Assembly (NCBI RefSeq): GCF_015482585.1
Contig: NZ_CP049742.1
Coordinates: 2,573,001-2,637,000, forward strand
DNA: 64,000 nucleotides
DNA from: Mangrovibacillus cuniculi
GTDB taxonomy: Bacteria; Bacillota; Bacilli; Bacillales; R1DC41
Direction of reading: 5' to 3'
Shown: piece by piece, positions 1-64,000 of the stretch
Position numbering within the stretch: position 1 is the stretch's first letter
Layout: the number at the start of each line of letters is the position of its first letter
Position numbers and translations under genes: made by a program
Notes under the pieces: model-generated
The model's database searches: none
What the model saw: only the letters and a program-made list of their open reading frames with translations
What the model was told of the DNA's origin: nothing

Positions 1-114
1 GGATGTACTACTAGAGTTATTATCAAAGGTTTGTGTAGTTCCCGTTCCAGTCGTACAAGCTGTTAAGAATAATGTACTTAAAATAGAACCAATGACAAGT
101 TTTTGTTTAAACAA
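1..114 (-). CDS. Lipoprotein N-terminus, probable DUF4247 family (partial)
   Basis: The gene runs off the left edge; only the first 38 codons are visible. It starts at a TTG preceded by AAGGTGGTG at a good distance. The product begins with MFKQK, a hydrophobic stretch and a lipobox LTAC, then a Thr/Ser-rich linker, so it is a lipoprotein anchored on the outer face of the membrane. It is the third gene of a leftward operon after the DUF4178 gene and pspA. In Bacillaceae that order commonly continues with a DUF4247 lipoprotein, a DUF350 protein and a spermidine-synthase-like protein; the DUF4247 label rests on this context only. Confidence 0.6.
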   Translation of the reverse strand, partial: MFKQKLVIGSILSTLFLTACTTGTGTTQTFDNNSSSTS

Positions 115-180
115 ATGATTTCACCACCTTTTTACATAAGAAAAGGTCATGTTGATAACCCATGACCTTATTATACACGA

Positions 181-852
181 TTATTCTTTCGTTTCTAATT
201 TCTTCCTTAAAGCAGCAAGTTCATCGTCTACACTTGATTTTCCTAATTGATTAAGTTCGTCATCAAGAGAGCGTGATGACGAACGTAAATCTTCACTAGT
301 TTCTGCTTCCGCTTCGTAACGCATTACTTTTTCTTCCATACGTTCAAAACCTTGTCTAGAACGATCTCCACCGATAGAAGACATGGCACGATTCATTTTT
401 GTACGTGTCTTAGCTGATTCTGCACGAGCTTTTAAAGAATCTTTTTTCAACTTCATTTCTTGATATTCTTGTTTCATCTCATCTAGCTTTTCACGAAGCG
501 CCTGTGCATCACGTTTTGCTCTTTCATATCCCTCACGTAGGGAATCTGCTTGGGACTGATGAGTTTGTTTGTCTTCTAGTGCGCGTCTTGCTAAATCTTC
601 ATTACCAGCTTCCAACGCTTGAAGTGCTTGCTCTTGTCTCTTTGCTACCATAGCGTCTGCATCTACTAAACGCTTTTCTAACATTTTCTCATTGGCAATT
701 TGTTGTGCAACTGCTGTCTCCGCTTCTCGTATATCTGCTTCCATTTCACGCATAAATTGATCTAACATTTTCACCGGATCTTCCGCTTTATCTAACATAG
801 AATTTAATTCTGAACCCACTACCGTTTTTACACGCTTAAAAAATTGAAACAT
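181..852 (-). CDS. pspA: PspA/IM30 family membrane-stress protein
   Basis: The 223-residue protein is almost entirely charged alpha-helical coiled coil, opening with an amphipathic helix (MFQFFKRVKTVVGSELN) and the family signature around DKAEDPVKMLDQFMREM. PspA/IM30/LiaH proteins coat damaged stretches of the inner face of the cytoplasmic membrane and form ESCRT-III-like polymers. Length is normal for the family. A good SD (AGGAGG) precedes the ATG at 852. It lies 17 bp downstream of the DUF4178 gene and upstream of a lipoprotein gene, forming an envelope-stress operon. No LiaRS-type regulator gene is adjacent, so control is not visible here. Confidence 0.93.
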   Translation of the reverse strand: MFQFFKRVKTVVGSELNSMLDKAEDPVKMLDQFMREMEADIREAETAVAQQIANEKMLEKRLVDADAMVAKRQEQALQALEAGNEDLARRALEDKQTHQSQADSLREGYERAKRDAQALREKLDEMKQEYQEMKLKKDSLKARAESAKTRTKMNRAMSSIGGDRSRQGFERMEEKVMRYEAEAETSEDLRSSSRSLDDELNQLGKSSVDDELAALRKKLETKE

Positions 853-869
853 GTCAATTCCTCCTAAGT

Positions 870-1385
870 TTAGTTTGCAGTACCTGCTAATATTTTGATT
901 TCATATGGTTCAATACCATATCCTGCACTTACCTCAATCTCACTACCCCAAATTTCTACAGATAGATAATTCTCTTCTTCCTCATCTGTATACCCTGCGT
1001 AACGACATTCCTGTCCTGTGACAGCCTGACTACGACCTTGGCCAGTAACACGAGCAACACCACGTTCATCAAAGTAATATGTTCTTCTACTATGAGTTAT
1101 CTCTTCGGGTAGTGGCTCTGTCAGCCTCAACTTTATTTTTTCATATATTCCTACTTCTAACTCATCATCTTGTTCCACGCTTAACCATTTGGTACCAGAT
1201 ACGTTTTCTAATTGATAGGCTTTCCATTCGTATCTATTTTGTCGATATGTCATTACCCCTACTACTTGATAATCCACTAGGTCGTACGTGACAATATCCC
1301 CCACTTGAATGGTATGCAACGTACGTTCTTGGATTGGATTATCTATTGCTTTATTACCACCAAATATTTTTTTGAAAATATTCAT
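870..1385 (-). CDS. DUF4178 domain protein of the pspA operon
   Basis: A 171-residue cytoplasmic-looking protein with no membrane segment, starting at an ATG after AAAGAGGTG. After a short basic N-terminus it has a beta-rich domain (TIQVGDIVTYDLVDYQVVGV, then a WKAYQLE motif) typical of DUF4178. The family has no established activity. It repeatedly occurs directly before pspA genes, as here, which suggests a role in the same membrane-stress response. First visible gene of the leftward operon; the promoter should lie in the ~140 bp between it and the divergent gene at 1525. Confidence 0.75.
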   Translation of the reverse strand: MNIFKKIFGGNKAIDNPIQERTLHTIQVGDIVTYDLVDYQVVGVMTYRQNRYEWKAYQLENVSGTKWLSVEQDDELEVGIYEKIKLRLTEPLPEEITHSRRTYYFDERGVARVTGQGRSQAVTGQECRYAGYTDEEEENYLSVEIWGSEIEVSAGYGIEPYEIKILAGTAN

Positions 1386-1524
1386 GTATTCACCTCTTTA
1401 TTGTATTACGACTACTAATACGAAACAGAACAGAAAAAGTTTCATAAATTAATAAGTAAATTATTTTCTCTTTTTCATAAGAAGCAGGTAAACTATAAGA
1501 AAAGCCATTTTGGAGGAGTTACTC

Positions 1525-1983
1525 ATGCTTTCGTTTAAAGAAAAAAGCGCCATCTTAGATACTTTCACTCAATTACAAAAAAAACCTATATCTCTTAAAC
1601 GAGTAAACTACCATTTTCCGGAGAGTGCATTTGAGAAGAAAATAGTAGTCAAACATCTTCATCCTAATGGAAATGGCTATGTGTATGTGGGAAGATTAGA
1701 AGATGCATATACATCCCAGGCAGATGATAAAGGGTATTTATCCATCCGAGATTTTTCAGAAGCTGCATTAAAAGAAGTGGTGTCAAAAACAATTACTTCT
1801 TTATCTCCGAATGCAAGTCAGGACACTACGTCCACTAAAGAAGCTGTCACATTTACGTCTTCAACAGGAGAAAAACTAAGATTAATATTCGAACACGACC
1901 TGTGGAATGTCTACGCAGATGATGTCTTAGAAATGGCTTTTGAAACGCGGGAAGAGGCAATGGAATATCTAGAAGAACAATAA
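1525..1983 (+). CDS. Conserved-looking protein of unknown function (152 aa)
   Basis: I do not recognise this family. The ATG at 1525 is chosen over the in-frame TTG at 1510 because the TTG lies inside the SD (TGGAGGAG), six bases before the ATG. The protein is soluble, 152 residues, with a basic N-terminal half (LKRVNYHFPESAFEKKIVVKHL), a glycine-rich turn (NGNGYVYVGRLED) and a second alpha/beta segment ending in EEAMEYLEEQ. It is a single-gene unit, divergent from the pspA operon and followed by a terminator. Codon use resembles neighbouring genes. Confidence 0.7.
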   Translation: MLSFKEKSAILDTFTQLQKKPISLKRVNYHFPESAFEKKIVVKHLHPNGNGYVYVGRLEDAYTSQADDKGYLSIRDFSEAALKEVVSKTITSLSPNASQDTTSTKEAVTFTSSTGEKLRLIFEHDLWNVYADDVLEMAFETREEAMEYLEEQ

Positions 1984-1988
1984 TGTAT

Positions 1989-2031
1989 AAGGCTGAGAAG
2001 AGACTGTTATCGTCCTTTCTTAGCCTTTTTT
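1989..2031 (+). terminator. Intrinsic terminator after the 152-aa gene
   Basis: AAGGCTGAGAA pairs with TTCTTAGCCTT across a loop and is followed by a run of six T. Confidence 0.75.
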
Positions 2032-2126
2032 ATGTATTAAAAGATAAAAAAAAGGCACGCATAGGACAAAATTTCCTCGTCATATATGTTAAGTGGTTGA
2101 AAGAATAGGCGAGAGGAGTATTTCCC

Positions 2127-2345
2127 ATGAATGAACATACACCAAAGCTAGTCAGTAACATCGATCCCTATGTTTATCAAACTTTAGCCAGCATAGTTGG
2201 TAGCGAAGTCGTCATCCAAACGACAAAAGGTACAGTCTCCGGCATGTTAAAAGGTGCTTTTCCAGACCACGCGATTGTAGACTCCCACGGTGGTTCCTTC
2301 TTTATTCGAATTGAGCAAATCGTATGGATTTTACCAAAAGGATAA
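2127..2345 (+). CDS. YuzF-like DUF2642 protein
   Basis: This 72-residue protein matches the YuzF/DUF2642 pattern: an N-terminal leader (PKLVSNIDPYVYQTLASIVG) followed by a small beta-barrel-like domain (VVIQTTKGTVSGMLKGAFPDHAIV ending in IRIEQIVWILP) resembling an Sm-like fold. Function of the family is not established; members are common in spore formers and some are coat-associated. SD GAGAGGAG precedes the ATG. It ends 12 bp before the Mn catalase gene, so the two are almost certainly cotranscribed. Confidence 0.8.
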   Translation: MNEHTPKLVSNIDPYVYQTLASIVGSEVVIQTTKGTVSGMLKGAFPDHAIVDSHGGSFFIRIEQIVWILPKG

Positions 2346-2357
2346 GGAGGACAACTG

Positions 2358-3254
2358 ATGTTTACACGATTAGATCGTTTGTTAATTGAATTACCTATCC
2401 CAGAGCACGGTGATGCAAATGCTGCTGCTGCAGTACAAGAACTACTAGGTGGTAAATTTGGTGAGATGTCTACCTTAAACAACTATATGTATCAATCATT
2501 TAACTTCCGTCATAAGAGTAAACTGCGTCCTTTCTATGACCTCGTCGCAAGTATTACTGCTGAGGAATTTGGCCACGTAGAGTTAGTTTCTAATACAATC
2601 AATCTTCTTTCTGTTGGCAATACATTTAATGTCGGGGATCCAAATATCCCTCAATTAGGACTAGGAAAAGACATGCGTAACACACACCATTTTATCGCTT
2701 CAGCACAAGCATCTTTAGCAGCTGATTCAATGGGAAGACCATGGACTGGTGATAACGTATTCACTAGTGGAAATCTTGTTTTAGATTTACTTCATAATTT
2801 CTTCTTAGAATGTGGTGCAAGAACACATAAAATGCGTGTATATGAAATGACAGATCACGAGACTGCTCGTGAAATGATTGGATACTTACTTGTTCGTGGT
2901 GGAGTACACGTTGTTGCCTATGCTAGAGCAATCGAAATGGCCACTGGTGTTGATGTAACGAAGCTGATACCAATTCCAGATGTCAGTAACCGTAAGTTCG
3001 ATGTAGCTAGAAAGTATGAGGATCAAGGTCTAGGAAATGTATTATACACTTGGAGTGTTAACGGGGATTATAAAGAGATCTCTAAGATTTGGAAAGGAGT
3101 TCATCCTGAGTCTGGCGAACGTCTCATCGTACAAGAAGGATATCCAAAAGGAGGACCAATTCCTGATCTGGATAACTTACCTGAGGAGTTTGCTCCAGGT
3201 ATAGATCGGGATGATTATGCTCGAATTGCTAAACGTTTAATGGAAAACTTGTAA
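2358..3254 (+). CDS. Manganese catalase
   Basis: Non-heme catalase disproportionating hydrogen peroxide with a di-manganese centre. The 298-residue ferritin-like helical bundle shows all five expected ligands: E36 (GKFGEMS), E70 and H73 (AEEFGH), E151 (FFLECGAR) and H184 (RGGVHV), with spacings like those of the Thermus enzyme. SD AAGGAGG lies before the ATG. The yuzF-like gene is 12 bp upstream and the rhodopsin gene 69 bp downstream on the same strand with no clear terminator between, so read-through into the rhodopsin is likely. A separate heme catalase is encoded at 18580, making this enzyme partly redundant. Confidence 0.95.
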   Translation: MFTRLDRLLIELPIPEHGDANAAAAVQELLGGKFGEMSTLNNYMYQSFNFRHKSKLRPFYDLVASITAEEFGHVELVSNTINLLSVGNTFNVGDPNIPQLGLGKDMRNTHHFIASAQASLAADSMGRPWTGDNVFTSGNLVLDLLHNFFLECGARTHKMRVYEMTDHETAREMIGYLLVRGGVHVVAYARAIEMATGVDVTKLIPIPDVSNRKFDVARKYEDQGLGNVLYTWSVNGDYKEISKIWKGVHPESGERLIVQEGYPKGGPIPDLDNLPEEFAPGIDRDDYARIAKRLMENL

Positions 3255-3291
3255 ATTAGACGATTACAGATCATCTTTTATGACTATACTA

Positions 3292-3323
3292 GGTCCCATC
3301 CCGTAAAAGGAGGGACCATTTTC
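3292..3323 (+). promoter_or_regulatory. SD-sequestering hairpin before the rhodopsin gene
   Basis: GGTCCC (3292-3297), a bulged A, then TCC (3299-3301) can pair with GGAGGGACC (3309-3317) around a 7-nt loop. The 3' arm contains the whole Shine-Dalgarno (AGGAGG) for the ATG at 3324. A possible -10 box, TATACT, lies at 3285-3290; a start about 7 nt downstream would fall inside the left arm. A terminator reading is weak because only ATTTTC follows. Confidence 0.65.
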
Positions 3324-4016
3324 ATGCCTACATTTATTCAATCTACACATGTAGTATATGCTTTTTTTATGATTGCTGGATTTCTATATTTTTGGTGGTT
3401 AAGTAGAAAACCAAAAGGTATTCCTCGAATCGAGTATTTGATCGCAATGTTTATCCCGGTTTGGTCTGGAACTATGTATTTAACTATTGCTTATGACATT
3501 GGTGTAATTGAGCTTGGAGGTACTCCCGTCTTTTTCGGTAGATATTTGGACTGGCTTATTACCACCCCGTTGTTACTAGTTGCCTTAGCATTAACAGCCA
3601 TGTTTAGAGAAAAGAAGAAAGACTTCACTATTCTAATTGCGCTAGTGATTGCGGATATTGTCATGATTCTAACTGGTATGGTTGCGGATATCGCAGTTAC
3701 TTCTTCCAAATGGATTTGGTATAGTATCGGTGTTATTGCATTAATCTGCATTTTCTATTTCGTCTTTGGGCCATTAAACAAAATTGCCAAGCGTGGTGGA
3801 CCTGACCTTCACAAACATTATCGAATTTGCGCTTTGTATTTATCTTTTTTTTGGATTGCATATCCCGTGTTTTGGGCATTAAGCCCATCTGGTACAGGTG
3901 CAGCATCATTGTCTTCTAGTGTCATTGCATTTATTGTTCTACCTATTTTCTCTAAAGTAGGATTCAGTATTTTAGATATTACCGGACTTCGCAAGCTATC
4001 TGCTAGGGAACAATAA
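3324..4016 (+). CDS. Xenorhodopsin (predicted inward proton pump)
   Basis: A 230-residue seven-helix microbial rhodopsin. Helix C reads [15 protein letters not shown], giving R73, D76, T80 and A87 at the positions of bacteriorhodopsin R82, D85, T89 and D96, a D-T-A motif without a cytoplasmic proton donor. The retinal Schiff-base lysine is K211 in FSKVGF. Four residues before it, where bacteriorhodopsin has D212, stands P207, the hallmark of xenorhodopsins such as Anabaena sensory rhodopsin and NsXeR. D218 lies seven residues after the lysine, like the proton-accepting aspartate of NsXeR. Known xenorhodopsins pump protons inward or signal. No brp/blh retinal-forming gene is in the window. The SD is inside a hairpin, and the last 21 bp overlap the convergent msrAB gene. 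Confidence 0.93.
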
Positions 4017-4940
4017 TGCAAAATCACCATATCCCTCTTCATCTAATTTTTGAAGAGGGATAAATCTTAATGCTGCAGAGTTAATACAATACCTCTTCCC
4101 AGTAGGTTTAGGACCATCATCAAATACATGGCCTAAATGAGAGTCTGCCTCTTTACTCTTCACTTCTATCCTTGTATTTCTATAAGAGAGATCATATTCT
4201 TCTGTCACCATGCCGTATGCAATTGGTTTTTTAAAGGATGGCCATCCACAACCACTATCATATTGGTCTTTCGTTGAAAATAAAGGTTCACCAGAAATTA
4301 TGTCTACGTATATCCCTTCTTCTTTTTGATCCCAATATGCATTTTCAAAAGGCTGCTCCGTTGCTCCTTCTTGTGTCACTGCGTATTGAATAGGAGTAAG
4401 CTTCTTCTTAAGTTCTTCCTTATCTCGTGGCCAATTCTTCTTTAAGAATGCTTCTCTCCCTGATCCTTTTAAATATAGGGCATATCGAAAGGCATTTTTT
4501 TGATAAAAATTCTGATGAAACTCCTCTGCTGGATAGAAATCTTCCGCTTTATGAATCGTTACGACAATAGGTTTACCAAAAATCCTACTTTGTTCTAAAT
4601 TTTGTTTTGACTCGATAGCCGCTTCTTTTTGTGATGTAGTGTAATAATATATAACAGGCCTGTACATTCTCCCTCTGTCGGAAAATTGTCCACCATTATC
4701 AGTTGGGTCAATATTTTTCCAATAATGGTCTAATAACTGTTGATAAGATATTTGTGATTCATCATATTCCATTTGTACAACTTCTATATGATCTGTCTCA
4801 CCTGCTTTCACAGCACCATAACTAGCTGTGTCTTCACTCCCACCTGTATATCCAGAAGTAACAGACTTGACACCAGGGAGCTGATCGAACGGCTTTACCA
4901 TACACCAAAAACATCCACCACCAAACATCGCTAATTCCAT
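3996..4940 (-). CDS. msrAB: Bifunctional methionine sulfoxide reductase MsrA-MsrB
   Basis: Repairs both S and R methionine sulfoxide in oxidised proteins. The 314-residue fusion has MsrA first (GGGCFWC, catalytic C10) and MsrB from about residue 175, with the catalytic C285 in [11 protein letters not shown] and the CGWPSF motif. The CxxC zinc pairs of many MsrB proteins are absent, so this is the zinc-free type. It is transcribed toward the rhodopsin gene and its final codons overlap that gene's end by 21 bp; no terminator separates the convergent pair, so antisense transcription through the rhodopsin 3' end is possible. Confidence 0.95.
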
Positions 4941-5038
4941 AATTCCCTACTCCCTCCATCTTTTATCTGTTTTATCTTTTTCCTTCTAAGGCAACCTATG
5001 TATGTTGTCTTCATTATGAATTAAAGGAGGAAAAGAAT

Positions 5039-5665
5039 ATGAACTTAAATCCAATGAACCAACAACAACAACCTACTGCTGGTGGAATGCCATCCAATCA
5101 AAATCACGGTGGTCATGAGTTATTTGACGCACATGAAACTATTGCTGGCATAATAAACGTTTTAGATCAATTTCAGTTATTTGAACAGCACATTCAAGAT
5201 CCTGAGTTAAAGCAAATTTGCCAAAGACAACATCAATATACACTTCAAGTTTACAATACCATGGTAAATGCGTTTAGATCAGGTCAAAAGCCATCTATTC
5301 CTACAACTACGTACGAGATGGGTGCACAGGATTGGTCACAAGTTCAGTATGGCATTCAACCTACTCAACCAAAAAAACCAAACCAATCTGTTCAAGACAT
5401 CAGTGATAACGGAGTCTCTGCTTACATGTTAGGTTTAATGAAAACTACCTCTTCCCTACTAAGCATGACAGCATTAGAGATGACTAACCCAACATTGCGT
5501 CGAATCTTAGCTGATAGCGTTCCTAACTTTATTGAGATGTCTTATGAAATTTTCCTATATCAAAACAAACACAAGTATTACCAAGCACCACAACTTCAAC
5601 CACAAGATGCTCAAACGATGATCAACAGTTACGTGCCAGTGCAAGGAAACGGTACTATTCATTAA
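5039..5665 (+). CDS. CotF-like spore coat protein
   Basis: The 208-residue protein begins with a Gln/Asn-rich low-complexity segment and then carries the CotF-type helical domain: HELFDAHETIAGIINVLDQF, QHQYTLQVYNTMVNAF, and near the C-terminus TLRRILADSVPNFIEMSYEIFLYQNKHKYY. Such proteins are structural components of the spore coat, which indicates an endospore former. SD AAAGGAGG precedes the ATG. It stands alone, divergent from msrAB. The compartment-specific sigma factor cannot be read with confidence from the ~100 bp upstream. Confidence 0.85.
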   Translation: MNLNPMNQQQQPTAGGMPSNQNHGGHELFDAHETIAGIINVLDQFQLFEQHIQDPELKQICQRQHQYTLQVYNTMVNAFRSGQKPSIPTTTYEMGAQDWSQVQYGIQPTQPKKPNQSVQDISDNGVSAYMLGLMKTTSSLLSMTALEMTNPTLRRILADSVPNFIEMSYEIFLYQNKHKYYQAPQLQPQDAQTMINSYVPVQGNGTIH

Positions 5666-5776
5666 TTAGAACATTTTGTAACACATGCTTAGACATGTTA
5701 ATAGATCTCTTTCGTTGTGTATACAAAAGTTTAGTAAATAGGTGCAGAGAAAATCCTTACAAACCCATGATAAGTA

Positions 5777-5874
5777 GGGATTAAAACGAAAGGGGGCGAC
5801 TCCTGCGGAAAAGGTGGCTCAGATGCCCGCCCCGCGGAAAGCGTCCCCATGTAGCGGTAATCCCTTTGCAGTCA
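5777..5874 (-). repeat. Interspersed GC-rich repeat, short copy
   Basis: About 98 bp whose reverse complement matches the two ends of the longer element at 7582-7850 (GTGACTGCA, GGGATT, GGGGACGCTTTCC, CGGGGCGGG, then AGGAGTCGCCCCCTTTCG) but lacks roughly 170 bp of interior. Much richer in G+C than its surroundings. Confidence 0.8.
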
Positions 5875-5936
5875 CTAGAGATGTTTGTTCCTAATCTTCA
5901 TTTGTTTTATTCCCCGGAAAATAATGTCGTATTTCC

Positions 5937-5983
5937 CACACAATTTGTCGATGTTTCACATGGAACATTCGACAAATTGTGTG
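5937..5983. promoter_or_regulatory. 47-bp palindrome upstream of the DHA2 exporter
   Basis: CACACAATTTGTCGA (5937-5951) is repeated inverted as TCGACAAATTGTGTG (5969-5983), and the bases between also pair (TGTT with AACA), so the palindrome is nearly continuous. TATAGT at 5985-5990 could be a -10 box. It looks like a TetR/MarR-type operator or a very stable leader hairpin. Confidence 0.6.
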
Positions 5984-6024
5984 ATATAGTGAACATAGTT
6001 TGCAATTTTTTGGAGGAAATACTC

Positions 6025-7383
6025 ATGGACGATCAATTATATAGACAAAGAACGATGATGTTTTTAGCATTATGCGTTTGGCTTGTCGTGATGAATACAA
6101 CAATGTTTAACGTTGCTTTACCTACTATTATGAACGATTTTACACTTTTACCTTCCCAAGGCGCATGGATTGTTTCTGGATATTCTATTGTCCTAGCTAT
6201 TGCGACAATTACGTATACAAGATTGTCGGACTTTGTTCCAATTCGCCGATTAATGGTAATTGGAATTTGCCTTTTTGCTGTGGCTTCTTTAGTTGGACTT
6301 TTTTCAAATAGTTTTGCGACTCTTTTATTAGCTAGATTATTTCAAGCAATGGGAGCAGCCGCTATCCCAGGATTATCTATGGTTTATGCCAGTAGATTTA
6401 TTGGTCCCGCAAAGCGTGGACATGCTGTATCCTATATCGCATCCGCTACCTCATTAGGGTTTGGCTTAGGTCCTGTTGTAGGTGGAGCCGTTACCGAGTA
6501 CATCCATTGGAGTGGTCTTTTTGTTATTACACTCTTTGTCCTTTTATTTATACCTATTATAGTGAAGAGACTACCTACTGAAAAAAGTAGAAAAGTTCGG
6601 TTTGATTATATTGGTGGAGTATTAACCGGTACTGGAGTAACATCATTTTTACTTTTTATCTCTATGAATGACTGGTGGTTATTAGCAATAGCATTGGTAT
6701 TATTCAGTGCAGTCTGGTTTAGGATTCATCAGACAGATGAGCCATTTATTCGACCTGAACTGTTACGAATGAGTGGATATCGATATATTCTTTATATGAG
6801 TTTTATTGGATTTACTACTCACTTTGCATTATTAATTGCAATGCCTTTAATGTTACAGTTTGTCTTTAATCAAGCACCATCTTCCGTAGGCTTAATTATC
6901 TTCCCAGGTGCTATGGTTTCTGCATTAGCTGCCGGGTTTGTTGGTCGTATGATTGGAAAGTTTGGTAACGTGTATGTCATGTTAATTGCAAATGCTTGTT
7001 TATGGGTGTCAGCAATAATGTTCTATTTCCTTTCTCCTATACATGAATCATTTATTGCACTTAGTTACATGTTAACTAGCTTCGGGTTTGCCAGCCTTTC
7101 TTCTAGTTCAACTAATGAGGTATCCATGATCCTATCCCCTGAACAAGTTGCATCAGCTATTGGATTAAAGCAACTAACTCAATTTGTGGGAAGTGCTTCA
7201 GGTGCTGTGCTTGGTGCCTTATTAATTGAATTAGGTGGCGCTGGTTATCCAGTGTCTGCTTTCCAGATGACATACGTTGCTTTAATTGGTATTACGACGT
7301 TATCCATTATCTTATTGTTCAGTTATGCTAGGTGGAAAAGGATTTGGTTATCATCACGTGAGTCTGTATCAAAAGTTAGTTAG
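6025..7383 (+). CDS. MFS multidrug-type exporter (DHA2-like)
   Basis: A 452-residue polytopic membrane protein of the major facilitator superfamily. The N-terminus has the conserved pattern MNTTMFNVALPTIMNDF, then SQGAWIVSGYSI and a TRLSDFVPIRRLM loop, as in proton-coupled drug/H+ antiporters of the DHA2 group; substrate unknown. The ATG at 6025 is chosen because TGGAGGAAATACTC precedes it. An in-frame open extension back to 5866 runs through the GC-rich repeat and palindrome and is not coding. The large palindrome before it is the likely control site, yet no regulator gene is adjacent, so the repressor would act in trans. Confidence 0.88.
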   Translation: MDDQLYRQRTMMFLALCVWLVVMNTTMFNVALPTIMNDFTLLPSQGAWIVSGYSIVLAIATITYTRLSDFVPIRRLMVIGICLFAVASLVGLFSNSFATLLLARLFQAMGAAAIPGLSMVYASRFIGPAKRGHAVSYIASATSLGFGLGPVVGGAVTEYIHWSGLFVITLFVLLFIPIIVKRLPTEKSRKVRFDYIGGVLTGTGVTSFLLFISMNDWWLLAIALVLFSAVWFRIHQTDEPFIRPELLRMSGYRYILYMSFIGFTTHFALLIAMPLMLQFVFNQAPSSVGLIIFPGAMVSALAAGFVGRMIGKFGNVYVMLIANACLWVSAIMFYFLSPIHESFIALSYMLTSFGFASLSSSSTNEVSMILSPEQVASAIGLKQLTQFVGSASGAVLGALLIELGGAGYPVSAFQMTYVALIGITTLSIILLFSYARWKRIWLSSRESVSKVS

Positions 7384-7452
7384 TCTTCTATTTATTTGTT
7401 TGATTTTCGTTTTCGCAGGGAAGTATATTTAGTAATTAGGGAGGGATTTCTG

Positions 7453-7557
7453 TTGAAAAAGTTTATCCGATTACTTATAAAATATGCTCCTATTATCTAT
7501 CCAATTGCGAAGAAGTATTGGGACAAGCGTTCCAAGAAAGGTACTTTAAGACGATAA
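7453..7557 (+). CDS. Small basic protein (34 aa), unknown
   Basis: A short reading frame starting at TTG, with GGGAGGGA correctly placed upstream. The product, MKKFIRLLIKYAPIIYP followed by IAKKYWDKRSKKGTLRR, has one short hydrophobic segment and a strongly basic tail, like a small membrane-associated peptide. It follows the exporter by 69 bp and ends just before the interspersed repeat. I do not recognise it; the SD and sensible composition are the only support. Confidence 0.5.
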   Translation: MKKFIRLLIKYAPIIYPIAKKYWDKRSKKGTLRR

Positions 7558-7581
7558 AAAAAGGCTGAGACAAAAACTGAA

Positions 7582-7850
7582 AGTGACTGCACTGGGATTT
7601 CCGCTGCAGGGGGACGCTTTCCACGGGGCGGGTTGCTGTATCGAAAAGCGTAAGGCTCGCGTTTAGATGCGGTAGCAAACTTGGAGGGACCGAGGAGGCA
7701 GCTCTTCAGCCACCACAGGGCCATCTGAGTTTGTCGAGCATCTGCGAACCTGGAGCTAGACATGCCTCCTCGTCGCGATAGTTCGCGCTCCTGTGGGGTC
7801 TCAGTAACCCGCCTTTCCCGTAGGAGTCGCCCCCTTCCGCTCCAATCCCA
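7582..7850 (+). repeat. Interspersed GC-rich repeat, long copy
   Basis: About 269 bp of GC-rich DNA whose ends match the short copy at 5777-5874 in opposite orientation. The interior contains an inverted pair GAGGAGGCA and TGCCTCCTC. It has no convincing reading frame and lies between the 34-aa gene and the glutathione peroxidase terminator. It resembles the multicopy intergenic repeats of Bacillaceae genomes. Confidence 0.75.
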
Positions 7851-7906
7851 AAGATATATTCTTTAAAAACACTAACTCTGCAGTATTATTAACTCAAATA
7901 CCACGC

Positions 7907-7946
7907 AAAAAAGGTACATTCGTTTTTTCGAAATGTACCTTTTTGA
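7907..7946 (-). terminator. Terminator of the glutathione peroxidase gene
   Basis: AAAAAGGTACATT pairs with AATGTACCTTTTT; T run on both strands. Confidence 0.85.
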
Positions 7947-7964
7947 TTTATCCCAATCTTCTTT

Positions 7965-8441
7965 TTATAAAAGTTCTTTTATATCATCTTCTATTTTTGA
8001 TGGAACTGTTTGTGGTGCATACCTTTTTACGGGTTTCCCATTACGATCTACTAAAAATTTTGTAAAGTTCCACTTAAGTTCGCTACTTAGAGTCCCTTTT
8101 AATTCTTTCTTTAGGAAAGTAAACAGTGGATGCGTTTCCGTACCATTAACTTTCACCTTGTCGAACATTGGGAAAGTAACCCCGTAATTCATCTGACAAA
8201 ATTCTTCAATCTTATTAGCATCGTCATATTCTTGATTCATAAATTGGTCACAAGGGAATCCAAGAACAACAAATCCTTGATCTTTATACTGATCATATAA
8301 TTCCTGTAATTCTTTATATTGCGGTGTTAACCCACATTTACTTGCAGTATTAACAATAAGTACAACCTGTCCTTGGTAAGTCTCTAATGACTCCTCTTGG
8401 CCTGACAATCTGTTCGCTGAGTATTCATAAATCGTTGACAT
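7965..8441 (-). CDS. Glutathione peroxidase-like thiol peroxidase
   Basis: Reduces hydroperoxides using a cysteine; bacterial homologues usually depend on thioredoxin. The 158-residue protein has the family motifs NTASKCGLTPQY (peroxidatic C36), LGFPCDQF and WNFTKFLVDRNG. FPCDQF replaces the commoner FPCNQF. I start at the second in-frame codon, ATG at 8441, because AAGGAG sits 8 nt before it; a GTG at 8450 overlaps the SD region. Single gene with its own terminator. B. subtilis BsaA is the closest named protein I can place it with. Confidence 0.92.
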   Translation of the reverse strand: MSTIYEYSANRLSGQEESLETYQGQVVLIVNTASKCGLTPQYKELQELYDQYKDQGFVVLGFPCDQFMNQEYDDANKIEEFCQMNYGVTFPMFDKVKVNGTETHPLFTFLKKELKGTLSSELKWNFTKFLVDRNGKPVKRYAPQTVPSKIEDDIKELL

Positions 8442-8499
8442 ATGTATCACTCCTTTTCTTCACGATACGACTACCAAAAATAAAAGTCAAATCTGTCGT

Positions 8500-9243
8500 T
8501 TACTCTATATGCTCTTTGTTTTTTTCAATTGATGAAAAACGCTTAGCATCAATTGCTTTTTGCAGAAAATCAGCCTCATAGTCCGTCAGGGAATCCATTT
8601 TCTCAATGTGTTTTAGTATATCAGAGACCTTTTCTTGTTTACTTTCTGGTTGTTGAAGAAAATATCCCGATACAGCACTTGTAAACGTACCTATTATCCC
8701 TATTCCCAAGAACATTAAGATGACCGCCAAAACTCTTCCAACTGGAGAGCTAGGGGAGATATCACCATATCCAACAGTCGTAGTGGTTACGATAGCCCAC
8801 CAGATAGCATCTTCATATGTACTGATGTTAGGTTCAAAATAAAGTATAGGAATGGGAATTAAAAATATCATCATGCAAGTTAATAATAGTATTCTACCTA
8901 GGCCATTTGTCTGTAAAATAGAAAATAAAGGTGTAATAAACCTACTTCCAAGCCCAAACAGGCGAAATATCATAAATAATCTTGCTAATCTTGCTGCTTT
9001 AAATAATGCATCAAATGGTATAAGTGCAATAATCTCTAAAGGATGTTGTTTAATAAATTTCCGCTTATTTGGGCTTTTAAAAAATCTTACAGCAAAATCA
9101 ATCACTAATAGTCCGTAGACAAAGTTATCGAAAAGCTGTAAAGCAGGATCTTCAGAAAATGACAAAACGACGGAAGTAATGATTAAGATGAACATCAGAG
9201 ATTCGTAGGTCACTGTAATAAATTTTCTAGACATATCACTCAT
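8500..9243 (-). CDS. Potassium channel protein
   Basis: A 247-residue membrane protein with several N-terminal helices, including an Arg-rich segment (RLARLFMIFRLFGLGSR) resembling a voltage-sensor S4, then the pore loop TTTTVGYGDISP with the K+ selectivity filter TVGYGD, and a final helix. A charged C-terminal tail of about 60 residues follows; there is no RCK/TrkA-N domain. It overlaps the end of the DNA glycosylase gene by 4 bp (ATGA), so the pair is translationally coupled, although the functions seem unrelated. Ion selectivity is clear, gating is inferred. Confidence 0.88.
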   Translation of the reverse strand: MSDMSRKFITVTYESLMFILIITSVVLSFSEDPALQLFDNFVYGLLVIDFAVRFFKSPNKRKFIKQHPLEIIALIPFDALFKAARLARLFMIFRLFGLGSRFITPLFSILQTNGLGRILLLTCMMIFLIPIPILYFEPNISTYEDAIWWAIVTTTTVGYGDISPSSPVGRVLAVILMFLGIGIIGTFTSAVSGYFLQQPESKQEKVSDILKHIEKMDSLTDYEADFLQKAIDAKRFSSIEKNKEHIE

Positions 9244-9872
9244 TGTTCCTCTCTGTTCAAGATTATTCCATTATTCTGTTTTTTAGTTCCAGAAACAAAT
9301 CTACTTTGCGGAGATGTAAATCGATATAAGTAATCAACTGCTTCTCCCGATCCATCAATACCTATTCTTCTGCTAGCCATGATAGAAGAAGGTTTTTCAC
9401 CATTTGCAATAAATAAATTTTCTCCCCAACACGGCTCACCATATACTTCCATGGTAATTCCCATAGCTTTTGTTAGTTTCCCAGGCCCATTTGTTACATC
9501 CACATCTCTTTTCAGAGAACCTCGCCTTTTTTGCATTTCCTCCATACCTGCTATAGGTTCCACTGCTCTAATTAATACAGCTTCTGGTTGATCAATTTGG
9601 CCTCCAACAACATTGATTAAACAATGTGTATGCATAAGATAGGTGTAGATATAACCTGGTGGTCCAAACATGACGTCTGTTCTTTTCGTTCTTCGATTTC
9701 CAAAACTATGTGCCGCACGATCGTTGGTGCCGAGATACGCTTCTGTTTCTACTATTCGAGCAACTAATGTTTCCTCATCTGTTTTTTTCACCAAGAGTTT
9801 ACCAATCAATTCTTGCGCCAGTTCTATGGTGGGCTTTTCATAAAAACACGGCCGTAAAACAGAGAATTCCAT
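9240..9872 (-). CDS. 3-methyladenine DNA glycosylase (AAG/MPG family)
   Basis: Removes alkylated and deaminated purines from DNA in base-excision repair. The 210-residue protein has the AAG-family core: ARIVETEAYLG with the catalytic Glu, YIYTYLMHTHCLINVV, PEAVLIRAVEP and NGPGKLTKAMGI. Length is typical. It starts at an ATG after a gap holding the yebC terminator and one copy of the stem-loop repeat, and is followed with 4-bp overlap by the K+ channel gene. B. subtilis YxlJ (Aag) is the equivalent. Confidence 0.93.
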   Translation of the reverse strand: MEFSVLRPCFYEKPTIELAQELIGKLLVKKTDEETLVARIVETEAYLGTNDRAAHSFGNRRTKRTDVMFGPPGYIYTYLMHTHCLINVVGGQIDQPEAVLIRAVEPIAGMEEMQKRRGSLKRDVDVTNGPGKLTKAMGITMEVYGEPCWGENLFIANGEKPSSIMASRRIGIDGSGEAVDYLYRFTSPQSRFVSGTKKQNNGIILNREEQ

Positions 9873-9905
9873 TTTGTCCCCTCTTTCCTTTTTTCTTTAA
9901 TAAAA

Positions 9906-9940
9906 AAGACGAGGAGATGATCCTCGTCTTTACTTTTTGT
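9906..9940 (-). terminator. Bidirectional hairpin downstream of yebC
   Basis: AAGACGAGGA pairs with TCCTCGTCTT. On the minus strand it lies past the yebC stop; on the plus strand it is followed by TTTACTTTTT, which runs directly into the stem-loop repeat. Confidence 0.75.
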
Positions 9941-10002
9941 TACGTGACCGGTAACAACTCATCGTTAGCCACGTGATGTGGCTTGTTCTTAGATGAGTAT
10001 CC
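9937..10002 (-). repeat. Two-stem-loop terminator-associated repeat, copy 1
   Basis: In minus orientation: GGATACTCATC, then GCCACATCACGTGGC, CGATGAG and TTGTTAC..GTCACGTAACAA. Stem 1 closes CTCATC with GATGAG around the GCCAC/GTGGC hairpin; stem 2 closes TTGTTAC with GTAACAA. It abuts the yebC stop codon on one side and the terminator hairpin on the other. Confidence 0.8.
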
Positions 10003-10725
10003 TTATTCTTCACCTAGATCAACGTTATGATAGACTTGTTGCACATCATCTAAATCTTCTAATGCTGCGATCAGTTTATCAAACTGCGCTAAATCCGCTT
10101 CTGACACTTCCACTTCTGTCTGTGGCAGCATGGTAATCTCGGCAATGGAGAACTCTTCGACACCAGCTTCACGAATTGCTGATTGCGTGGCGTGAAGTTG
10201 GTCTGGCTCTGCATAAACGATGACGGAATCGTCTTCTTCTAACACGTCACGAGCATCAATATCCGCCTCTAGTAAAATTTCTAAAACTTCATCAGCTGAT
10301 TTTCCTTCGAAACCAATAACAGCTGTAGCATCAAACATATAAGAAACGGAACCAGATACACCCATATTTCCGCCATTTTTACCAAAAGCAGCACGAACTT
10401 CTGAAGCTGTACGGTTAACGTTGTTTGTCAGAGCATCTACGATAATCATAGAACCACTCGGTCCAAATCCTTCGTAACGAAGCTCATCAAAGTTTTCGTC
10501 TGCACCACTTTTTGCTTTATCGATGGCACGGTCGATAATATTACGAGGTACGTTATACGTTTTTGCTCTTTCAATTACCATGCGAAGCGATGTGTTTAGC
10601 TCTGGATCTGGCTCACCTTGTTTCGCTACTACATAGATTTCTTTTGCAAATTTATTATAGACCTTACTAGTATTAGCATCTTTTGCTGCTTTTTTTTCTT
10701 TAATATTGTTCCATTTACGTCCCAT
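10003..10725 (-). CDS. YebC family protein (YeeI/YebC2 type)
   Basis: A 240-residue protein beginning [20 protein letters not shown], the signature of the second YebC paralogue of Bacilli (YeeI in B. subtilis), with the typical central [13 protein letters not shown] segment and acidic third domain. YebC proteins were long annotated as transcriptional regulators; more recent work places YebC-type proteins at the ribosome, relieving stalling at proline-rich stretches. Cytoplasmic. SD GGAATTCC is poor but the start agrees with the family. Monocistronic, with a downstream terminator and stem-loop repeat immediately after the stop codon. Confidence 0.9.
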
Positions 10726-10811
10726 GGAATTCCACTCACTTTCGTTTCATTAACGTTCATCTCTTCTATTGTAAAAGAAAACCTTTTATTAGTAAAACAA
10801 GATTTCTTTCG

Positions 10812-12077
10812 CTATTCTAGTAGATCACTAAGTTTCTGATTATCTAATGGATGTAGGGACCCCTTATCGAATTTACCGCTGCAATAATCCTTCATTTTCT
10901 GTGCAGCCTCTTTCCCTTCAATATTACTGTGGTGCTCCACAAAATGTAGCGTTTCTAGAATAGCACGAAGAACGGAAACGTCTTGCCTACCGTAGTGAGC
11001 AAGTTGATAAAAAGCCGCGTACAGAATATCTTCTGCTGTTCTTCTCGGTATTAATACTTTTTGCTCCCCGTTCTCATTGGGTAATAACAAGTAAACTCCA
11101 CTAATCAATATCGCTTCCTTTAAGGGTTCCTTTAAATGCTTAATACAATCAATTGCTGTATTAGGGTCATTTATTCCCGGTGATATTGCCTTCAGCGCTA
11201 CTTCCACAAGTTTTTGAATTCCATATTCTCTGTCTTGTAGAGTCGTTCGCTCCGCTCCGATTGTTATATACTCTTCACTATTCATCTCTACTGTTTTGGT
11301 ACCTACTATTGTTGCTATAGCCGTTGAAGTAGTCACGTACGTTCCAATAGGTATTGTAAACATACATAAACAATCATTTTTCTCCGCAAATTCTACTAAC
11401 CCTTTATAGTTAATCAGCTGTACGTAGCCATCTTTTTTTGCGTATATCGTAGCTGTCGGCATACCTTCTTTACTAAACAAAGTAAAACTCCCGTGAATTA
11501 GCTCTCCATTTATATCTTCTATTTCTTGTTTCTCTTTTACAGAAGATGCTAATGCGTCACTGGTTAGTTCCTCTATTAAATTAGATACTCTAATGAATGT
11601 TGCTACATTATGAATAAAGTAGGCGAAGTACCCTAAACAGACTAGTGCTACTAATACCCCAACAGTAGCAGAAAGAACGACTCCACTGTTTTCTTCACTT
11701 ACATCTAGCATCAATAACGAGACAGTGGAATAAACAAACCCTCCCATAAAAACGCCTAGAACTCTTGTAGCAGTAGGTTTCGTCAAATAATTCTTTAAAG
11801 TTCTAGGTGAAAATTGTGTAGAATACGTCGTTAACACTACCATGATTGTGGAGAAGGTAATAGTCGTCATGGTTAATAGTGCACCTGAGAGTGTACTTAG
11901 TACTGTCTCAACTAGGGGTTTTTCTACTAAGAAAATAGAAGGTAAGTAACTTTCTAATGGAATTATTCCTCTATCGATAATTTGTATAAAGATTACGAGA
12001 ATTAACGAAAAAATAGAATATAACAATGGTTTTGACCAAACGGTGTTTTCTTCTTTTAAGATCCATTCTTTTATCAT
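10812..12077 (-). CDS. DUF2254 integral membrane protein
   Basis: A 421-residue predicted membrane protein with four or so helices in the first 165 residues (FSLILVIFIQII, LSGALLTMTTITFSTIMVVL, VFMGGFVYSTVSLLML, VGVLVALVCLGYFAYFI) and a long cytoplasmic C-terminal half. The motif TTYSTQFSPRTLKNYL and the segment ISPGINDPNTAIDCI are typical of DUF2254. No function is established for this family. Monocistronic and separated from the divergent 5'-nucleotidase gene by about 300 bp of AT-rich DNA. Confidence 0.85.
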   Translation of the reverse strand: MIKEWILKEENTVWSKPLLYSIFSLILVIFIQIIDRGIIPLESYLPSIFLVEKPLVETVLSTLSGALLTMTTITFSTIMVVLTTYSTQFSPRTLKNYLTKPTATRVLGVFMGGFVYSTVSLLMLDVSEENSGVVLSATVGVLVALVCLGYFAYFIHNVATFIRVSNLIEELTSDALASSVKEKQEIEDINGELIHGSFTLFSKEGMPTATIYAKKDGYVQLINYKGLVEFAEKNDCLCMFTIPIGTYVTTSTAIATIVGTKTVEMNSEEYITIGAERTTLQDREYGIQKLVEVALKAISPGINDPNTAIDCIKHLKEPLKEAILISGVYLLLPNENGEQKVLIPRRTAEDILYAAFYQLAHYGRQDVSVLRAILETLHFVEHHSNIEGKEAAQKMKDYCSGKFDKGSLHPLDNQKLSDLLE

Positions 12078-12384
12078 CCATTTGCTCCTTATAATGTTTC
12101 TCTATATTCTATCATAGTAAAAAATGTACCTAATATGGATTACCACAATATCACTGATTAATTACATTTATACAAAATAAGTAAAATTAGTATGTAAATT
12201 TTCTATTTACTCGTTTGTAAAACAAATAAAATATTCCTAATGAAGTGATTAGTAACGGTATTAATGATGGATTTACGTGCATTAGTTAACTTTTATCCCC
12301 TAAATTACCTATTCATTTACTGTTATCGGCTATGGTATAAGTAGATTGTTCTTACTATTCAAATAGATTTATAGGGGGATTAAG
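12078..12384. other. AT-rich intergenic promoter region
   Basis: About 300 bp between two divergent genes. I see no reading frame or repeat; it should carry both promoters. TATAAG near 12337 is a possible -10 for the nucleotidase gene. Nothing here is decisive enough to name a Pho box. Confidence 0.4.
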
Positions 12385-14292
12385 ATGAGCATCTTTACTA
12401 ATAAGAAATTATTACATGTAACATTATCTACTATACTAGCAACTACTGCAGTTATATCCATTTCTCCATCTGTTTCATTTGCTAAAAAAGATCAACAAGA
12501 AACACAGAAAAAAACTCCACCCGGAAAAGCATCATTTACATTATCGTTACTCCACACCAATGATATACATGCCCGTACAGAACAATTTCCTAAATTAGTG
12601 ACTGCTGTTAAAGAAGCTCGTAAACAAAACCCTCACTCTCTACTACTAGATGCAGGAGATGTATTTAGTGGCACCCTATACTTTAATGAATTTAAAGGTC
12701 AAGCTGACTTAAAATTTATGAATCTTATGGGTTATGACGTTATGACACTAGGTAATCATGAATTTGATTTAGGTAATGACGAAGAAGGTAATAAAGCTTT
12801 AGCTGAATTCATAGAAGCAGCTAAATTCGCGTTTGTAAGTTCTAATGTAGACTTCTCTAATGATCAAGCTTTACAAGGTCTATTCTCTGACACCATCTCA
12901 AGTAAGCCAAAAGACGGAAAGATCTATCAAGGAATGGTGAAGAAAGTGAAAGGAGAAAAAATAGGTTTTTTTGGGTTAACAACTCAAGAAACTGCGGATA
13001 TCGCTAGTCCTGGTAAAGTTCAATTCGAAAATTATATTGAAGAGGCAAAAAAAGCAGTTAAAGCTTTCGAAGATATGGGAGTTAACAAGATTGTTGCTGT
13101 GACACATATTGGGTATAACGATAATCCAAATGTGGACAATGACATTCTTTTAGCACAAAACGTTCCTGGAATTGACGTAATCGTTGGCGGACATAGCCAT
13201 GACAAATTAACTGAGCCAGTAGTAATTGACGCTGATAAAGATGGTAAAGTAAAAGATAAGACTTTAATTGTACAGGCTTATCAATATGGTGATTTCCTTG
13301 GAAGTTTAGATGTATCTTTTAACTCAGCTGGTGAAGTAGTGTCACACAAAGGAAAGCTAATAGAAACGGCGACATTTGCAGATGACAAAAAAGCTTTAAA
13401 AATTCTAAAACCGTACCAAGATAAAATTAAAGAAATTGAAAGCACGGAAACAGGAGCAACAGCGATAAATGCTCTAGAGAACCCACGTCAAGGTAACGGA
13501 AGCACCACCAGTGTTCGTAGTAACGAAACGACACTTGGAAATGTCATTACAGACGGAATGTTAGCAAAAGCACAGCAGTACGACTCTAACGTTATTATGG
13601 CACTACAAAACGGTGGAGGTATCCGTAACTCTATTGATGCTGGACCTATTACGGTTGGAGAAGTAATCTCTGTTCTTCCTTTTGGTAACACCTTAGCAAC
13701 CATGCAATTAACAGGAAAAGAGCTAAAAGAAGCCTTTGAGATTAGTTTCAAAAACGTTCCTGGTGAAAACGGCGGTTTCCTTCATGTTTCTGGAGCGAAG
13801 GTAGTATACGATTCTACTAAACCAGTAAACTCTCGTGTAGTCTCCATAGCTTACAAAGATACAAACGGTCAGTACGTTTCTATTAAAGACGAGGAGACTT
13901 ACAAGGTTGCAACTAACGCCTTTACAGCTAAAGGTGGAGACGGGTACACGGTATTTGCAAATGCCTACAAAGAAGGGCGTGTAACGGATCTGGGTTTATC
14001 TGATTGGGAGAATTTCGCGGAACATTTACGTAATGTAAAAACAGTAAATCCTTCTATAGAAGGGCGTATTGTAGATGTAGTAAACCTACCTTCTACTGTA
14101 ACACCAGAAGAATTTAATGGAACACCGGAAGAGGTAAAAGTGTTTTACAAAGACATAACAGTACTAGCAACTCAAGATGAAGACGTTATTCTTCAACATG
14201 CTCACATAAAAGGGAACCTTTTCATTAAAGGTACTGCTAATGTAACGATGGAAAACGTTGAAGTGGATGGTGATACGGAGTTTTTAGACTAA
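12385..14292 (+). CDS. Secreted 5'-nucleotidase (UshA-like)
   Basis: Dephosphorylates extracellular nucleotides. The 635-residue precursor has a signal peptide ending near SVSFAKK (residue 33). The metallophosphoesterase domain shows HTNDIH (D60, H62), DAGDVFSG (D92), LGNHEFD (N124, H125), a THIGYND motif and GGHSHD; the 5'-nucleotidase C-terminal domain follows (ALQNGGGIRNSI, NAFTAKGGDGYTVF). After about residue 570 there is an extra beta-rich tail (VTVLATQDEDV to VEVDGDTEF) of the kind seen in surface proteins; no LPXTG anchor. The nuclease gene follows 90 bp later, so both likely feed on extracellular DNA as one scavenging unit. Confidence 0.93.
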   Translation: MSIFTNKKLLHVTLSTILATTAVISISPSVSFAKKDQQETQKKTPPGKASFTLSLLHTNDIHARTEQFPKLVTAVKEARKQNPHSLLLDAGDVFSGTLYFNEFKGQADLKFMNLMGYDVMTLGNHEFDLGNDEEGNKALAEFIEAAKFAFVSSNVDFSNDQALQGLFSDTISSKPKDGKIYQGMVKKVKGEKIGFFGLTTQETADIASPGKVQFENYIEEAKKAVKAFEDMGVNKIVAVTHIGYNDNPNVDNDILLAQNVPGIDVIVGGHSHDKLTEPVVIDADKDGKVKDKTLIVQAYQYGDFLGSLDVSFNSAGEVVSHKGKLIETATFADDKKALKILKPYQDKIKEIESTETGATAINALENPRQGNGSTTSVRSNETTLGNVITDGMLAKAQQYDSNVIMALQNGGGIRNSIDAGPITVGEVISVLPFGNTLATMQLTGKELKEAFEISFKNVPGENGGFLHVSGAKVVYDSTKPVNSRVVSIAYKDTNGQYVSIKDEETYKVATNAFTAKGGDGYTVFANAYKEGRVTDLGLSDWENFAEHLRNVKTVNPSIEGRIVDVVNLPSTVTPEEFNGTPEEVKVFYKDITVLATQDEDVILQHAHIKGNLFIKGTANVTMENVEVDGDTEFLD

Positions 14293-14333
14293 TAGCAACA
14301 TTTCAATATAAAAATTTTAGTCAAACAATCCTT

Positions 14334-14356
14334 ATGGGGCCTGTTTTATCAGGCTC
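14334..14356 (+). other. Intergenic hairpin between the nucleotidase and nuclease genes
   Basis: GGGGCCTG pairs with CAGGCTCC across TTTTAT but no T run follows, so it may be a processing or stability element or a partial attenuator rather than a terminator. Confidence 0.45.
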
Positions 14357-14382
14357 CATACCTATGATAAAGGAGACGGAAC

Positions 14383-17300
14383 ATGAAAAATAAACAAGTA
14401 CGCGCGATACTTAGTTTTGCACTAGTCTTTACTTTAGTCTTTAGTATGTTTTCCCCGTTTGCAGTAAAAGCAGAAACAGTATTATCTGTAGCAGATGCCA
14501 TCACAAAACCTAGTAACAGTGATCTAGCAACGGTTGAAGGATACATTGTTGGATACGTAAAAGCAACTAATTCTATTACTAAAGATAGTACAGCTTTTGC
14601 TGATACTAACTTTGCCATTGCTGATGATCCGAACGAGACAGATGTTTCAAAGATAATGCCTGTACAGTTACCAACACAATATCGTTCAACTTTCGGATTA
14701 AAAACTAATCCCAATAACTTAGGTAAAAAAGTTCAAGTAACTGGAAAGTTAGAAGCTTATTATTCTATGCCAGGTTTAAAAACACCCACTAATCTAGAAT
14801 TTATAGAAGTAACACCATCAAATAAAGTAGCAAATGTTACTTCAAACAAAACTAGTGGTGGCTTAACATCAGGTTCAACTGTAGAATTAGCGTCTTCTAC
14901 ACCAAACACGACTATTTATTATACTTTAGACGGATCAACTCCAACGAAAGAAAGTGAAGTTTATACATCTCCAATCACTATTGCAAAAGACACTACTATT
15001 AAAGCTTTTGCTGTAGCAAATGATTTAGAAGACAGCGAGATTACTACTTTCGAATATACATTGCTAGTAAACAAGACGATCGCTGAAACAAGAGCTCAAA
15101 CTAGCGGTTCTGATGTTTTCACTACAGGTATCGTCACAGCTAAACTTTCTAACACTATTCATATCCAAGACGCAGATGCTGCAATCGCTCTTTATGGCGT
15201 TAAGAATACAGACCTATCTCTTGGTGCTAAAGTAGAAGTAACTGGAACTCTAGGAGCATATAACGGACTTTTACAAGTGCAAAATGCTGTTGCAACAGTA
15301 ATTGGACAAGAAGAAGTACCAACTCCTATTACATTAACAAGTGACCAATTAAACGAAACAACAGAATCCATGCTTGCGACAGTGAAAGATGTTACAATCT
15401 CTGGCACTGCTCAAAATTACACGGCAACGGATGCCGCTGGGGAATTTATCGTTCGTGATGAAAAGCGTGATCTAAACTTACAAGCTGATACTACGTACGA
15501 TTCTATTACCGGTATCGTACAAGAGTATAACGGAAAGTTTCAAATAATCCCTCGTGGAACTGCTGATATTGTAGAGGATGCAACAATTGTTCAACCAGTT
15601 AAAGCAGATCCTGGTGCTGGAGTCATTGCACAAGATGGACAAGTAAAACTATCCACAGCTACTCCGAATGCAACTATTTTTTACACGGTAGACGGGACAG
15701 ATCCAACTAACTCCCCTACTAAAATAGAGTACACAGGTCCTTTTACTATCTCTGAAAACTTGACAGTAAAAGCTTACGCAACATCGATTGACTTGAGTGA
15801 TAGTATCGTATCAAGTTTCGCTTACGTAATCGGTAAAGATCTAGATAAATTAAAGATCTATGATATCCAAGGAGAATCTCATTCTTCCCTTTACGTTGAG
15901 CAAAATGTATCTAATGTAGAAGGTGTTGTAACTCAACTTAAAGGGGCAAACGGCTTCTTTATGCAAGATGTAACAGGAGACAATAATGATAAGACCTCTG
16001 ATGCCATCTATGTATACAAACAAGCTCACGCCCTTCAAGTTGGAGACAAAGTAAAAGTAGCTGGAAAAGTAGTAGAGTACTATGGTGAAGGTTATGCGGA
16101 AAAAACACAAACAGATTTAACAGAAACACAAATCTCTGCAAGCTCTACGGAAAAACTAGCTTCTGGCCAAGCATTACCAAAAGCAATTGTTTTAGGAGAA
16201 GATCGTTTTCCACCAACAGAAGTAATTGATAACGATGCGTTCGCAACGTTTGACCCAGAAGAAGACGGAATTGACTTCTACGAGAGTGTAGAAGGTATGC
16301 TAGTAGAAGTGAAAGACGCTAAAGTAGTTGCACCTCAAAAATATGGTGAAATTGTTGTCATTCCTGGTAATTATGAAACAAATACGGTAACTGGTAACTT
16401 ACGAATTTCACAAAATGACTTCAATCCTGAGAGAATTGTTGTTTTCACTAATGATAAAGATTTTGACAGTAAAGCTGGCGACCAGTTTAAAGGTAGCATT
16501 ACTGGAGTGATGAGCTACGGATTTAGTAATTTCCGCCTTCTTACAGAAACTGCTTCATTACCTACTTTAGAAAAGGCAGAAATTAATCGTCGTAGCACTA
16601 CTTTAGTAAAAGAAGACGATAAACTTTCTATTGCCTCTTATAATGTAGAAAACTTTTCAGGTCAAACACCTGATGACAAGGTTACAAAGCTTGCAGAAGC
16701 AATTGTCACAAACATGACGATGCCAGATATTGTAGGTTTAGTAGAAGTACAAGATAATGATGGTCAAACTGATAGTGGGAATGTGGACGCTTCCCTAAGT
16801 GCACAAAAATTAATTGATAAAATTGTTGCTTTAGGTGGTCCAACATACGTCTATACCGATATCGCTCCAGAGAACAATAAAGACGGTGGGGCTCCTGGCG
16901 GTAATATTCGCGTAGGTTTCTTATACAATCCTGAACGTGTTGCGTTAACGGAAGGTGCTGAAAAAGGTACTGCAACGCAATCAGTAGGTTTTGAGAATGG
17001 CAAACTAACACTAAACCCAGGTCGTATTGATCCAACTAACGATGCATTTAGAAGTAGCCGTAAACCTCTAGCTGCACAGTTTGATTTCCAAGGAGAATCC
17101 GTCCTTGTCGTTGCTAACCACTTTAACTCAAAAGGTGGCGACCAGCCTCTATTCGGTAAAAATCAACCTGCTGTCCTAGGGTCAGAAGTACAACGTATGA
17201 AAATTGCTACGATCTTACACGATTTTGTCCAAGACGTTGTGGAGAAAGATAAAGATGCGAACGTAGTACTTCTAGGAGATTTCAACGACTTCGAGTTCTC

Positions 17301-17955
17301 CAATTCAATGAAGAAACTTAAGGGTTCTATTTTAACGAATATGATTGAAGAGCTTCCGGTTGAGCAGCGTTATACGTATGTTTATCAAGGAAACGCACAA
17401 GTACTAGATCATATTTTAGTAACAAATAACATGAAGGAACAAACGGAAATTGATGTTCTAAACATTAACTCTCCATATATGGAAGAACACGGACGTGCAA
17501 GTGACCATGATCCTGTACTAATTCAAGTAAAATTAGAGAAGGCAGAAAATAACGTTATTCCGTTTGAAATCCATAAGACATATAACCTTAAAGGGTTTAA
17601 GTCGAATAAACTTAAAGTGAAAGTAGACGGTTCTCTTATTAACATGGATGGTACCTCTCCTATTACAAAGGGGATTGAACTGCAGGGAAATGCCCGCTTA
17701 CTGGGAGAAGGACTTGCTGCCACAACAGTGATTGTAAATCCAACAAAAGAAAACACAGTGATTGATTTTAGTGGTGCAGAAGTAAAAGAAGTAATAATTA
17801 AAAATAATAATGTTATTCAAATTCAAGGTGCAGAGAATATTGAAAACATAATTTTTGATGAAAGTGTAGATGCTTCAAAAATTCAATTCCTTAACACGAA
17901 AGGCGAGTCTATTGACTCGTCTTTTTTCTATTTTGCGCAGATAAATAATATATAG
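14383..17955 (+). CDS. Large secreted nuclease (YhcR-like N-terminus plus EEP nuclease)
   Basis: A 1190-residue secreted protein: signal peptide to about residue 28 (AVKAE); a DUF6359/YhcR-type domain (VADAITKPSNSDLATVEGYI, ~32-150); two chitobiase-type beta modules with YYTLDGSTPT (~185) and FYTVDGTDPT (~430); OB-fold-like segments between; then an endonuclease/exonuclease/phosphatase domain with NVEN (~752), a VEVQDND Glu, GDFND (~965) and SDHDP (1040-1044). A beta-rich tail ends the chain. It should degrade DNA or RNA outside the cell, with the preceding nucleotidase completing the job. No wall anchor is visible. The final 20 codons read through a terminator-like hairpin. Confidence 0.88.
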   Translation: MKNKQVRAILSFALVFTLVFSMFSPFAVKAETVLSVADAITKPSNSDLATVEGYIVGYVKATNSITKDSTAFADTNFAIADDPNETDVSKIMPVQLPTQYRSTFGLKTNPNNLGKKVQVTGKLEAYYSMPGLKTPTNLEFIEVTPSNKVANVTSNKTSGGLTSGSTVELASSTPNTTIYYTLDGSTPTKESEVYTSPITIAKDTTIKAFAVANDLEDSEITTFEYTLLVNKTIAETRAQTSGSDVFTTGIVTAKLSNTIHIQDADAAIALYGVKNTDLSLGAKVEVTGTLGAYNGLLQVQNAVATVIGQEEVPTPITLTSDQLNETTESMLATVKDVTISGTAQNYTATDAAGEFIVRDEKRDLNLQADTTYDSITGIVQEYNGKFQIIPRGTADIVEDATIVQPVKADPGAGVIAQDGQVKLSTATPNATIFYTVDGTDPTNSPTKIEYTGPFTISENLTVKAYATSIDLSDSIVSSFAYVIGKDLDKLKIYDIQGESHSSLYVEQNVSNVEGVVTQLKGANGFFMQDVTGDNNDKTSDAIYVYKQAHALQVGDKVKVAGKVVEYYGEGYAEKTQTDLTETQISASSTEKLASGQALPKAIVLGEDRFPPTEVIDNDAFATFDPEEDGIDFYESVEGMLVEVKDAKVVAPQKYGEIVVIPGNYETNTVTGNLRISQNDFNPERIVVFTNDKDFDSKAGDQFKGSITGVMSYGFSNFRLLTETASLPTLEKAEINRRSTTLVKEDDKLSIASYNVENFSGQTPDDKVTKLAEAIVTNMTMPDIVGLVEVQDNDGQTDSGNVDASLSAQKLIDKIVALGGPTYVYTDIAPENNKDGGAPGGNIRVGFLYNPERVALTEGAEKGTATQSVGFENGKLTLNPGRIDPTNDAFRSSRKPLAAQFDFQGESVLVVANHFNSKGGDQPLFGKNQPAVLGSEVQRMKIATILHDFVQDVVEKDKDANVVLLGDFNDFEFSNSMKKLKGSILTNMIEELPVEQRYTYVYQGNAQVLDHILVTNNMKEQTEIDVLNINSPYMEEHGRASDHDPVLIQVKLEKAENNVIPFEIHKTYNLKGFKSNKLKVKVDGSLINMDGTSPITKGIELQGNARLLGEGLAATTVIVNPTKENTVIDFSGAEVKEVIIKNNNVIQIQGAENIENIIFDESVDASKIQFLNTKGESIDSSFFYFAQINNI
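17904..17932 (+). terminator. Terminator-like hairpin inside the nuclease 3' end
   Basis: CGAGTC and GACTCG pair across TATT, followed by TCTTTTTTCT, but the reading frame stays open to the TAG at 17953-17955. Confidence 0.55.
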
Positions 17956-18059
17956 ACCTCTATAATTACTCCTCTTTTCATAATCTACTATCCTATAATA
18001 TTAATGCATTCATGTGGTATAATCTATTTAATCTAAATATTCTAACAAGGAGAAATCTC

Positions 18060-18431
18060 ATGACTTCCACTTCAAACATGCCAGAGTTAACAAAAGAACA
18101 CCAAACATTATTATTGAATTCACTAAAAAAAACGGTACGACATACGATTACTACTGGGCAAGATAAAGTAGTGAAAGTCGAAGAACTAGATCTACTTCTA
18201 CTTTCTACCGTAAAAGGGGATCAGCTTCAAGTTCCTGTATTTCAATTATCTCAATGCACTTTTGAAGATGAAACTCCTTCCGAGTTACCTCCTCCTATGT
18301 ACATTGGGACATATCATAAAGAACATGGGTTTTCTGCCACAGTTAACCCTCAAATTGAAGGTACTTCCTATGAAGTAATGTGTCGTCATCTTCACTTCTG
18401 TTTAGAAATTTCTTTTAAACAACCTAAATAA
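18060..18431 (+). CDS. Protein of unknown function (123 aa)
   Basis: I do not recognise this protein. The ATG at 18060 is chosen because AAGGAGAAATCTC precedes it; the 16 upstream in-frame codons run through the promoter region. The product is soluble, opens with MTSTSNMPELTKEHQTLLLN, and has a beta-rich middle (VEELDLLLLSTVKGDQLQVP) and a Cys/His cluster near the end (MCRHLHFC) that could bind a metal. It stands alone with a terminator directly after it. Confidence 0.65.
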   Translation: MTSTSNMPELTKEHQTLLLNSLKKTVRHTITTGQDKVVKVEELDLLLLSTVKGDQLQVPVFQLSQCTFEDETPSELPPPMYIGTYHKEHGFSATVNPQIEGTSYEVMCRHLHFCLEISFKQPK

Positions 18432-18439
18432 CACTTCTC

Positions 18440-18472
18440 AAAAGGGATGCTCTTATAGCATCTCTTTTATCG
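18440..18472 (+). terminator. Terminator of the 123-aa gene
   Basis: AAAAGGGATGCT pairs with AGCATCTCTTTT across CTTAT. Confidence 0.75.
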
Positions 18473-18523
18473 TTTTTCCACATTAAAACCTTTAACCTAT
18501 ATTTACTTCCTTGTTTTTCAATA

Positions 18524-18552
18524 GGTTTATAAATTTTAAGAATGGTAATACT
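18524..18552 (+). promoter_or_regulatory. SigF-like (possibly SigB) promoter of katX
   Basis: GGTTTA, a 14-bp spacer, and GGTAATACT, which fits the SigF -10 consensus GGnRAnAnT at every defined base. A SigB reading (GTTTAT-13-GGTAAT) overlaps it. KatX in B. subtilis is known to use SigF and SigB. Confidence 0.55.
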
Positions 18553-18579
18553 GTTTGATGAAAAAAAGGAGGTTTTTTT

Positions 18580-20172
18580 GTGTCAGATAAAAATATGTCC
18601 AATCAACCTAATGGTCCAGATGAATTAACTAACAGCCAAGGTCACCCTGTAACAAACAATCAACATGTTCGTACTGTTGGTAACCGTGGCCCTACTACGC
18701 TAGAAAACTATGATTTTTTAGAGAAAATTAGCCACTTTGATCGCGAGCGAATTCCAGAGCGCGTCGTACATGCTCGAGGTGCTGGTGCACATGGTTACTT
18801 TGAATCATATGGTACATATAATGATGAACCGATTACGAATTACACAAGAGCAAAAGTATTTAAAAAAGGGCAACAAACTCCAGTCTTTGTTCGTTTTTCT
18901 ACCGTTATTCATGGTAACCATTCTCCAGAAACATTACGTGATCCACGTGGATTCGCCGTAAAGTTTTACACAGAAGACGGCAACTGGGACTTAGTAGGGA
19001 ATAACCTAAAGATTTTCTTTATCCGTGATCCGTTAAAGTTTCCTGATATGGTACATGCTTTCAAACCAGATCCATTAACAAACATTCAAGACATGGAGCG
19101 TTTCTTTGACTTTGTATCTCAGTCGCCAGAAGCAACACATATGATCACTTTCCTATTTTCTCCTTGGGGTATTCCAGCAACATACCGTCATATGCAAGGA
19201 TCGGGAGTACATACGTACAAGTGGGTAAATGAAGAAGGAAAAGCGGTGTTAGTGAAGTATCATTGGGAACCTGTTCAAGGAATCCGTAATTTAACTCAAG
19301 TAGAAGCAGAAGAAGTTCAAGGGAAGAACTTTAATCATGCAACGCAAGATTTATATGAAGCAATTGAGCGTGAAGAATTCCCCGAGTGGGAATTGTATGT
19401 TCAAATTATGTCTGATGAAGAACATCCAGAGTTAGATTTTGATCCACTAGACCCTACAAAATTGTGGTACAAAGATCAATATCCATGGGTTAAGGTAGGA
19501 AAAATGGTGCTAAACAAAAATCCAGAAGACTATTTTAACGAAGTAGAGCAGGTTGCGTTTGGAACTGGGGTATTGGTAGATGGATTGGATTTTTCAGACG
19601 ACAAACTTCTTCAAGGTAGAACATACTCCTACTCAGATACGCAGCGTTACCGTGTAGGCACAAACTACTTGCAATTACCAATTAACAAGCCGAAGAAAGA
19701 TGTAGCCACAAACCAACGTGCAGGATCGATGGAATACAAGGTCAATAAGGGTCCTCACCAGAACCCTCATGTGAATTACGAACCTTCTGTTATGGGAGGA
19801 CTGAAAGAACATAACCAGTCAGGCGTAGAGCATACACCTCATGTAGAAGGTAATTTAGTACGGGAAAGCATTGATCGCACCAATAATTTCGGTCAAGCTG
19901 GTGAGACATATCGACGACTGAGTGAGTTTGAGAGAGAAGAACTAATCAACAACTTGGTAGGCGCTTTAGCAACTTGTCGTAAAGAGATCCAAGACCAAAT
20001 GGTAAAACATTTCTCAGAAGCAGATGCGGATTATGGGAAACGAGTGGCAGAAGGATTAAAGATGAAGGCTGACCAATCGGAAATGAGTTCCCGCGGGGTG
20101 TTGGGTAACTTAAAAGGGGAAGAAGGCGTCCATGAAGCCAATACTGATTCGAGGATATCGGATCCTTATTAA
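18580..20172 (+). CDS. katX: Spore-type heme catalase KatX
   Basis: Decomposes hydrogen peroxide. The 530-residue protein carries all heme-catalase landmarks: the distal His in [11 protein letters not shown] (H64), the Asn in [11 protein letters not shown], and the proximal Tyr region [14 protein letters not shown]. Its opening ([28 protein letters not shown]) and its divergent acidic tail ending SRISDPY match KatX, the catalase that protects germinating spores, better than vegetative KatA. GTG start with AAAGGAGG eight bases upstream. Monocistronic, with a SigF-like promoter and its own terminator. This is the second catalase of the window, beside the Mn enzyme. Confidence 0.9.
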
Positions 20173-20187
20173 ATGTGAGCGTTTAGC

Positions 20188-20225
20188 CGCGGAAACCTAA
20201 TTGGGGTTCTGCGGCTTTCTTTGGG
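20188..20225 (+). terminator. katX terminator
   Basis: AGCCGC..GGAAACC pairs with GGGGTT..GCGGCT, followed by TTCTTT. Confidence 0.7.
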
Positions 20226-20256
20226 TTTTTCGGCGTGTTTTCCTTATAAACTTTAG

Positions 20257-20547
20257 GCTTAAGCGCTTTTGTTGCCTTCTTCTCTCTCCATCCATGGCGA
20301 CTTAACCCTTTTGTCGCCTTCTTCCTTCTCCATCCATGGCGACTTAACTCTTTTGTCGCCTTCTTCCTTCTCCATCCATGGCGACTTAACCCTTTTGTCG
20401 CCTTCTTCCCTCTCCATCCATGGCGACTTAACCCTTTTGTCGCCTTCTTCTCTCTTCACCCATGGCGACTTAACCCTTTTGTCGCCTTCTTCTCTCTTCA
20501 CCCATGGCGACTTAACCCTTTTGTCGCCTTCTTCCTTCTCTATCCTT
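20257..20547. repeat. Tandem array, 42-bp units
   Basis: A degenerate first unit (20257) then six units, each starting GGCGACTTAACCC at 20296, 20338, 20380, 20422, 20464 and 20506, exactly 42 bp apart. GGCGAC and GTCGCC in each unit form a small hairpin. The top strand is pyrimidine rich. Because 42 is divisible by 3, both strands carry long spurious repeat frames. Confidence 0.95.
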
Positions 20548-20901
20548 GCGGCTTTAGCGCTTTTGTACCTACTTTCCTGCCTTCTCTTCTGCGGCTTTAG
20601 CGCTTTTGCACCCAATTTCCTACCTTCTCTCCTGCGGCTTTAGCGCTTTTGCACCCAAGTTCCTGCCTTCTCTTCTGCGGCTTTAGCGCTTTTGCACCCA
20701 AGTTCCTGCCTTCTCTCCTGCGGCTTAAGCGCTTTTGTACCCAAGTTCCTGCCTTCTCTTCTGCGGCTTAAGCGCTTTTGTACCCAATTTCCTGCCTTCT
20801 CTTCTGCGGCTTAAGCGCTTTTGTACCCAAGTTCCTGCCTTCTCTTCTGCGGCTTAAGCGCTTTTGCACCCAAGTTCCTGCGGCTTAAGCGCTTAAGCCG
20901 C
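20548..20901. repeat. Tandem array, 43-bp units, ending in a palindrome
   Basis: Units start GCGGCTT at 20548, 20591, 20634, 20677, 20720, 20763, 20806 and 20849, all 43 bp apart. The last is shortened to 31 bp and runs into a perfect 22-bp palindrome (GCGGCTTAAGC plus its reverse complement) at 20880-20901. It is continuous with the 42-bp array and shares the CCTTCTCTTC segment. Confidence 0.95.
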
Positions 20902-20928
20902 AATAAGTACTATCTCATCTCCCCTCCG

Positions 20929-22083
20929 CTACCACTTCTCCCGCAAAAAATAAACTCCATAATAAGCCGCTGCCACCATTAGCAGCACTCCACTTATTAG
21001 AAAAGCTGTGTCCGTAGAGTAGTAGACTGTTACCAAGGCTCCTACCATAGGGCCTACCATTCCACCGAGCCCTTGAATTCCAGAAAGTATACCCCAGCCG
21101 GAGCTTTTAGACTGATCTGGTATGAAAGTAGATAGGAAAGAGTTCCACGCTGGCATCAGTAAGGCATAGGCTACACCGATAATTGCTGCAGCAACAATGG
21201 CAGCTTGAAAAGAAGAGATTACTATTACTCCTAAGATTCCTGCAGCTAGTGTCATGAATCCTAGTAAGATAGGAATTTTTCTTCCTACTAAATCAGCAAA
21301 CTTACCCATTGGAATAAGTGATATTCCTATCAACACACCACCAACTACTAAAAGCATGGAATACTCCGTTGGCGATAATCTCAGTTCCTGATAGATAAAG
21401 CTCGGTAATATCGGCAGTAACATGCCCACAGCTACACCTTGTAATAGAATCCCTGGATACACCACTCTGCCTTTTCGAATCATTACTAATGTAGCCACCC
21501 ACTCCCGCTTTAACGAACGAGAAGGAGTAGACTCAATTATTCTTTCTTGTGTAAAAAGCTCAAACAGCAGGTAGCTAGCGAACGTACTGCTTACTAGTAA
21601 CCAGAAAGAGAACATGGTAGCGAATTGAATTAATACGTTTATAGATAAGGCACCTACGCTTAAACCCACTAACCAGGCTAAGTAAATGACTCCCATTTTC
21701 GATCCTCTTTCTTTTCCTTTTACCTTTGCCAATATATAAATCCACACCGGGCAAAGCCCCACGCCTAGGCAAGCTGCTCCAGCCAAGGCTGTCATATAAC
21801 TAGGGTAATACCACATGCAAAATAAGCCAAAGAACATTACCATATAACTTACCCGTAACACTCTTTTTTCTCCAAAGCACTCCATCCAAAACCCAATAAA
21901 GACATTGGATAAGGCATCGAACACAAAATGAACAGACACAGCTACGCCTACTATCGCAATGGAGGTATGTAGTTGATCTGTTGCAAAAGTTGGTAGGTAC
22001 CCAATGATAAATGCCCCTCTTACACATTCTGCAAAACTCAACATGAATGCTAAATAGATAAAACGACTTTTAGCTAGTGTCAT
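20929..22083 (-). CDS. MFS transporter, probable LtaA-like glycolipid flippase
   Basis: A 384-residue, roughly 12-helix major facilitator protein (SFAECVRGAFIIGYLPTF near the start; GKFADLVGRKIPILLGF between the halves). The ATG overlaps the stop of the ugtP-like gene by 4 bp. In Staphylococcus the ugtP homologue ypfP is followed by ltaA, an MFS protein that flips the diglucosyl-diacylglycerol anchor of lipoteichoic acid; the same order here suggests the same role. That function is inferred from position: the fold alone would equally fit a drug or sugar exporter. Confidence 0.7.
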   Translation of the reverse strand: MTLAKSRFIYLAFMLSFAECVRGAFIIGYLPTFATDQLHTSIAIVGVAVSVHFVFDALSNVFIGFWMECFGEKRVLRVSYMVMFFGLFCMWYYPSYMTALAGAACLGVGLCPVWIYILAKVKGKERGSKMGVIYLAWLVGLSVGALSINVLIQFATMFSFWLLVSSTFASYLLFELFTQERIIESTPSRSLKREWVATLVMIRKGRVVYPGILLQGVAVGMLLPILPSFIYQELRLSPTEYSMLLVVGGVLIGISLIPMGKFADLVGRKIPILLGFMTLAAGILGVIVISSFQAAIVAAAIIGVAYALLMPAWNSFLSTFIPDQSKSSGWGILSGIQGLGGMVGPMVGALVTVYYSTDTAFLISGVLLMVAAAYYGVYFLREKW

Positions 22084-23213
22084 CCTACGCCGACTTCCAA
22101 TCTCTCCTCTACCATCTCCAGTAGGTTATCTACAATAACAGCTGCAGCAAAAGGTTGGTATAATTGGATCATTGCTTGTTCCATGGTTATTCGCACTTCT
22201 TCATTTTCTAGTATTCTACTTGTATTCCAGAGTACTTCTTCCACTGTGTGCACATGCACTGCTGCCTTCTTCCACTCAAAGAATTGAGCGTTTTCTTTCT
22301 CTTGTCCAGGAACAGCTCGATATAACACCAAGGGAACATGTTTAGCTAGAGCTTCACTTAACGTTATTCCTCCAGGCTTGGTAATCATCACTGTTGCCAT
22401 TTCCATCAGTTCATCTATTTCTTGTACATATCCTAAAATTGCAACATTATGGTACATTCCTACCTTCTTCTCCAACAACTCTTTTAACTCTATGTTATTG
22501 CCACAGACGATTAGTAACTGCGAATCTTTCATCTCTGCTAACTCAGTTGCTAAGTAGTCCGTATCTTTTAACACGCCAAAAGCACCTGACATCAATAAAA
22601 TGGTCTTCTTTGTTGCATCTAAACCATACTTCATCCATACATTTAGCTTGTCTTTCTTCTCTTCAAAAGCTGCTCTTACTGGGATTCCTGTCACACTTAT
22701 ACATGTTGGAGAGAAACCTAAATCAATCATCTCTTGCTTCATTTCTTCACTGGCCACAAAATAATGATCTACATTAGGATGTAGCCATCTAGAGTGCAGA
22801 CAGAAATCTGTTAATGTGTGAACAACAGGAATAGCAGATCCTGTTTGTTTCTTCCACTCTCCTACAACTAACATAGGGAACGTATTGACGATGATATCAG
22901 GTTGAACTTTCGAGATTACTTCTCTTAGTCGCTCCATTCCAAATTGGTTAAACCATGTCGTGACACGGTAATCATTCTTCATATTGTTTGTCCCATAATA
23001 AAAACTTCCATATACTTTCTGACCAACTGTAAAACTCTTGATGTATAAGTATTTCGTCATTTTTGTAATAGCTGGGTGTGCTTCTTGAAATAAATCACAT
23101 GTCGTAACATTCGTTATTCCTTTCGCGCGAAACTGCTTTTCGAGTGTGGTTGTTACTTGAAGATGACCGTTGCCGTAGCTTCCGGTCAAAATCAACACCT
23201 TAGTCGATTTCAC
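22080..23213 (-). CDS. ugtP: Processive diacylglycerol beta-glucosyltransferase (UgtP-like)
   Basis: Transfers glucose from UDP-glucose to diacylglycerol, making the membrane glycolipids that anchor lipoteichoic acid. The 378-residue protein is a GT28/MGD-type enzyme: GSYGNGHLQVTTTL at the N-terminus, DIIVNTFPMLVVGEW, and the nucleotide-sugar site TKPGGITLSEALAKHVPLVLY. I start at the GTG at 23213 because GGGAGGATTCACT lies directly before it; the frame is open 18 codons further. First gene of a two-gene operon with the MFS transporter. In B. subtilis UgtP also couples cell size to nutrient supply. Confidence 0.85.
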   Translation of the reverse strand: MKSTKVLILTGSYGNGHLQVTTTLEKQFRAKGITNVTTCDLFQEAHPAITKMTKYLYIKSFTVGQKVYGSFYYGTNNMKNDYRVTTWFNQFGMERLREVISKVQPDIIVNTFPMLVVGEWKKQTGSAIPVVHTLTDFCLHSRWLHPNVDHYFVASEEMKQEMIDLGFSPTCISVTGIPVRAAFEEKKDKLNVWMKYGLDATKKTILLMSGAFGVLKDTDYLATELAEMKDSQLLIVCGNNIELKELLEKKVGMYHNVAILGYVQEIDELMEMATVMITKPGGITLSEALAKHVPLVLYRAVPGQEKENAQFFEWKKAAVHVHTVEEVLWNTSRILENEEVRITMEQAMIQLYQPFAAAVIVDNLLEMVEERLEVGVG

Positions 23214-23465
23214 AGTGAATCCTCCCTTTAGTAGAACAAAATAGAATAATTTCTTAACTTCAAGCACTATACCGTTATGTAGGTTAATTTTACTTAATCT
23301 AACAAATCATAAGAAATTCTTCTGTATCTAGTAAAATATTATGTAAGTTTTATTGGATTTCCTTTGTTATTTATGTAAAGATTTTATAAAGATTAAGATT
23401 TCTAAAAATTCTCTACCTTTGTTAGACTATAGCTACTATTCTTTTAAAAGCGAAGGAGTTATTTT

Positions 23466-25121
23466 ATGTTACAATCCCGCGAGCAAGTGTTAGCTTATAC
23501 GAAACAATTAGTTCAAATAGAAAGTATTGTGAACACCGAAGGAGAAAAAGTAATCGCGCATTCCTTACACACTCTTATTGCTTCTATGCCTTATTTTCAA
23601 AAGCACTACGACCAAGTTCTTCTGGAAAAAACGGTGGATGACGCACAAGATCGTTTTAACGTTCTGGCTTTTGTAAAAGGAACAAAAGCACCAAGCAATC
23701 GGACAGTTATTCTTATGGGTCACATTGATACTGTTGGCACCAATGATTACGACGAGCTGCAGTCACTAGCTTATAACCCAGAAAAATTAAAAGAAGCCTT
23801 GAAAGAAGAACCGCTCGCGGAACATGTGAAAGAACACGTACACTCCGACAATTGGATGTTCGGACGTGGTGTCTTAGATATGAAGAGCGGCCTAGCAAGT
23901 CACTTATTTTTACTACATTACTACAGTGAAAATCCTCATCTACTGGAAGGGAATATCGTTTTTGTTGGAGAGTGTGATGAAGAAGACGGATCGAATGGTA
24001 TTTTAACAGCGGTATCCACGTTAAATAAATGGAAAGAGGAATACGGTTTTCAGTATGTGGGAGCCGTAAATGCAGACTTTGTTTCCCCAAGATACGCTGA
24101 CGATCCAAACAGATATATTTATCAGGGAACCGTTGGAAAGCTTCTACCTTCCTTCTTTATTACAGGTGCCGAAACACATGTTGGCTCTGCTTTTGAAGGG
24201 TTAGATCCAAACTTTATTGCGGCAGAATTAACTAGAGCTATCAACTATAATCCAGCTTTGTGCGATGAATCGCTTGGAGAGACAACTGTACCTCCAGTTT
24301 CCTTAAAGCAAATGGACTTAAAGCCTTCCTATGATGTTCAAACGGCTTTGTCTGCATATGTGTACTATAATTTCTTTATCCATTCTTGGACTCCAAAGAT
24401 GGTTCTCGACAAACTCTGCGCTATCGCTGAAGATGCCTTTACAAATGCTCTGGAATCTTTACAACAAAGGTACGAAGCATATGCCAAACTAAGTGGGCAG
24501 CCAGCTAATCCTCTACCTTGGAAGTCAAATGTAATGACATATGAGCAATTAGAGCAACAACTTGTAGACCTACATGGCGATACGTATCGAACACACATGG
24601 AAGAGTTTAAAGCCGCTCTAATGGAAAGAGAGGATCTAGATACTCGGATGTATGCTGCCCGAGTGGTAGAAGAAGCATGGAGATGGATGCCAGAAAAACA
24701 ACCTACAATTATCGCTTTTTACTCATCGCTCTATTCCCCTCGAATTGAGATTAGTGGGAAAACCAATGAAGAAAAGCGATTACTAGAAGGTGTAAAAAAA
24801 GCAGTGGAAACCGTTCAACCATCTTATGCTTATCCAATCGTAACGAGAAACTTCTTCCCGTATATATCGGATATGAGTTTCGTTGCAATTAGTGATAACG
24901 AGGAAGGTATTCGAGCTGCAAACGTAAATAATCCAAGCTTTGGGACAAAATTGCGTGTGAATTATGAAGAAATAAGAGCGTTGAACGTTCCTGTTATTAA
25001 TATTGGACCATACGGCGTGGATGCTCATAAAAAATTGGAACGGATGGAAATGACCTACTCCTTAGAGGTGGTACCTAATTTAACAAACGAAGTAGTACAA
25101 TACGTATTGTCTTCCGATTAA
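23466..25121 (+). CDS. rocB: RocB-like M20 peptidase
   Basis: A 551-residue cytoplasmic M20 metallopeptidase. Zinc-site motifs are visible: LMGHIDTVG (~86), RGVLDMKSGLASHL (~135) and GECDEEDGSNG (~168). Size and the long C-terminal half (PVINIGPYGVDAHKKLERM) match RocB, a gene associated with arginine utilisation in Bacillus but with unproven substrate. GAAGGAG SD before the ATG. It stands alone here rather than beside other roc genes. A bidirectional terminator separates it from the convergent GNAT gene. Confidence 0.88.
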   Translation: MLQSREQVLAYTKQLVQIESIVNTEGEKVIAHSLHTLIASMPYFQKHYDQVLLEKTVDDAQDRFNVLAFVKGTKAPSNRTVILMGHIDTVGTNDYDELQSLAYNPEKLKEALKEEPLAEHVKEHVHSDNWMFGRGVLDMKSGLASHLFLLHYYSENPHLLEGNIVFVGECDEEDGSNGILTAVSTLNKWKEEYGFQYVGAVNADFVSPRYADDPNRYIYQGTVGKLLPSFFITGAETHVGSAFEGLDPNFIAAELTRAINYNPALCDESLGETTVPPVSLKQMDLKPSYDVQTALSAYVYYNFFIHSWTPKMVLDKLCAIAEDAFTNALESLQQRYEAYAKLSGQPANPLPWKSNVMTYEQLEQQLVDLHGDTYRTHMEEFKAALMEREDLDTRMYAARVVEEAWRWMPEKQPTIIAFYSSLYSPRIEISGKTNEEKRLLEGVKKAVETVQPSYAYPIVTRNFFPYISDMSFVAISDNEEGIRAANVNNPSFGTKLRVNYEEIRALNVPVINIGPYGVDAHKKLERMEMTYSLEVVPNLTNEVVQYVLSSD

Positions 25122-25147
25122 AAACAGATCTCATCACGTAACCCAAA
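25121..25147 (+). repeat. Probable internally deleted copy of the stem-loop repeat
   Basis: ACAGATCTCATCACGTAAC matches the start (ACAGATCACATCACGTGG) and the end (GTCACGTAAC) of copy 3 at 48282, as if about 30 bp between the two CACGT motifs were lost. It also lies directly before a terminator. Confidence 0.45.
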
Positions 25148-25181
25148 ACCAGTGCTGCCTCCAAAGTTACACTGGTTTTCT
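25145..25181. terminator. Bidirectional terminator between rocB and the GNAT gene
   Basis: AAAACCAGTG pairs with CACTGGTTTT; T/A runs on both sides. Confidence 0.85.
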
Positions 25182-25182
25182 T

Positions 25183-25650
25183 TTATGGATTACGCCTCAT
25201 CGTAACAAACTGTCCTACTGGTGACAGAAACGTATGCTGTTGTACAAAGCCAAATTTTCCGTATAAGCAGATTGCTCGTTGATTGAAAGTCGCTACCGTT
25301 ACCCTAAACGGCATCTCTTCCATTTGAACCTGATCTAGTATAAAGCCAAAAAAGCTTTTCCCTAATCCATTACCGGTCAAAGATGGTTTCATCCCTAATC
25401 CGATATCAATACAATCTTCGGCGTATGCTCCTACTGTATTACCAGAGGGAACTTGCGCTTCATTCCCCGTGCAAAAAAATCCTACCATTTCTTCTCGGTC
25501 ATCTATTACCACATAATACATATCATTCATTAGTGCGGCAAACACATCATCTGTGTTAGGTAAATGATAAAAGTCATACGGAGCAGGATAGCGCCACTGC
25601 ATAATTTCGTTAGCGTAGTCCTCTTTCATTTGTTCTACGGTCCAATTCAA
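25183..25650 (-). CDS. GNAT family N-acetyltransferase
   Basis: A 155-residue acetyl-CoA-dependent transferase. The start of the fold (WTVEQMKEDYANEIMQWRY), the central strand YYVVIDDREEMVGFFC, and the acetyl-CoA pyrophosphate loop region MKPSLTGNGLGKSFFGFIL are visible, followed by VTVATFNQRAICLYGKFGF, a standard GNAT C-terminal motif. Start is a TTG at 25650 after an AAGGAC-type SD. Substrate unknown. Divergent from the flavodoxin-like reductase gene. Confidence 0.85.
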   Translation of the reverse strand: MNWTVEQMKEDYANEIMQWRYPAPYDFYHLPNTDDVFAALMNDMYYVVIDDREEMVGFFCTGNEAQVPSGNTVGAYAEDCIDIGLGMKPSLTGNGLGKSFFGFILDQVQMEEMPFRVTVATFNQRAICLYGKFGFVQQHTFLSPVGQFVTMRRNP

Positions 25651-25735
25651 TGTCCTTCTTCCTCCCCATTTTGTTCGCCCTTTAGTAAATGGTATAGTGA
25701 TGTTAGGAAAAATTCTACATAAAGGTGGAGATTTT

Positions 25736-26275
25736 TTGAAAACGTTAGTTCTTTTAGGAAGTACACGTGAAAACGGAAACAGCGAATGGCTAGCAAAAGA
25801 AGCTGTTAATGGAACGGAATATACAATGGTAGCTTTAGCTGACTTATCTATACAAGCAATTGTAGATCAAAGACATAAAGAGGGCGGATTTACTCATATA
25901 CAAGATGACTATGACCACCTTGTGGAGCTTATGCTTTCTCACGATCGTTTAATCTTTGCTACACCTCTTTATTGGTATGGAATGAGTGGTCCTATGAAAG
26001 ACTTCTTTGATCGTTGGTCTCAGTACCTGCGAGACGACCGCTACCAATTAAAGTCAGAGTTACAAAAGAAAGAGAATTATGTCATCATTTCTGGAGGAAA
26101 AGATGCTGGTGTGAAAGCCCTACCGTTAGTACAACAATTTGCTTACATCTTTGAATTTATGGGAATGACCTTTAACGACTATGTTATTTGTAAAGGGGTA
26201 AAACCTGGGGAAGTGAAAGATGATACGATCGCTGTCGCAAAAGTTCATGAGTGGAACCAATCGTTTTCAAAATAG
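25736..26275 (+). CDS. Flavodoxin-like NAD(P)H-dependent oxidoreductase
   Basis: A 179-residue flavodoxin-fold protein: LVLLGSTRENGNSEWL is the FMN-phosphate loop, RLIFATPLYWYGMSGPMKDFFDRW is the conserved second flavin loop of the NADPH-dependent FMN reductase/NQO family. Such enzymes reduce quinones, azo dyes or flavins. The TTG at 25736 is preferred (AAAGGTGGAG upstream) to the ATG at 25697, which would add 13 unlikely residues spanning that SD. Monocistronic with its own terminator. Confidence 0.82.
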   Translation: MKTLVLLGSTRENGNSEWLAKEAVNGTEYTMVALADLSIQAIVDQRHKEGGFTHIQDDYDHLVELMLSHDRLIFATPLYWYGMSGPMKDFFDRWSQYLRDDRYQLKSELQKKENYVIISGGKDAGVKALPLVQQFAYIFEFMGMTFNDYVICKGVKPGEVKDDTIAVAKVHEWNQSFSK

Positions 26276-26283
26276 TAAGGAAG

Positions 26284-26322
26284 TAGCGTTCTCTTAAAAA
26301 TAGAGAACGTTTTTTTATTTTT
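26284..26322 (+). terminator. Terminator of the oxidoreductase gene
   Basis: CGTTCTCT pairs with AGAGAACG, followed by TTTTTTT. Confidence 0.85.
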
Positions 26323-26389
26323 TCTTGGTACCTCATAAAATAACACTTTCTATCCATACTAACTTTGTCGAAATATAGCACATTTTTTG

Positions 26390-26451
26390 TTGACGAAAGA
26401 TGTATATACAAGTTATGATGAAAACGTAAACAAAACCTGTATATACAGGTT
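26390..26451 (+). promoter_or_regulatory. tre promoter with two TreR operators and a cre site
   Basis: TTGACG (26390-26395), 18 bp, TATGAT (26414-26419). Operator 1, TGTATATACA (26401-26410), lies in the spacer. Operator 2, AACCTGTATATACAGGTT (26434-26451), is a perfect 18-bp palindrome downstream. TGAAAACGTAAACA (26419-26432) fits the CcpA cre consensus between them. Confidence 0.85.
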
Positions 26452-26488
26452 CCAATACATGTAAACGGTCTCAAAGGAGGAGAACTTA

Positions 26489-27904
26489 ATGAGTAAAAAC
26501 CGCGAAGTTGCTAAACAAGTACTTGCAGCTATTGGTGGAAAAGAGAATATCGCTTCCGCTACTCATTGTGTTACACGTCTTCGTTTTGCGCTTAACGATG
26601 AAAGCGTTGTAGATAAAGAAGCGTTAGAAGCAATTGATGTAGTAAAAGGTTCTTTTGCTACTAATGGTCAGTTCCAAGTTATTTTAGGACAAGGTTTAGT
26701 AGATAAAGTGTTTAAAGAACTAGCAGATGAAGCTGGTATTTCACAATCTTCTAAAGAAGAAACAAAAACAGCAGCAGAAAAGAACTTAAACCCTCTGCAA
26801 CGCGCAGTTAAAACACTAGCTGATATTTTTATACCTATTCTTCCAGCCATCGTTACTGCTGGTCTTCTAATGGGTATTAACAACATTCTTACTGCAGGTG
26901 GCATTTTTGGAGATGCTTCTCTAATTGAAATGTACCCTGGCATAGCTGATATTGCTAACATTATCAATATCATTGCAAACACTGCTTTCGTCTTCTTACC
27001 TGCTTTAATTGGTTGGTCAGCAATGAAACGATTCGGTGGTAGTGAAATCTTAGGTATAGTACTCGGACTAATTTTAGTTCATCCGGATCTTCTAAACGCT
27101 TGGAGCTACGGACAGGCAATCGAAGAAGGAACCATGCCTACATGGAACTTATTTGGGTTAGAAATAAATAAGATGGGGTATCAAGGACAAGTTCTTCCTA
27201 TCCTATTTGCTTCTTTCATCTTAGCGAAAATAGAAATTTTCTTACGTAAAAAAATCGCAGACGGATTCCAGCTTCTACTTGTTGGCCCAATTGCTTTACT
27301 AGTAACAGGTTTCCTAGCATTTGCAATCATTGGACCAATTACATTTGCGATTGGTAATGGAATCACTGGTGCATTTGTATGGGTATTTGAAAACGCTGCA
27401 ATTATTGGTGGATTAATTTATGGAGCAATCTACGCACCATTAGTAATCACTGGTATGCATCACACATTCTTAGCAGTAGACTTACAACTAATTGGTTCTA
27501 CAAATTCAACGCCACTTTGGCCAATTCTTGCACTATCCAATATCGCACAAGGGTCTGCAGCATTAGCAATGTTCTTCTTACTTCGTGAAGAAAAACTTAA
27601 AGGTCTGTCTATGACATCTGCTATATCTGCTTACCTTGGTATTACAGAACCGGCTATGTTTGGAGTAAACTTACGATTCCGCTTCCCATTCATCACAGCT
27701 ATTATCAGTTCTGCTGTAGCTGCGATGTGGATTACAGCGAATAACGTACAGGCATTATCTATCGGTGTTGGTGGATTGCCAGGTATCTTCTCCATCGACC
27801 GAGACGGCTGGTTTGCATTTGCGATCGGTATGGTGATTGCGTTTGTTCTTCCGATTATTCTAACTTACGTATATGTGAAGGCACGTCGCATCAAGCTACA
27901 ATAA
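26489..27904 (+). CDS. treP: Trehalose PTS permease, EIIBC
   Basis: Imports and phosphorylates trehalose to trehalose-6-phosphate. The 471-residue protein has the EIIB domain first (phosphorylated Cys27 in ATHCVTRLRF) and a membrane EIIC domain from about residue 105 (FIPILPAIVTAGLLMGINNIL, GMHHTFLAVDLQLIG, YLGITEPAMFGVNLRF). There is no EIIA domain, so a glucose-type EIIA must be supplied in trans, as in B. subtilis. AGGAGG SD before the ATG. First gene of treP-treA-treR; a terminator lies before treA, which also has its own promoter. Confidence 0.93.
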   Translation: MSKNREVAKQVLAAIGGKENIASATHCVTRLRFALNDESVVDKEALEAIDVVKGSFATNGQFQVILGQGLVDKVFKELADEAGISQSSKEETKTAAEKNLNPLQRAVKTLADIFIPILPAIVTAGLLMGINNILTAGGIFGDASLIEMYPGIADIANIINIIANTAFVFLPALIGWSAMKRFGGSEILGIVLGLILVHPDLLNAWSYGQAIEEGTMPTWNLFGLEINKMGYQGQVLPILFASFILAKIEIFLRKKIADGFQLLLVGPIALLVTGFLAFAIIGPITFAIGNGITGAFVWVFENAAIIGGLIYGAIYAPLVITGMHHTFLAVDLQLIGSTNSTPLWPILALSNIAQGSAALAMFFLLREEKLKGLSMTSAISAYLGITEPAMFGVNLRFRFPFITAIISSAVAAMWITANNVQALSIGVGGLPGIFSIDRDGWFAFAIGMVIAFVLPIILTYVYVKARRIKLQ

Positions 27905-27910
27905 CCTCAT

Positions 27911-27952
27911 AGAAATCAGAGAAAATAATACTTTCTCTGATTTCTTTTTTAT
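27911..27952 (+). terminator. Terminator between treP and treA
   Basis: AGAAATCAGAGAAA pairs with TTTCTCTGATTTCT, followed by TTTT. Confidence 0.85.
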
Positions 27953-28004
27953 TTCCTATCATAGCTTTGGGAATACTAGAGAATATAGAGCTTTACAACA
28001 TTTC

Positions 28005-28047
28005 TTGAGAAAATAATAGAATTCAGATAAACTTGTATATACAAGTT
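28005..28047 (+). promoter_or_regulatory. treA promoter with third TreR operator
   Basis: TTGAGA, 17 bp, TAAACT (28028-28033), overlapped by the perfect palindrome AACTTGTATATACAAGTT (28030-28047), matching the known Bacillus TreR site. Confidence 0.8.
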
Positions 28048-28064
28048 GAAGAGGAGTGACAACA

Positions 28065-29720
28065 ATGAACGAATGGTGGAGAAAATCCGTTGTTTATCAA
28101 ATATATCCAAAAAGCTTTAATGACACGACCGGAAACGGTGTTGGCGACTTAAAAGGGATTCAAGAAAAGTTAGATTACCTAAAAAACTTAGGTGTTGATA
28201 TTCTTTGGCTGACACCAGTTTATGCTTCCCCTCAAAAAGATAATGGCTATGACATTAGTGACTACTACTCTATCCATGATGAGTACGGGACAATGAAAGA
28301 TTTTGATGAGTTATTAGAAGAAACGCATAAACGCGGCATGAAGCTCATTATGGACTTAGTGGTAAACCATACCTCAACAGAACACAACTGGTTCAAAGAA
28401 TCACGTTCGTCTAAAGATAACAAGTACCGTAACTTCTATATTTGGCGTGATAAGCCAACTAATTGGGAATCAAAGTTTGGTGGCAACGCATGGGAGTATG
28501 ATGAAGCGACAGGACAATATTATCTTCACCTTTTTGATGTGACACAGGCAGATCTAAACTGGGAAAACGAAGAAATGAGGCAACATGTGTACGATATGAT
28601 GCATTTTTGGTTCCAAAAAGGCATCGATGGATTCCGTTTAGACGTAATTAATCTTATTTCTAAAGATCAAAACTTCCCAGATGACGACGGTTCCGTTGCA
28701 CCAGGTGATGGCCGAAAGTTTTATACAGACGGACCGCGCGTTCATGAGTATTTAAAAGAAATGAATCAAGAAGTTTTATCTAAATACGATGCAATTACAG
28801 TTGGAGAAATGTCCTCTACGTCTATTGAGCATTGTATTCAATACTCCAATCCATCTAGCAAAGAGTTAAGTATGACGTTTAATTTCCATCATTTAAAAGT
28901 CGATTATCCTAATGGGGAAAAATGGGCTATTGGAGAAATGGATTTCCACGCGTTAAAGCAAATTCTTTCTAAATGGCAAGTAGAGATGAATAAAGGTGGA
29001 GGTTGGAACGCGCTGTTTTGGTGCAACCATGACCAACCACGAGTGGTCTCTCGCTATGGTCAAGACAAAGAATACCGAGTGGATTCCGCCAAAATGTTGG
29101 CAACCACTGTTCATTTAATGCAGGGAACTCCGTACATTTACCAAGGAGAAGAATTTGGGATGACGAACCCAGGATTCACATCTATCGACCAGTATCGTGA
29201 TGTGGAAACGTTAAACTATTTCTCCATTATGAAAGAAAAAGGTATTGCGGAAGAAGAGATTATGGCAATTATTCAGCAAAAGTCTCGTGATAACTCCAGA
29301 ACTCCTGTGCAATGGAATTCGGATAAAAATGCTGGTTTTACCACTGGTACACCTTGGATTGGGGTAAGCGAAAACTATCCTGAGATTAATGCAGAAGCTG
29401 CAGTTGCTGATGAAAATTCTATTTTCTATCACTATCAAAAATTGATTCAACTGCGCAAAGAGTACGACGTCATTACGACTGGGGATTACAAGTTACTTTC
29501 TGCTGAACATGAAGATGTGTTTGCTTATGTGAGAACCAATGGAGATGAGCAATTGTTAGTCGTGAATAACTTCTACGATAAGACAACTTCGTTCACTCAT
29601 AATTTAACAGCATTTACTGCGGAAATCCTAATTAGTAACTATAAAGATTCTAAAGCCTTTGGAGAATCTATTACGCTTCGACCATATGAGTCAGTGGTGT
29701 ATCACTTACGTCGTTCATGA
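28065..29720 (+). CDS. treA: Trehalose-6-phosphate hydrolase
   Basis: Splits trehalose-6-phosphate into glucose and glucose-6-phosphate in the cytoplasm. A GH13 alpha-amylase-family enzyme of about 551 residues: VVYQIYPKSFNDTTGNGVGD, VVNHTSTEHNWF, DGFRLDVINLI with the nucleophile Asp, VGEMSS with the acid Glu, and NHDQPR with the third carboxylate. The ATG at 28065 is used because GAGGAG lies 8 nt before it; a GTG at 28056 is too close to the SD. Second gene of the trehalose cluster, followed 23 bp later by treR. Confidence 0.94.
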   Translation: MNEWWRKSVVYQIYPKSFNDTTGNGVGDLKGIQEKLDYLKNLGVDILWLTPVYASPQKDNGYDISDYYSIHDEYGTMKDFDELLEETHKRGMKLIMDLVVNHTSTEHNWFKESRSSKDNKYRNFYIWRDKPTNWESKFGGNAWEYDEATGQYYLHLFDVTQADLNWENEEMRQHVYDMMHFWFQKGIDGFRLDVINLISKDQNFPDDDGSVAPGDGRKFYTDGPRVHEYLKEMNQEVLSKYDAITVGEMSSTSIEHCIQYSNPSSKELSMTFNFHHLKVDYPNGEKWAIGEMDFHALKQILSKWQVEMNKGGGWNALFWCNHDQPRVVSRYGQDKEYRVDSAKMLATTVHLMQGTPYIYQGEEFGMTNPGFTSIDQYRDVETLNYFSIMKEKGIAEEEIMAIIQQKSRDNSRTPVQWNSDKNAGFTTGTPWIGVSENYPEINAEAAVADENSIFYHYQKLIQLRKEYDVITTGDYKLLSAEHEDVFAYVRTNGDEQLLVVNNFYDKTTSFTHNLTAFTAEILISNYKDSKAFGESITLRPYESVVYHLRRS

Positions 29721-29743
29721 TACACTGATGTGGGTGAAATATT

Positions 29744-30457
29744 ATGACGAAAAGTAAATTCCGTGTTATTTATGATGAGTTGGCACAGTTAATTCAATCA
29801 GGTGAATACGCACCAAAGCAAAGTTTACCTTCCGAAAATGAGTTAGCAGAGACATATCAAACTTCACGTGAGACGATTCGAAAAGCGCTGAAGCTTCTAT
29901 CCGAACATGGATATATCCAAAAAATCCGTGGAAAAGGGTCTGTTGTGTTAGACATCAGCCGAATTGATTTTCCGATTTCGGGTTTGGTGAGCTTTCGAGA
30001 ACTTGCGAAGAAGATGGGGACTCGAGCAGAAACTGATGTGGTGAAGCTTGTAAAGATTCAAAGTACTTCATTTCTAAATGAAGTACTTGAGCTAAGTCAA
30101 ACAGAAGAGATATGGGAGCTTCATCGTGTACGTAGCATTGATGGAGAGAAAATCATCCTTGATAAAGATTATTTGGTAGTAGATGCGATTCCAACTTTGC
30201 CAAAAAAGGCTTGTGAAAAGTCGATTTATGCCTATATTGAAAAGGAATTAGGTTTATCGATAAGCTTTGCTAAAAAAGAGATTACAGTAGAACCCCCTAC
30301 AAAGGAAGATCGTGCACTACTGGATTTAGAGGGCTACGATATGATCGTAGTAGTCAAGAGCCAAGTGTATTTAGAAGACACAACGCTTTTCCAATACACA
30401 GAATCAAGGCATCGACCAGATAAGTTTCGATTTGTGGATTTTGCACGTAGGCATTAA
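29744..30457 (+). CDS. treR: Trehalose operon repressor, GntR/UTRA family
   Basis: A 237-residue regulator: winged-helix DNA-binding domain (SGEYAPKQSLPSENELAETY, TSRETIRKALKLLSEHGYI) followed by a UTRA effector domain (ISGLVSFRELAKKMGT to RFVDFARRH). In B. subtilis TreR binds TTGTATATACAA sites and is released by trehalose-6-phosphate; three such sites stand before treP and treA. Cotranscribed with treA, so it is probably autoregulated. A bidirectional terminator follows. Confidence 0.93.
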   Translation: MTKSKFRVIYDELAQLIQSGEYAPKQSLPSENELAETYQTSRETIRKALKLLSEHGYIQKIRGKGSVVLDISRIDFPISGLVSFRELAKKMGTRAETDVVKLVKIQSTSFLNEVLELSQTEEIWELHRVRSIDGEKIILDKDYLVVDAIPTLPKKACEKSIYAYIEKELGLSISFAKKEITVEPPTKEDRALLDLEGYDMIVVVKSQVYLEDTTLFQYTESRHRPDKFRFVDFARRH

Positions 30458-30462
30458 GGTTG

Positions 30463-30509
30463 TAAAAAAAGCTGGAACAAACCTATAAAGGTGCATTCCA
30501 GCTTTTTTG
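30463..30509. terminator. Bidirectional terminator after treR
   Basis: AAAAAAGCTGGAA pairs with TTCCAGCTTTTTT. Confidence 0.88.
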
Positions 30510-30519
30510 TATATTCATT

Positions 30520-30690
30520 TTAACGACCTCTAACTCTCCTTTGGTGCACCGGAGAAGACATTCGGCCACCATCCCGATCAACGACTGTTTGCTCAGGGGT
30601 TTCTTCCCATAATTCTCTATTTGAAAAGGACGGAAACGTATGCGTAGCATTATTCTCTGACCGAACTTGATCACCTAGGTATCTCCACAC
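30520..30690 (-). CDS. Small hydrophilic protein (56 aa), unknown
   Basis: A GTG-started frame with GAGGTG six bases upstream and the strong treR terminator directly after its stop. The product opens MWRYLGDQVRSENN, continues with TFPSFSNRELWEETPEQ and ends in the basic RRVRGR. It has no membrane segment. A competing frame in the same stretch (30483-30674, minus) lacks a ribosome binding site. I do not recognise the family. Confidence 0.55.
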   Translation of the reverse strand: MWRYLGDQVRSENNATHTFPSFSNRELWEETPEQTVVDRDGGRMSSPVHQRRVRGR

Positions 30691-30773
30691 TTTCTTCACC
30701 TCATCAAATTTATTATTTGATTAACTATATAGCGAGATAGCATGGCTTAGAATAAGATATTTAAATTTTTAAA

Positions 30774-31142
30774 CTACTGCAACGTCTGCTCCAACTCTTC
30801 CGGGTTTAATAATACTTCTTCTTTCTCAGGGTACGTCTTTTCTATATGTTGTTCACCCCAAACGCACAACATGTCTAATGCAGGCTTCAGAGTCCAACCG
30901 TAATCCGTTAGTTCATATTCAACCTTTGGTGGGACTTGATTGTATACGATTCTATTTAAAACACCTGCGTCTTCTAACTCTCTTAACTGCTGTGTTAGCA
31001 TTTTTTGTGTAATTCCAGGCATTAATTTTTTTAACTCACTGGTACGTCGTTTATGTTTTATTAAGTGGCAAAGAATTACCACCTTCCATTTTCCTCCGAT
31101 TACTTCTAGTGCTGCCTCGACTGGAATTTGATATTTTTTCAT
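30774..31142 (-). CDS. HxlR-type winged-helix regulator
   Basis: A 122-residue HxlR/MarR-like regulator: ALEVIGGKWKVVILCHL, then the recognition region TSELKKLMPGITQKMLTQQLRELEDAGVL and the wing YELTDYGWTL are textbook for the family. Homologues sense electrophiles, quinones or oxidants through a cysteine; C28 in VILCHL and a second Cys in DMLCVWG are present. ATG at 31142 is favoured by GAGGTG six bases upstream. It is divergent from an MFS exporter gene, the usual arrangement for a regulator and its target. Confidence 0.9.
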   Translation of the reverse strand: MKKYQIPVEAALEVIGGKWKVVILCHLIKHKRRTSELKKLMPGITQKMLTQQLRELEDAGVLNRIVYNQVPPKVEYELTDYGWTLKPALDMLCVWGEQHIEKTYPEKEEVLLNPEELEQTLQ

Positions 31143-31210
31143 AACTTTCACCTCTTACCTTTAACATAGTTACTATTTATTTTACCCATACATTACAAAA
31201 CAACTAGTAG

Positions 31211-31262
31211 GCACTTTCAAGTACCTATATCACAAAACAGTGACTATCGTACTTTAAAGTGC
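31211..31262. promoter_or_regulatory. Probable HxlR operators
   Basis: GCACTTTCAAGTAC (31211-31224) and GTACTTTAAAGTGC (31249-31262) are near-palindromes that are inverted copies of each other at 13 of 14 positions, 38 bp apart in the hxlR-MFS intergenic region. A third half-site GTACTT follows. Confidence 0.65.
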
Positions 31263-31344
31263 GTACTTCCACTCTTCTCCTATTCGGTGCATACTGTTCC
31301 ATGCGAAGAACATTCTTCGAAAAACACAACAAGGAGGGGTTCGG

Positions 31345-32526
31345 ATGAGCTCAACTTCATCATCCAAAAATAGTACGTTAGCTTTATTAGCATTAGCAAT
31401 CAGTGCTTTTGGCATTGGTACAACAGAGTTTGTTCCCGTAGGTTTACTATCTGCTATGGCAGATGACCTTTCCATATCTATTACTGTAGCTGGATTTTTA
31501 ATATCTGGTTATGCCATTGGGGTAGCTATTGGAGCACCTATTTTAACAGCTTTAACAAGTAAAATGAATCGTAAAACATTGCTACTATCCCTGATGCTTT
31601 TATTTATTATCGGAAATGGACTAGCAGCACTCTCTACTAGTTATGAACTTCTCTTAGTAGCTAGATTCTTAACGGCTTTTTCTCATGGTATCTTTTTCTC
31701 CATTGGAGCCACCATTGCAGCGGATCTTGTTGCACCATCTAAACGAGCAAGCGCCATCGCATTTATGTTTACTGGTTTAACAGTAGCAACTGTCACTGGA
31801 GTACCACTTGGAACATTTATAGGACAACTCTTTAATTGGCGAGCAACATTTGCGGGAGTCGCGATTCTAGGAATAATCGGCATTATTGCTATTTTCTTTT
31901 TACTCCCAAAAGATTTAAAACAAGCACCTCCGGCAGAATTCAAGGATCAATTAGCCATTTTAAGTAACGGAAAGTTAATGTTAGCTTTCGCTATAACAGC
32001 TCTTGGATATGGAGGTACATTCGTAACCTTTACCTATTTAACACCTCTATTACAAGATGTCGTAGGATTTAGTGGAAGTGTTATTTCCATCATCTTATTA
32101 GTTTATGGAATTGCAGTAGCCATAGGGAATGTATTAGGCGGAAAATTCTCTGATCGTAAACCGTTACGAGCACTTCAATGGATGTTTGTTGGACAAGCTA
32201 TTATTTTATTACTTTTAAGCTTAGTTTCTACGACAAAGATACTTGCATTAATTGCTATTTTCTTACTTGGTTTATTTGCATTTATGAATGTACCAGGCCT
32301 TCAATTAGTGGTAGTATCTCTTGCTGAAAAGTACACTCCTTCCGCTGTAAATGTTGCCTCCGCATTTAATATCGCTGCATTCAACGTAGGGATTGCAATT
32401 GGTTCCATTGTTGGTGGGATGATTGTAGATTCCATCGGTGTAATTCATACTCCTTGGGTAGGAGCCAACATGGTGTTAGGAGCTGTGGTATTGACTGCTT
32501 GGCTCCGAAAAAAAGAGACAGAATAA
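31345..32526 (+). CDS. MFS exporter (DHA1-like)
   Basis: A 393-residue, 12-helix transporter. The start LALAISAFGIGTTEFVPVGL and the loop ALTSKMNRKTLLL are typical of the DHA1 drug/sugar-efflux group (AraJ/YdhL-like). Likely exports a toxic small molecule in exchange for protons; the substrate cannot be read from sequence. AAGGAGGGG SD before the ATG. The divergent HxlR regulator and the paired operators between them suggest induction by that molecule. Confidence 0.88.
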   Translation: MSSTSSSKNSTLALLALAISAFGIGTTEFVPVGLLSAMADDLSISITVAGFLISGYAIGVAIGAPILTALTSKMNRKTLLLSLMLLFIIGNGLAALSTSYELLLVARFLTAFSHGIFFSIGATIAADLVAPSKRASAIAFMFTGLTVATVTGVPLGTFIGQLFNWRATFAGVAILGIIGIIAIFFLLPKDLKQAPPAEFKDQLAILSNGKLMLAFAITALGYGGTFVTFTYLTPLLQDVVGFSGSVISIILLVYGIAVAIGNVLGGKFSDRKPLRALQWMFVGQAIILLLLSLVSTTKILALIAIFLLGLFAFMNVPGLQLVVVSLAEKYTPSAVNVASAFNIAAFNVGIAIGSIVGGMIVDSIGVIHTPWVGANMVLGAVVLTAWLRKKETE

Positions 32527-32661
32527 TGTTTAAAGATACGCATAATTGTCTATAAATAACTATAGAATAGTATTCCCCCTAGAATATTAATATCTAATGT
32601 AGCTACAAAGAATCCCCCAGAGATTCTTTGTAGCTTTTGTTATGAAGAAAGAGGTGACAAT

Positions 32662-33333
32662 ATGCAATCAACAATTAAAGCTTTTGTATTTGATGTCTAC
32701 GGTACTCTATTTGACGTTCACTCTATCCAGCAGGTTGCAAACGAAATCTTTCCCGGAAAAGGGACAGAAATCAGCCAAACTTGGCGTCAAAAGCAGATTG
32801 AATACTCTTTTTTACGTCAGTTAATGGGTCAGTACAAATCGTTTAAACAAGTAACAAAAGATGCACTAGTATACTCCTTAACATTGCATGACCAAAAGGT
32901 AGATGATGAAAGTGTAAAACGATTAATAGACCAATATCTTCATTTAGACCTTTATCCAGAAGTCATAGATGTGTTAACTACAAAAGGTGATCAGAAATTG
33001 GCCGTTTTCTCCAATGGGTCTAGGGATATGTTAGAGCCTCTTTTAGATAATGCTAAAGTTAATTCCTTTTTTGATCATATCATTAGCGTAGATGACATCA
33101 AAAACTATAAACCTACACCCGCTTCCTATATGCATGCATTAAACCATCTAGGATTTAACAGGGAAGAGGTATTGTTTATGTCCTCAAATGGGTGGGATAT
33201 AACTGGAGCAAAGAGTTTCGGCTTTCATACAGCATGGATCAATAGAGGTCAACTGCCTGTAGAGGTACTACAGTTACATCCTGATAATGAATGGGAAAGT
33301 TTAGTACCACTAAAAGAAATGTTGACAGCATAA
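32662..33333 (+). CDS. L-2-haloacid dehalogenase-type HAD hydrolase
   Basis: A 223-residue HAD-superfamily protein matching the haloacid dehalogenase type II subgroup: nucleophile motif FVFDVYGTLFDV, FSNGSRDML (motif II), KNYKPTPASYMHA (motif III Lys) and MSSNGWDITGAKSFGF (motif IV). Members hydrolyse 2-haloalkanoic acids with inversion, though many genomic copies have other substrates. GAGGTGACAAT precedes the ATG. Same strand as the MFS gene but 135 bp away; a bidirectional terminator follows. Confidence 0.88.
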   Translation: MQSTIKAFVFDVYGTLFDVHSIQQVANEIFPGKGTEISQTWRQKQIEYSFLRQLMGQYKSFKQVTKDALVYSLTLHDQKVDDESVKRLIDQYLHLDLYPEVIDVLTTKGDQKLAVFSNGSRDMLEPLLDNAKVNSFFDHIISVDDIKNYKPTPASYMHALNHLGFNREEVLFMSSNGWDITGAKSFGFHTAWINRGQLPVEVLQLHPDNEWESLVPLKEMLTA

Positions 33334-33349
33334 GACGGTTATTTATACA

Positions 33350-33394
33350 AAAAGCTCCAGAGCATATTACCAATGTACTCTGGAGCTTTTATTA
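33350..33394. terminator. Bidirectional terminator, HAD gene versus Fe-ADH gene
   Basis: AAAAAGCTCCAGAG pairs with CTCTGGAGCTTTT. Confidence 0.88.
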
Positions 33395-34555
33395 TAATGA
33401 TCTTTTTAAAATATCAAGAACGCTTTCTCTATCCATCGTCTTGTATGTGCCTACGCCTGGTTTAATAAACGTTTTTTCTACCATAACATCCAACATACTA
33501 TCATCAATATCATAGTCTTTTAATGTAGTTGGTGCTCCTAAAGACTTCCAAAATATTCGGAGCGCATTTACACCTTCTCTAGCAATTTCTTCAACCGTTT
33601 TTTCTTCTGAAGAAATCCCGAAAACGTTCATTGCTAATTGTTTCACGCGAGAAGGGTCTTCTTCTAAAACATGCTCCAACCAATTAGGGAATAAGATGGC
33701 TAAACCACCACCATGAGGGATATCGTACACGGCAGATACTGCATGTTCGATTCGATGTGTTGCCCAATCTCCACCATCTGTTCCATAGGCTAAACTTCCG
33801 TTAAAGGCAGTTGTACTGACATACATCATCGTTGCGCGATGTTCATATGAATGTAAATCCTCTAGAAGCTTCGGACCTGTTGCAACAGCTGTTCTGAGTA
33901 ATGATTCAATAAAACCGTCAATCATAGGAGTATTTTCTGTACGATGGAAATAATGCTCTAACGCATGAGACATGCTATCCACTATTCCATAAATGGTTTG
34001 ATCTCTTGGTACAGAGTACGTGTAAGTTGGATCTAGGATGGAGAAAGTAGGATAAACAAATGGTGAACTCCAGCCTAGTTTATCTTTCGTATCCCAGTTT
34101 GTTATCACGGATACAGGATTCATTTCTGAACCTGTTGCAGCAAGTGTAAGCACTGTTCCAAATGGTAATGCTTCTTCGATAGCTACTTTTCCTGTAATAA
34201 GGTCCCATGTGCTCCCCTTATATTTAGCACCAACAGCAATCGCTTTAGTACAATCAATGACGCTTCCTCCACCGACTGCTAAAATGAAATCAATCTCTTC
34301 TTTCTGACAGATATCTACTCCTTTTTGCACAGTACTCAATCTAGGATTTGGTTCTACTCCTGATAACTCAAATACGGTAGCATCTATCTTACTTAATTGC
34401 TCCATCACATCGTCGTAAACACCATTCCTCTTTATACTACCCCCACCATAGACTAGAAGGACTTTACTATTTGGGGCTACCTCATTGGATAATGATGTTA
34501 TTTGATTTTCACCAAAGATTAATTTAGTTGGATTGTGTTGAGTAAAATTTATCAT
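33392..34555 (-). CDS. Iron-containing alcohol dehydrogenase
   Basis: A 387-residue group III alcohol dehydrogenase, probably NAD(P)H-dependent butanol/aldehyde reductase (BdhA or YugJ/YugK-like). It begins [27 protein letters not shown] is the cofactor-binding loop; iron ligands lie in [13 protein letters not shown] and in [20 protein letters not shown]. Length is normal. Monocistronic with a bidirectional terminator. Physiological alcohol or aldehyde unknown. Confidence 0.92.
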
Positions 34556-34649
34556 GTCTTCACCTCTTTATGGACTTGAAATAACCATAACACATTTGTT
34601 TTTAGGGTTGTTATTTATAGCTCGCCTTTATTATATCAATATGACATGT

Positions 34650-36182
34650 TTAATCATTCTTGAATCGTACTATCCCTTGCTCTATTGCGAGTGATCTTGC
34701 CACTTTCGGTGCTAACCACAATAATGGCAATAAGATAAATGATACCGGCACTGCCGACACTACAATAAACGATTGAAGCGCATCAATACTACCATTTCCG
34801 ATGAATAGTAGAACAGCCGCTACCGCACCCATCGTAACAGCCCAAAATACACGAAGAGCACCAGAAGGATCACCAGTACCAGTTACAGCCATAGATATGG
34901 TATAGGACATCGAATCACTAGTTGTTGCAACAAACACAACTGTAACGACTAAGAAACCTATTGCTAACGCAGTTCCAAATGGCATTTGCGTTACAATAGC
35001 AATCATCGCTGCCGGCATTCCACCAGTTTCTAATGGTCCTGAAACAGACCCAGCTTTCTGTAATTCATAAAAAATACCCGAACCACCAATTACTGAGAAC
35101 CAAAAATTGGTCACTAATGGAGCAATGATAGCTACTGCTGTGACAAGCTGACGAATAGTTCGACCTCTAGATATACGACCGATAAAAATTGCCATCATTG
35201 GACCATAGCCGATAAACCAGCCCCAGAAAAATACTGTCCAATATGCTAGCCAATCTTTGTCTCCACGATATAAACTGACCATAAAGAAGTCCCTAACATA
35301 AAGACCAAACGACCCAATAAATGAATCGAATATAAAGGCAGCTGGACCTAAAAGTAAAACAAATAAGATTAAAATAATAGTAAAGATAACATTAAATCTA
35401 CTCAACAATTGTATCCCTTTATGAACACCAGATACTGCCGATATCGATGCAACGGTGATTAGCCCAATAATAATGAAAAGCTGCGTCAAGTAGGTATCAG
35501 GTATTCCAAAAATAGATTGAACAGCATAGGAGGCCTGTAATCCTAAGAACCCTATAGGTCCAATAGTACCTGCAGCTACTGCGATGATTGAAAAAGCATC
35601 TACTACAGTCCCTAATACACTCTTCTTCATAATCTTTTCGCCAAAGATCGGATACAGCAACGTTCTAGGCTTCAGTGGCATTCCCTTATGAAAATGCCCG
35701 TACATAATAACTATGGCACCTAGAGTACCTAGAATCGCCCAAGCTAAGAATCCCCAATCCAAAAATGACTGAGTTAAAGCCGGAGCAACTGCATCTGTTG
35801 TACCAGGGGCTACATCCCCATACATAGGTGGTGTAGATAAAAAATGATACAGTGGTTCTGCTGCAGCCCAAAATACTCCGCCACCAGCTAACAACGTACA
35901 CATGATAATAGCAATCCATTTAAACGTACTTAATTCTGGGTCATTTGTTTTCCCTAACACCACTTCCCCGTATTTAGAGAAAGCAATCCCTATTGCGACA
36001 AGAAATGTCGCTAACATTAAGACTTGCCAAAACGCTCCAAAATACGTAGCCGAGAAGGTAAATGATGTACTTACTAGTTCCCCTACTCGACTAGCATCTA
36101 TCAATGCTGCTACTACAAATAGTAGTAGCGCTCCGCCACTAATTATTACTACTGGCCAATCTATATTATCTTGTTTAAACAA
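34650..36182 (-). CDS. BCCT family transporter (betaine/choline/carnitine)
   Basis: A 510-residue, 12-helix sodium- or proton-coupled transporter for trimethylammonium compounds, used for osmoprotectant uptake. Family landmarks are GGGVFWAAAEPLYHFLSTPP, the tryptophan-rich stretch WTVFFWGWFIGYGPMMAIFIGRISRGRTIRQL and the late VFVATTSDSMSYTISM. TTG start with AAGGAGG upstream. It lacks the long C-terminal osmosensory tail of BetP, so it resembles OpuD. Monocistronic. Confidence 0.92.
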   Translation of the reverse strand: MFKQDNIDWPVVIISGGALLLFVVAALIDASRVGELVSTSFTFSATYFGAFWQVLMLATFLVAIGIAFSKYGEVVLGKTNDPELSTFKWIAIIMCTLLAGGGVFWAAAEPLYHFLSTPPMYGDVAPGTTDAVAPALTQSFLDWGFLAWAILGTLGAIVIMYGHFHKGMPLKPRTLLYPIFGEKIMKKSVLGTVVDAFSIIAVAAGTIGPIGFLGLQASYAVQSIFGIPDTYLTQLFIIIGLITVASISAVSGVHKGIQLLSRFNVIFTIILILFVLLLGPAAFIFDSFIGSFGLYVRDFFMVSLYRGDKDWLAYWTVFFWGWFIGYGPMMAIFIGRISRGRTIRQLVTAVAIIAPLVTNFWFSVIGGSGIFYELQKAGSVSGPLETGGMPAAMIAIVTQMPFGTALAIGFLVVTVVFVATTSDSMSYTISMAVTGTGDPSGALRVFWAVTMGAVAAVLLFIGNGSIDALQSFIVVSAVPVSFILLPLLWLAPKVARSLAIEQGIVRFKND

Positions 36183-36334
36183 TGTAATCCTCCTTATCTA
36201 ATAATAAGCTTTTCTGAAAAGCACAAGTGGCCATTATAACAAAAGACAACTTATCGTTACAACCATCAATTATATAAGTACTTTTGTTAGTTTATCTCGA
36301 ACGTTACTTTTTCACTCATCCATTACAGAACAGA

Positions 36335-36378
36335 AAAAGGTTTGAGCAGTATCCCCTACCACTCAAACCTTTTACTAT
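36335..36378 (-). terminator. Terminator of the DAACS transporter gene
   Basis: AAAAGGTTTGAG pairs with CTCAAACCTTTT; a T run follows on the minus strand. Confidence 0.85.
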
Positions 36379-36383
36379 CCAAG

Positions 36384-37604
36384 CTATGCATTATCGCTTT
36401 TTTCTGTCTTATCAATAATAGATGTCCCCACAAGATCACCCGTAACATTTAACATCGTAGCACCCATTCCAACTAATGCGTCGATTGCTGCTAACAAAGC
36501 AACAGTTTCCATAGGTAACCCAAGTTGTGCGAAAACAGTAGCAATCATCACCAGTCCTGCTCCTGGTACTCCAGCTGTTCCGACGGAAGCTAACGTACCA
36601 ATTAGCACCACTACCAACATATCGGTAATGGTTAAAGGATTACCAATAACATTTGCCGCGAATACAGCAGATACGGCAATACGGATTGCTGCACCATCCA
36701 TATTAATAGTTGCACCTAAAGGTAAACTAAATCCATACAAACTTTTAGACAACCCTAAGTTTTTCGCTGCATTTAACGTTACTGGAAGAGTTCCAGAACT
36801 ACTTTGGGTTACAAAAGCCGTAATCATTGGTGTACGAGCTTGTGTGAAAAACTGTTTAGGACTAATCTTAAAGAATACCATCGCAATAATATAAAAAATA
36901 ATTTGTACTGCTATTGCAACATAAAGTACTAATACTACATTCCCTAGTTGCAACAAAGTATCTAGACCTTGATTTCCAACGGTTTTTGCAATAATTGCAA
37001 AGATACCTATCGGTAAATATAGTAAAATTCCTTTCATAATAAACAAGGTTGCTTCATTAAGACCATTTAACACTTTATACAATTGGTCTCCAAACTCACG
37101 ATACTCTTCTGTTGAACGCAAATAGGAGATTCCTATCCCAAATACGATAGCTGTAAAAATAATTCCTAAGAAATTATATTCTGTAAAAGCCGTAACAATA
37201 TTGCTCGGCACAATATTTAAAAGGACACTAACAATCCCTGGATTGTTTGGCGTTTCAAACGTCTCATTCGTTGGTAAAGTCAATCCCGTTCCTGGACTAA
37301 AAATCGTCGCAACAGTTATACCGACTATAATCGCAAATGCAGAGGAAAGAAGATAATATAGAAATGTTTTTCCTCCCATTCGACCTAAAGTACTCCACTT
37401 TGTTTGGTTAACACCTACCATTAATGTAAAGAGAATTAATGGTAAGATTAAAAAGTTTAGCAAACGTAACAGTAAATCTCCTAAAGGAGCTATTACAGCA
37501 GCATCTTCCCCAAAAACTATTCCGACTATAATACCTAAAATAAGCGCAACGGAAACTTTAAGAATTAAAGAGGACCGTGTATATAAATTCCAGACATTTT
37601 TCAT
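36384..37604 (-). CDS. Dicarboxylate/amino acid:cation symporter (DAACS)
   Basis: A 406-residue symporter of the glutamate/aspartate/C4-dicarboxylate family. Visible signatures: the serine-rich loop TQSSSGTLPVTLNAAKNLG, NMDGAAIRIAVSAVFAA (the NMDGT-type motif, here with A after G), GAGLVMIATVFAQLGLP and the end VTGDLVGTSIID. It imports glutamate, aspartate, succinate or similar with Na+ or H+; which one is not decidable by eye. Monocistronic with its own terminator. Confidence 0.92.
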   Translation of the reverse strand: MKNVWNLYTRSSLILKVSVALILGIIVGIVFGEDAAVIAPLGDLLLRLLNFLILPLILFTLMVGVNQTKWSTLGRMGGKTFLYYLLSSAFAIIVGITVATIFSPGTGLTLPTNETFETPNNPGIVSVLLNIVPSNIVTAFTEYNFLGIIFTAIVFGIGISYLRSTEEYREFGDQLYKVLNGLNEATLFIMKGILLYLPIGIFAIIAKTVGNQGLDTLLQLGNVVLVLYVAIAVQIIFYIIAMVFFKISPKQFFTQARTPMITAFVTQSSSGTLPVTLNAAKNLGLSKSLYGFSLPLGATINMDGAAIRIAVSAVFAANVIGNPLTITDMLVVVLIGTLASVGTAGVPGAGLVMIATVFAQLGLPMETVALLAAIDALVGMGATMLNVTGDLVGTSIIDKTEKSDNA

Positions 37605-37741
37605 TATTAACCACCCGACTAAATTAGTTTTTTATTAGATTACCCTATATGAATGGTTCGTATTAAACACATTAATCATATAATCTTAATCGGGTTTGAC
37701 TATAACGTATGCGGGAATAATAGGTCAATTAGAATGCTTAA

Positions 37742-37772
37742 GAACCTGTGAGTGGCTAAACTCACAGGCTCT
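37742..37772 (-). other. Hairpin after the diguanylate cyclase gene
   Basis: GCCTGTGAG pairs with CTCACAGG; only a weak T run (TTCTTAAG) follows, so termination is uncertain. Confidence 0.5.
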
Positions 37773-37773
37773 C

Positions 37774-38856
37774 TTAAAAATCAATACACACTCTATTTCT
37801 ACCTAGCCTCTTCGCTTTGTATAAGGCTTGATCAGCGTATCTTACTAAGTCGTCCCCATTTTCTACTATTTGAGGGTAAGAGGAAACACCGACAGAAATT
37901 GTGATGGACAGCTTTTTATGATCACTTATAGTGAAAGACGCTGCCTCCACTGTCTCTCGAATTCTTTCTGCAATTTCCTCTGCTCTTTCAACATGGCAGT
38001 CCGGTAATAAAACAGAAAACTCTTCTCCGCCATTTCTAGAAACAGTATCAACTGACCTAGTAGTCTTTCTTAGAATTTCTCCTAGTTGAGCAAGAACTAA
38101 ATCTCCCGCTTTATGCCCATACGTATCATTAACTTTTTTAAAATAATCAATATCTATCATTAAAATAGATAAATCTTCTTTTTTCTCTTCTGCAGTATAC
38201 ATTAAATTATTTAATTGAAGATCAAATGCCCTCACATTGTTTAATCCAGTTAAAAAATCTACAGTCGATTCATTTTTATATTTCAGCATAAGTTCTTGAG
38301 AACGTATTAAATAATCTACATAGAATACGGAAGCTACCCCACCTAGTAACGAGAGAACCCAATATGTTGGTAATAGTTCTTTGAGAATCGAAAGGTCTTT
38401 TACTAAGACAGAAATAACAACCGTAAATGTAATGTTAGTATGAAGTAACATTACTAATACTTTATTGATTAATTTTTTGTCTTTCATTAATTTAATTATG
38501 ATATAGTATCCAATCAATACAACTAACAATAATATGGCAGCTCCAACTGCAGAGGCATTAGCACCTAAATAAAAGCGATAGATAACAATTAGAATAGTGC
38601 TAATCATGGCTTGATTTAACCCCACAAAAATCATTAATAACATTACAGGGATAAATCGTAAATCAATGATTGTTTGCTGTGTTACTGCGATAGAAAAATT
38701 CATTAAGATGATTCCTAACGTTGCACCTGCCAGTCCGTCAATCATTTTCAACGTATCGCTAGTAAATATCGAAAGTAGCTTCCTCCACCTAAGTTGAAGA
38801 TACGTAAATGCTAGTGCTACTATAATACAGATATTAATAAAAAGATCTACGTACAT
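37774..38856 (-). CDS. Membrane diguanylate cyclase (DgcK-like)
   Basis: Synthesises c-di-GMP. The 360-residue protein has five to six helices in the first ~190 residues (5TM-5TMR_LYT type; FIPVMLLMIFVGLNQAM) and a GGDEF domain: LTGLNNVRAFD, DIDYFKKVNDTYGHKAGD, and the active-site GGEEF in SRNGGEEFSVLL. An RSVD inhibitory I-site lies the expected five residues before GGEEF, so feedback inhibition is predicted. Size and layout match DgcK (YhcK) of B. subtilis. Monocistronic. Confidence 0.9.
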   Translation of the reverse strand: MYVDLFINICIIVALAFTYLQLRWRKLLSIFTSDTLKMIDGLAGATLGIILMNFSIAVTQQTIIDLRFIPVMLLMIFVGLNQAMISTILIVIYRFYLGANASAVGAAILLLVVLIGYYIIIKLMKDKKLINKVLVMLLHTNITFTVVISVLVKDLSILKELLPTYWVLSLLGGVASVFYVDYLIRSQELMLKYKNESTVDFLTGLNNVRAFDLQLNNLMYTAEEKKEDLSILMIDIDYFKKVNDTYGHKAGDLVLAQLGEILRKTTRSVDTVSRNGGEEFSVLLPDCHVERAEEIAERIRETVEAASFTISDHKKLSITISVGVSSYPQIVENGDDLVRYADQALYKAKRLGRNRVCIDF

Positions 38857-39053
38857 GTTGTCACCTCAAATCTTTACAGTTACTACCATTAACGAGAATG
38901 GTGGGATCTTTGTAGACACAAAACATAACAAAACTGTAATTTTCTACTCTCGTAGTCTTAAAAATTATATGTTAGTGTATTTGTGTCGATTCATCATAAT
39001 GTCTATAATATGCTTATATTTTATCAAATAACAAACTAAGGGTGTGTATTATC

Positions 39054-39761
39054 TTGCGTTTAAATAAATTTATTGCAGATTCAGGAAAAGCTTCTCGCCG
39101 TGGTGCGGATCGGTTAATTGAAGAAGGTCGAGTGAAGATAAATGGGAAGAAAGCAAAAATTGGTGATCAAGTTCATCCTGGTGATGAAATTATGGTTAAC
39201 GGTGAAACCATTCGTTTAGCTAGAAACAATGTATACCTTGTGTTAAATAAACCAGTTGGCATAACATGTACTTCTGAAAAAGGTGTAAAAGGGAATATCA
39301 TTGATTTTGTCAACCATCCGCTACGCATTTCGCACGTAGGTCGTCTAGATAAGGAATCGGAAGGATTGATTTTACTTACAAACGATGGAGACATTGTAAA
39401 TGAAATCTTACGTCCAGAGAATAAACATGAAAAAGAATATATTGTTTCAGTAGACAAGCCTATTACACCAGAATTCGTAAAGCAGATGTCTGAAGGGGTA
39501 AAAATTCTTGGGACGAAGACGTTACCTTGTAAGGTGGAACAATTGTCAAAGTTTGATTTTAAAATCACCTTAACACAGGGGTTGAACAGACAAATTCGCC
39601 GCATGTGCGAGGTGTTAGGATATGAAGTTTTTCGTTTACAAAGAACAAGAATCATGAACATAACATTAGGAAATCTTCCAATGGGGCAGTGGCGCGATCT
39701 TTCAAAAAAAGAGCGTGAGCAGTTGTTTAGAGAATTGGATTACACTCCTAACGAATGGTAA
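39054..39761 (+). CDS. rluF: RNA pseudouridine synthase, RluF-like
   Basis: A 235-residue enzyme with an N-terminal S4 RNA-binding domain (RLNKFIADSGKASRRGADRL) and a RsuA/RluB/E/F-type catalytic domain: GRLDKESEGLILLTNDG with the catalytic Asp, then TQGLNRQIRRMCEVLGY. It isomerises a uridine of 23S rRNA, probably the RluF site. The TTG at 39054 is chosen since the family begins directly with RLNKFI and AAGGG lies upstream; a GTG at 39042 would sit on the SD. Monocistronic with a bidirectional terminator. Confidence 0.9.
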   Translation: MRLNKFIADSGKASRRGADRLIEEGRVKINGKKAKIGDQVHPGDEIMVNGETIRLARNNVYLVLNKPVGITCTSEKGVKGNIIDFVNHPLRISHVGRLDKESEGLILLTNDGDIVNEILRPENKHEKEYIVSVDKPITPEFVKQMSEGVKILGTKTLPCKVEQLSKFDFKITLTQGLNRQIRRMCEVLGYEVFRLQRTRIMNITLGNLPMGQWRDLSKKEREQLFRELDYTPNEW

Positions 39762-39763
39762 GA

Positions 39764-39803
39764 AAAAAGGATGAAACCTCATTCGTTAGGTTTCATCCTT
39801 TTT
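39764..39803. terminator. Bidirectional terminator, rluF versus fetB
   Basis: AAAAAAGGATGAAACCT pairs perfectly with AGGTTTCATCCTTTTTT. Confidence 0.92.
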
Positions 39804-40591
39804 TAATCCTCTAAATCCACTAGCTGCTGTCGATCATTAAAATATGTTTTATAACCTAACTGTAAAAAAATAATGACACAAAGTGCAACGCTTCCAACCA
39901 CTCCTAACATGGTAGCTATTTGATAGCCTAAAGCAACTAATGGAGACGCTCCTGCGATAATTTGTCCTGTCATCATCCCTGGTAAGAATACAATTCCCAT
40001 CCCTACTAGAGAATTAATTGTGGGCAACATCGCAGCATCAAAAGCTTGATTTACAACCTCTGCAGCGGCAACTTTAGGAGTAGCCCCAAGCATTAATGCT
40101 CCCTCGATTTGAGGTTTTTTGGACTTCATTTCAATAGCCAAGTGGTTTACTCCAAGCGTGACAGCTGTCATCGACTTACCGATGATCATCCCAGCAATAG
40201 GAATAAAATATTGTGGGTTATACCATGGCTCTAACTGTAGAACCACAAACATAAAAAAGGCTATGGTACAGATAATGCCAACAGTCATTGCAAAAGCCAC
40301 AATTTTCTTAATGTCTTTTCCGATTGTCACTTTTGTGCGCTGATATACGTTAACAATCGCAAAAAGCAACATAACAAAGACAGCTAATAGAGTGTACCAA
40401 GGACTTGCGTTATCGAAAATAAATACTAATATGTATCCAACAATAATTAACTGCAAGGTCATCCTTGCTGTCGCAATTAGAACTTCTTTTTCACGAGGGA
40501 TTTTTCTGAAACGAATAATAGCAATTAATATCAACACAAATATGTATGCAGAAGCAATTTGCCAAAAAGACAAATTCATCATATCATTCAT
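39803..40591 (-). CDS. FetB-like ABC transporter permease (UPF0014)
   Basis: A 262-residue permease with about seven helices. The block IPIAGMIIGKSMTAVTLGVNHL and the segment LGATPKVAAAEVVNQAFDAAMLPTIN followed by GIVFLPGMMTGQIIAGASP are diagnostic of the UPF0014/FetB family. With FetA it forms an exporter implicated in iron efflux and peroxide resistance in E. coli. Its start overlaps the end of the ATPase gene by 8 bp. Iron as substrate is taken from family knowledge. Confidence 0.88.
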   Translation of the reverse strand: MNDMMNLSFWQIASAYIFVLILIAIIRFRKIPREKEVLIATARMTLQLIIVGYILVFIFDNASPWYTLLAVFVMLLFAIVNVYQRTKVTIGKDIKKIVAFAMTVGIICTIAFFMFVVLQLEPWYNPQYFIPIAGMIIGKSMTAVTLGVNHLAIEMKSKKPQIEGALMLGATPKVAAAEVVNQAFDAAMLPTINSLVGMGIVFLPGMMTGQIIAGASPLVALGYQIATMLGVVGSVALCVIIFLQLGYKTYFNDRQQLVDLED

Positions 40592-41228
40592 CTTCGTCCC
40601 TCTTTTCCGTTAAACGATAAGGCCCCATGTCAATTGTATCCTCTGCATATTTCTCTGCTATCTCTTCATCATGTGTTACCATCAACACACTCATTTCTTT
40701 TTGTTTCACATACTCCATAACACTACTCATAATACTTTCGGCCGTATCATCGTCAAGCGCAGAGGTCGGTTCGTCTAGTAATAAGACCTCTGGGTACATC
40801 AACAATGATCTTGCGAGCGCTAAACGTTGTTTTTCCCCACCTGATAAATGGTCAACATCTTCTGCCAGTTCTTTATTCAATCTAAACATACTTAATATTT
40901 CCTTAAGTCGATTATCCTCTGGAAATTCTTGTTCAGTAAATTTTAACCCAATCAGTAAATTATCTTTAATCGTTCCATCAAACATAACCGGTGATTGAGG
41001 GACCATTAAGATTTTTTTACGAATGGAAATAGGATCCATCTCTTTTAAGTCCTCATTATGATATAAAACCTTTCCTTTTGTAGGGGTTATTAAATGAGTA
41101 AGTAAACGAAGGAAAGTTGATTTTCCACTACCACTCGGCCCGACAATACTAATAATACTTTTAGAAGGGATGTTCATAGAAGGTATATGAATAATATCCT
41201 TGTATCTCAGATCGCGTATTTCAAACAT
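40584..41228 (-). CDS. FetA-like ABC transporter ATPase
   Basis: A 214-residue ATP-binding subunit: Walker A GPSGSGKST, Q-loop MVPQSPVMF, signature LSGGEKQRLALARSL, Walker B VLLLDEPTSALD and the switch His in MVTHDEE. Cytoplasmic, partner of the FetB-like permease encoded directly downstream with an 8-bp overlap. Predicted to power metal (iron) export, which would fit the peroxide-defence theme of the region. Confidence 0.9.
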   Translation of the reverse strand: MFEIRDLRYKDIIHIPSMNIPSKSIISIVGPSGSGKSTFLRLLTHLITPTKGKVLYHNEDLKEMDPISIRKKILMVPQSPVMFDGTIKDNLLIGLKFTEQEFPEDNRLKEILSMFRLNKELAEDVDHLSGGEKQRLALARSLLMYPEVLLLDEPTSALDDDTAESIMSSVMEYVKQKEMSVLMVTHDEEIAEKYAEDTIDMGPYRLTEKRDEDE

Positions 41229-41336
41229 ATAACCCCCCCTTTTTATTATTCTTTGAAAAGATTATCGGAATATACTATGTAAAGATATTTTTACCCTTCT
41301 AATAAATGACCTAAACAGAAAAGAAAGAGGACTACA

Positions 41337-41374
41337 TAAAAAAGACGCTGCCAGTAAGCAACGTCTTTTTATCG
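41337..41374 (-). terminator. Terminator of the DUF805 gene
   Basis: AAAAAGACG pairs with CGTCTTTTT; bidirectional. Confidence 0.75.
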
Positions 41375-41382
41375 TTATATAA

Positions 41383-41730
41383 TTATAGAGTCTTTGGATT
41401 AGGTCCGTATTTGTTCGAACCTTCTTGGCTGTCTAGACAAGCAAATACTAGAAGGACAATTGCTCCAACTAAAGGAACAAGGACAATTAACAGCCACCAA
41501 GCGCTTCTTCCAATATCGTGTAAACGTCTAACACATACTGCTAGTCCTGGAATAAGAACTAATAAAGAATAGATAACTTGTAAACCAAATGGTAGACCTA
41601 GTAAATTGTCTACTACACCTAAAAGTAACGATATTACTGCACTAATTAGAGCAAACATCCAATATTCTTTACGACGCGCACGTCCACTAAACGTCGCATA
41701 TTTTTTTAAAACTTCTACATACCACTGCAT
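41383..41730 (-). CDS. DUF805 membrane protein
   Basis: A 115-residue membrane protein with three or four helices. The N-terminus FSGRARRKEYWMFALI and the central VCVRRLHDIGRSAWWLLIVLVPLVGAIVLL are the standard DUF805 signature; the C-terminus SNKYGPNP is also typical. The function of this widespread family is not established. Monocistronic. Confidence 0.9.
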   Translation of the reverse strand: MQWYVEVLKKYATFSGRARRKEYWMFALISAVISLLLGVVDNLLGLPFGLQVIYSLLVLIPGLAVCVRRLHDIGRSAWWLLIVLVPLVGAIVLLVFACLDSQEGSNKYGPNPKTL

Positions 41731-41814
41731 AAAATAAATCTCCCTTGTTGTTAAAAATTGATTTCTGGGACAATTATAACATTTTTAGGAGATTATAAAA
41801 TTGTAATAAATGCC

Positions 41815-41848
41815 AAAAGCGTCTCTAGGAAAGTCTAGAGACGCTTTT
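41815..41848 (-). terminator. glpD terminator
   Basis: AAAAGCGTCTCTA pairs with TAGAGACGCTTTT. Confidence 0.9.
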
Positions 41849-41852
41849 CTTC

Positions 41853-43508
41853 TTATGCTTGTGGTACCACAGCAAATTCTATTTCTTTCTCTAACTCTTC
41901 TACATATTTTGCTTTCTGCTCCGGAGTCCATTTTAGTAAGTGGTTCATTAACTCAACCACTTCGTCTTTCCACTTTCGAACCCAAGCAATGTCAAAGAAC
42001 AATGCTCCTGTTCTACGAATGAAGAAATCTACTGGTGTGGCTGTCATTTCTTCTTGGATGCTATATATTACTTGAGCATATAGAGTCGCCGGAATACGAG
42101 AAGTATGGTCTGTTACACTATATGCTTGCGCTAGTTTAAACAATTGATCAACATTAGATCCATACATTCTAGCTAACGTACTTCCTTGTTCTATAGTAAG
42201 TCCGTGTTGTACCGCTTCCTTCGCCTTTTGCTCTACAAATCTAGGGAAACCTTTAGATCCTCCAACATGTCCTCCGGAGATTGGCATATTCTTCGTAGTG
42301 GACTTAGGGAATTTCTTTTTAGCTGTTTCTTCTAAACGTTTTACTACAAGATCCACTACTGTTTCTCCCATTTTACGATATCCTGTCAGCTTTCCACCTG
42401 CAATGGTAATCAATCCGCTTTCGCCTTCCCAGATTTCATCCCTGCGTGAAATCTCAGACGGATCTTTTCCTTCTTCATAAATTAGTGGCCGAATTCCAGC
42501 CCAACTGGACTCTACATCTTCCTTTGTCACTTTCACTTCTGGGAACATGTAGTGAATACTATTCAAAATGTACTCACGATCTTCATCTGTCATGTATGGT
42601 TTTGCTTTTTCCTTGTCATAGAAAGTATCCGTTGTCCCAACGTATGCTTTACCATCACGTGGAATAGCGAATACCATTCGACCATCTGGCGTATCAAAAT
42701 ATACCGCTTGTCGCAACGGGAATTTACTCTGATCAATAACAATATGAACACCTTTGGTCAGACGAAGCTTTTTATTATTGCGACTGTAGTCTTTTCCGCG
42801 CACCTCATCTACCCAAGGACCAGCTGCGTTCACTACTTTAGACCCTTTAATCTCTAAAAGTTCTTTCGTAATTAGATCTTCTGCTTCAATTCCAATAACT
42901 TTTTTATCACCATAAAGAAAACGGGCTGATTTCATATAATTCATGACTGTCGCTCCGTGAGCAACTGCTTCTTTCATCACTTCTATAGTCAGACGAGCAT
43001 CATCCGTACGATATTCAACGTAGTAACCGCCACCTTTTAAACCATCTTTCTTCACCAGTGGCTCTTTAGATAGAGTATCGGATACAGATAACATAGAGCG
43101 TCGTTCACTTTTCTTTACACCTGCAAGATAGTCGTATATTTTTAATCCAATAGAAGTACTGAACTTACCAAACGTACCTCCTTGATGTAATGGTAGTAGC
43201 ATCCATTCTGGAGTGGTTACGTGAGGCCCATTTTCATATACGATTTCACGTTCTTTACCAACTTCCGCCACCATCTTAACCTCAAATTGTTTTAAATAAC
43301 GTAAACCACCGTGAACTAATTTCGTAGAACGGCTGGAGGTACCTGATGCGAAGTCCTGCATTTCCACTAAGGCAACTTTCATGCCTCGCTTAGAGGCATC
43401 TAGCGCAATACCTGCTCCAGTAATTCCTCCACCGATAACAATCAGATCAAAGTTTGTGTGTTGTAAACGTGTTTTTACTTCTTCTCGTAGTGTGCTTGAA
43501 AATGTCAT
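41853..43508 (-). CDS. glpD: Aerobic glycerol-3-phosphate dehydrogenase
   Basis: Oxidises glycerol-3-phosphate to dihydroxyacetone phosphate, passing electrons to menaquinone at the membrane. The 551-residue flavoprotein has the FAD-binding start [21 protein letters not shown], the [17 protein letters not shown] motif and the late [13 protein letters not shown]. Length is standard for the Bacillus enzyme. It lies downstream of glpK with a strong terminator in the 143-bp gap, consistent with GlpP-dependent antitermination as known for B. subtilis glpD. Confidence 0.95.
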
Positions 43509-43537
43509 ATGTGTAACCTCCTATTAGGTATCATGTA

Positions 43538-43602
43538 CAAAAAAAGAGAGACCAAACTAGCATTACAAAAGCAGTTGCTTCGTAATGTAGAATGGTCTCT
43601 CT
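43538..43602 (-). promoter_or_regulatory. glpD leader terminator (GlpP antitermination)
   Basis: AGAGAGACCA and TGGTCTCTCT form a 10-bp outer stem, with CATTAC/GTAATG inside, followed on the minus strand by TTTTTTT, just upstream of glpD. In B. subtilis this leader is read through when GlpP binds glycerol-3-phosphate. Confidence 0.85.
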
Positions 43603-43651
43603 GCGTCTCTAACCGAATATTAACTTAATTTTATTATAGCATGAAAAACCA

Positions 43652-45178
<1,527 letters not shown>

Positions 45179-45427
45179 TTAGCTTTTTTCTGTCGTCATT
45201 TGACGTGCGCTCATATAAGGCAATCCTAACACAACTAACCTGATTACTAATACTATCCAAAAACTTGTTGTTAGTTGACCACCAAATACCGCTTTATAAA
45301 TTAGATCTGTCATTTTACTAAATTAATTCTAAATACAAAGTGGGATAGCTATTCCAGTCGCAAATACATCTGCACCAAAAATAGTTAGTAATGCTGTACC
45401 AATCACTTCTTCTAAGAACGTTGTCAT
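45179..45427 (-). pseudogene. glpF: glpF (glycerol facilitator) remnant
   Basis: From the ATG at 45427 the first ~25 codons read MTTFLEEVIGTALLTIFGAD, a GlpF N-terminus, then a stop. About 50 bp later another frame reads IYKAVFGGQLTTSFWIVLVI, the GlpF C-terminal segment (B. subtilis has FYNAAFKGHITSSFWIVSVI), ending with the TAA at 45179. Roughly 200 central codons with all six channel helices and both NPA motifs are missing. The gene order glpP-glpF-glpK-glpD confirms the identity. Glycerol must enter by diffusion or another channel. Confidence 0.88.
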
Positions 45428-45461
45428 TTCCTCTACTTCTGTTTTTGTTCCATTGGAGTAA

Positions 45462-45511
45462 AATAAAAAACTCACAATAATAGCCTTATGAAAAGGCCAA
45501 AACTGTGAGTC
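45462..45511 (-). promoter_or_regulatory. GlpP-type leader terminator before the glpF remnant
   Basis: ACTCACA pairs with TGTGAGT, with GCCTT/AAGGC inside, followed by TTTTTTATTTT on the minus strand. Same position as the glpFK antitermination leader of B. subtilis. Confidence 0.75.
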
Positions 45512-45538
45512 TCCTAATCTCTTCACCATGTATTAACT

Positions 45539-45575
45539 TGATATCGATTTTACAAAGTGCTGTAAGCGTTGTCAA
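45539..45575 (-). promoter_or_regulatory. glpFK promoter and cre site
   Basis: Minus strand TTGACA (45570-45575), 17 bp, TAAAAT (45547-45552). TAAAATCGATATCA (45539-45552) matches the CcpA cre consensus at 13 of 14 positions and overlaps the -10. Confidence 0.75.
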
Positions 45576-45592
45576 TACTCCATTTACCACAG

Positions 45593-46159
45593 TTAATTTC
45601 CATCGAAATGTTTCCAAAGTTGATGATCTGATGTAGTGATAGCTGTAGCACCGGCTTCTAGCGCCGCTTCTACCTCTTCTACCGTTTCAATTAATCCACC
45701 AGCAAAGATAGGCTTTCCTGTTTTTTCTTTGATCTCTTTAATAATTTTCGGCACTACTCCCGGTAATACTTCAATAAAGTCTGGATCTGTTTTATGTATG
45801 AGTTCAATACTTCTCTTCATAGCACTAGAATCAATGACAAACATTCGTTGAGTCGCATGAATTCCTTTTTTCCTAGCTTTTTTAATAACACTTCCTTTTG
45901 TAGAGATAATACCGTACGGTTTAATTTCCTGACAAACGAATTCTGTGGCGTATTCATCACTTGATAAACCTTGGATTAAATCTAAATGAACAAACATTTC
46001 TCGCTTTTGTTGCCTTGCATACTCGACTGCGCTCTTTAGCATTCCAACATGCATATCAAGGAAAACCCCATACTGGAAGGATGTTTGAAGCATTTTATCA
46101 AACTCTTTCATGGTTCTAATCGCTGGAAGGATTTTTTGATTATGAAAAGTCACATGCAT
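45593..46159 (-). CDS. glpP: Glycerol-3-phosphate-responsive antiterminator GlpP
   Basis: RNA-binding regulator that, with glycerol-3-phosphate, allows transcription through the glpFK and glpD leader terminators. The 188-residue TIM-barrel-like protein has the family motifs FLDMHVGML, MFVHLDLIQGLSSDEYATEF, the phosphate loop IFAGGLIETVEEVEAALEAGATAITTSDHQLW. First gene of the glp locus; both its target leaders are present downstream although glpF itself is lost. Confidence 0.92.
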   Translation of the reverse strand: MHVTFHNQKILPAIRTMKEFDKMLQTSFQYGVFLDMHVGMLKSAVEYARQQKREMFVHLDLIQGLSSDEYATEFVCQEIKPYGIISTKGSVIKKARKKGIHATQRMFVIDSSAMKRSIELIHKTDPDFIEVLPGVVPKIIKEIKEKTGKPIFAGGLIETVEEVEAALEAGATAITTSDHQLWKHFDGN

Positions 46160-46322
46160 TCCTACTTTCGTTTTTCTGATTTGAAGTATAGGTAAAGTCT
46201 GGATTTTTTACAACAGTATGAAGGTCCATATATATTATTAAACCAAATAGATTCGTATTAACTTAACTTCTAGGGTAGCACGTCTACTCATATTATATAT
46301 AAACAAAAGAGGAGGATACCGT

Positions 46323-46922
46323 ATGAAAAAAGAGTTTTGGTTCTATCCGGATATCATCTGTTTATCTTTGCTTTTTATCGGCAGCTTCTTTTTCTTTCTT
46401 ACTTTTGCTACCTCTTGGACTCAGTGGTTGTCGATTCTTATCGGAATGGTTACCTATACATTAGGAGAATATCTTACACATCGATTCGTGTTTCACATGA
46501 AGCCACCAAAGCATCCATTTTTCTTAAAGTTGATGAAAAGAGTACATTATGATCACCACGTAAAACCAAAAGATCTGCATTTATTATTTTTACCTTTATG
46601 GTATTCTGTTCCCAATATTGTAGTAGTCGCTATTTTAGTATTTTTCATTACAGGAAACTTAGCTGTAACTAGTGGATTCATTAGCGGTGTGGTAATTTTC
46701 ATCATTTATTATGAATACACACATTATGTCGCACACCGTCCAATTAATCCGAAAACTCCTTGGGGAAAGTGGATGAAGAAAGTGCATCTGTGGCACCACT
46801 ATAAAAATGAACAGTATTGGTATGGGGTAACAAGTCCTATATACGATTATGCGTTAGGAACCTTTAAGGATCAGAAGGACGTGGAAAAAAGTGCTACAGC
46901 GAGGGATTTGGAGAAGGAGTGA
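46323..46922 (+). CDS. Fatty acid hydroxylase/sterol desaturase superfamily membrane protein
   Basis: A 199-residue protein with about four helices and the histidine clusters that hold a di-iron centre: HRFVFH, HYDHH, HYVAH and HLWHH. Family members hydroxylate or desaturate lipids and carotenoids using oxygen. The substrate here is unknown; a membrane-lipid or carotenoid role is possible, and the latter would be interesting given the rhodopsin, but nothing nearby proves it. AGAGGAGG SD before the ATG. Monocistronic. Confidence 0.85.
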   Translation: MKKEFWFYPDIICLSLLFIGSFFFFLTFATSWTQWLSILIGMVTYTLGEYLTHRFVFHMKPPKHPFFLKLMKRVHYDHHVKPKDLHLLFLPLWYSVPNIVVVAILVFFITGNLAVTSGFISGVVIFIIYYEYTHYVAHRPINPKTPWGKWMKKVHLWHHYKNEQYWYGVTSPIYDYALGTFKDQKDVEKSATARDLEKE

Positions 46923-46934
46923 TGGGGAAGTGCT

Positions 46935-47090
46935 TATTCTCTTCTACGACTGGATTTTCCGCTCCTTCATGAGTTTAAGAGGCTCTTATTCTCTTCTCGG
47001 CAATGATTTCCCCACTCCAGATGGGTATAGACCCTTTCTATTCTCTTCTCGGCACAGAGTTTCCCGCCCTAGATCAGTTTATAATTCAAA
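46935..47090. repeat. Short tandem array, three 52-bp units
   Basis: TATTCTCTTCT recurs at 46935, 46987 and 47039, exactly 52 bp apart. Unit 1 (CTTCATGAGTTTAAG) matches the first class and unit 2 (CCAGATGGGTATAGA) the second class of the 14-unit array at 62026. Confidence 0.88.
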
Positions 47091-47091
47091 A

Positions 47092-47157
47092 GAGACTCAT
47101 CTAAGAGCAAGCCACATCACGTGGCTAACGATGAGTTGTTACTTTTCACGTAACAAA
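47092..47157 (+). repeat. Two-stem-loop terminator-associated repeat, copy 2
   Basis: CTCATC..GCCACATCACGTGGC..GATGAG then TTGTTAC..CACGTAACAAAAA. It runs directly into the terminator hairpin of the convergent monooxygenase gene. Confidence 0.85.
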
Positions 47158-47192
47158 AAGGACACCATCGCAATCCGCGAGGCGTCCTTCTA
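47153..47192 (-). terminator. Terminator of the monooxygenase gene
   Basis: AAGGAC pairs with GTCCTT with CC/GG inside; TTTTTGTT follows on the minus strand and is the edge of repeat copy 2. Confidence 0.75.
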
Positions 47193-47199
47193 CTATTAT

Positions 47200-47499
47200 T
47201 TAATTGTGCTTTAACTCTGTACCATCATATGACTTCACATCTAAAGGAGCAGATAAGAAGTTCTTCGCTTTGCCAACGAAATCTGTAAAGTGGTCACTTG
47301 CATTATGTGCAGACACAGCGTCAAGATCTTTCCATACTTCTACCATTGTATAAACATGTTCCTTCTCTGTATCTTTCATTAATTTATACATAATGTTGCC
47401 ACTTTCCGCTTGCGAACCTGCTACTAACGGCTTTAACTCTACAAGAAATTCTTGCTCTTTTTCCGGTTGAACGTGCATCGTTGCATGAATAATAATCAT
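47200..47499 (-). CDS. Antibiotic biosynthesis monooxygenase-type quinol monooxygenase
   Basis: A 99-residue ABM-fold protein (IIIHATMHVQPEKEQEFL, GNIMYKLMKDTEKEHVYTMVEVWKD, SDHFTDFVGKAKNFL), small ferredoxin-like dimers of the YgiN/YcnE type that act on quinols without a cofactor. It follows the nitroreductase gene by 13 bp. In B. subtilis ycnD (flavin/nitro reductase) and ycnE (ABM) form a similar pair, so a quinone-detoxifying couple is likely. Confidence 0.87.
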   Translation of the reverse strand: MIIIHATMHVQPEKEQEFLVELKPLVAGSQAESGNIMYKLMKDTEKEHVYTMVEVWKDLDAVSAHNASDHFTDFVGKAKNFLSAPLDVKSYDGTELKHN

Positions 47500-47512
47500 C
47501 TTAATCTCTCCT

Positions 47513-48151
47513 TTATTTCCACTCCGCTACGCGGTTAATTGGTAAACGGACTGAACGGTGCCCTTCGTCAGCTGCTTTCCCCATTGAGATAAGCATCACT
47601 GGAACATAGCGATCTTTTTCCATTCCGAATACTTCTGCAATTTTATCTTTTTCGTACCCACCAATTGGGTTAGTATCATAGCCATAAGCACGGGCCGCTA
47701 ACATGATTTGCATGGATACAAGACCACCATCGATTAGCACGATATCTTTCATGTCTTCACGAGAAATTTGCTCAAAAAACGGTGTGAACATGTTCAAAAT
47801 GTTCTCTTTCACATCTTGCGGCATGTAGCCAACTTCTACAGCTTTCCCATAAATCTCTTCTGCATAATCAAAGTTTTGCAAGTCGCCAAATACGGCAATG
47901 ACAGCTGCTGAAGTGTTGACTTGGTTTTGATTAAATTTCGCAATTTCTGCTAACTTCGCTTTTTCCTCTGGGCTTTCAATCACTAGAAAACGCCAAGGTT
48001 GCATGTTAACCGAAGATGGGGCAGTTGTTGCAACGGTTAAGATTTCCTCCATCTCTTCTCGGCTAATCTTCACAGTTGGATCATAATTTTTTATGGAACG
48101 ACGCTCTTTTACGATTTTATTAAAGTCATTTGTTACCTGCTGATTGTTCAT
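47513..48151 (-). CDS. Nitroreductase family protein
   Basis: A 212-residue FMN-dependent NAD(P)H oxidoreductase. KERRSIKNYDPTVKISREEM, TVATTAPSSVNMQPWRFLVI, AARAYGYDTNPIGGYEKDKI and VPVMLISMGKAADEGHRSVRLP are the standard nitroreductase motifs. The ATG at 48151 is chosen because AAGGAGAATTTGAA precedes it; the 21 codons upstream are open but carry that SD. Operon with the ABM gene; together they probably reduce quinones or nitro compounds. A structured RNA gene lies upstream on the same strand. Confidence 0.88.
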   Translation of the reverse strand: MNNQQVTNDFNKIVKERRSIKNYDPTVKISREEMEEILTVATTAPSSVNMQPWRFLVIESPEEKAKLAEIAKFNQNQVNTSAAVIAVFGDLQNFDYAEEIYGKAVEVGYMPQDVKENILNMFTPFFEQISREDMKDIVLIDGGLVSMQIMLAARAYGYDTNPIGGYEKDKIAEVFGMEKDRYVPVMLISMGKAADEGHRSVRLPINRVAEWK

Positions 48152-48277
48152 TTCAAATTCTCCTTCCATGGAAGTATATCTTTTAACAATGTCTATCACC
48201 TTACTCCTATACAAGAGAATTGTAAAACTATATGCTTCTAGAAAGTTTTTACACTATTACTATAATATTAGCTATAG

Positions 48278-48343
48278 GATACTCAGCTAAAAACAGATCA
48301 CATCACGTGGTCAACGCTGAGTTGTTACTAGTCACGTAACAAA
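48278..48343 (+). repeat. Two-stem-loop terminator-associated repeat, copy 3
   Basis: CTCAGC..GATCACATCACGTGGTC..GCTGAG then TTGTTAC..GTCACGTAACAAAAA. Both stems differ from copies 1 and 2 yet still pair (CTCAGC/GCTGAG; GATCAC/GTGGTC). It adjoins the terminator of the small RNA gene. Confidence 0.85.
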
Positions 48344-48463
48344 AATAAGCCCCTTACAAAAGTAAGGGGCTCTCCAAGTTTGCGGCGGTCATAAGCCACG
48401 CTCCACAACGTGTTCCTTAAAAAGGAGTGCTTATCCGTCTTATGCAAACGGGCTCATCGCATA
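48341..48463 (-). ncRNA. Unassigned structured small RNA or leader
   Basis: About 120 nt bounded by a consensus SigA promoter and a strong terminator (AGCCCCTTAC/GTAAGGGGCT then TTATTTTT). The RNA can fold into a long arm: GTTTGC with GCAAAC, CGG with CCG, ATAAGC with GCTTAT, and inner hairpins TCCTT/AAGGA and ACAC/GTGT. The 5' GAGCCC could compete for the terminator's GGGGCT arm, so it may be a leader for the nitroreductase operon ~190 nt downstream. I cannot match it to a known riboswitch, 6S, SRP or T-box. No reading frame of note. Confidence 0.7.
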
Positions 48464-48469
48464 AATGTA

Positions 48470-48498
48470 ATCATACTCTATCTAGCCAGTAAAGTCAA
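48470..48498 (-). promoter_or_regulatory. SigA promoter of the small RNA
   Basis: Minus strand TTGACT (48493-48498), 17 bp, TATGAT (48470-48475). Confidence 0.85.
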
Positions 48499-48584
48499 TC
48501 TAATCAACAAAATATCTATTTCGCTTTACGAAATAACAAGATTCTTACTATAATAAATTAACTGACAAATAAGGAGCTGTTCTC

Positions 48585-49532
48585 GTGATACATGTTGCTA
48601 TTATTGGATTAGGCGCAATTGGACAACGCCTTATCCCAGCTTTTCAACAGCACCCAGACTATACAATTTATGCGGTGTGCGATGTCAACCAGCAGCTGGC
48701 TGAACAAACTGCTACTACATACAACATAGGAACGTTTACAAATAACTACCAACAATTATTGGATGACACAAAGGTGGATCTTGTGTATGTCGCTGTTCCT
48801 CCTAAATACCATCATCAAATAGTATTAGACACCATTGCTAGAGGAAAGCACATTTTATGTGAAAAACCATTGGCAAATTCGTTAGAAGAAGCACAGGAGA
48901 TTCATGATGCATCAAGAAAGTCATCCATTGTTCACGCCATGAACTTCCCACTTCATTACAGTCCTGGAAGTAGTAAGTTTAGACAATTACTAAAAGAAAA
49001 CTACATAGGCTCTCTGAGAAGAGTAGAACTATTCTTACGTTTCCCGGAATGGCCTCGTCCATGGCAGCAAAATGATTGGGTTGGAAAGAAAGAACAAGGT
49101 GGCTTTGTTTTAGAAGTTGGCGTTCACTACATCCATCAAATGCAAACGATGTTTGGACCTCTTTCTGTTAAACACATGGACCTTCGATTCCCAGAAGATC
49201 CAACAGCTTCTGAAAATAGCATCATTGCTCACCTTGAACTAGAAAATGGAACGCCTGTCGTTATCAACGGTTTAAGTCAGATTGCTGGAGAAGAGGAAAT
49301 TCGCTTTACTGTTTACGGTTCTGAAGGGACTCTTTCTCTTGTTAACTGGGCTCAACTAGAGGGTGCAAAGATTGGGGATAAAATGAACACACTTCCTGTT
49401 CCTAATGATAACGATCGTTTACTAGAGGAACTGGCAAAATCAATTCGTGGAGAAAAAGGAAATATCGTTACGTTTAAAGAAGGATTAGAAGCACAAGAAA
49501 TCTTAGAACAGTTAAGGAAAGGTGAAGAATAA
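48585..49532 (+). CDS. Gfo/Idh/MocA family oxidoreductase
   Basis: A 315-residue NAD(P)-dependent dehydrogenase: Rossmann start [13 protein letters not shown], the EKP catalytic motif in [10 protein letters not shown], and the C-terminal alpha/beta domain with [10 protein letters not shown]. Substrates in the family are sugars, inositols and related polyols; not assignable here. GTG start with AAGGAGCTGTTCTC upstream. Its stop overlaps the pepT start by one base (TAATG), so the two genes are cotranscribed and translationally coupled. Confidence 0.88.
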
Positions 49533-50767
49533 TGAAACAAGAATTAATTGAACGTTTAACGTCTTATGTAAAAGTTGATACGCAATCCAATGATGCTAAT
49601 GAATCTTGCCCATCCACAGAAGGTCAAATAGTTTTAGCTAAGCAGTTAGTAGAAGAACTAAAGTCTATAGGTTTAGAAGATGTACAGATGGACGAGTTTG
49701 GCTATGTCATGGCTACCTTACCATCTAACACAACAAAGGATGTTCCAACGATTGGTTTTCTCGCTCACGTGGATACCGCAACAGACTTCACAGGAAAGAA
49801 CGTTCGTCCACAGGTTCATGAAAACTATGATGGGAACGATATTGTGTTACACGAAGCCAACAACGTGGTCCTGTCACCATCGGCTTTCCCTAACTTACAA
49901 AATTACGTAGGTCACACACTTATGACGACAGACGGAACGACTTTACTAGGTGCCGATAACAAAGCAGGAATCGCTGAGATTATGACAGCGATGAATTATT
50001 TAAGACAGCATTCAGAGATCAAGCATGGCAAGATTCGCGTAGCGTTTACACCAGATGAAGAAATCGGCCGTGGACCTCATAAGTTTGACGTAAAGGCGTT
50101 TGACGCCCAGTATGCTTACACAGTGGATGGTGGACCGCTTGGCGAGTTGCAATACGAAAGCTTCAGTGCTGCAGGTGCAGCTATTACGATTCATGGTACG
50201 AACATCCATCCCGGTACAGCAAAAGGGAAAATGGTCAATTCCATTAAAATTGGGATGGAGTTGCAAAGTTTATTGCCTAGTGAAGAAGCACCTGAGTTAA
50301 CAGAAGGATATGAAGGATTCTTCCACCTTCTTTCTTTCCAAGGCGATGTGGAGAAGACTACTCTTCAGTACATTATTCGTGACTTTGATAAAGAGAAGTT
50401 CGAGGGGAAAAAGCAATTACTTTCGAATGTAGTAGCTGAGCTTCAAGAAAAGTACGGTCAAGAGCGAGTAGTACTGGAGATGGAGGATCAGTACTATAAC
50501 ATGAGAGAGAAAATTGAGCCAGTAAAGCATATTGTCGATATCGCGCATAAAGCAATGACTAATTTTGATATTCAACCAATCGTCGAACCAATTCGTGGCG
50601 GAACGGATGGCTCCCAGCTTTCGTACATGGGACTGCCTACGCCAAATATCTTTACAGGCGGCGAGAATTTCCACGGTAAGTATGAGTTCGTCTCTGTTGA
50701 TAATATGGAGAAAGCTGTGAAGGTTATTGTGGAGATTGCGAGATTGTTTGAGGAAGAAGCAGAATAA
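49532..50767 (+). CDS. pepT: Peptidase T (tripeptidase)
   Basis: Releases the N-terminal residue of tripeptides. The 411-residue M20 zinc peptidase has [10 protein letters not shown] (first zinc His/Asp), [22 protein letters not shown] (catalytic Glu pair), TVDGG and [10 protein letters not shown] (last zinc His). Length and motifs match PepT throughout. Coupled to the upstream oxidoreductase gene; a terminator follows. Confidence 0.95.
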
Positions 50768-50778
50768 CTTGATTTAGA

Positions 50779-50813
50779 GCACTTAAGAGTTCGGACTTTT
50801 AAGTGCTTTTTGG
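50779..50813 (+). terminator. pepT terminator
   Basis: AGCACTTAA pairs with TTAAGTGCT, followed by TTTT. Confidence 0.85.
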
Positions 50814-50885
50814 CGTTCATCTTATTTGTTTTCTCGATTCTATATCGGTTAGGATAAAGATAAAAGGATCGGAAAGGGGATAAAC

Positions 50886-51746
50886 ATGACTAATTTCCAA
50901 CGAGAAATCAAGGATCATTGGTACGTAAAATTTAATCAAAACGGATATCCACATGTACAACAAGGTTGGGTTCTACCACCTGAACGAAAAGCAGAGTTTG
51001 ATCCATTTATTTTAATGGCGGACGATTGGTTTAAGCGAGGTACGTTCTCTGACCATCCTCATCGTGGTTTCCAAACGATTACTTATGTCATTGATGGTCG
51101 ATTGGAGCACATTGATAACGCTGGTGGCCATTCCATTTTGGACGCAGGTGACGTCCAATACATGAATGCTGGCTGGGCTGCTCGTCATGCGGAAGAGGCA
51201 GTGGATGAGGACGTTATTCACACACTTCAATTATGGCTAAACTTACCGAAATCGTTAAAAACGACGAAAACGTCTTATCAAAATGTTCGGTTAGAAGACG
51301 CACCGATAGTAAATGTGGAAAATGGTTCTTTGCGTGTTTACTCTGGAGAAGTTGCTGGAGTAAAAGGTCCTATGAATAGTTTAGTTCCCATCACCATGAC
51401 GGAAATTTCTTTACGTGCAGGCGCTACTTATACACACGTTTTACCTGAAAACCATAATGCATTTGTATACATGTTGGGTGGAGAAATGGACTTTGGAGAA
51501 GCAGGTATTCGTTTATCAAAAACAGGCGTAGCTACACTTACTTACAACGAGAACTCTAACGCGAAAGGTAAGTCCAAACTTAAAATAAAAGCTAAAACAC
51601 GTTCAAAAGCTTTGATTTACTCAGGTGTCCCAATCCGAGAAGAAGTCGTAGCATACGGTCCATTTGTCATGAACTCTATGGAGGAGATCAGACAAGCTTA
51701 CCGCGATTTTCAGGAAGGAAAATTCGGAGGTCCTGCCGAAAAGTAA
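50886..51746 (+). CDS. Pirin family protein
   Basis: A 286-residue double-cupin protein. The N-terminal cupin retains all iron ligands, H57 and H59 (DHPHRGFQTITYV) and H101 with E103 (RHAEEA), at the same numbers as in human pirin. Bacterial pirins often have quercetinase-like or regulatory roles; substrate unknown. AAAGGGG SD before the ATG. Monocistronic, with a terminator directly after the stop. Confidence 0.92.
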   Translation: MTNFQREIKDHWYVKFNQNGYPHVQQGWVLPPERKAEFDPFILMADDWFKRGTFSDHPHRGFQTITYVIDGRLEHIDNAGGHSILDAGDVQYMNAGWAARHAEEAVDEDVIHTLQLWLNLPKSLKTTKTSYQNVRLEDAPIVNVENGSLRVYSGEVAGVKGPMNSLVPITMTEISLRAGATYTHVLPENHNAFVYMLGGEMDFGEAGIRLSKTGVATLTYNENSNAKGKSKLKIKAKTRSKALIYSGVPIREEVVAYGPFVMNSMEEIRQAYRDFQEGKFGGPAEK

Positions 51747-51749
51747 TAA

Positions 51750-51779
51750 AGGCCCACAATCGTGGGTCTATTATTTTGT
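51750..51779 (+). terminator. Terminator of the pirin gene
   Basis: GGCCCACA pairs with TGTGGGTC-type GTGGGTCT across ATC; TTATTTT follows. Confidence 0.7.
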
Positions 51780-51794
51780 AGGAGGCTGATGCGA

Positions 51795-52715
51795 ATGATA
51801 TTGAAAAAGCGGGTGGAGAGTGAGGAATTGGTGATTCATAACTACCTTTGCAATCGTATTAATTTTAGCTTAACGGATACTCAGCGGCACCAAAGATTAA
51901 AAGATGGGTATCATGGTGAACTTTTGTTTGATAGTTTTACTTCTAAAATTACCTGCGAACATGTGATTATACAAGACTTATTACTCTCTTGGAACAATAC
52001 GCTATTTCAAATTGATACTTTATTAGTTCTTCCTAGTTTACTATATGTCTATGAAGTGAAGAATTTTAAAGAAGATTATATTTATGGTGATAAACACTTG
52101 ATTAAACTTCCTCATTTCGAAGTTCAAAACCCTCTGCACCAAGTTCAAAAAAGCGAAACTCTTCTACAACATTTAGTAAAAAGTATGGGACACAGGCCTG
52201 TGGTCAATTCTAAAGTTGTTTTTGTTAATCCCTCTTTCTTTATGTATCAAACTCCCCAGAGTCTACCTTTTCTTTTTAACTCTCAACTAAAAAAACATAT
52301 TCAAAGTATAAGTTCATCAACCTCTTCTCTTACTCCAAAAGATAACCAACTAGTCAACTCTATAATGGATACTCATATTCCTAAATACCCAAATCCCACC
52401 ATCCCAAAGTATTCATTTGAAAGCATAAATAAAGGAGCTCGTTGTATTAAATGTGGTAGTATTGATACTTTATTTAATGGAAAGTCAGTAGTCTGTACAT
52501 CTTGCGGGGGAAAAATGAACTTGGAGAAGACAATACTAAAGAATGCAGAAGAATTTACCATTTTATTTCCTAATATAGATTTAACCACAGTAAACTTACA
52601 AAGATTTTGTAGGATCTTTACATGTAAAAGGACTATAAGAAACGTTTTAGCAAAGTATTTTGATCAATTGGATAATACCAATCCCATCAAGTTTTACAAA
52701 AGGGATCTATTTTGA
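51795..52715 (+). CDS. NERD domain protein with C-terminal zinc ribbon
   Basis: A 306-residue protein. Residues ~35-150 form a nuclease-related domain: HGELLFDSF, LLLSWNNTLFQIDTLLV with the conserved Asp, and LYVYEVKNFKEDY with the Glu-x-Lys pair. A C4 zinc ribbon follows (CIKCGS and CTSCGG) and a basic helical tail. NERD proteins are suspected DNA-processing enzymes with unproven roles. The ATG at 51795 lies 8 nt after AGGAGG; the ATG at 51789 is too close to it. Base composition is more AT-rich than its neighbours. Confidence 0.85.
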   Translation: MILKKRVESEELVIHNYLCNRINFSLTDTQRHQRLKDGYHGELLFDSFTSKITCEHVIIQDLLLSWNNTLFQIDTLLVLPSLLYVYEVKNFKEDYIYGDKHLIKLPHFEVQNPLHQVQKSETLLQHLVKSMGHRPVVNSKVVFVNPSFFMYQTPQSLPFLFNSQLKKHIQSISSSTSSLTPKDNQLVNSIMDTHIPKYPNPTIPKYSFESINKGARCIKCGSIDTLFNGKSVVCTSCGGKMNLEKTILKNAEEFTILFPNIDLTTVNLQRFCRIFTCKRTIRNVLAKYFDQLDNTNPIKFYKRDLF

Positions 52716-52718
52716 GAA

Positions 52719-52756
52719 AACGACCGCCTATTTTTTAGGTGGTCGTTATTTTTAAG
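52719..52756 (+). terminator. Terminator of the NERD gene
   Basis: ACGACC..CCT pairs with AGG..GGTCGT, followed by TATTTTT. Confidence 0.85.
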
Positions 52757-52772
52757 AAAAGCTATATTTTAG

Positions 52773-53168
52773 GTCCGCCTCGCGTTGCTGACGGCCCTCA
52801 CTTCACTGACTTTCCGCTTTTCACGACCGCCTCGCGCTGCTGACGGTTCTCAACTCACTCTCTTCCCACTTTTCACGACCGTCTCACGTTGCTGACGGTC
52901 CTCACTTCACTCTCTCCCCACTTTTCACGACTGTCTCGCGCTGCTGACGGTTCTCAACTCACTCTCTCCCCACTTTTCACGACCTCCTCGTGCTGCTGAC
53001 GGTCCTCACTTCACTCTCTCCCCACTTTTCACGACCGCCTCGCGCTGCTGACGGTTCTCAACTCACTCTCTTCCCACTTTTCACGACCGCCTCGCGCTGC
53101 TGACGGTCCTCAACTCACTCTCTTCCCACTTTTCACGACCTCCTCGCGTTGTTGAGGGTCCTCACTTC
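52773..53168. repeat. Tandem array, 52-bp units
   Basis: TCACGAC recurs at 52821, 52873, 52925, 52977, 53029, 53081 and 53133, exactly 52 bp apart, after a partial first unit. Each unit can form a hairpin between GACCG and CGGTC; variants keep pairing (for example GACCT with AGGGTC in the last unit). It fills the gap between the NERD gene and the convergent aminotransferase gene. Confidence 0.95.
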
Positions 53169-53215
53169 CTAGGGTTTATCGCTTAAACGACTGCCTGCAA
53201 TAAACAAGTTCTAAC

Positions 53216-54415
53216 TTACTCAGTAATTTGCAATAATCCGAGCACATCCCCAAGCAACCGCACACCCTCCACAATCTTCGCCTCACTCATATAACTAAAC
53301 GATAAGCGCAAATACTCCCTTCCATCCTCACCATCCAAGTAAAAATACTTTCCTGGAATAAACGACACTCCCGCTTCCAACGCAGCCTTCAACACTCCCG
53401 CGGTATCTACACCTGGCACACGCACCCACACGAAGTAACCTCCACTCGGCACTCCCCAGGTAACGCTATCTGGCATCCATTCCGCCAGCGCCTCGAGCAT
53501 CACGTCCAATTTCCTTGCATACACATCGCGCAATCGCACAACGTGGTCACCAAAATCCACTTCTTCTAAATAAGTCGCCATAACCGCTTGTGCAAACGGG
53601 TGATCTAAATCCTTTTTGAACCAATACGCTGCAGATACAATCTCCTCACTCGCAGCAATCCATCCAATGCGAAGGCCTGGTGCAACCAACTTTGACAAGG
53701 AACCGACGTACACGACGACGCCATCCTCATCTAATGACTTCAACGTAGGGAAAGCTTCTTCAAAAAACAGCTCTCCATACGCATCATCCTCTACCACGAT
53801 AAAGCCAAATCGCTTCGCCAATTCCAATAAAGAAACCCGTCGCTCCATCGACATCGTCGTACCAGTCGGGTTCTGGAAAGTAGGAATGGTATAAACAAAC
53901 TTCGGCATCGCTAGCCCAGTCGTCATTCTCTCTCGCAACACTTCCTCTATCAAATCTGTTTGTATCCCATCCTCGTCCACCGGAATGGAGATAATATGAG
54001 AAGTGTAGTTACGAAAGATCTCCAGCGCCTCCATATATGTTGGTGATTCCACTATCACGACAGAATGTTCATCCAAGAACACGCGAGCCAACAGATCGAG
54101 CGCTTGACAAGCACCAGATGTAACAAGCAGTTCAGAAGACGCTACCTTCATACCACGAACAGCTGAACGCACCTGTAACTGTTGCTGTAAAAGGTCACTC
54201 TTCTCACTTCCCACATAATGCAGTGGCAAATCCCACTCCTTTTCCACTAAACGATTTACCGCACTTTGTAACTCTGCGACTGGGACAACCAATGGATATG
54301 GAAACCCTGAACTTAAGCGTATTGCGCCATCTGGAACATTAGGCATCCACTCTCCAGGAGGGTCATTCTTCAATGCTAATTTAGTAGAGGTAGAAAATAA
54401 GAGAGACGTGTTCAT
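53216..54415 (-). CDS. PLP-dependent aminotransferase (class I/II, MocR/2-aminoadipate type)
   Basis: A 399-residue fold-type I aminotransferase: YVGSEKSDLLQQQL, VTSGACQALDLLARVFL, YTIPTFQNPTGTTMS, VVEDDAYGELFF and the PLP lysine in YVGSLSKLVAPGLRIGW. The sequence resembles the aminotransferase half of MocR regulators and 2-aminoadipate transaminases but has no HTH domain. It follows the YjiH gene by 16 bp, forming an operon; the codon use shows more C and G than its neighbours. Confidence 0.88.
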   Translation of the reverse strand: MNTSLLFSTSTKLALKNDPPGEWMPNVPDGAIRLSSGFPYPLVVPVAELQSAVNRLVEKEWDLPLHYVGSEKSDLLQQQLQVRSAVRGMKVASSELLVTSGACQALDLLARVFLDEHSVVIVESPTYMEALEIFRNYTSHIISIPVDEDGIQTDLIEEVLRERMTTGLAMPKFVYTIPTFQNPTGTTMSMERRVSLLELAKRFGFIVVEDDAYGELFFEEAFPTLKSLDEDGVVVYVGSLSKLVAPGLRIGWIAASEEIVSAAYWFKKDLDHPFAQAVMATYLEEVDFGDHVVRLRDVYARKLDVMLEALAEWMPDSVTWGVPSGGYFVWVRVPGVDTAGVLKAALEAGVSFIPGKYFYLDGEDGREYLRLSFSYMSEAKIVEGVRLLGDVLGLLQITE

Positions 54416-54431
54416 CTAATCCAATCCTTTC

Positions 54432-55814
54432 TTAAAAGAAAAATACGTGAGCCATTAAAGCCGCAATAGGTAAAGTTATAATCGTTCGTTGTAGGAAAAC
54501 AACAAATAACTGAAGAATCGTTAGTGGGATCTTGGATTTTAGTAAGAGAATCCCTATTTCGGACATGTAAATTAATTGCGATAAGGACATAACCCCTATA
54601 ACGAAGCGTGTTAATTCTGATTCAATACCGCTTCCTATGACAGCTGGTAAGAACATGTCTGCAAATCCAACGATCATCGCTGGTGCTGCAGCCTCTGCTT
54701 CTGGGATATGAAGTAACTCTAAAAAAGGTACAAACGGATAAGATAGATACGTAAAAATTGGTGTGAACTCTGCAATGATAAGCGCTAATGTTCCAATTGC
54801 CATTACCAACGGAATCAACGAAAACCAGATATCTACCACGTTGAACAAGCTAGACTTCATTATTCCACGCACACTTTTCACTTGATCTGCTTTCTCTACT
54901 GCTTTTTCTAATCCCCATTGGAAGTTAGAAACGCCATTTGGGACATCTTCTTCGATTTGCTTTCCAACTGGCTCATAGTAAGAATCCGACTTCTTCGATA
55001 AAGGGGGGATTCGTGGACAGATAATCGCAGCAACAACGCCAGTCACAATAACGGTGGAATAAAACTGGATAAACATGTGATCAATAGATAAAAACTTTGC
55101 TATCACTAGACTGAACGCAATCGAAGCAATGGAGAAATTCGTTGCAACAACTGCTGCTTCACGTTTTGTGTAATAACCAGATTCATATTGTTGTGTAGTA
55201 AGCAAGACACCGACCGTACCACTTCCCATCCAAGAAGCTAGCGCATCCACAGACGAGCGACCTGGTAATCTAAATAAAGGTACCATTATGTTACGCACTA
55301 ACGTTCCAATAAAGTCCATCAAACCAAATTGCAAAAGTAACGGCATGAATAAACATGCAAAAAAGAACCACACCATTAACACGGGAATCAAGTCGTATAA
55401 CACTACAGCTCCTGTAAAGTCAGACCAGATAAATTCTGGGCCAATTTCTACTAACGTCATTACGGCAAAAACTGCCCCCACAAGACGAAGTATTAACCAG
55501 AAAGGAGTTAACTTGAATACCCCCGATAAGAAGGTACTATTTTCCACAAAACCAACCTTTACTACTTTCGTTAATAAACTCCCAAGCGCTGATATACATA
55601 GGATAGTCGTCATGATAAGAGGTATATACTCTGCAATGGCACCTTGTAACCCATCTGCTAATATCCCAAGTCCAATTGTTACTTTCCCGTTAATCGAAAT
55701 AGGTACTAAGAATAATAGCACACCTAGTAAAGATGGCAGCCAAAATTTTACATACTGTTTATACGTAAATGTCTTTTTATTTATAGTAGTTTGCATTACT
55801 TTTTCAACAGCCAT
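54432..55814 (-). CDS. YjiH family membrane protein (nucleoside-recognition/gate domain)
   Basis: A 460-residue polytopic membrane protein with about ten helices. FWLPSLLGVLLFLVPI near the N-terminus, the gate-domain stretch VDALASWMGSGTVGVLLTTQQYESGYYTKREAAV and the late EAEAAAPAMIVGFADMFLPAV mark the YjiH group, relatives of spore maturation and nucleoside-transport proteins. Substrate unknown. It precedes the aminotransferase gene in the same operon, so it may carry that enzyme's amino acid substrate; that link is inference. Confidence 0.85.
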   Translation of the reverse strand: MAVEKVMQTTINKKTFTYKQYVKFWLPSLLGVLLFLVPISINGKVTIGLGILADGLQGAIAEYIPLIMTTILCISALGSLLTKVVKVGFVENSTFLSGVFKLTPFWLILRLVGAVFAVMTLVEIGPEFIWSDFTGAVVLYDLIPVLMVWFFFACLFMPLLLQFGLMDFIGTLVRNIMVPLFRLPGRSSVDALASWMGSGTVGVLLTTQQYESGYYTKREAAVVATNFSIASIAFSLVIAKFLSIDHMFIQFYSTVIVTGVVAAIICPRIPPLSKKSDSYYEPVGKQIEEDVPNGVSNFQWGLEKAVEKADQVKSVRGIMKSSLFNVVDIWFSLIPLVMAIGTLALIIAEFTPIFTYLSYPFVPFLELLHIPEAEAAAPAMIVGFADMFLPAVIGSGIESELTRFVIGVMSLSQLIYMSEIGILLLKSKIPLTILQLFVVFLQRTIITLPIAALMAHVFFF

Positions 55815-55968
55815 TTCCCCATCTCCCTTAAATTAATTTTCTATAATATATCATTATAATGAATAAATATACAATATGTTGTTAAATGCACAGAATTTTC
55901 ACTTATTTTAGGCGTTAAAAGGTAATATATGCTAAATTAGAGCAGTAAACGTTTACAGGGGGGATTGG

Positions 55969-56235
55969 ATGAAAAATGTAGTTAGGGCAGATATGCTGTT
56001 TATATCTATTGCTGCCTTAGTAGTAGGCGGAATCTTCTTATTCGCTAGTGTGTATTTGGGAACAGCTTTATCGGAGAATTGGTTAAGGGAAAGAGGGGGA
56101 TTTGAGCAATCTTACTTCACGATGATTACAAACAACTATATTGATATTTTCCAAGTACTTGGTGGGATCTTCATTACTTTAGGTAGTATCTTAACGTTGT
56201 ATATTTATTATGTAATTAAACAAGAAAGAAGCTAA
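55969..56235 (+). CDS. Small two-helix membrane protein (88 aa), unknown
   Basis: An 88-residue protein with two hydrophobic helices (LFISIAALVVGGIFLFASVY and VLGGIFITLGSILTLYIYYV) joined by an acidic-aromatic loop (ENWLRERGGFEQSYFTMITNN). ATG after AGGGGGG. I do not recognise a named family. Monocistronic with a terminator after it. Confidence 0.75.
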   Translation: MKNVVRADMLFISIAALVVGGIFLFASVYLGTALSENWLRERGGFEQSYFTMITNNYIDIFQVLGGIFITLGSILTLYIYYVIKQERS

Positions 56236-56260
56236 AGGACGCTTGCCCTTTAGCTTTTTG
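56231..56260 (+). terminator. Terminator of the 88-aa gene
   Basis: AAGCTAAAGG pairs with CCTTTAGCTT, then TTT. Confidence 0.85.
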
Positions 56261-56360
56261 GAAGTAGTCGTTTAATTTCCTCTAAACTTTGCATTCTCTT
56301 CTAAATATTGTTCCATCTATTTTGCGCTCTACCATCTCTCCACAGCCGCTTGAGCACTCG

Positions 56361-57593
56361 TTAGGCACCAAACTCCGCCTCGCTAGTTCTCTCATCTTGT
56401 TGTTTACCAAAATACTTTCGACCTGTGGGACTCATCACTACTCTGAGCGTTAAAAATCCTAAGAGTAAAAATAAAATACACCCAATAAAATAAACTTCCC
56501 TAATTCCAAACACGGATGCACTCCATCCAATGAGACTAGTGAAAGCAATGACTAATCCCGCTTCCATGAGGCCCAAAATACTAGTAAATCTCCCTAGCAT
56601 TTCTTCTGGTATGTGCTTTTGATAAAACGTATAAAAACCAGTATTGGCGAAAGATAGAGAGAACGTTAAAAAGAAGAATCCGAGTGCGGACATCCAAAAA
56701 TCAACGGAAGTGGCAAAGATCAAATATCCAACTGGTGTCCCAATCCCACCAAAAAGTAATAAAAATCTAATAGAAAATCTGTTGGATAAGGTGGCATTTA
56801 AGAACGATCCAAATGCAATCCCGACTCCCGCCACACTTACTAAGTACCCATACATATCTTCTGTAAGCTTTAACTCTTTGATAGCAAAGGAGGCTTCCAA
56901 TGAATCTAGCGTAGCCATCGCAATCATCATCCAAATAAAAAGTATATATATAATAGAAACAAATTTATTTTGATCCATGAATATCCTTGTAAGCTTCCAA
57001 TCTTGCAGTATGAGTTCTTTTGTTATTTTATCCACCACATCCTTCCCATCTACTGCTGGTAAGAACATTAGAAGCAAAGCTGATACTAGTAGAGCGAAGG
57101 AATTCGCCCAAATGGCAATCTCGACTGATCCAATAAAGATTAATCCTCCTGCAATACTCGGACCGATAATAAATCCGCTAGACTGTATAAAATTGCGTAT
57201 AGCATGAAATCGTTGACGGTTATCCGTTGGTACTAGCTTTACCATATATACTTCAGATGTAGTAGAAAACACGGTTGTGCCGATGTTAATCATAAAGACG
57301 AATACATATAAAGTAGGTAAAGACGAAAGGAATGGTAGGAGTCCTATCAGCACAGCTCTACCAATATCTAATCCTATCATCATATGTTTCTTATTCCACC
57401 GATCGATGAAGCTACCACTCCAAAAGTTTGTACAAAGCATTGCTAGTGGCACCAATAAGTACAGAATGGATACAGCAAATGCAGAACCTGTCTCCTCTAA
57501 CACGTATAAATTAAGGGCGATAAAGTACACCCATCCCCCTATATTAGATACACCTATCCCAATAAAAAGTAACCAAATCTTTCTCCAAAGCAC
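56361..57593 (-). CDS. MFS transporter under T-box control
   Basis: A 410-residue MFS protein of the MefA/EntS-like group: GVSNIGGWVYFIALNLYVLEE at the start, SFIDRWNKKHMMIGLDIGRAV, and a C-terminal half with TFYQKHIPEEMLGRFTSILG. GTG start 8 nt after AGGAGG. A complete T-box leader with its own promoter lies upstream on the same strand, separated by ~195 bp containing stem-loop repeat copy 4. This predicts induction on depletion of one charged tRNA, so the substrate may be an amino acid or a related compound rather than a drug. Confidence 0.87.
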   Translation of the reverse strand: MLWRKIWLLFIGIGVSNIGGWVYFIALNLYVLEETGSAFAVSILYLLVPLAMLCTNFWSGSFIDRWNKKHMMIGLDIGRAVLIGLLPFLSSLPTLYVFVFMINIGTTVFSTTSEVYMVKLVPTDNRQRFHAIRNFIQSSGFIIGPSIAGGLIFIGSVEIAIWANSFALLVSALLLMFLPAVDGKDVVDKITKELILQDWKLTRIFMDQNKFVSIIYILFIWMMIAMATLDSLEASFAIKELKLTEDMYGYLVSVAGVGIAFGSFLNATLSNRFSIRFLLLFGGIGTPVGYLIFATSVDFWMSALGFFFLTFSLSFANTGFYTFYQKHIPEEMLGRFTSILGLMEAGLVIAFTSLIGWSASVFGIREVYFIGCILFLLLGFLTLRVVMSPTGRKYFGKQQDERTSEAEFGA

Positions 57594-57641
57594 CTCGATT
57601 TCCTCCTATGTGAAATGTAATTTTACCCTCACAACAATTGA

Positions 57642-57730
57642 TATCCTTGAATTTTCCATCGATGAGCAAGTCACATTGACTCTGCTCTGTTCGAGTTTCC
57701 ACTTTAAAAGGTGGTAGACATTCAAGGATA
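57642..57730. repeat. 11-bp inverted repeat around a hairpin-rich segment
   Basis: TATCCTTGAAT (57642-57652) and ATTCAAGGATA (57720-57730) are perfect inverted copies; between them the minus strand can form GAGCA.AGTCA..TGACT.TGCTC. No target-site duplication is visible. Confidence 0.5.
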
Positions 57731-57791
57731 CTCAGTTAAGTTCAAGCCACATCACGTGGCTAACACTAGTTGTTACAGGTCACGTAACAAA
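57727..57791 (+). repeat. Two-stem-loop terminator-associated repeat, copy 4
   Basis: GGATACTCAGT..GCCACATCACGTGGC..ACTAG then TTGTTAC..GTCACGTAACAAAAA. Stem 1 is CTCAGT with ACTAG (one base lost). It abuts the T-box terminator. Confidence 0.8.
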
Positions 57792-58098
57792 AAGAAGTCC
57801 CACCCCCAAGTTAATAAACTTGAGGGCGAGACTTCTACATTCGTCAGTAGGAAGTTCGCGGTGCCACCTCATTTTGCTTTCGTGTCGCCACAAAAGCCTT
57901 TTCAAGTACGGCCCTAAAGTAGGGTATACTCTATCTCAATAACGGGAGAACCCGATACATCATCAACCAAAATGGTATCCTCTGCATAGCTCCAAGACTT
58001 GTTTCCACACACTTCCACATCCTCCTTTTCAGCTACCGGAGTTCTCTGTACTGCTTTCGTATGTGTACTCTTCTTTTCATGGCTTTTAATAGTAAATT
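57788..58098 (-). promoter_or_regulatory. T-box leader (probable tRNA-Thr specifier)
   Basis: The minus strand carries the T-box core AGGTGGCACCGCGA (57856-57869), a Stem I with apical ACTCC/GGAG and a stem CACATA/TGTGTG, and a terminator (GAAGTC..GACTTC, 57788-57835). In the specifier loop GGAA-ACA-AG-TCTT, alignment to the glyQS loop (specifier, then A, one base, then TCTT) gives ACA, threonine, at 58000-58002; CAA (Gln) is the next choice. The gene downstream is the MFS transporter at 56361. Confidence 0.88.
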
Positions 58099-58104
58099 AC
58101 CATG

Positions 58105-58133
58105 ATATTACATGTAATCACTATTAATGTCAA
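58105..58133 (-). promoter_or_regulatory. SigA promoter of the T-box transcript
   Basis: Minus strand TTGACA (58128-58133), 17 bp, TAATAT (58105-58110). Confidence 0.85.
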
Positions 58134-58235
58134 TCCGTCGTAAAAATATTTATATTGACGATTGGTTCCATTCTGCATATACTTTTCTTATCAGCCGAAT
58201 GAGTTTGGCTGGTGCATTTAAAAAGCAAATTGACT

Positions 58236-58345
58236 CCAAAGGGGAGTAGCTTACAAGTCTGTCGTCATTTCGTGATGGTTTACCATCTCCGGCATACTTG
58301 GCAACATTTCGTTGCTTGCGAGACCTTTGCCTTAACGGTAAAGGA
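58236..58345 (+). promoter_or_regulatory. yybP-ykoY manganese riboswitch
   Basis: AAAGGGGAGTAGC at the 5' side and CATACTTGGC..GCGAGACCTTTGCC at the 3' side are the conserved parts of the Mn2+-sensing motif. CCTTTGCC (58324-58331) pairs with the 5' AAAGG in the aptamer or with GGTAAAGG (58337-58344); GGTAAAGG can instead pair perfectly with CCTTTACC of the terminator (58372-58379). This fits a Mn-on switch. Confidence 0.9.
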
Positions 58346-58367
58346 CCCCCTACGTATATATGTAGAT

Positions 58368-58402
58368 GAGACCTTTACCAATTTGGTAGAGGTCTTTTTG
58401 TT
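58368..58402 (+). terminator. Mn-riboswitch terminator
   Basis: GAGACC..TACC pairs with GGTA..GGTC, then TTTTT. Its 5' arm CCTTTACC is complementary to the antiterminator strand of the riboswitch. Confidence 0.88.
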
Positions 58403-58472
58403 ATATAAAGGAGGAGAATAAGACAATTACTTAATTATTGTACAACTCACATTAAACAATAAGGAGAGGGAA

Positions 58473-58640
58473 TTGTCGTTGGACGTAGATAGGATACAGA
58501 AGTATTTTATCTTCATTGCTTTGTTAGTTGTTTTACAAACATGGATGTGGAATATGGTAACGGGAGAAATAAAGAATCCTCCTCGTTCGCTTAATTTTTA
58601 CTCATCAGCACAAGTCATCGAGCAACAGAATTATAGATAA
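58473..58640 (+). CDS. Small single-pass membrane protein in the Mn-riboswitch unit (55 aa)
   Basis: TTG start six bases after AAGGAG (a second TTG two codons on is possible). The product has one hydrophobic helix (YFIFIALLVVLQTWMWNMVT) and a short polar tail (GEIKNPPRSLNFYSSAQVIE). It lies between the Mn riboswitch terminator and the TerC-type exporter gene, ending 28 bp before it, so it should be made only when Mn is high. I know no family name. A role as a partner or regulator of the exporter is inference from position. Confidence 0.65.
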   Translation: MSLDVDRIQKYFIFIALLVVLQTWMWNMVTGEIKNPPRSLNFYSSAQVIEQQNYR

Positions 58641-58668
58641 ATAATCTAATAGAAAGTGGGTAAATAGC

Positions 58669-59421
58669 ATGGAGTGGTCTATTTTGTTCGAGTACGGTTG
58701 GGTTTTATTAATATTAATTGCTCTAGAAGGTATCTTGGCTGCAGATAATGCTCTTGTAATTGCAACAATGGTAAGACATTTGCCGGAAGAAAAAAGAAAG
58801 AAAGCTCTGTTTTATGGATTAGCTGGAGCATTTGTATTCCGTTTCGGTTCATTATTTTTAATTTCTTACTTAGTAGATATTTGGCAAGTGCAAGCGATTG
58901 GAGCCGTCTATCTATTAGGTATTGCAGGTTACCACTTGCTAAAGAAACATGTGTTAAAGAAACACCTAGAAAAACAGAAAGAAGTTAAAGAAGGTTCTGG
59001 ATTTTGGACAACAGTTATTAAAGTGGAACTTGCAGACATTGCTTTTGCGGTAGATGCAATTTTAGCAGCAGTAGCACTAGCAGTCACGTTACCAGAAACA
59101 AACTTACCAACCATAGGAGGACTAGACGGTGGACACTTCATCGTTATCCTACTTGGAGGGATCATCGGTTTAGTGATCATGCGTTTTGCCGCTTCTGCAT
59201 TTGTAGGGCTTCTAGAGAATCGCCCAGGTTTAGAGTCAGCTGCTTTTGCCATTGTAGGTTGGGTAGGGGTAAAACTTGCTGTATACACGTTAGCGCACCC
59301 TTCACTTGGTTTTATCTCTTATGAATTTGCCAAAGGGCCTGTATGGAAAGGAATCTTCTGGGCGGTTCTAATTTTAATTGGAGTTATCGGTTGGATTAAG
59401 TCTAAACCTAAAACTGTTTAA
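58669..59421 (+). CDS. TerC/YkoY-type manganese exporter (MeeY-like)
   Basis: A 250-residue protein of about seven helices in the TerC family: LEGILAADNALVIATMVRHLP and VELADIAFAVDAILAAVAL carry the paired acidic motifs of the family. In B. subtilis the yybP-ykoY-controlled homologue YkoY (MeeY) supplies or exports Mn to secreted enzymes. Here the same riboswitch precedes it, with a small membrane protein gene between. Weak SD (AAAGTGGG) before the ATG; translation may be coupled to the small gene. Terminator follows. Confidence 0.92.
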   Translation: MEWSILFEYGWVLLILIALEGILAADNALVIATMVRHLPEEKRKKALFYGLAGAFVFRFGSLFLISYLVDIWQVQAIGAVYLLGIAGYHLLKKHVLKKHLEKQKEVKEGSGFWTTVIKVELADIAFAVDAILAAVALAVTLPETNLPTIGGLDGGHFIVILLGGIIGLVIMRFAASAFVGLLENRPGLESAAFAIVGWVGVKLAVYTLAHPSLGFISYEFAKGPVWKGIFWAVLILIGVIGWIKSKPKTV

Positions 59422-59428
59422 TATCTTT

Positions 59429-59462
59429 TTAGAGGCTAGCTTACAACTAGCCTCTTTTTTAT
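59429..59462 (+). terminator. Terminator of the TerC-type gene
   Basis: AGAGGCTAG pairs with CTAGCCTCT, then TTTTT. Confidence 0.9.
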
Positions 59463-59532
59463 TTCTACTATTCCGTCCTATATAATGTAGGTAAATTAGG
59501 TTATTTAAAAAAGAAAAAAGAGGTGGTGCCAC

Positions 59533-60069
59533 ATGTCTACATCCAAACGAAAAGTAATTGTCTACATTGCAGCAAGTCTAGACGGGTTCATCGCTAAGAA
59601 AGATGATACTATCGATTTTTTATCTGTGGTAGAAAAAGAAAATGAAGATTATGGCTATTATGGATTCGTTGAAACAGTTGATACCGTCATCATGGGGCGT
59701 AAAACATATGAAAAAGTATTAAGTTTCCCAGTAGACTTCCCTCATAAGGAACGTGATTGCTTCGTCCTTTCTCAGTCCAAAAAAGGGAAAGACAATAACG
59801 TAACTTTTTATGACGGAAATGTAAAAGACTTGGTAGATGAGCTAAAGAAAAAAGAGGGAAAGAATATTTTCGTAGATGGCGGTGCAGGAGCAGTGCATGC
59901 ACTCCGAGAACAAAACCTGATTGATGAATATGTTATTTCCATTATTCCAGTTCTTCTTGGTAACGGGATACGATTGTTTAAAGACTTAGATCATCAACAA
60001 ACCCTCGAGTTAGTGGAAAGTCAGTCATTTGATACGGGATTAGTGCAAGTGAAATATAGGGTTAAATAA
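59533..60069 (+). CDS. Dihydrofolate reductase family protein (RibD C-terminal type)
   Basis: A 178-residue protein with the DHFR/RibD-C fold: VIVYIAASLDGFIAKKDDTIDFL, DTVIMGRKTYEKVLSF, NIFVDGGAGAVHALREQNLIDEYVISIIPVLLGNG. These stand-alone proteins are NADPH-dependent reductases of uncertain substrate, distinct from the true folate enzyme. GAGGTGGTG SD before the ATG. Monocistronic with its own terminator. B. subtilis YyaP and YwjB are similar. Confidence 0.88.
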   Translation: MSTSKRKVIVYIAASLDGFIAKKDDTIDFLSVVEKENEDYGYYGFVETVDTVIMGRKTYEKVLSFPVDFPHKERDCFVLSQSKKGKDNNVTFYDGNVKDLVDELKKKEGKNIFVDGGAGAVHALREQNLIDEYVISIIPVLLGNGIRLFKDLDHQQTLELVESQSFDTGLVQVKYRVK

Positions 60070-60075
60070 GCAATA

Positions 60076-60110
60076 AGAGAGAAGATATTTTGACTTCTTC
60101 TCTCTTCCTA
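60076..60110 (+). terminator. Terminator of the DHFR-like gene
   Basis: AGAGAGAAG pairs with CTTCTCTCT, followed by TCC; weak T run. Confidence 0.6.
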
Positions 60111-60283
60111 ATAAAAAAGTAATTTCTAATCAGCAACATTCCATAATAAACCCACGCCAGTAAAAGCTTAAAAGCTCCTACTAATCAAAAGCCTCAGGTA
60201 AATCCTTTAATCATGGAAACAAGATCTAGATAAAGGTTTTTCATATATTTAGCCTACCTAACCTTTATTTTAAAGAAAATAAA

Positions 60284-60312
60284 CCAGCTGCCAACAGACA
60301 ACTGGTTTCCCC
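60284..60312 (-). terminator. mqo terminator
   Basis: AACCAGTTG pairs with CAGCTGGTT on the minus strand; TATTTTC follows. Confidence 0.7.
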
Positions 60313-61833
60313 TTATGAACTAGCAGGTAAACTCTCTCTATCCTCAACAGGTGAAGACAAACCAAGTGCCTCTTCATTCTCAGCAAATAATTTTCTAAAT
60401 AACTCTGGCTTCTTCGACAACTCGATTCCATAAGAAGGAATCATTTCTTTAATCTTCGGCGCCCATTCTTTCATACGCTCTGGGAAGCACTTTTCTAACA
60501 CTTCTAACATAACGTGAACGGCCGTTGAAGCACCTGGAGAGGCACCCAATAAGGCAGCTACCGACCCATCACTTGCGCTAACAACTTCTGTTCCAAATTG
60601 TAACGTTCCTCGACCGCCTTCTTCTGTATCTTTAATTACCTGTACACGCTGGCCAGCAACTACCACTTCCCACTGATCGCTCTGCGCATAAGGGATGAAT
60701 TCACGCAATTCCTCCATGCGAGCCTCGTGTGACAGCATCAACTGTTGGATTAGGTACTTGGTCAGTTCCATCTCTTTTGCACCAGCCGCCAACATCGTGA
60801 TGACGTTATCTACATTTACCGATTTTATTAAATCTAAATTAGAACCGGACTTTAAGAATTTCGGTGAAAAACCCGCGAACGGACCGAACAATAATGACTT
60901 TTTCCCATCAATATATCTTGTATCCAGATGAGGAACAGACATGGGAGGTGCTCCCACTTTTGCTTTTCCATACACTTTCGCATGATGCTGCTCTGCAATA
61001 TCCGGGTCATTGCATACTAAAAATAGGCCACTAACTGGGAAACCACCTATTTTCTTTGCCTCTGGAATACCCGTTTTTTGTAGTAGCGACAGACTTCCCC
61101 CACCTGCGCCGATGAAAAGAAACTTTGCTTGATGATGCTCCGTTCTTCTCTTCTCTTGATTCCAGATTGTTAACTCCCAAAACCCATCTTTCGTGCGGGT
61201 AATATCTTTCACTTCATGTTCATAGTTAACTTCTACGTTCTTTTCTTTTAGGTAGGTAAATAACATGCGTGTCAAAGCCCCAAAGTTTACATCTGTTCCC
61301 GAATCGACCTTTGTCGCAGCGATTTGTTCATCTTCATCACGGCCCTCCATCATTAAAGGCAACCATTCTGTTAGTGTAGCGTGGTCATCGGTAAATTCCA
61401 TCCCATGAAACAACGGATTTTTTGACAACGCTTCCATTCTTCTCTTTAAAAAAGCAATATTTTCTTCCCCTTGAACCATGCTGACATGCGGAATTGGACG
61501 AATAAATTCTGCTGGATTTTGTATCAATCCTCTTTCCACTAAGTAAGACCAATACTGTCTAGAAAGCTGAAACTGTTCGTTTACCTTCACTGCTTTTGAA
61601 ATATTTACTGTTCCATCTGGCTTTTCCGAAGTATAGTTAAGCTCGCACAGTGCGGCATGCCCTGTCCCAGCATTATTCCACTCATTCGAACTCTCTTCCC
61701 CAGCGCTTGTAAGCTTTTCAAAAACTTTTATCTCCCATTCAGGCGCAACTTCTTTTAACAAAGAACCCAGCGTTGCACTCATAATCCCAGCACCGATCAA
61801 AATAACATCTGTCTTCTCATGTGTGTGACTCAT
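60313..61833 (-). CDS. mqo: Malate:quinone oxidoreductase
   Basis: Oxidises malate to oxaloacetate and reduces menaquinone at the membrane, a quinone-linked step of the citric acid cycle. The 506-residue flavoprotein begins [21 protein letters not shown] (FAD site), has [19 protein letters not shown] and [10 protein letters not shown]-like [15 protein letters not shown], and ends with the [22 protein letters not shown] region, all typical. GGGAGGGGAAG SD before the ATG. Monocistronic. Promoter lies toward the 52-bp array. Confidence 0.95.
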
Positions 61834-62025
61834 GAAGCGACTTCCCCTCCCTTTGTTGCTACATTGTTACCCTATTAACATTTTATAATATGTTGAGGAA
61901 AAGTGGTAGATGTCTTACGAATGTATATTGTGAATTATTTGATAATAGTAATTTTTGGCTAAATATACTGTGGAATTTTTCTTATGAATCGACGATTTTA
62001 CTCCTAATTGAAGACCTTGGACTCT

Positions 62026-62712
62026 TATTCTCTTCTACAGGTAAAAATACTGGACCTTCATGAGTTTAAGGAGCTCTTATTCTCTCCTACGCGTAAAATT
62101 CCTTGTCCTTCGTGAGTTTAAGACGCTCTTATTCTCTTCTACGGGCAGAAATCCTCGTCCTTCATGAGTTTAAGACGCCCTTATTCTCTCCTACGGGCAG
62201 AAATTCTCGTCCTTCATGAGTTTAAGACGCTCTTATTCTCTTCTACGGGCAGAAATCCTGGGTCTTCGTGAGTTTAAGGCGCTCTTATTCTCTTCTCAGC
62301 TCTCAAAACTACACCCCAGATGTGTATTGAACGTCTCTATTCTCTTCTCAACTCTTCAAACTCCTTCCCAGATGTGTATAGAACGCCTCTATTCTCTCCT
62401 CAACTATCCAAACTCCTTCCCAGATGTGTATAGAACGCCTCTATTCTCTCCTCAGCTCGCCAAACTCCTTCCCAGATGTGTATAGAACGCCTCTATTCTC
62501 TCCTCAACTCTCCAAACCCCTCCCCAGATGAGTATAGAACGCCTCTATTCTCTCCTCAGCTCCCAAAACTCCTCCCCAGATGTGTATAGAACGCCTCTAT
62601 TCTCTCCTCAGCTCCCAAAACTCCTCCCCAGATGTGTATAGAATCCCCCTATTCTCTCCTCAGCTCCCAAAACCCCTCCCTAGACGAGTTTTAAACAACC
62701 ATATTCTCAAGT
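62026..62712. repeat. Tandem array, fourteen 52-bp units in two classes
   Basis: TATTCTCT recurs at 62026, 62078, 62130, 62182, 62234, 62286, 62338, 62390, 62442, 62494, 62546, 62598, 62650 and 62702, always 52 bp apart. The first five units contain CTTCATGAGTTTAAGACG; the rest contain CCCAGATGTGTATAGAACG; the period never changes at the switch. Top strand is pyrimidine rich. No unique spacers, so it is not CRISPR. Confidence 0.95.
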
Positions 62713-62897
62713 AATCCGAAAGATTTTCAAACACATATCCCCTCCAACCTAATCGTTCAGCTCTTCACACAATCATATAATTAGATTACTGTCACAACAA
62801 AGTGATAACATAGAAGAAAATAGGTATTATATAACCCATTCAAAACGGGAAAGATAAGTGGGTGACGTTTTTTTGTGCAGAGTTAGCAAGTTTTCCT

Positions 62898-62951
62898 TTG
62901 ACAAAAAGATCGTTATATATAATAATAAATATCGAATTAGAATTATTATAA
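62898..62951 (+). promoter_or_regulatory. ahpC promoter with PerR box
   Basis: TTGACA (62898-62903) with a -10 in TATAATAAT (62918-62926); TTAGAATTATTATAA (62937-62951) matches the PerR box TTATAATnATTATAA with one mismatch, just downstream, as expected for repression lifted by peroxide. Confidence 0.8.
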
Positions 62952-62973
62952 TTAACTGAGGAGGAATTTCGAT

Positions 62974-63537
62974 ATGGCATTAATCGGAACTGAAGTAAAA
63001 CCTTTTGCAGCAAAAGCATTCCACAATGGAGATTTCATCGACGTAACAGAAGAAAATTTCAAAGGTAAGTGGAGCGTAGTTTGCTTCTATCCTGCAGATT
63101 TCACATTCGTATGTCCTACTGAGTTAGGTGACCTACAAGACCAATACGCTACTCTTAAAGATCTTGGCGTAGAAGTTTACTCTGTATCCACTGATACTCA
63201 TTTCACTCATAAAGCATGGCACGATCATTCAGAGACAATTAACAAAATTGAGTACATCATGATTGGTGACCCATCTCAAAAGATCTCTCGTAACTTCGAA
63301 GTACTAAATGAAGAAGATGGTCTTGCTGAGCGTGGTACGTTCATCATCGATCCAGATGGCGTTATCCAAACTGTTGAAATTAATGCTGGCGGTATCGGCC
63401 GTGATGCAAGCTCTCTAGTAAATAAAATTAAAGCAGCACAATATGTACGTAAAAACCCAGGTGAAGTTTGTCCAGCTAAATGGGAAGAGGGTTCTGAAAC
63501 ATTAACTCCAGGACTTGACCTAGTAGGTAAAATTTAA
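62974..63537 (+). CDS. ahpC: Alkyl hydroperoxide reductase subunit C (peroxiredoxin)
   Basis: Reduces hydrogen peroxide and organic peroxides. The 187-residue typical 2-Cys peroxiredoxin has the peroxidatic C47 in [17 protein letters not shown] and the resolving C166 in GEVCPAKW. Its disulphide is reduced by AhpF, encoded 13 bp downstream. SD GAGGAGG before the ATG. PerR-type box upstream. The C-terminus ends PGLDLVGKI, as in Bacillus AhpC. Confidence 0.96.
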
Positions 63538-63550
63538 GGAGTCTGATTAA

Positions 63551-64000
63551 ATGTTATTAGATGCAAATATCAAAGCACAGCTAGAACAATATCTTCAGTT
63601 ATTAGAGAGTGATATTCTGCTTAAAGTTAGTGCCGGGGAAGATAAAGTATCTCATGACATGCTACGACTTGTAGACGAGTTAGCTACGATGTCTCCTCGC
63701 ATTAAAGTAGAAACAACTGAGTTAGAACGCACACCGAGCTTCAGTGTTAATCGTATTGGAGAAGATACAGGTGTAACATTTGCTGGAGTTCCACTAGGAC
63801 ATGAGTTTACGTCCTTAGTACTTGCACTACTTCAAGTAAGTGGTCGTGCGCCAAAAGTTGATGAAAAAGTTATTGAGCAAATTAAAAACATTAAAGGTGA
63901 CTATCACTTTGAGTCTTATATCAGCTTAAGCTGTCATAACTGCCCAGATGTGGTACAAGCTCTAAATGTAATGAGTGTTCTTAACGAAGGTATCACGCAT
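63551..64000 (+). CDS. ahpF: Alkyl hydroperoxide reductase subunit F (partial)
   Basis: Flavoprotein that reduces AhpC using NADH. Only the first 150 codons are in the window and the frame is open to the edge. The visible part is the N-terminal double-thioredoxin domain: MLLDANIKAQLEQYLQLLES, an inactive first thioredoxin fold, then the CHNC redox pair in SLSCHNCPDVVQALN. The ATG follows GGAGTCTGATTAA, 13 bp after the ahpC stop, so the pair is one operon. Confidence 0.93.
   Translation, partial: MLLDANIKAQLEQYLQLLESDILLKVSAGEDKVSHDMLRLVDELATMSPRIKVETTELERTPSFSVNRIGEDTGVTFAGVPLGHEFTSLVLALLQVSGRAPKVDEKVIEQIKNIKGDYHFESYISLSCHNCPDVVQALNVMSVLNEGITH

Follow-up and report, generated by a model that had tools for sequence, protein, structure and literature searches.

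A candidate translational block on read-through RNA in the leader of a xenorhodopsin gene of Mangrovibacillus cuniculi

The window analyzed here is a 64,000-nucleotide stretch of the Mangrovibacillus cuniculi genome (contig NZ_CP049742.1, positions 2,573,001 to 2,637,000 of the forward strand), which totals ∼3.15 Mb; the genomes used for comparison belong to the same order only. Three codirectional genes lie on the + strand: a DUF2642 gene (2127-2345; Pfam PF10842), a manganese catalase gene (2358-3254; Pfam PF05067), and a xenorhodopsin gene (3324-4016; Pfam PF01036) encoding 230 amino acids from an ATG at 3324. A gene for a fused methionine sulfoxide reductase opposes this trio. The nearest solved structure for the rhodopsin product is that of a xenorhodopsin, PDB 7zmy (phmmer E 2.7e-73). 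Bacillus coahuilensis was an earlier source of a xenorhodopsin-class protein (PMC3198991), and inward proton pumps occur among the xenorhodopsins according to one report (PMC13093656). Searches of the whole genome for genes of retinal supply returned no RPE65-type carotenoid oxygenase and no blh/BCD (PF15461), although the control for the PF15461 search was likewise empty; one gene of the phytoene/squalene synthase family is located at 632709-633461 in the genome.

The catalase and rhodopsin genes are separated by 69 bp, in which a terminator scan with tail scoring found no terminator, and this gap contains a hairpin on the + strand. Its 5′ arm, GGTCCC-A-TCC (3292-3301), is paired at 3292-3297 and 3299-3301 with A3298 bulged, and is followed by the loop CGTAAAA (3302-3308) and the 3′ arm GGAGGGACC (3309-3317). 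In computed folds, GGUCCC-A-UCC forms 9 bp with the 3′ arm, with a stem energy of about −13.5 kcal/mol. The 3′ arm holds the GGAGG of the rhodopsin Shine-Dalgarno (SD) sequence, AAGGAGG (3307-3313, +), both As of which are unpaired. The initial annotation had described a 9-bp stem with one bulged A covering the whole of AGGAGG; the stem, its bulge, its coordinates, and the complete pairing of GGAGG (3309-3313) are borne out by folding, whereas A3308 falls in the loop. When RNA was folded from position 3180, the probability that GGAGG is unpaired was 0.03 and the cost of opening it was 11.6 kcal/mol, placing the ribosome binding site (RBS) in a stable stem. Rfam covariance models gave no match near 3292-3323.

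Immediately upstream lies a putative promoter (3263-3290, +) composed of a −35-like ATTACA (3263-3268), a 16-nt spacer, and a −10 element, TATACT (3285-3290). Together the two hexamers match the consensus at 9 of 12 positions, with a weak −35, and in a simple promoter scan such sites were no commoner than chance. Position is more informative in a comparison of 46 rhodopsin leaders with an SD sequence, dereplicated to 38: 15 of the 38 had an ATACT ending 12-27 nt upstream of the SD, as against 16 of 276 genes of the M. cuniculi genome (6%), and the motif occurred at 28-43 nt in none and at 44-59 nt in one. The corresponding binomial tail is about 1e-9, a statistic that ignores shared ancestry. 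The leader from B. coahuilensis (L034) reads TATACTAG, at nearly the same distance from the SD. Judged from these alignments of position, the −10 is conserved in place among Bacillaceae xenorhodopsin leaders, and the start expected from it would remove GGTCCC.

With a distance of 7 nt from −10 to start, transcription is predicted to begin at 3297, or at the purine A3298. Trimming the RNA from its 5′ end in the folding calculations opened the SD site between 3295 and 3297, and RNA beginning at 3297-3298 retained only a 4-bp UCCC/GGGA pairing, with the probability of unpaired GGAGG rising from 0.03 to 0.55 and the opening cost falling to 5.2 kcal/mol. Transcripts beginning near 3297-3298 would thus be without most of the left arm, leaving the GGAGG site open. 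The earlier proposal of promoter choice, in which read-through RNA is closed and promoter-derived RNA is open, thus gains computational and comparative support from the conserved −10, the effect of truncation, and the codirectional catalase gene with no terminator behind it.

The rarity of such closure was assessed by computing the SD-opening cost of leaders (−60 to +20) for a gene set obtained by simple ORF calling over 2.05 Mb of this genome, so that ranks are approximate. The rhodopsin leader, at 11.7 kcal/mol, ranked 15th of 1302 genes, several of those above it resembling terminators beside mis-called GTG or TTG starts, and 5th among the 657 genes that begin with ATG and whose SD match is 6 or more. 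When its 5′ flank was dinucleotide-shuffled, 15 of 1000 versions were equally closed, as were 17 of 3000 leaders with random 16-nt inserts between the −10 and the SD. Closure of this leader is therefore notable, at about 1% (0.6-1.5% of randomized leaders), and a few leaders this closed are expected per genome from chance alone. Among strongly closed leaders, 16 cost at least 9 kcal/mol to open compared with 8.8 in shuffles, and among the 657 genes, 5 reached at least 11.67 compared with 1.1. The excess of SD-burying leaders was concentrated 40-150 bp behind codirectional genes, where 10 leaders reached a cost of at least 8 against 4.1 in shuffles (P about 0.01), while the other contexts gave 6 against 5.0 (divergent neighbors) and 3 against 3.8 (spacing below 40 bp). 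This concentration is only suggestive, since several contexts and thresholds were examined, and upstream terminators that overlap an SD may make up part of the excess.

An equivalent stem was sought in the rhodopsin leaders of relatives, a comparison the initial annotation had put forward, naming lack of conservation as a refutation, and none was found: their median SD-opening cost equals background, and isolated high costs at L013 and L036 stem from different stems. The absence is weak counter-evidence and is of little bearing on the genus, because the closest rhodopsins among the relatives are about 55% identical and their upstream neighbor is mostly a different gene. Closer rhodopsin relatives were not found in viral contigs, and plasmids yielded distant rhodopsins only. 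The catalase gene is missing from all of the relatives' loci, and in most of these the upstream neighbor is divergent. Of the few loci examined with a close codirectional neighbor, most have a terminator-like stem in the gap (L046, L049, L027, and L010, that of L010 being weaker), and in L039 one is visible by eye. Among the loci compared, only that of M. cuniculi combines a codirectional neighbor at 69 bp with the lack of an intervening terminator. This pattern of neighborhoods, a correlation over few cases, fits a lineage-specific insulator.

The favored reading, given a probability of roughly 0.5, is that the stem acts as a translation block on read-through RNA and that the pump is made from the gene's own promoter. 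Transcripts presumed to enter from the catalase gene would carry both arms, the stem would fold, GGAGG would be hidden, and no pump would be made. Own-promoter transcripts, predicted to start at about 3297-3298, would lack GGTCCC, form at most the weak 4-bp UCCC/GGGA pairing, and be translated. Against this reading stand the absence of the stem from every relative and their background median SD cost, the ∼1% of random leaders that are as closed for a case picked from a 64-kb window, a genome-wide excess that is small (P about 0.01), and the weak −35. The main rival is a chance fold: the SD would face a complementary run of CCC by accident, the stem would serve no selected function, the gene would be transcribed from its own promoter only, and there would be little read-through. 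Such a fold, a serious contender to which about a third of the weight is assigned, would account for the shuffles and random inserts that close equally well, for the confinement of the stem to this lineage among those compared, and for the roughly one such case per 657 genes that shuffles predict. It sits less easily with the 5 cases observed against 1.1 expected at the rhodopsin's cost, with the perfect overlap of −10 and arm beside an exposed codirectional neighbor, and with the recurrence of the same logic in the genome's sigG and spoIIAA leaders, as described below.

Three further explanations give the stem another role. FourU and ROSE elements are RNA thermometers with the SD in a stem, a feature that the rhodopsin leader shares, and its bulged stem is like that of many thermometers. 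Thermometer-like control had been suggested for this leader, yet in the computed ensemble of read-through RNA the SD stayed shut from 20 to 70°C, the probability of unpaired GGAGG being 0.03 at 20-45°C, 0.03-0.05 over 20-60°C, and 0.09 at 70°C, and that of promoter-derived RNA was flat at about 0.55 across temperatures. Opening is thus computed to occur far above the physiological range, the stem has no FourU run, and Rfam offers no match, which leaves a thermometer very improbable. Somewhat less improbable, though still unlikely, is that the stem serves the catalase unit as a weak intrinsic terminator, its 3′ arm being at the same time the SD, and that it halts some of the read-through RNA, either in place of a translation block or in addition to one. 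The stem is GC-rich and followed by ATTTTC, and the catalase gene has no other terminator, but the tail ATTTTCATG has four T only and scores 3.17, where a tail of T alone would reach 7.15, and the terminator scan made no call at the stem. A DNA operator, in which the dyad GGTCCC-N14-GGGACC over the start site binds a repressor, must be counted a slim prospect; the dyad does span the expected start, with half-site centers about two helical turns apart, but it occurs once in the whole genome, is absent from the relatives' leaders, and owes its right half to the SD. Translational coupling to catalase was also considered and is unlikely, because the stop at 3254 lies 38 nt before the stem, a distance that probably exceeds the reach of a terminating ribosome.

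The favored reading, a block on translation of read-through RNA, has known counterparts. In B. subtilis sigG (spoIIIG), arranged alike, a large hairpin buries the RBS only in RNA arriving from the codirectional spoIIGA-sigE and is proposed to prevent its translation (PMC5942855 and its references 9 and 52). RNA from the sigG promoter is without the 5′ arm, as proposed for the rhodopsin; a weak RBS stem of 5 bp (−6.2 kcal/mol) remains in it, and rhodopsin RNA may likewise retain one (PMC5942855). The two differ in that the sigG stem has 20 or more bp with a 5′ arm upstream of the start site, whereas the rhodopsin stem has 9 bp and an arm that abuts the −10, and in that the rhodopsin is unrelated to sporulation and its stem is absent in relatives. 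Long early RNAs of the phage T4 genes e, soc, 49, and I-TevI also fold over the RBS, while a late promoter in or beside the 5′ arm yields a short, translated RNA, much as modeled for the rhodopsin, with a reported effect of about 100-fold for gene e (PMC3014915, PMC2988022). The T4 cases involve a phage sigma factor and temporal control and are experimentally proven, whereas the rhodopsin is a chromosomal gene with a sigma-A-like putative promoter. In IS10 and IS50, the RBS is hidden in RNA that enters from outside and is open in the element's own transcript; the gene concerned there is the transposase of a mobile element, and the rhodopsin locus shows no transposon features. Predicted RBS hairpins can also be inert, as that of pvuIIR was, though at just −4.6 kcal/mol (PMC2997769). 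By analogy, the rhodopsin leader is a plausible new case of the mechanism known from sigG and T4 gene e.

Similar leaders occur elsewhere in the M. cuniculi genome. In the sigG leader (L206 1325-1385), a long stem buries the SD (TTCCTCCC...GGGAGGGAA, also written TTCCTCCCAAGGAG...CTCCTAGTGGGAGGGAA), and its 5′ arm occupies the promoter spacer, flanked by a GCATA-like −35 and a GATACTG-like −10. For the large hairpin at this position in B. subtilis, a role in keeping read-through RNA untranslated has been proposed, and RNA made from the sigG promoter is unable to form it (PMC5942855). At spoIIAA (G000:C1 near 1405014, −), an arm lies directly behind a GAGAAT −10, and most Bacillales spoIIAA leaders (L171-L200) contain an inverted repeat, GACTCACTATA...TATAGTGAGTC (A1 columns 45-55 with 85-95), whose right arm holds the GTG start codon and whose left arm abuts a sigma-H-like −10. 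The gene in the dacF position is codirectional, about 93-165 nt upstream. The arms are paired in 74% of cells, compared with 34-47% for slid partners, and both sides change in 6 of 11 pairs; covariation is modest, given that part of the right arm is coding sequence and that slid controls show double changes just as often. The repeat has the appearance of a conserved block to read-through at the sigF operon; no report of it was found in the literature searched, and an Rfam search assigned it no family. Five further SD-burying stems (cost 9.6-14.8) lie behind codirectional genes, at G000:C1 2000362 (+), 840304 (+), 1058669 (+), 1411988 (−), and 2473337 (−), and in some of them the loop contains a hexamer resembling a −10.

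A wider and more doubtful generalization is that spore-forming Bacillaceae widely use start-site-clipped RBS hairpins, and not terminators, against read-through RNA, with sigG as the known case, spoIIAA behind dacF as one apparently conserved throughout the order, and the rhodopsin behind catalase as one newly evolved. If the rhodopsin reading is true, a mobile accessory gene for a light-driven pump would be insulated from a new neighbor through translation and not by a terminator, and a searchable rule would follow: a −10, an SD-complementary arm, and an SD, behind a codirectional gene. RNA-seq coverage alone would then mislead on the expression of such genes, as it would include long RNA that is not translated.

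Other features of the window include a near-perfect long palindrome, ACACAATTTGTCGA...TCGACAAATTGTGT (5934-5986), upstream of an MFS transporter gene and possibly an operator. Rfam matches in the window were to Bacillaceae-1 RNA and BsrF, at 9939-10008 (−) and 48349-48460 (−), and a second copy of Bacillaceae-1 lies upstream of sigG (L206 959-1027).

Follow-up and report, generated by a model that had tools for sequence, protein, structure and literature searches.

Four copies of an element of about 66 bases lie in the 64-kb window (by which we mean the whole stretch of DNA analyzed), each abutting an intrinsic terminator, and the adjoining terminators are unrelated to one another. What kind of repeat settles so regularly beside dissimilar terminators? 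The first-pass annotation had left two answers side by side: a mobile or amplified element that targets terminator T-tracts, or an RNA module that extends the terminators. All four copies were present where it had placed them (9937-10002, 47092-47157, 48278-48343 and 57727-57791), and a covariance-model search found no fifth copy in the window. With the features that they adjoin, they are:

9903..9936, no strand assigned: bidirectional terminator hairpin adjoining copy 1 (from the sequence; -12.7 kcal/mol)
9937..10002, minus strand: copy 1 (covariance-model match 9934-10013, 91.1 bits; RF01690, 35.0 bits)
47092..47157, plus strand: copy 2 (covariance model, 86.5 bits; open reading frames)
47155..47189, minus strand: terminator hairpin and T-tract adjoining copy 2 (-17.4 kcal/mol)
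48278..48343, plus strand: copy 3 (covariance model, 86.5 bits), its complement following the BsrF sRNA terminator
48349..48460, minus strand: BsrF sRNA, with the terminator T-tract adjoining copy 3 (RF01411, 57.2 bits)
57727..57791, plus strand: copy 4 (covariance model, 80.9 bits), its complement following a T-box attenuator
57819..58089, minus strand: T-box leader, with the attenuator terminator adjoining copy 4 (RF00230, 87.3 bits, E = 1.4e-17, under the gathering score of 93)

Copy 1 follows the yebC stop codon (10003-10005) directly, and the hairpin on its other side has T-tracts at both ends, the plus-strand TTTTT leading into the copy. For the copies at 47092, 48278 and 57727 the T-tract comes from a minus-strand terminator. 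Copy 2 sits between convergent genes, its complement following the minus-strand terminator of a gene for a 99-aa monooxygenase-like protein (47200-47499, minus strand), and copy 4 has the T-box on one side and an MFS transporter gene (56361-57593, minus strand) on the other. Elsewhere in the window, positions 59374-59461 gave a weak match to RsaOG sRNA (33.5 bits, cutoff 50) and hold a strong GGCTAGC hairpin with a T-tract after a TerC-like membrane-protein gene; the match is possibly the terminator of that gene alone.

Copy number and two-hairpin structure

With a covariance model (R1) trained on 26 copies, we found at least 146 copies in the 3.15-Mb genome, 146 of the 150 scored candidates having passed. 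An unbiased sample, composed of sixty stretches plus the window, held 54 matches in 1.26 Mb (about 41 per Mb), which corresponds to a genome total of about 150. The copies are fairly divergent, nearest neighbors often standing 4-7 differences apart over 66 positions, so that a recent burst is not visible; some are decayed, partly deleted or tandem.

Each element comprises two hairpin units, one with a UAAG/AAC internal loop and the other a simple hairpin, laid out as AAGGA, outer stem, UAAG...AAC internal loop, inner stem and tip, and then the second hairpin, whose stem is TTGTTAC/GTAACAA. The second loop has 7 nt in most copies and 5 nt in several copies that follow T-boxes, and RUCAC occupies both hairpin tips in nearly all copies of the genome. 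The two-stem architecture and the compensatory changes proposed from the window copies persisted in an alignment of about 104-106 distinct genomic copies: 93.6% of stem cells were paired, 12 of the 16 stem pairs had changes on both sides, and double-changed stem cells numbered 175 vs. 54 +/- 11 in shuffles, with slid controls all far lower. Folding as DNA, the element also beat shuffles on both strands. Stems maintained as RNA on one strand should show, on that strand, more G-U than A-C departures from pairing; overall we counted 40 G-U (G-T) vs. 40 A-C, with no G-U excess on either strand, the numbers among the 60 best copies being 11 and 4. The overall equality fits, and does not decide for, a structure kept in single-stranded DNA, or else decay without RNA constraint.

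Several loci depart from the single-copy layout. Tandem 5'-half elements joined to a TTTGGGTTTGTTGC(G/T)TAGTTA flank, with a period of about 75-105 bp, occur at C1:843208-843423 (L032) and C1:696762-697040 (L051). Two or three elements stand in a row at C1:1050750-1051060, C1:1353421-1353634 and C1:1818201-1818425, where the second loop is mostly the 5-nt one, and some of these arrays have additional hairpins that share the tip. At L012, L018, L021 and similar loci there are composite repeats (...GGCGCGCGTTTAGCCGC...GAGCTAGACAT), some 200 bp long or longer, that contain or adjoin another element subfamily (GAAGACAGTAC type), with no strand bias. The second contig (G000:C2, L258), of 16.6 kb, had no match among plasmid records.

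Terminator junctions and replication strand

The adjacency to terminators noted in the window extends to most copies of the genome-wide covariance-model count: with the threshold for a hairpin set at -8 kcal/mol, 110 of the 146 copies (75%) had one directly before the T-tract, vs. 118 among 800 control tracts (other T-tracts of four or more) in intergenic DNA and 34 among 800 in genes. The junction at the T-tract is exact and the orientation fixed, the simple hairpin always being the unit that adjoins the T-tract. The first-pass annotation, in which CGTAACAAAAA ran straight into the terminator, was right about the position and mistaken about the polarity, for, with the element in its Rfam orientation, the T-tract belongs to the other strand, and it is the complemented element that comes immediately downstream of the T-tract. 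Read in the direction of the terminator, the order is terminator hairpin, T-tract (mostly 5 to 7), GTTACGTGAC...GTAACAACTC...GAGTATCCTTA.

The gene on the hairpin side points toward the element in 93 of the 105 classifiable copies. Thirteen of the targets are riboswitch or T-box attenuators (seven T-boxes, six of them besides that of copy 4, one purine, two SAM, one Mn, one lysine and one TPP), and RNase P RNA, BsrF sRNA and an rRNA/tRNA array, at its end, are targets too; since such sites are hit, the common factor is the intrinsic terminator and not the gene end. Of 310 gene-end terminators, 18 (about 6%) carry the element. Among the copies away from terminators, 10 are inside composite repeats, about 15 are beside a T-tract-like end of a composite repeat, and the rest are tandem or decayed. 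No target-site duplication was seen at the copies, the flank profile consisting of a T-tract on one side only; with insertion of single-stranded DNA a duplication is not expected. The combination of terminal inverted repeats and target-site duplication that marks a DDE-type MITE was likewise not found.

From the GC skew, we placed the origin at about 2.71 Mb and the terminus at about 1.15 Mb. The strand bearing the T-tract was the lagging-strand template for 100 of the 110 terminator copies (copy 1 being one of the 10 in the minority polarity), vs. 198 of 292 element-free gene-end terminators (68%; P = 8e-7) and 749 of 952 genes of at least 150 aa (copies vs. all genes, P = 0.0016), where terminators were called by a simple hairpin-plus-T rule, genes were long open reading frames and transcription level was uncontrolled. 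Convergent gene pairs served as the test set where both strands usually offer terminators, and there the lagging-template polarity was taken by 25 of 28 copies (P = 3e-5; P = 4e-4 when compared with the terminators that convergent regions free of the element offer). No such bias was seen among the copies inside composite repeats, 3 of 10 having this polarity.

A divergent branch of the Bacillaceae-1 family

Judged by its structure, the element forms a divergent subfamily within Rfam RF01690 (Bacillaceae-1 'sRNA'), which was described and scored as an RNA (Weinberg et al. 2010, PMC2864571); this kinship was absent from the first-pass annotation. RF01690 had 43 matches in the genome, 24 of them above the gathering score of 35 bits, and in the window copy 1 scored exactly 35.0, copies 3 and 4 scored lower and copy 2 was unlisted. 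Common to both are the two-hairpin plan, the AAGGA start, the UAAG/AAC internal loop and the paired tips. Elsewhere, however, the tips of the 30 best-scoring copies are mostly RUCCU (also the consensus read from the Rfam model alignment), with RUCGU in several, whereas here RUCAC takes the place of RUCCU-type terminal loops in both hairpins; that the two tips change together between lineages suggests one common reader. The subfamilies differ also in their surroundings: here the second stem TTGTTAC/GTAACAA adjoins terminator T-tracts, while the RF01690 copies examined in other genomes lack an A-tract or terminator and are followed by other sequence, many of them inside larger repeats.

RF01690 exceeded its cutoff in 195 of 397 Bacillales genomes, being multicopy and very unevenly distributed even within genera, and in two complete genomes its plus- and minus-strand copies were interspersed along the chromosome. 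The terminator-linked signature GTTGTTACN(0-3)TCACGTAACAAAA occurred 64 times in the present genome and not once in the 396 others. At the named orthologous loci for the surroundings of window positions 47513-48151, no element was found in 80 Bacillales contigs, whose loci were too distant for empty-site alignment. The terminator-bound subfamily is a real, statistically strong and lineage-specific branch of a known repeat, and its target is both unusual and precise.

Mode of spread and comparison with known systems

Of the two original suggestions, that of a mobile or amplified element aimed at terminator T-tracts has good support in the 75% of copies at terminators, the exact junction, the single orientation and the strand bias. 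Taking these direct observations with the structure and the patchy, multicopy parent family, we think it probable that the element is a non-autonomous mobile hairpin repeat inserted at terminators by way of single-stranded lagging-template DNA. We infer that the copies move; the intermediate would be single-stranded DNA, and the work would presumably be done in trans by an HUH-type or similar enzyme, which may since have been lost. In such a mechanism the element would fold as single-stranded DNA into its two hairpin units, the RUCAC tips would probably be the marks read by the mobilizing protein, and insertion would take place at the 3' end of the T-tract behind a terminator hairpin, when the T-tract strand is exposed as lagging-strand template in replication. 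Such a landing site is harmless, as it leaves the upstream termination intact. No autonomous version with the element's ends was found in the genome, the half-elements being decayed copies or tandem duplications only, and there was no Y2 transposase. Carriage by phage or plasmid was rejected, searches having produced no match.

The other original suggestion fared worse: an RNA module that extends terminators was rejected, since the element begins only after the T-tract, past the end of the terminated transcript, and its stem departures have no G-U excess (40 vs. 40). A host-maintained structured RNA, or a 3' safeguard selected to follow terminators (for example, in blocking read-through or handling RNA ends), would account for the strong structural constraint with its conserved tips and internal loop, for the systematic post-terminator position, and for the scoring of the parent RF01690 as RNA (PMC2864571). 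We nonetheless find it unlikely, as the element comes past the termination point and on few of the gene-end terminators (about 6%), its terminator-linked subfamily is in none of 396 other Bacillales genomes, many copies are decayed, G-U departures are not in excess, and the replication polarity is hard to square with an RNA role. Hardly better are the chances of spread through RNA by the reverse transcriptase of a group IIC intron that worked in trans and was later lost. The element lands where class C group II introns are reported to insert, immediately after rho-independent terminators on the lagging-strand template (PMC8919778, PMC4424553), but the genome had no match to the reverse transcriptase domain RVT_1 (PF00078) or to the group II intron domain (RF00029), leading us to reject a resident group II intron as mover; moreover the element has neither intron-like ends nor a catalytic domain, and its stem departures show no G-U preference on either strand.

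Mobilization as a REP-like repeat by the resident RAYT (Y1) transposase has in its favor a single RAYT-like gene whose HVH and Y motifs are intact, together with the use by Y1 enzymes of folded single-stranded DNA and of the lagging-strand template, a preference that is a mark of Y1 HUH transposases (PMC6006769). The partner that the first-pass annotation had proposed to look for thus exists, but with a REP family of its own and without co-occurrence with RF01690. The gene (L061 1234-2500; C1:2436168-2437434) is preceded by seven tandem 85-bp units with the core TGCGGCTTAAGCGCTTTTGTAC, a different dispersed repeat with 61 hits in 1.5 Mb, and gene and repeat are a Bacillales REP/RAYT pair. It is not flanked by copies of our element, one decayed copy lying about 0.5 kb off its 3' end, across another gene; the GTAG motif is absent from both strands of the element consensus; RAYT relatives and RF01690 were not associated across the 397 genomes (111, 86, 112 and 88; odds ratio 1.01); and RAYT was missing from 31 of the 87 high-copy RF01690 genomes. 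On these grounds (its own TGCGGCTTAAGCGCTTTTGTAC REPs and the odds ratio) we rejected RAYT as the mover and regard this route as quite improbable, and as the RAYT gene is the sole Y1 gene in the genome, there is no autonomous Y1 element sharing the element's ends. Passive amplification by recombination or gene conversion, in which there is no site-directed insertion and copies are kept only at harmless sites, agrees with the tandem arrays and half-element duplications and with the tolerance of insertions after terminators; it leaves the exact T-tract junction, the fixed orientation and the strand bias in convergent pairs unexplained, and we give it very little credence.

A bolder form of the mobile-repeat reading, which we put forward tentatively and as somewhat less likely true than false, is that a DNA-only hairpin reached the niche of group IIC introns without a reverse transcriptase, through an enzyme that processes single-stranded DNA and reads the RUCAC tips, and that by extension the Bacillaceae-1 family consists of mobile DNA hairpins and not of small RNAs. 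If so, an element without any open reading frame would share the safe landing site of group IIC introns, which suggests that mobile DNA in general can enter at terminator hairpins on the lagging-strand template; it would be doubtful whether a widespread Rfam family is rightly labeled as small RNA, and there would be a clear genetic signature by which to trace the mobilizing enzyme.

Among known systems, the SPRITE, RUP and BOX repeats of pneumococcus (PMC3049150) are likewise small, interspersed and enriched near gene 3' ends, but SPRITE is itself terminator-like (PMC3049150) whereas the element here comes after pre-existing, unrelated terminators. IS200/IS605 and REP/RAYT elements resemble it in their folded single-stranded ends, lagging-template preference (PMC6006769), fixed sequence on one side and absence of target duplication; the polarity of the copies agrees with the IS200/IS605 use of a target on the lagging-strand template, which in our case would be single-stranded as well. 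Unlike both, our element has no transposase of its own and no GTAG, and its target is a terminator plus T-tract. With group IIC introns it shares insertion right behind intrinsic terminators (110 of 146) and lagging-template polarity (100 of 110; 25 of 28 in convergent pairs), yet it has only 66 bases, with no ribozyme, encoded protein, genomic reverse transcriptase or intron RNA. By the tests made it belongs neither to group IIC introns nor to REP/RAYT, and it is the group IIC introns that its landing resembles.

Follow-up and report, generated by a model that had tools for sequence, protein, structure and literature searches.

Mangrovibacillus cuniculi very probably makes BsrF, a small RNA encoded on the minus strand at 48341-48460 of the 64,000-nt stretch analysed here (the window). 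Judged by its sequence, the RNA would be transcribed as a stand-alone unit from a sigma-A-type promoter, measure about 115-120 nt, end at its own terminator and, presumably, act in trans. The family is a known one, and what sequence comparison adds is its extension to the M. cuniculi genome, in which a single copy is present. In a cmscan search of Rfam 15, positions 48349-48460 match RF01411 (BsrF) with 57.2 bits against a gathering score of 50 (E 7.5e-8), and the match covers the model from end to end (1-113 of 113). The window BsrF scores just 7 bits over the gathering threshold, and Planococcus-type homologues score similarly. Membership in the family is indicated by this full-model score, by the core GCGAUGAGC, UAAG, UGUGG and closing CG/CG pair together with covarying helices and, from the sequence, by a promoter and an intrinsic terminator of its own. 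The first-pass annotation, made from the letters of the DNA, had described a gene for a structured RNA, equipped with a promoter and a terminator, a description upheld by the fold and by 80 homologues; it had also called the RNA unassigned and fitting no riboswitch or housekeeping RNA, and had named an Rfam search as a possible refutation. That search returned BsrF above the curated threshold.

Transcription would be directed by a -35 hexamer TTGACT (48493..48498, minus strand, read 48498-48493), recognized by its motif and by hexamers at the same place in homologues, and a -10 hexamer TATGAT (48470..48475, minus strand, read 48475-48470), separated from it by a 17-nt spacer. The RNA opens with 5' GCG at 48460; the transcript probably starts 1-3 nt upstream of 48460 and ends in the T-run of an intrinsic terminator, GAGCCCCTTAC-TTTT-GTAAGGGGCTT followed by ATTTTT (48347..48372, minus strand), which is supported by folding and by homologues and whose hairpin (48372-48347) has an 11-bp stem, six G-C pairs and a 4-nt loop. 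The well-folding RNA is about 112 nt long (minus strand), and BsrF has a predicted folding energy of -45.5 kcal/mol versus -30.0 +/- 3.2 for shuffled sequences (z = -4.9), with 0 of 200 shuffles as stable. By count, neither promoter-like sites (5 observed versus 7.5 in shuffles) nor terminator-like sites (2 observed versus 2.0) exceed chance. The homologues settle the matter: because 80 relatives share the core with a sigma-A-type promoter in the same position, and those examined have a terminator-like hairpin of changing sequence, the promoter-RNA-terminator unit is confirmed, at the level of sequence, as real.

The homologue set (n = 80, with 77 distinct cores) spans Bacillales families, relatives of Planococcus and a further family of the class Bacilli; 30 of the 80 were found with the tail string in the search pattern and 50, the window copy included, by the covariance model. 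Of 61 genomes sampled from the order, 35 carry BsrF. In a class-level sample, 55 of 398 genomes have a match, 53 of them over the cut-off and other orders among them, and a pattern scan of named genomes added members from Planococcus, Planomicrobium, Jeotgalibacillus, Domibacillus, Halobacillus and Cytobacillus. Five pattern-scan members and three class members were tested, and these also lie above the gathering threshold. As to a mobile origin, the plasmids and phages searched gave no BsrF match; two pattern matches in IMG/VR are without the BsrF core and resemble coding sequence.

Nucleotides 1-9, GCGAUGAGC, are identical in 80/80 homologues, including all 50 found by the covariance model, and form part of a single-stranded 5' tail, GCGAUGAGCC (48451..48460, minus strand). 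All 80 likewise have the internal-loop element UAAG (48439..48442, minus strand), and the CG/CG pair is conserved across the homologues. Helix P1a joins its 5' arm UUGCA (48443..48447, minus strand) to CGCAA at 48380-48384, and the 3' arm CGCCGCAA (48380..48387, minus strand), delimited by homologue comparison and constrained folding, closes the three-way junction domain. When the CG/CG pair is imposed, nearly all members fold into this three-way junction and place UGUGG at the tip of helix P3, in an apical loop that in the window reads UGUGGA (48402..48407, minus strand). UGUGG is found in every homologue but one, L089 (448-555, genome G414), whose loop is UGUGA; the hexaloop UGUGGA is the Planococcus type and AUGUGG the Bacillaceae type.

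Covariation, which the first-pass annotation had suggested looking for in a homologue alignment, is seen in P3 and P1a. The helices were tested by anchored pairs because gaps in the raw MAFFT alignment led RNAalifold to a poor structure. At each P3 pair, 28-36 of 43 sequences have a canonical combination, drawn from 3-6 types, versus 7-22 when the pairing is shifted by one base; P1a stays paired where both partners have changed (UA to CG and GC to AU), and covariation support for P1b is weaker. Bacillales, the Planococcus group and the further family of the class Bacilli all have the same core, and an RNA so strictly conserved probably has a fixed partner; its comparative anatomy points to the tail, UAAG and UGUGG as the elements to mutate.

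The window RNA shares with B. subtilis BsrF/SR2 (RF01411) the 5' tail, UAAG, the UGUGG loop, the closing helix, a terminator of its own and a full-length match to the model. It differs in having a stronger TTGAC -35, a UGUGGA loop where B. subtilis has AUGUGG, C rather than U at tail position 10 and different neighbour genes (yobO-csaA in B. subtilis; PMC3574147). B. subtilis BsrF is reported to be activated by CodY and was recovered with Hfq (PMC3574147). The M. cuniculi genome has a CodY gene; the best CodY-box match upstream of the window BsrF carries 4 mismatches and is equalled in 30% of shuffles, and a scan for the CodY-box consensus upstream of the window copy and the homologues revealed no consistent enrichment over shuffles. 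Nearly all homologue promoters retain the 17-nt spacer, and their -35 elements are of two types: TTGAC(A/T/G) in the Planococcus group, Domibacillus and family f62, and a weaker TTGNNN in Bacillaceae (loci L028, L042, L044 and others). The two types may mark activator-independent and activator-dependent forms of BsrF, respectively; the weak Bacillaceae -35 would fit activator dependence.

Several other identities were considered and rejected. A PyrR binding site (RF00515) reaches 25.2 bits against a gathering score of 54 in cmscan, a chance match whose likeness to BsrF lies in the shape of the terminator hairpin and nothing else. ARAGORN detects no tRNA-like RNA in the window. A coding role is not borne out by the homologues, which, read by eye, have no conserved peptide: the AUG at RNA position 4 opens reading frames of varied length, many of them two codons long (AUG AGC UGA/UAA; also by eye).

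The anatomy of BsrF suggests how it could work. P1 and the three-way junction would together form a covarying scaffold from which two invariable single-stranded regions are displayed, namely the tail GCGAUGAGC and the UGUGG(A) loop at the apex; the conserved UAAG internal loop belongs to the same scaffold. Most likely, the tail and the loop would base-pair with a target, a protein would bind at the UAAG loop, or both; base pairing is the putative mode of action. No BsrF target is named in the literature searched.

Antisense repression of mRNAs is the usual mode for such small RNAs, and RoxS/RsaE and FsrA are stand-alone, trans-acting RNAs of Bacilli with conserved single-stranded segments. BsrF is like them in these two respects, but no sequence relation is seen, and RoxS/RsaE and FsrA have known targets. 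The chances are about even that BsrF is an ordinary trans-acting antisense RNA, which would use its 5' tail and loop to repress several mRNAs as RoxS or FsrA do. The tail is free, with 9 nt invariant, and BsrF is associated with Hfq in B. subtilis (PMC3574147), whereas no gene recurs with an exact 10-nt complement near its ribosome-binding site: across 61 genomes, occurrences of AGCUCAUCGC within 28 nt of GGAG are scattered, and genomes having BsrF show no excess of them over those that lack it.

Alternatively, BsrF may bind or sequester a protein, with the UAAG loop, the tail and the UGUGG loop making up the binding site. This possibility is a doubtful one: conservation of UAAG, UGUGG and the flanking CG pairs equals that of the tail and exceeds the needs of pairing alone, but no known protein motif is recognised in BsrF.

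A third reading offers BsrF one concrete candidate partner: 23S rRNA. The tail GCGAUGAGCC is the exact complement of GGCUCAUCGC in all six 23S copies, a site in the 5' strand of helix 90 (about E. coli 2508-2517); UCCACAU lies in the loop of helix 89 (H89). The window's P3 loop is complementary to UCCACA of this loop, and every base of either hexaloop type, AUGUGG or UGUGGA, can pair within UCCACAU. The tail and loop sites lie 33 nt apart in 23S, antiparallel, with the loop site upstream and the order matching. Exact complements of the tail occur at 11 sites in the M. cuniculi genome, namely the six 23S genes, the BsrF gene and four isolated positions, one of which is the sense strand (by eye) of a ParB-like coding sequence. 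With shuffled motifs, the chance is 0.8% for a tail match, 1.4e-4 when either loop hexamer is also required within 60 nt upstream and 1.7e-5 with the heptamer, as measured on 2383 unmasked rRNA bases; doubling for the masked half brings the hexamer value to near 3e-4. Among 300 shuffled tails, none matches the energy of the tail/rRNA duplex; cofolding with the rRNA segment gains -13.4 kcal/mol, which a single shuffled tail in 300 attains. An opportunity for such pairing exists in principle, since the 50S precursors of B. subtilis contain H89 and H90-92 in an immature state (PMC12560758).

BsrF could accordingly be pictured as pairing with 23S, tail to helix 90 and P3 loop to the helix 89 loop, before the A-site helices of pre-50S particles have folded, and as serving these particles as an RNA chaperone, a timer or a factor in quality control, but this is unlikely. 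Both invariant single-stranded elements find a complement in the right order, at a chance of about 1e-4, yet this is a post hoc figure for a match that was itself noticed post hoc. The rRNA segment does not vary, whether or not a genome carries BsrF, and covariation therefore cannot probe the pairing. Position 10 of the tail is U in 78 of 80 homologues, although C pairs better with the rRNA, and the UGUGA loop of L089 breaks the complementarity; a search of the L089 draft genome for its 23S sequence, sought for comparison, found none. Finally, the site is buried in mature ribosomes. As a pointer to the BsrF target, the sequence complementarity is a hint, suggestive only. The fuller proposal, in which BsrF would pair in trans with 23S H89/H90 through its tail and P3 loop and act on 50S assembly under nutrient control, chaperoning or timing the peptidyl-transferase region much as a snoRNA would, is quite improbable.

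The first-pass annotation had also linked the RNA to the genes that lie downstream, a nitroreductase (PF00881) and an ABM monooxygenase (PF03992), and had proposed that the 5' GAGCCC rivals the terminator stem for GGGGCT. This pairing exists in the window copy (-11.3 kcal/mol), but in this copy only, and it is weaker than the terminator hairpin (-19.2 kcal/mol); over the set, 5'-tail/terminator pairing averages -4.1 and goes no lower than -7.3 in any other homologue examined, versus a mean of -18.3 for terminators. A cis switch, in which GAGCCC would compete with the terminator to allow read-through into the nitroreductase operon, can be put aside as extremely improbable, given a pairing that is missing elsewhere and a downstream gene that is not conserved. 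The tie to the operon does not hold either: genes flanking BsrF vary between lineages, with no conserved context, and a copy of the Bacillaceae-1 repeat (RF01690; 48271..48340, plus strand; 29.8 bits, below the gathering score of 35), separate from BsrF, intervenes between the BsrF terminator and the nitroreductase gene. A metabolite riboswitch, an attenuator and a nitroreductase leader were rejected, as neither the downstream gene nor the alternative pairing is conserved. With no conserved switch pairing or neighbours, BsrF is therefore best viewed as a stand-alone RNA that does not control the nitroreductase operon.

Two further observations concern the surroundings of BsrF. In Planomicrobium, and likewise in two further genomes of the order to which the window belongs (L033, L046, L057; L014, L016), the gene directly downstream of BsrF encodes a Gfo/Idh/MocA oxidoreductase (about 50% identical). 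It was rejected as a neighbour shared with the window: the adjoining Gfo/Idh genes of five relatives have just 22-28% identity to the window's paralogue, which is divergent in orientation from BsrF. Bacillaceae-1 (RF01690) has the character of a dispersed repeat: the genome contains 40 matches at E<=0.1, 24 of them above the gathering score and some closely paired; its copies in the window are at 9939-10008 (minus strand), 48271-48340 (plus strand) and 57720-57788 (plus strand).

Follow-up and report, generated by a model that had tools for sequence, protein, structure and literature searches.

The question raised by this locus is why a gene for a very small membrane protein should stand between a manganese riboswitch and the exporter gene that the riboswitch is expected to control. 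The window, meaning the whole stretch of 64,000 nucleotides of Mangrovibacillus cuniculi DNA that was analyzed, carries on its + strand first a Mn riboswitch, then a small reading frame, and last a YkoY-type terC gene. In Bacillus subtilis, meeY (ykoY) is regulated by a Mn riboswitch (PMC10550928), and the aptamer, the terminator switch, and the downstream YkoY-type TerC of that locus all have counterparts here; the window differs in that a further gene, which encodes a small membrane protein and has a translational leader of its own, lies in between. A preliminary description of the locus proposed that the small protein is a Mn-induced partner or modulator of the exporter. No published account of a small protein between a Mn riboswitch and terC was found in the mostly open-access literature that was searched. 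We think it reasonably probable that Mn2+ induces an operon here, in which the first gene encodes a member of a new family of single-pass NPPR proteins of 45-57 residues and is governed by two RNA layers, one acting on transcription and the other on translation.

The transcriptional layer had been recognized as a yybP-ykoY motif with mutually exclusive pairings fitting a Mn-on switch, and both observations were borne out. The aptamer (58233-58333, + strand) contains the conserved GGGGAGUAGC and GAGACC core and the P1 helix. It scores 86.3 bits (E 6e-23) with R1, a covariance model trained on 22 leaders of relatives, the window's genome excluded, though the Rfam Mn-aptamer model RF00080 makes no call in the window at its gathering score and gives the aptamer only 14.6 bits (E 0.24; cut-off 45) in a permissive scan. 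Both sides have changed in 10 of the 23 pairs of the R1 alignment. R1 finds exactly three matches in the window's genome, the window copy and two others, and one of the latter (locus L055) passes RF00080 itself with 52.2 bits. This third Mn riboswitch of the genome (L055:1411-1519) lies 5′ of a second YkoY-type terC without a small frame. Beyond the window's aptamer, the switching strand GGUAAAGG (58337-58344, + strand) can pair with the aptamer 3′ strand ACCUUUGCC (58323-58331) or, as an antiterminator, with CCUUUACC in the terminator 5′ arm (within 58370-58379), with duplex energies of -10.4 and -9.9 kcal/mol. Alternatively, GACCUUUACC (58370-58379) pairs with GGUAGAGGUC (58385-58394), forming an intrinsic terminator that with its U-run occupies 58370-58399 (+ strand; -18.3 kcal/mol). 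The terminator and antiterminator helices exclude each other, which fits the published Mn-ON mechanism in which a switch helix prevents terminator formation (PMC11087558). The sequence and the known class of the RNA strongly suggest that RNA polymerase would pass the terminator when Mn2+ is high. Two other RNA matches lie nearby in the window: a T-box leader (RF00230; 57819-58089, - strand; 87.3 bits, E 4e-19, just below the gathering score of 93) that lies 5′ of a gene for an MFS transporter (56361-57593, - strand), and a weak Bacillaceae-1 RNA match (57720-57788, + strand; 26.9 bits, below the cut-off of 35).

The last gene of the unit (58669-59421, + strand) encodes a YkoY/MeeY-type TerC membrane protein, assigned to the YkoY subfamily by its matches to TIGR03716 (289.3 bits; curated cut-off 138.5) and PF03741 (156.8 bits), and it follows the small frame at the distance of 28 nt given in the preliminary description. 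That description also reported a 55-residue single-helix frame with a Shine-Dalgarno (SD) sequence. The gene, the helix, and the SD stand, but relatives favor a different start. The longest reading (58473-58640) has 55 codons from the first TTG, whereas the start by homology is the second TTG at 58479, giving a protein of 53 residues (58479-58640, + strand) that begins MDVDRIQK and whose start codon lies 12 nt after GGAG. The protein has a transmembrane helix with a central polar residue and a GEIKNPPRS motif, and a single-sequence AlphaFold2 model contains a long helix at residues 2-30 and a short, less certain helix at residues 42-53. A Pfam/NCBIfam profile search with the window protein gave no match, and nine family members gave none that was meaningful. 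Searching with the window frame as a single sequence recovered relatives in other genera (E 4e-6 and 2e-5) and a second copy in the window's own genome (E 9e-8), all of which sit behind Mn riboswitches. Conservation in other Bacilli, on which the earlier proposal had been made to depend, is therefore found, and on comparative grounds the small frame is a real gene and no chance reading frame. A further candidate (L001), from a scan of genome contigs with the single protein, was set aside as a chance match seeded by an 8-residue pattern and lacking the helix.

As far as profile comparison can place it, the small frame is part of a family of very small membrane proteins that has not been described before and extends across Bacilli. 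Profile searches detected members in 55 of 397 genomes of the order at E 0.01 and in about 48 at E below 1e-4, a patchy presence in about 12% of the order's genomes, and a second order contributes members from one genus, g156 (genus labels such as g11, g44, and g156 are those of this analysis). Most members have 45-57 residues, with one hydrophobic helix followed by a T-L-E-x-x-NPPR-like stretch; the family alignment places a polar residue, one of K, E, D, Q, and N, about halfway along the helix, and the C-terminal tail varies in length. Changes within genera are mostly synonymous per site, as expected under purifying selection, with pooled pN/pS of 0.16-0.28 in the g11 and g44 groups and 0.40 in g88; genus sampling is uneven, and the within-genus pairs are not independent. 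The combination of a UUG start, an internal stop in some members, and a length of about 50 codons means that gene callers would tend to miss the family.

The translational layer escaped the preliminary description and is the most distinctive part of the system. Its striking features are seen in relatives, since the window copy has no clear start-stop and no in-frame UGA. When the leaders of relatives are compared side by side, a first SD (SD1) stands at the usual distance from an initiation codon, an immediate stop comes next, and the SD of the small frame (SD2) lies beyond. Most genera have such an additional upstream SD with its start-stop mini-ORF, examples being GUG-UAA, AUG-UAA, and AUC-UAA. 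In shuffle tests that drew on up to four loci per genus, an NUG-stop (AUG, GUG, or UUG followed by UAA, UAG, or UGA) with a strong SD was present in 45% of 28 genera compared with 2.3% in shuffles. Seven further genera have a second class, in which AUC, GUC, or AUU with a strong SD directly precedes UAA, UAG, or UGA; this AUC-stop class sits mostly 5′ of ykoY. No start-stop was seen by eye in riboswitch-terC leaders that have no small frame. We rejected the idea that the start-stop is a vestigial ribosome-binding site because the arrangement is constant while the start and stop codons both vary.

In the NUG class, the stretch just 3′ of the stop pairs with SD2, usually as AUCGUUUCU with AGAAACGAU and in g118 as CCUCUU with AAGAGG. 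The stability of this hairpin relative to shuffles has a mean z of -1.8 in 23 NUG-stop leaders and +0.4 in 15 others, and the AUC-stop class has no masking hairpin (mean z +0.4). RNAalifold returned no consensus hairpin for the NUG-stop leaders, in which loop lengths and bulges differ, so the hairpins were judged by single-sequence folds against shuffles and carry no covariation support. The start of the small gene itself is also unusual: 72 of 88 loci use TTG, 10 use GTG, and 5 use ATG, and the spacing from SD to start is 11-14 nt at 82 of the 88. The window retains much of this arrangement. SD1 (AAAGGAGGAG, 58407-58416, + strand) occupies the place where relatives have a start-stop mini-ORF next, and a hairpin at 58422-58477 (+ strand; MFE -12.4 kcal/mol, z -2.68, with 1 of 200 shuffles as good) encloses SD2 (AAGGAG, 58461-58466, + strand) and pairs the first UUG, while the UUG start and its 12-nt spacing are as in relatives. 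The mini-ORF has diverged; a scan of the window found neither an NUG-stop nor an AUC-stop, and AUU-ACU-UAA (58426-58434, + strand), at the position of the relatives' start-stop, can be assigned as its remnant only weakly. Two loci of g156 (L138 and L139) lack the start-stop and the 5′ arm of the hairpin and keep SD2 and the UGA-bearing frame, which makes them natural test cases.

The architecture resembles translational attenuation of erm and cat genes, where the hairpin masking the next SD is preceded by a leader frame that has an SD of its own, and the position of the ribosome decides the outcome. A leader frame and SD 5′ of an SD-masking hairpin are present in the NUG-stop relatives, and the window has the hairpin with a diverged mini-ORF. 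The leader frame here differs in being one codon long, so that there is no nascent peptide and no elongation. Start-stop ORFs, in which an initiation codon is directly followed by a stop, have been recorded elsewhere, including an AUG-stop ORF at Arabidopsis NIP5;1, cited in PMC5972666, and sites in E. coli and C. jejuni (PMC11955535). In contrast to these, the present ones are conserved in about 20 bacterial genera before a single small-protein family, with start and stop both varying.

A second oddity of translation concerns ten genera that carry an in-frame UGA. Counted from the first Pro of NPPR, it occupies only three codon positions: -28 (g28, g39, g61, g86, and g210, together with locus L154 of g133, which reads UUG-AAU-CAU-UGA and is counted here though the script did not place its UGA), -22 (g156), and -18 (g111, g118, and genome G112 of g44, which has a second stop). 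The following base is A in g28, g39, g61, g86, g111, g118, g156, and the window's paralogue, C in g210, and U in G112. Could these members be pseudogenes? Two stops in L088, a TAG in L027, and the truncated paralogue in the window's genome, which ends in NPP-UGA, are what such a reading would predict, as are the in-frame stops themselves. The UGA is nevertheless kept in 17 of 17 g118 species and in 14 of the 15 g156 species read, the exception being CGA, and frameshifts are absent. Downstream of the UGA, every one of the 14 pairs tested has a synonymous excess (uncorrected p values from 0.04 to 1e-5; the pairs are not independent). Because the position of the UGA and the coding selection beyond it are both conserved, we regard pseudogenes as extremely improbable. 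With coding selection on both sides of a conserved UGA, and with no usable NUG start with an SD seen by eye 3′ of it in g118 or g156 that would give the whole helix, readthrough would be the route to the full protein in about ten genera. Within g156, L144 and L156 have very similar frames with a one-base difference at this codon, CGA in one and UGA in the other. UGA is leaky in B. subtilis, and in-frame stops in prokaryotic genes can be under purifying selection (dN/dS below 1), with most cases judged short-lived (PMC7918605); the difference here is that one UGA position is common to whole genera. Selenocysteine was rejected as a general reading of the codon, since the presence of tRNA-Sec does not follow that of UGA: a tRNA-Sec scores above cut-off in g118, g28, and g86 genomes and in many genomes without the UGA, and not in UGA-carrying g156, g39, g61, and g111 genomes. 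In all, 20 of the 44 Bacilli genomes examined have a tRNA-Sec above cut-off, more than expected.

What the small protein does in relation to its neighbors can be approached through the variation in gene order. The preliminary description's view, in which YkoY/TerC has the small protein as its dedicated subunit or modulator and the two are made together under Mn, is favored by a conserved single-helix gene that comes first in a predicted Mn-on unit, by adjacency to terC in the window and YkoY/TerC downstream at 25 of 47 family loci within the fetched stretch, by the shared riboswitch, and by the conserved polar residue (K, E, D, Q) at mid-helix, which could pair with a membrane partner. The specific tie to the exporter is where this view falters. 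The loci of g44, g118, g88, g68, g61, g56, and g10 have the gene with no TerC in the fetched stretch, and some family loci without TerC still follow a Mn riboswitch. Conversely, many riboswitch-terC loci have no small gene; G026, whose TerC is closest to that of the window (89%), has the riboswitch and no recognizable small frame. The riboswitch itself is common but not universal: a same-strand R1 match precedes the small frame at 42 of 47 loci (about half of which trained R1) and at 26 of 27 f47 family loci, with 0 of 15 in g156 and none found in g61 and g56. Other partners in the unit include a Spo0M-like protein (PF07070) and an FbpB-family small protein (PF13040). Because neighbors and riboswitch presence vary in this way, the gene appears, across most of the order, to belong to a group that responds to Mn, and it is not tied to the exporter, and its conserved odd translation (UUG, one-codon upstream ORF, masked SD, and often UGA) implies that it is more than an exporter accessory. 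We consider a dedicated subunit doubtful; partnership with the exporter is possible for the window and does not appear to be a property of the whole family. Several unusual arrangements were also noted. The window's genome has a second Mn riboswitch (L054:1587-1900; C1:2936586-2936900) with a shorter paralogue and a Spo0M-like gene, TerC not being next, and this paralogue has an ATG start and no second SD and ends NPP-UGA-ACG. In two g49 loci (L123 and L084) the small frame runs in frame and without a stop into the Spo0M-like gene, a possible fusion, and that gene nonetheless has its own SD and TTG. A c-di-GMP-I riboswitch (75.8 bits) lies slightly downstream of the small frame at L116:1802-1889.

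The accumulation of slow-translation features (start-stop, UUG, UGA, Pro-Pro) and the frequent position of the frame closely 5′ of terC would suit a cis-acting leader peptide, whose translation rather than its product controls the next gene. This is unlikely, as amino acids are constrained over the whole frame while the tail length varies, the next long gene in g61 is on the opposite strand, and the g44 frame stands alone, some 340-980 nt 5′ of a SulP-type gene. An arrest peptide was likewise not adopted, because the PP motif follows the helix by just a few residues, a distance too short for a sensor with the usual tunnel spacing. In hok/mok-type systems, a small toxic peptide is held near silent by its leader. 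A small single-helix peptide with a masked SD, an upstream mini-ORF, and a weak start recalls that logic, and a membrane-active, type I toxin-like peptide could be near-silenced in such a manner. Mostly single-copy genes, purifying selection, and operon membership would be unusual for such toxins, and tblastn searches of phages and plasmids with two family members as queries gave no match, making a toxin very unlikely in our judgment.

Our preferred reading remains a Mn2+-induced operon with two RNA layers, built on features that the computation establishes, namely the family, its coding selection, the leader architecture, and the conservation of the UGA. From these we infer Mn induction, the opening of the hairpin, readthrough of the UGA, and the function of the protein. 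High Mn2+ would allow transcription past the terminator by way of the yybP-ykoY riboswitch. In the resulting transcript, the leader would restrain translation through the SD2 hairpin (in the window and the NUG-stop relatives), the UUG start, and the long 12-nt spacing. SD1 and the minimal frame would put a ribosome beside or on the 5′ arm of the hairpin, and occupancy of the mini-ORF may open it and free SD2, as the ribosome on the leader frame does in erm/cat attenuation. The genera with an in-frame UGA, about ten in number, would additionally need readthrough to make the full protein. The predicted outcome is a small, tightly limited dose of membrane protein, made chiefly at high Mn. In this last respect the protein would differ from MntS, a small Mn-homeostasis protein of E. 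coli that is made when Mn is low; both are small proteins linked to Mn homeostasis, and no sequence relation between them is known. The neighboring genes for YkoY/TerC, Spo0M-like, and FbpB-like proteins point to a membrane role in Mn stress. The likeliest site of action is the membrane, where the small protein would contribute to that response alongside YkoY/TerC but not exclusively with it; in B. subtilis, YkoY/TerC cooperates with the Sec translocon to metalate exported enzymes (PMC10550928). A bolder and rather improbable extension is that the cassette senses faltering termination. A ribosome lingering on the start-stop would open the hairpin and a slow release factor would allow UGA readthrough, so that the two together might admit the protein only under such circumstances (metal overload, RF2 shortage, or termination inhibitors), and the protein would then act on the membrane or on the secretion/metalation machinery.

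This locus brings a protein family that had been overlooked into bacterial manganese biology. The family may provide a clear-cut bacterial example of conserved start-stop control together with genus-wide conserved UGA readthrough. It also makes testable whether a one-codon reading frame controls the translation of a membrane protein and by which signal it does so.
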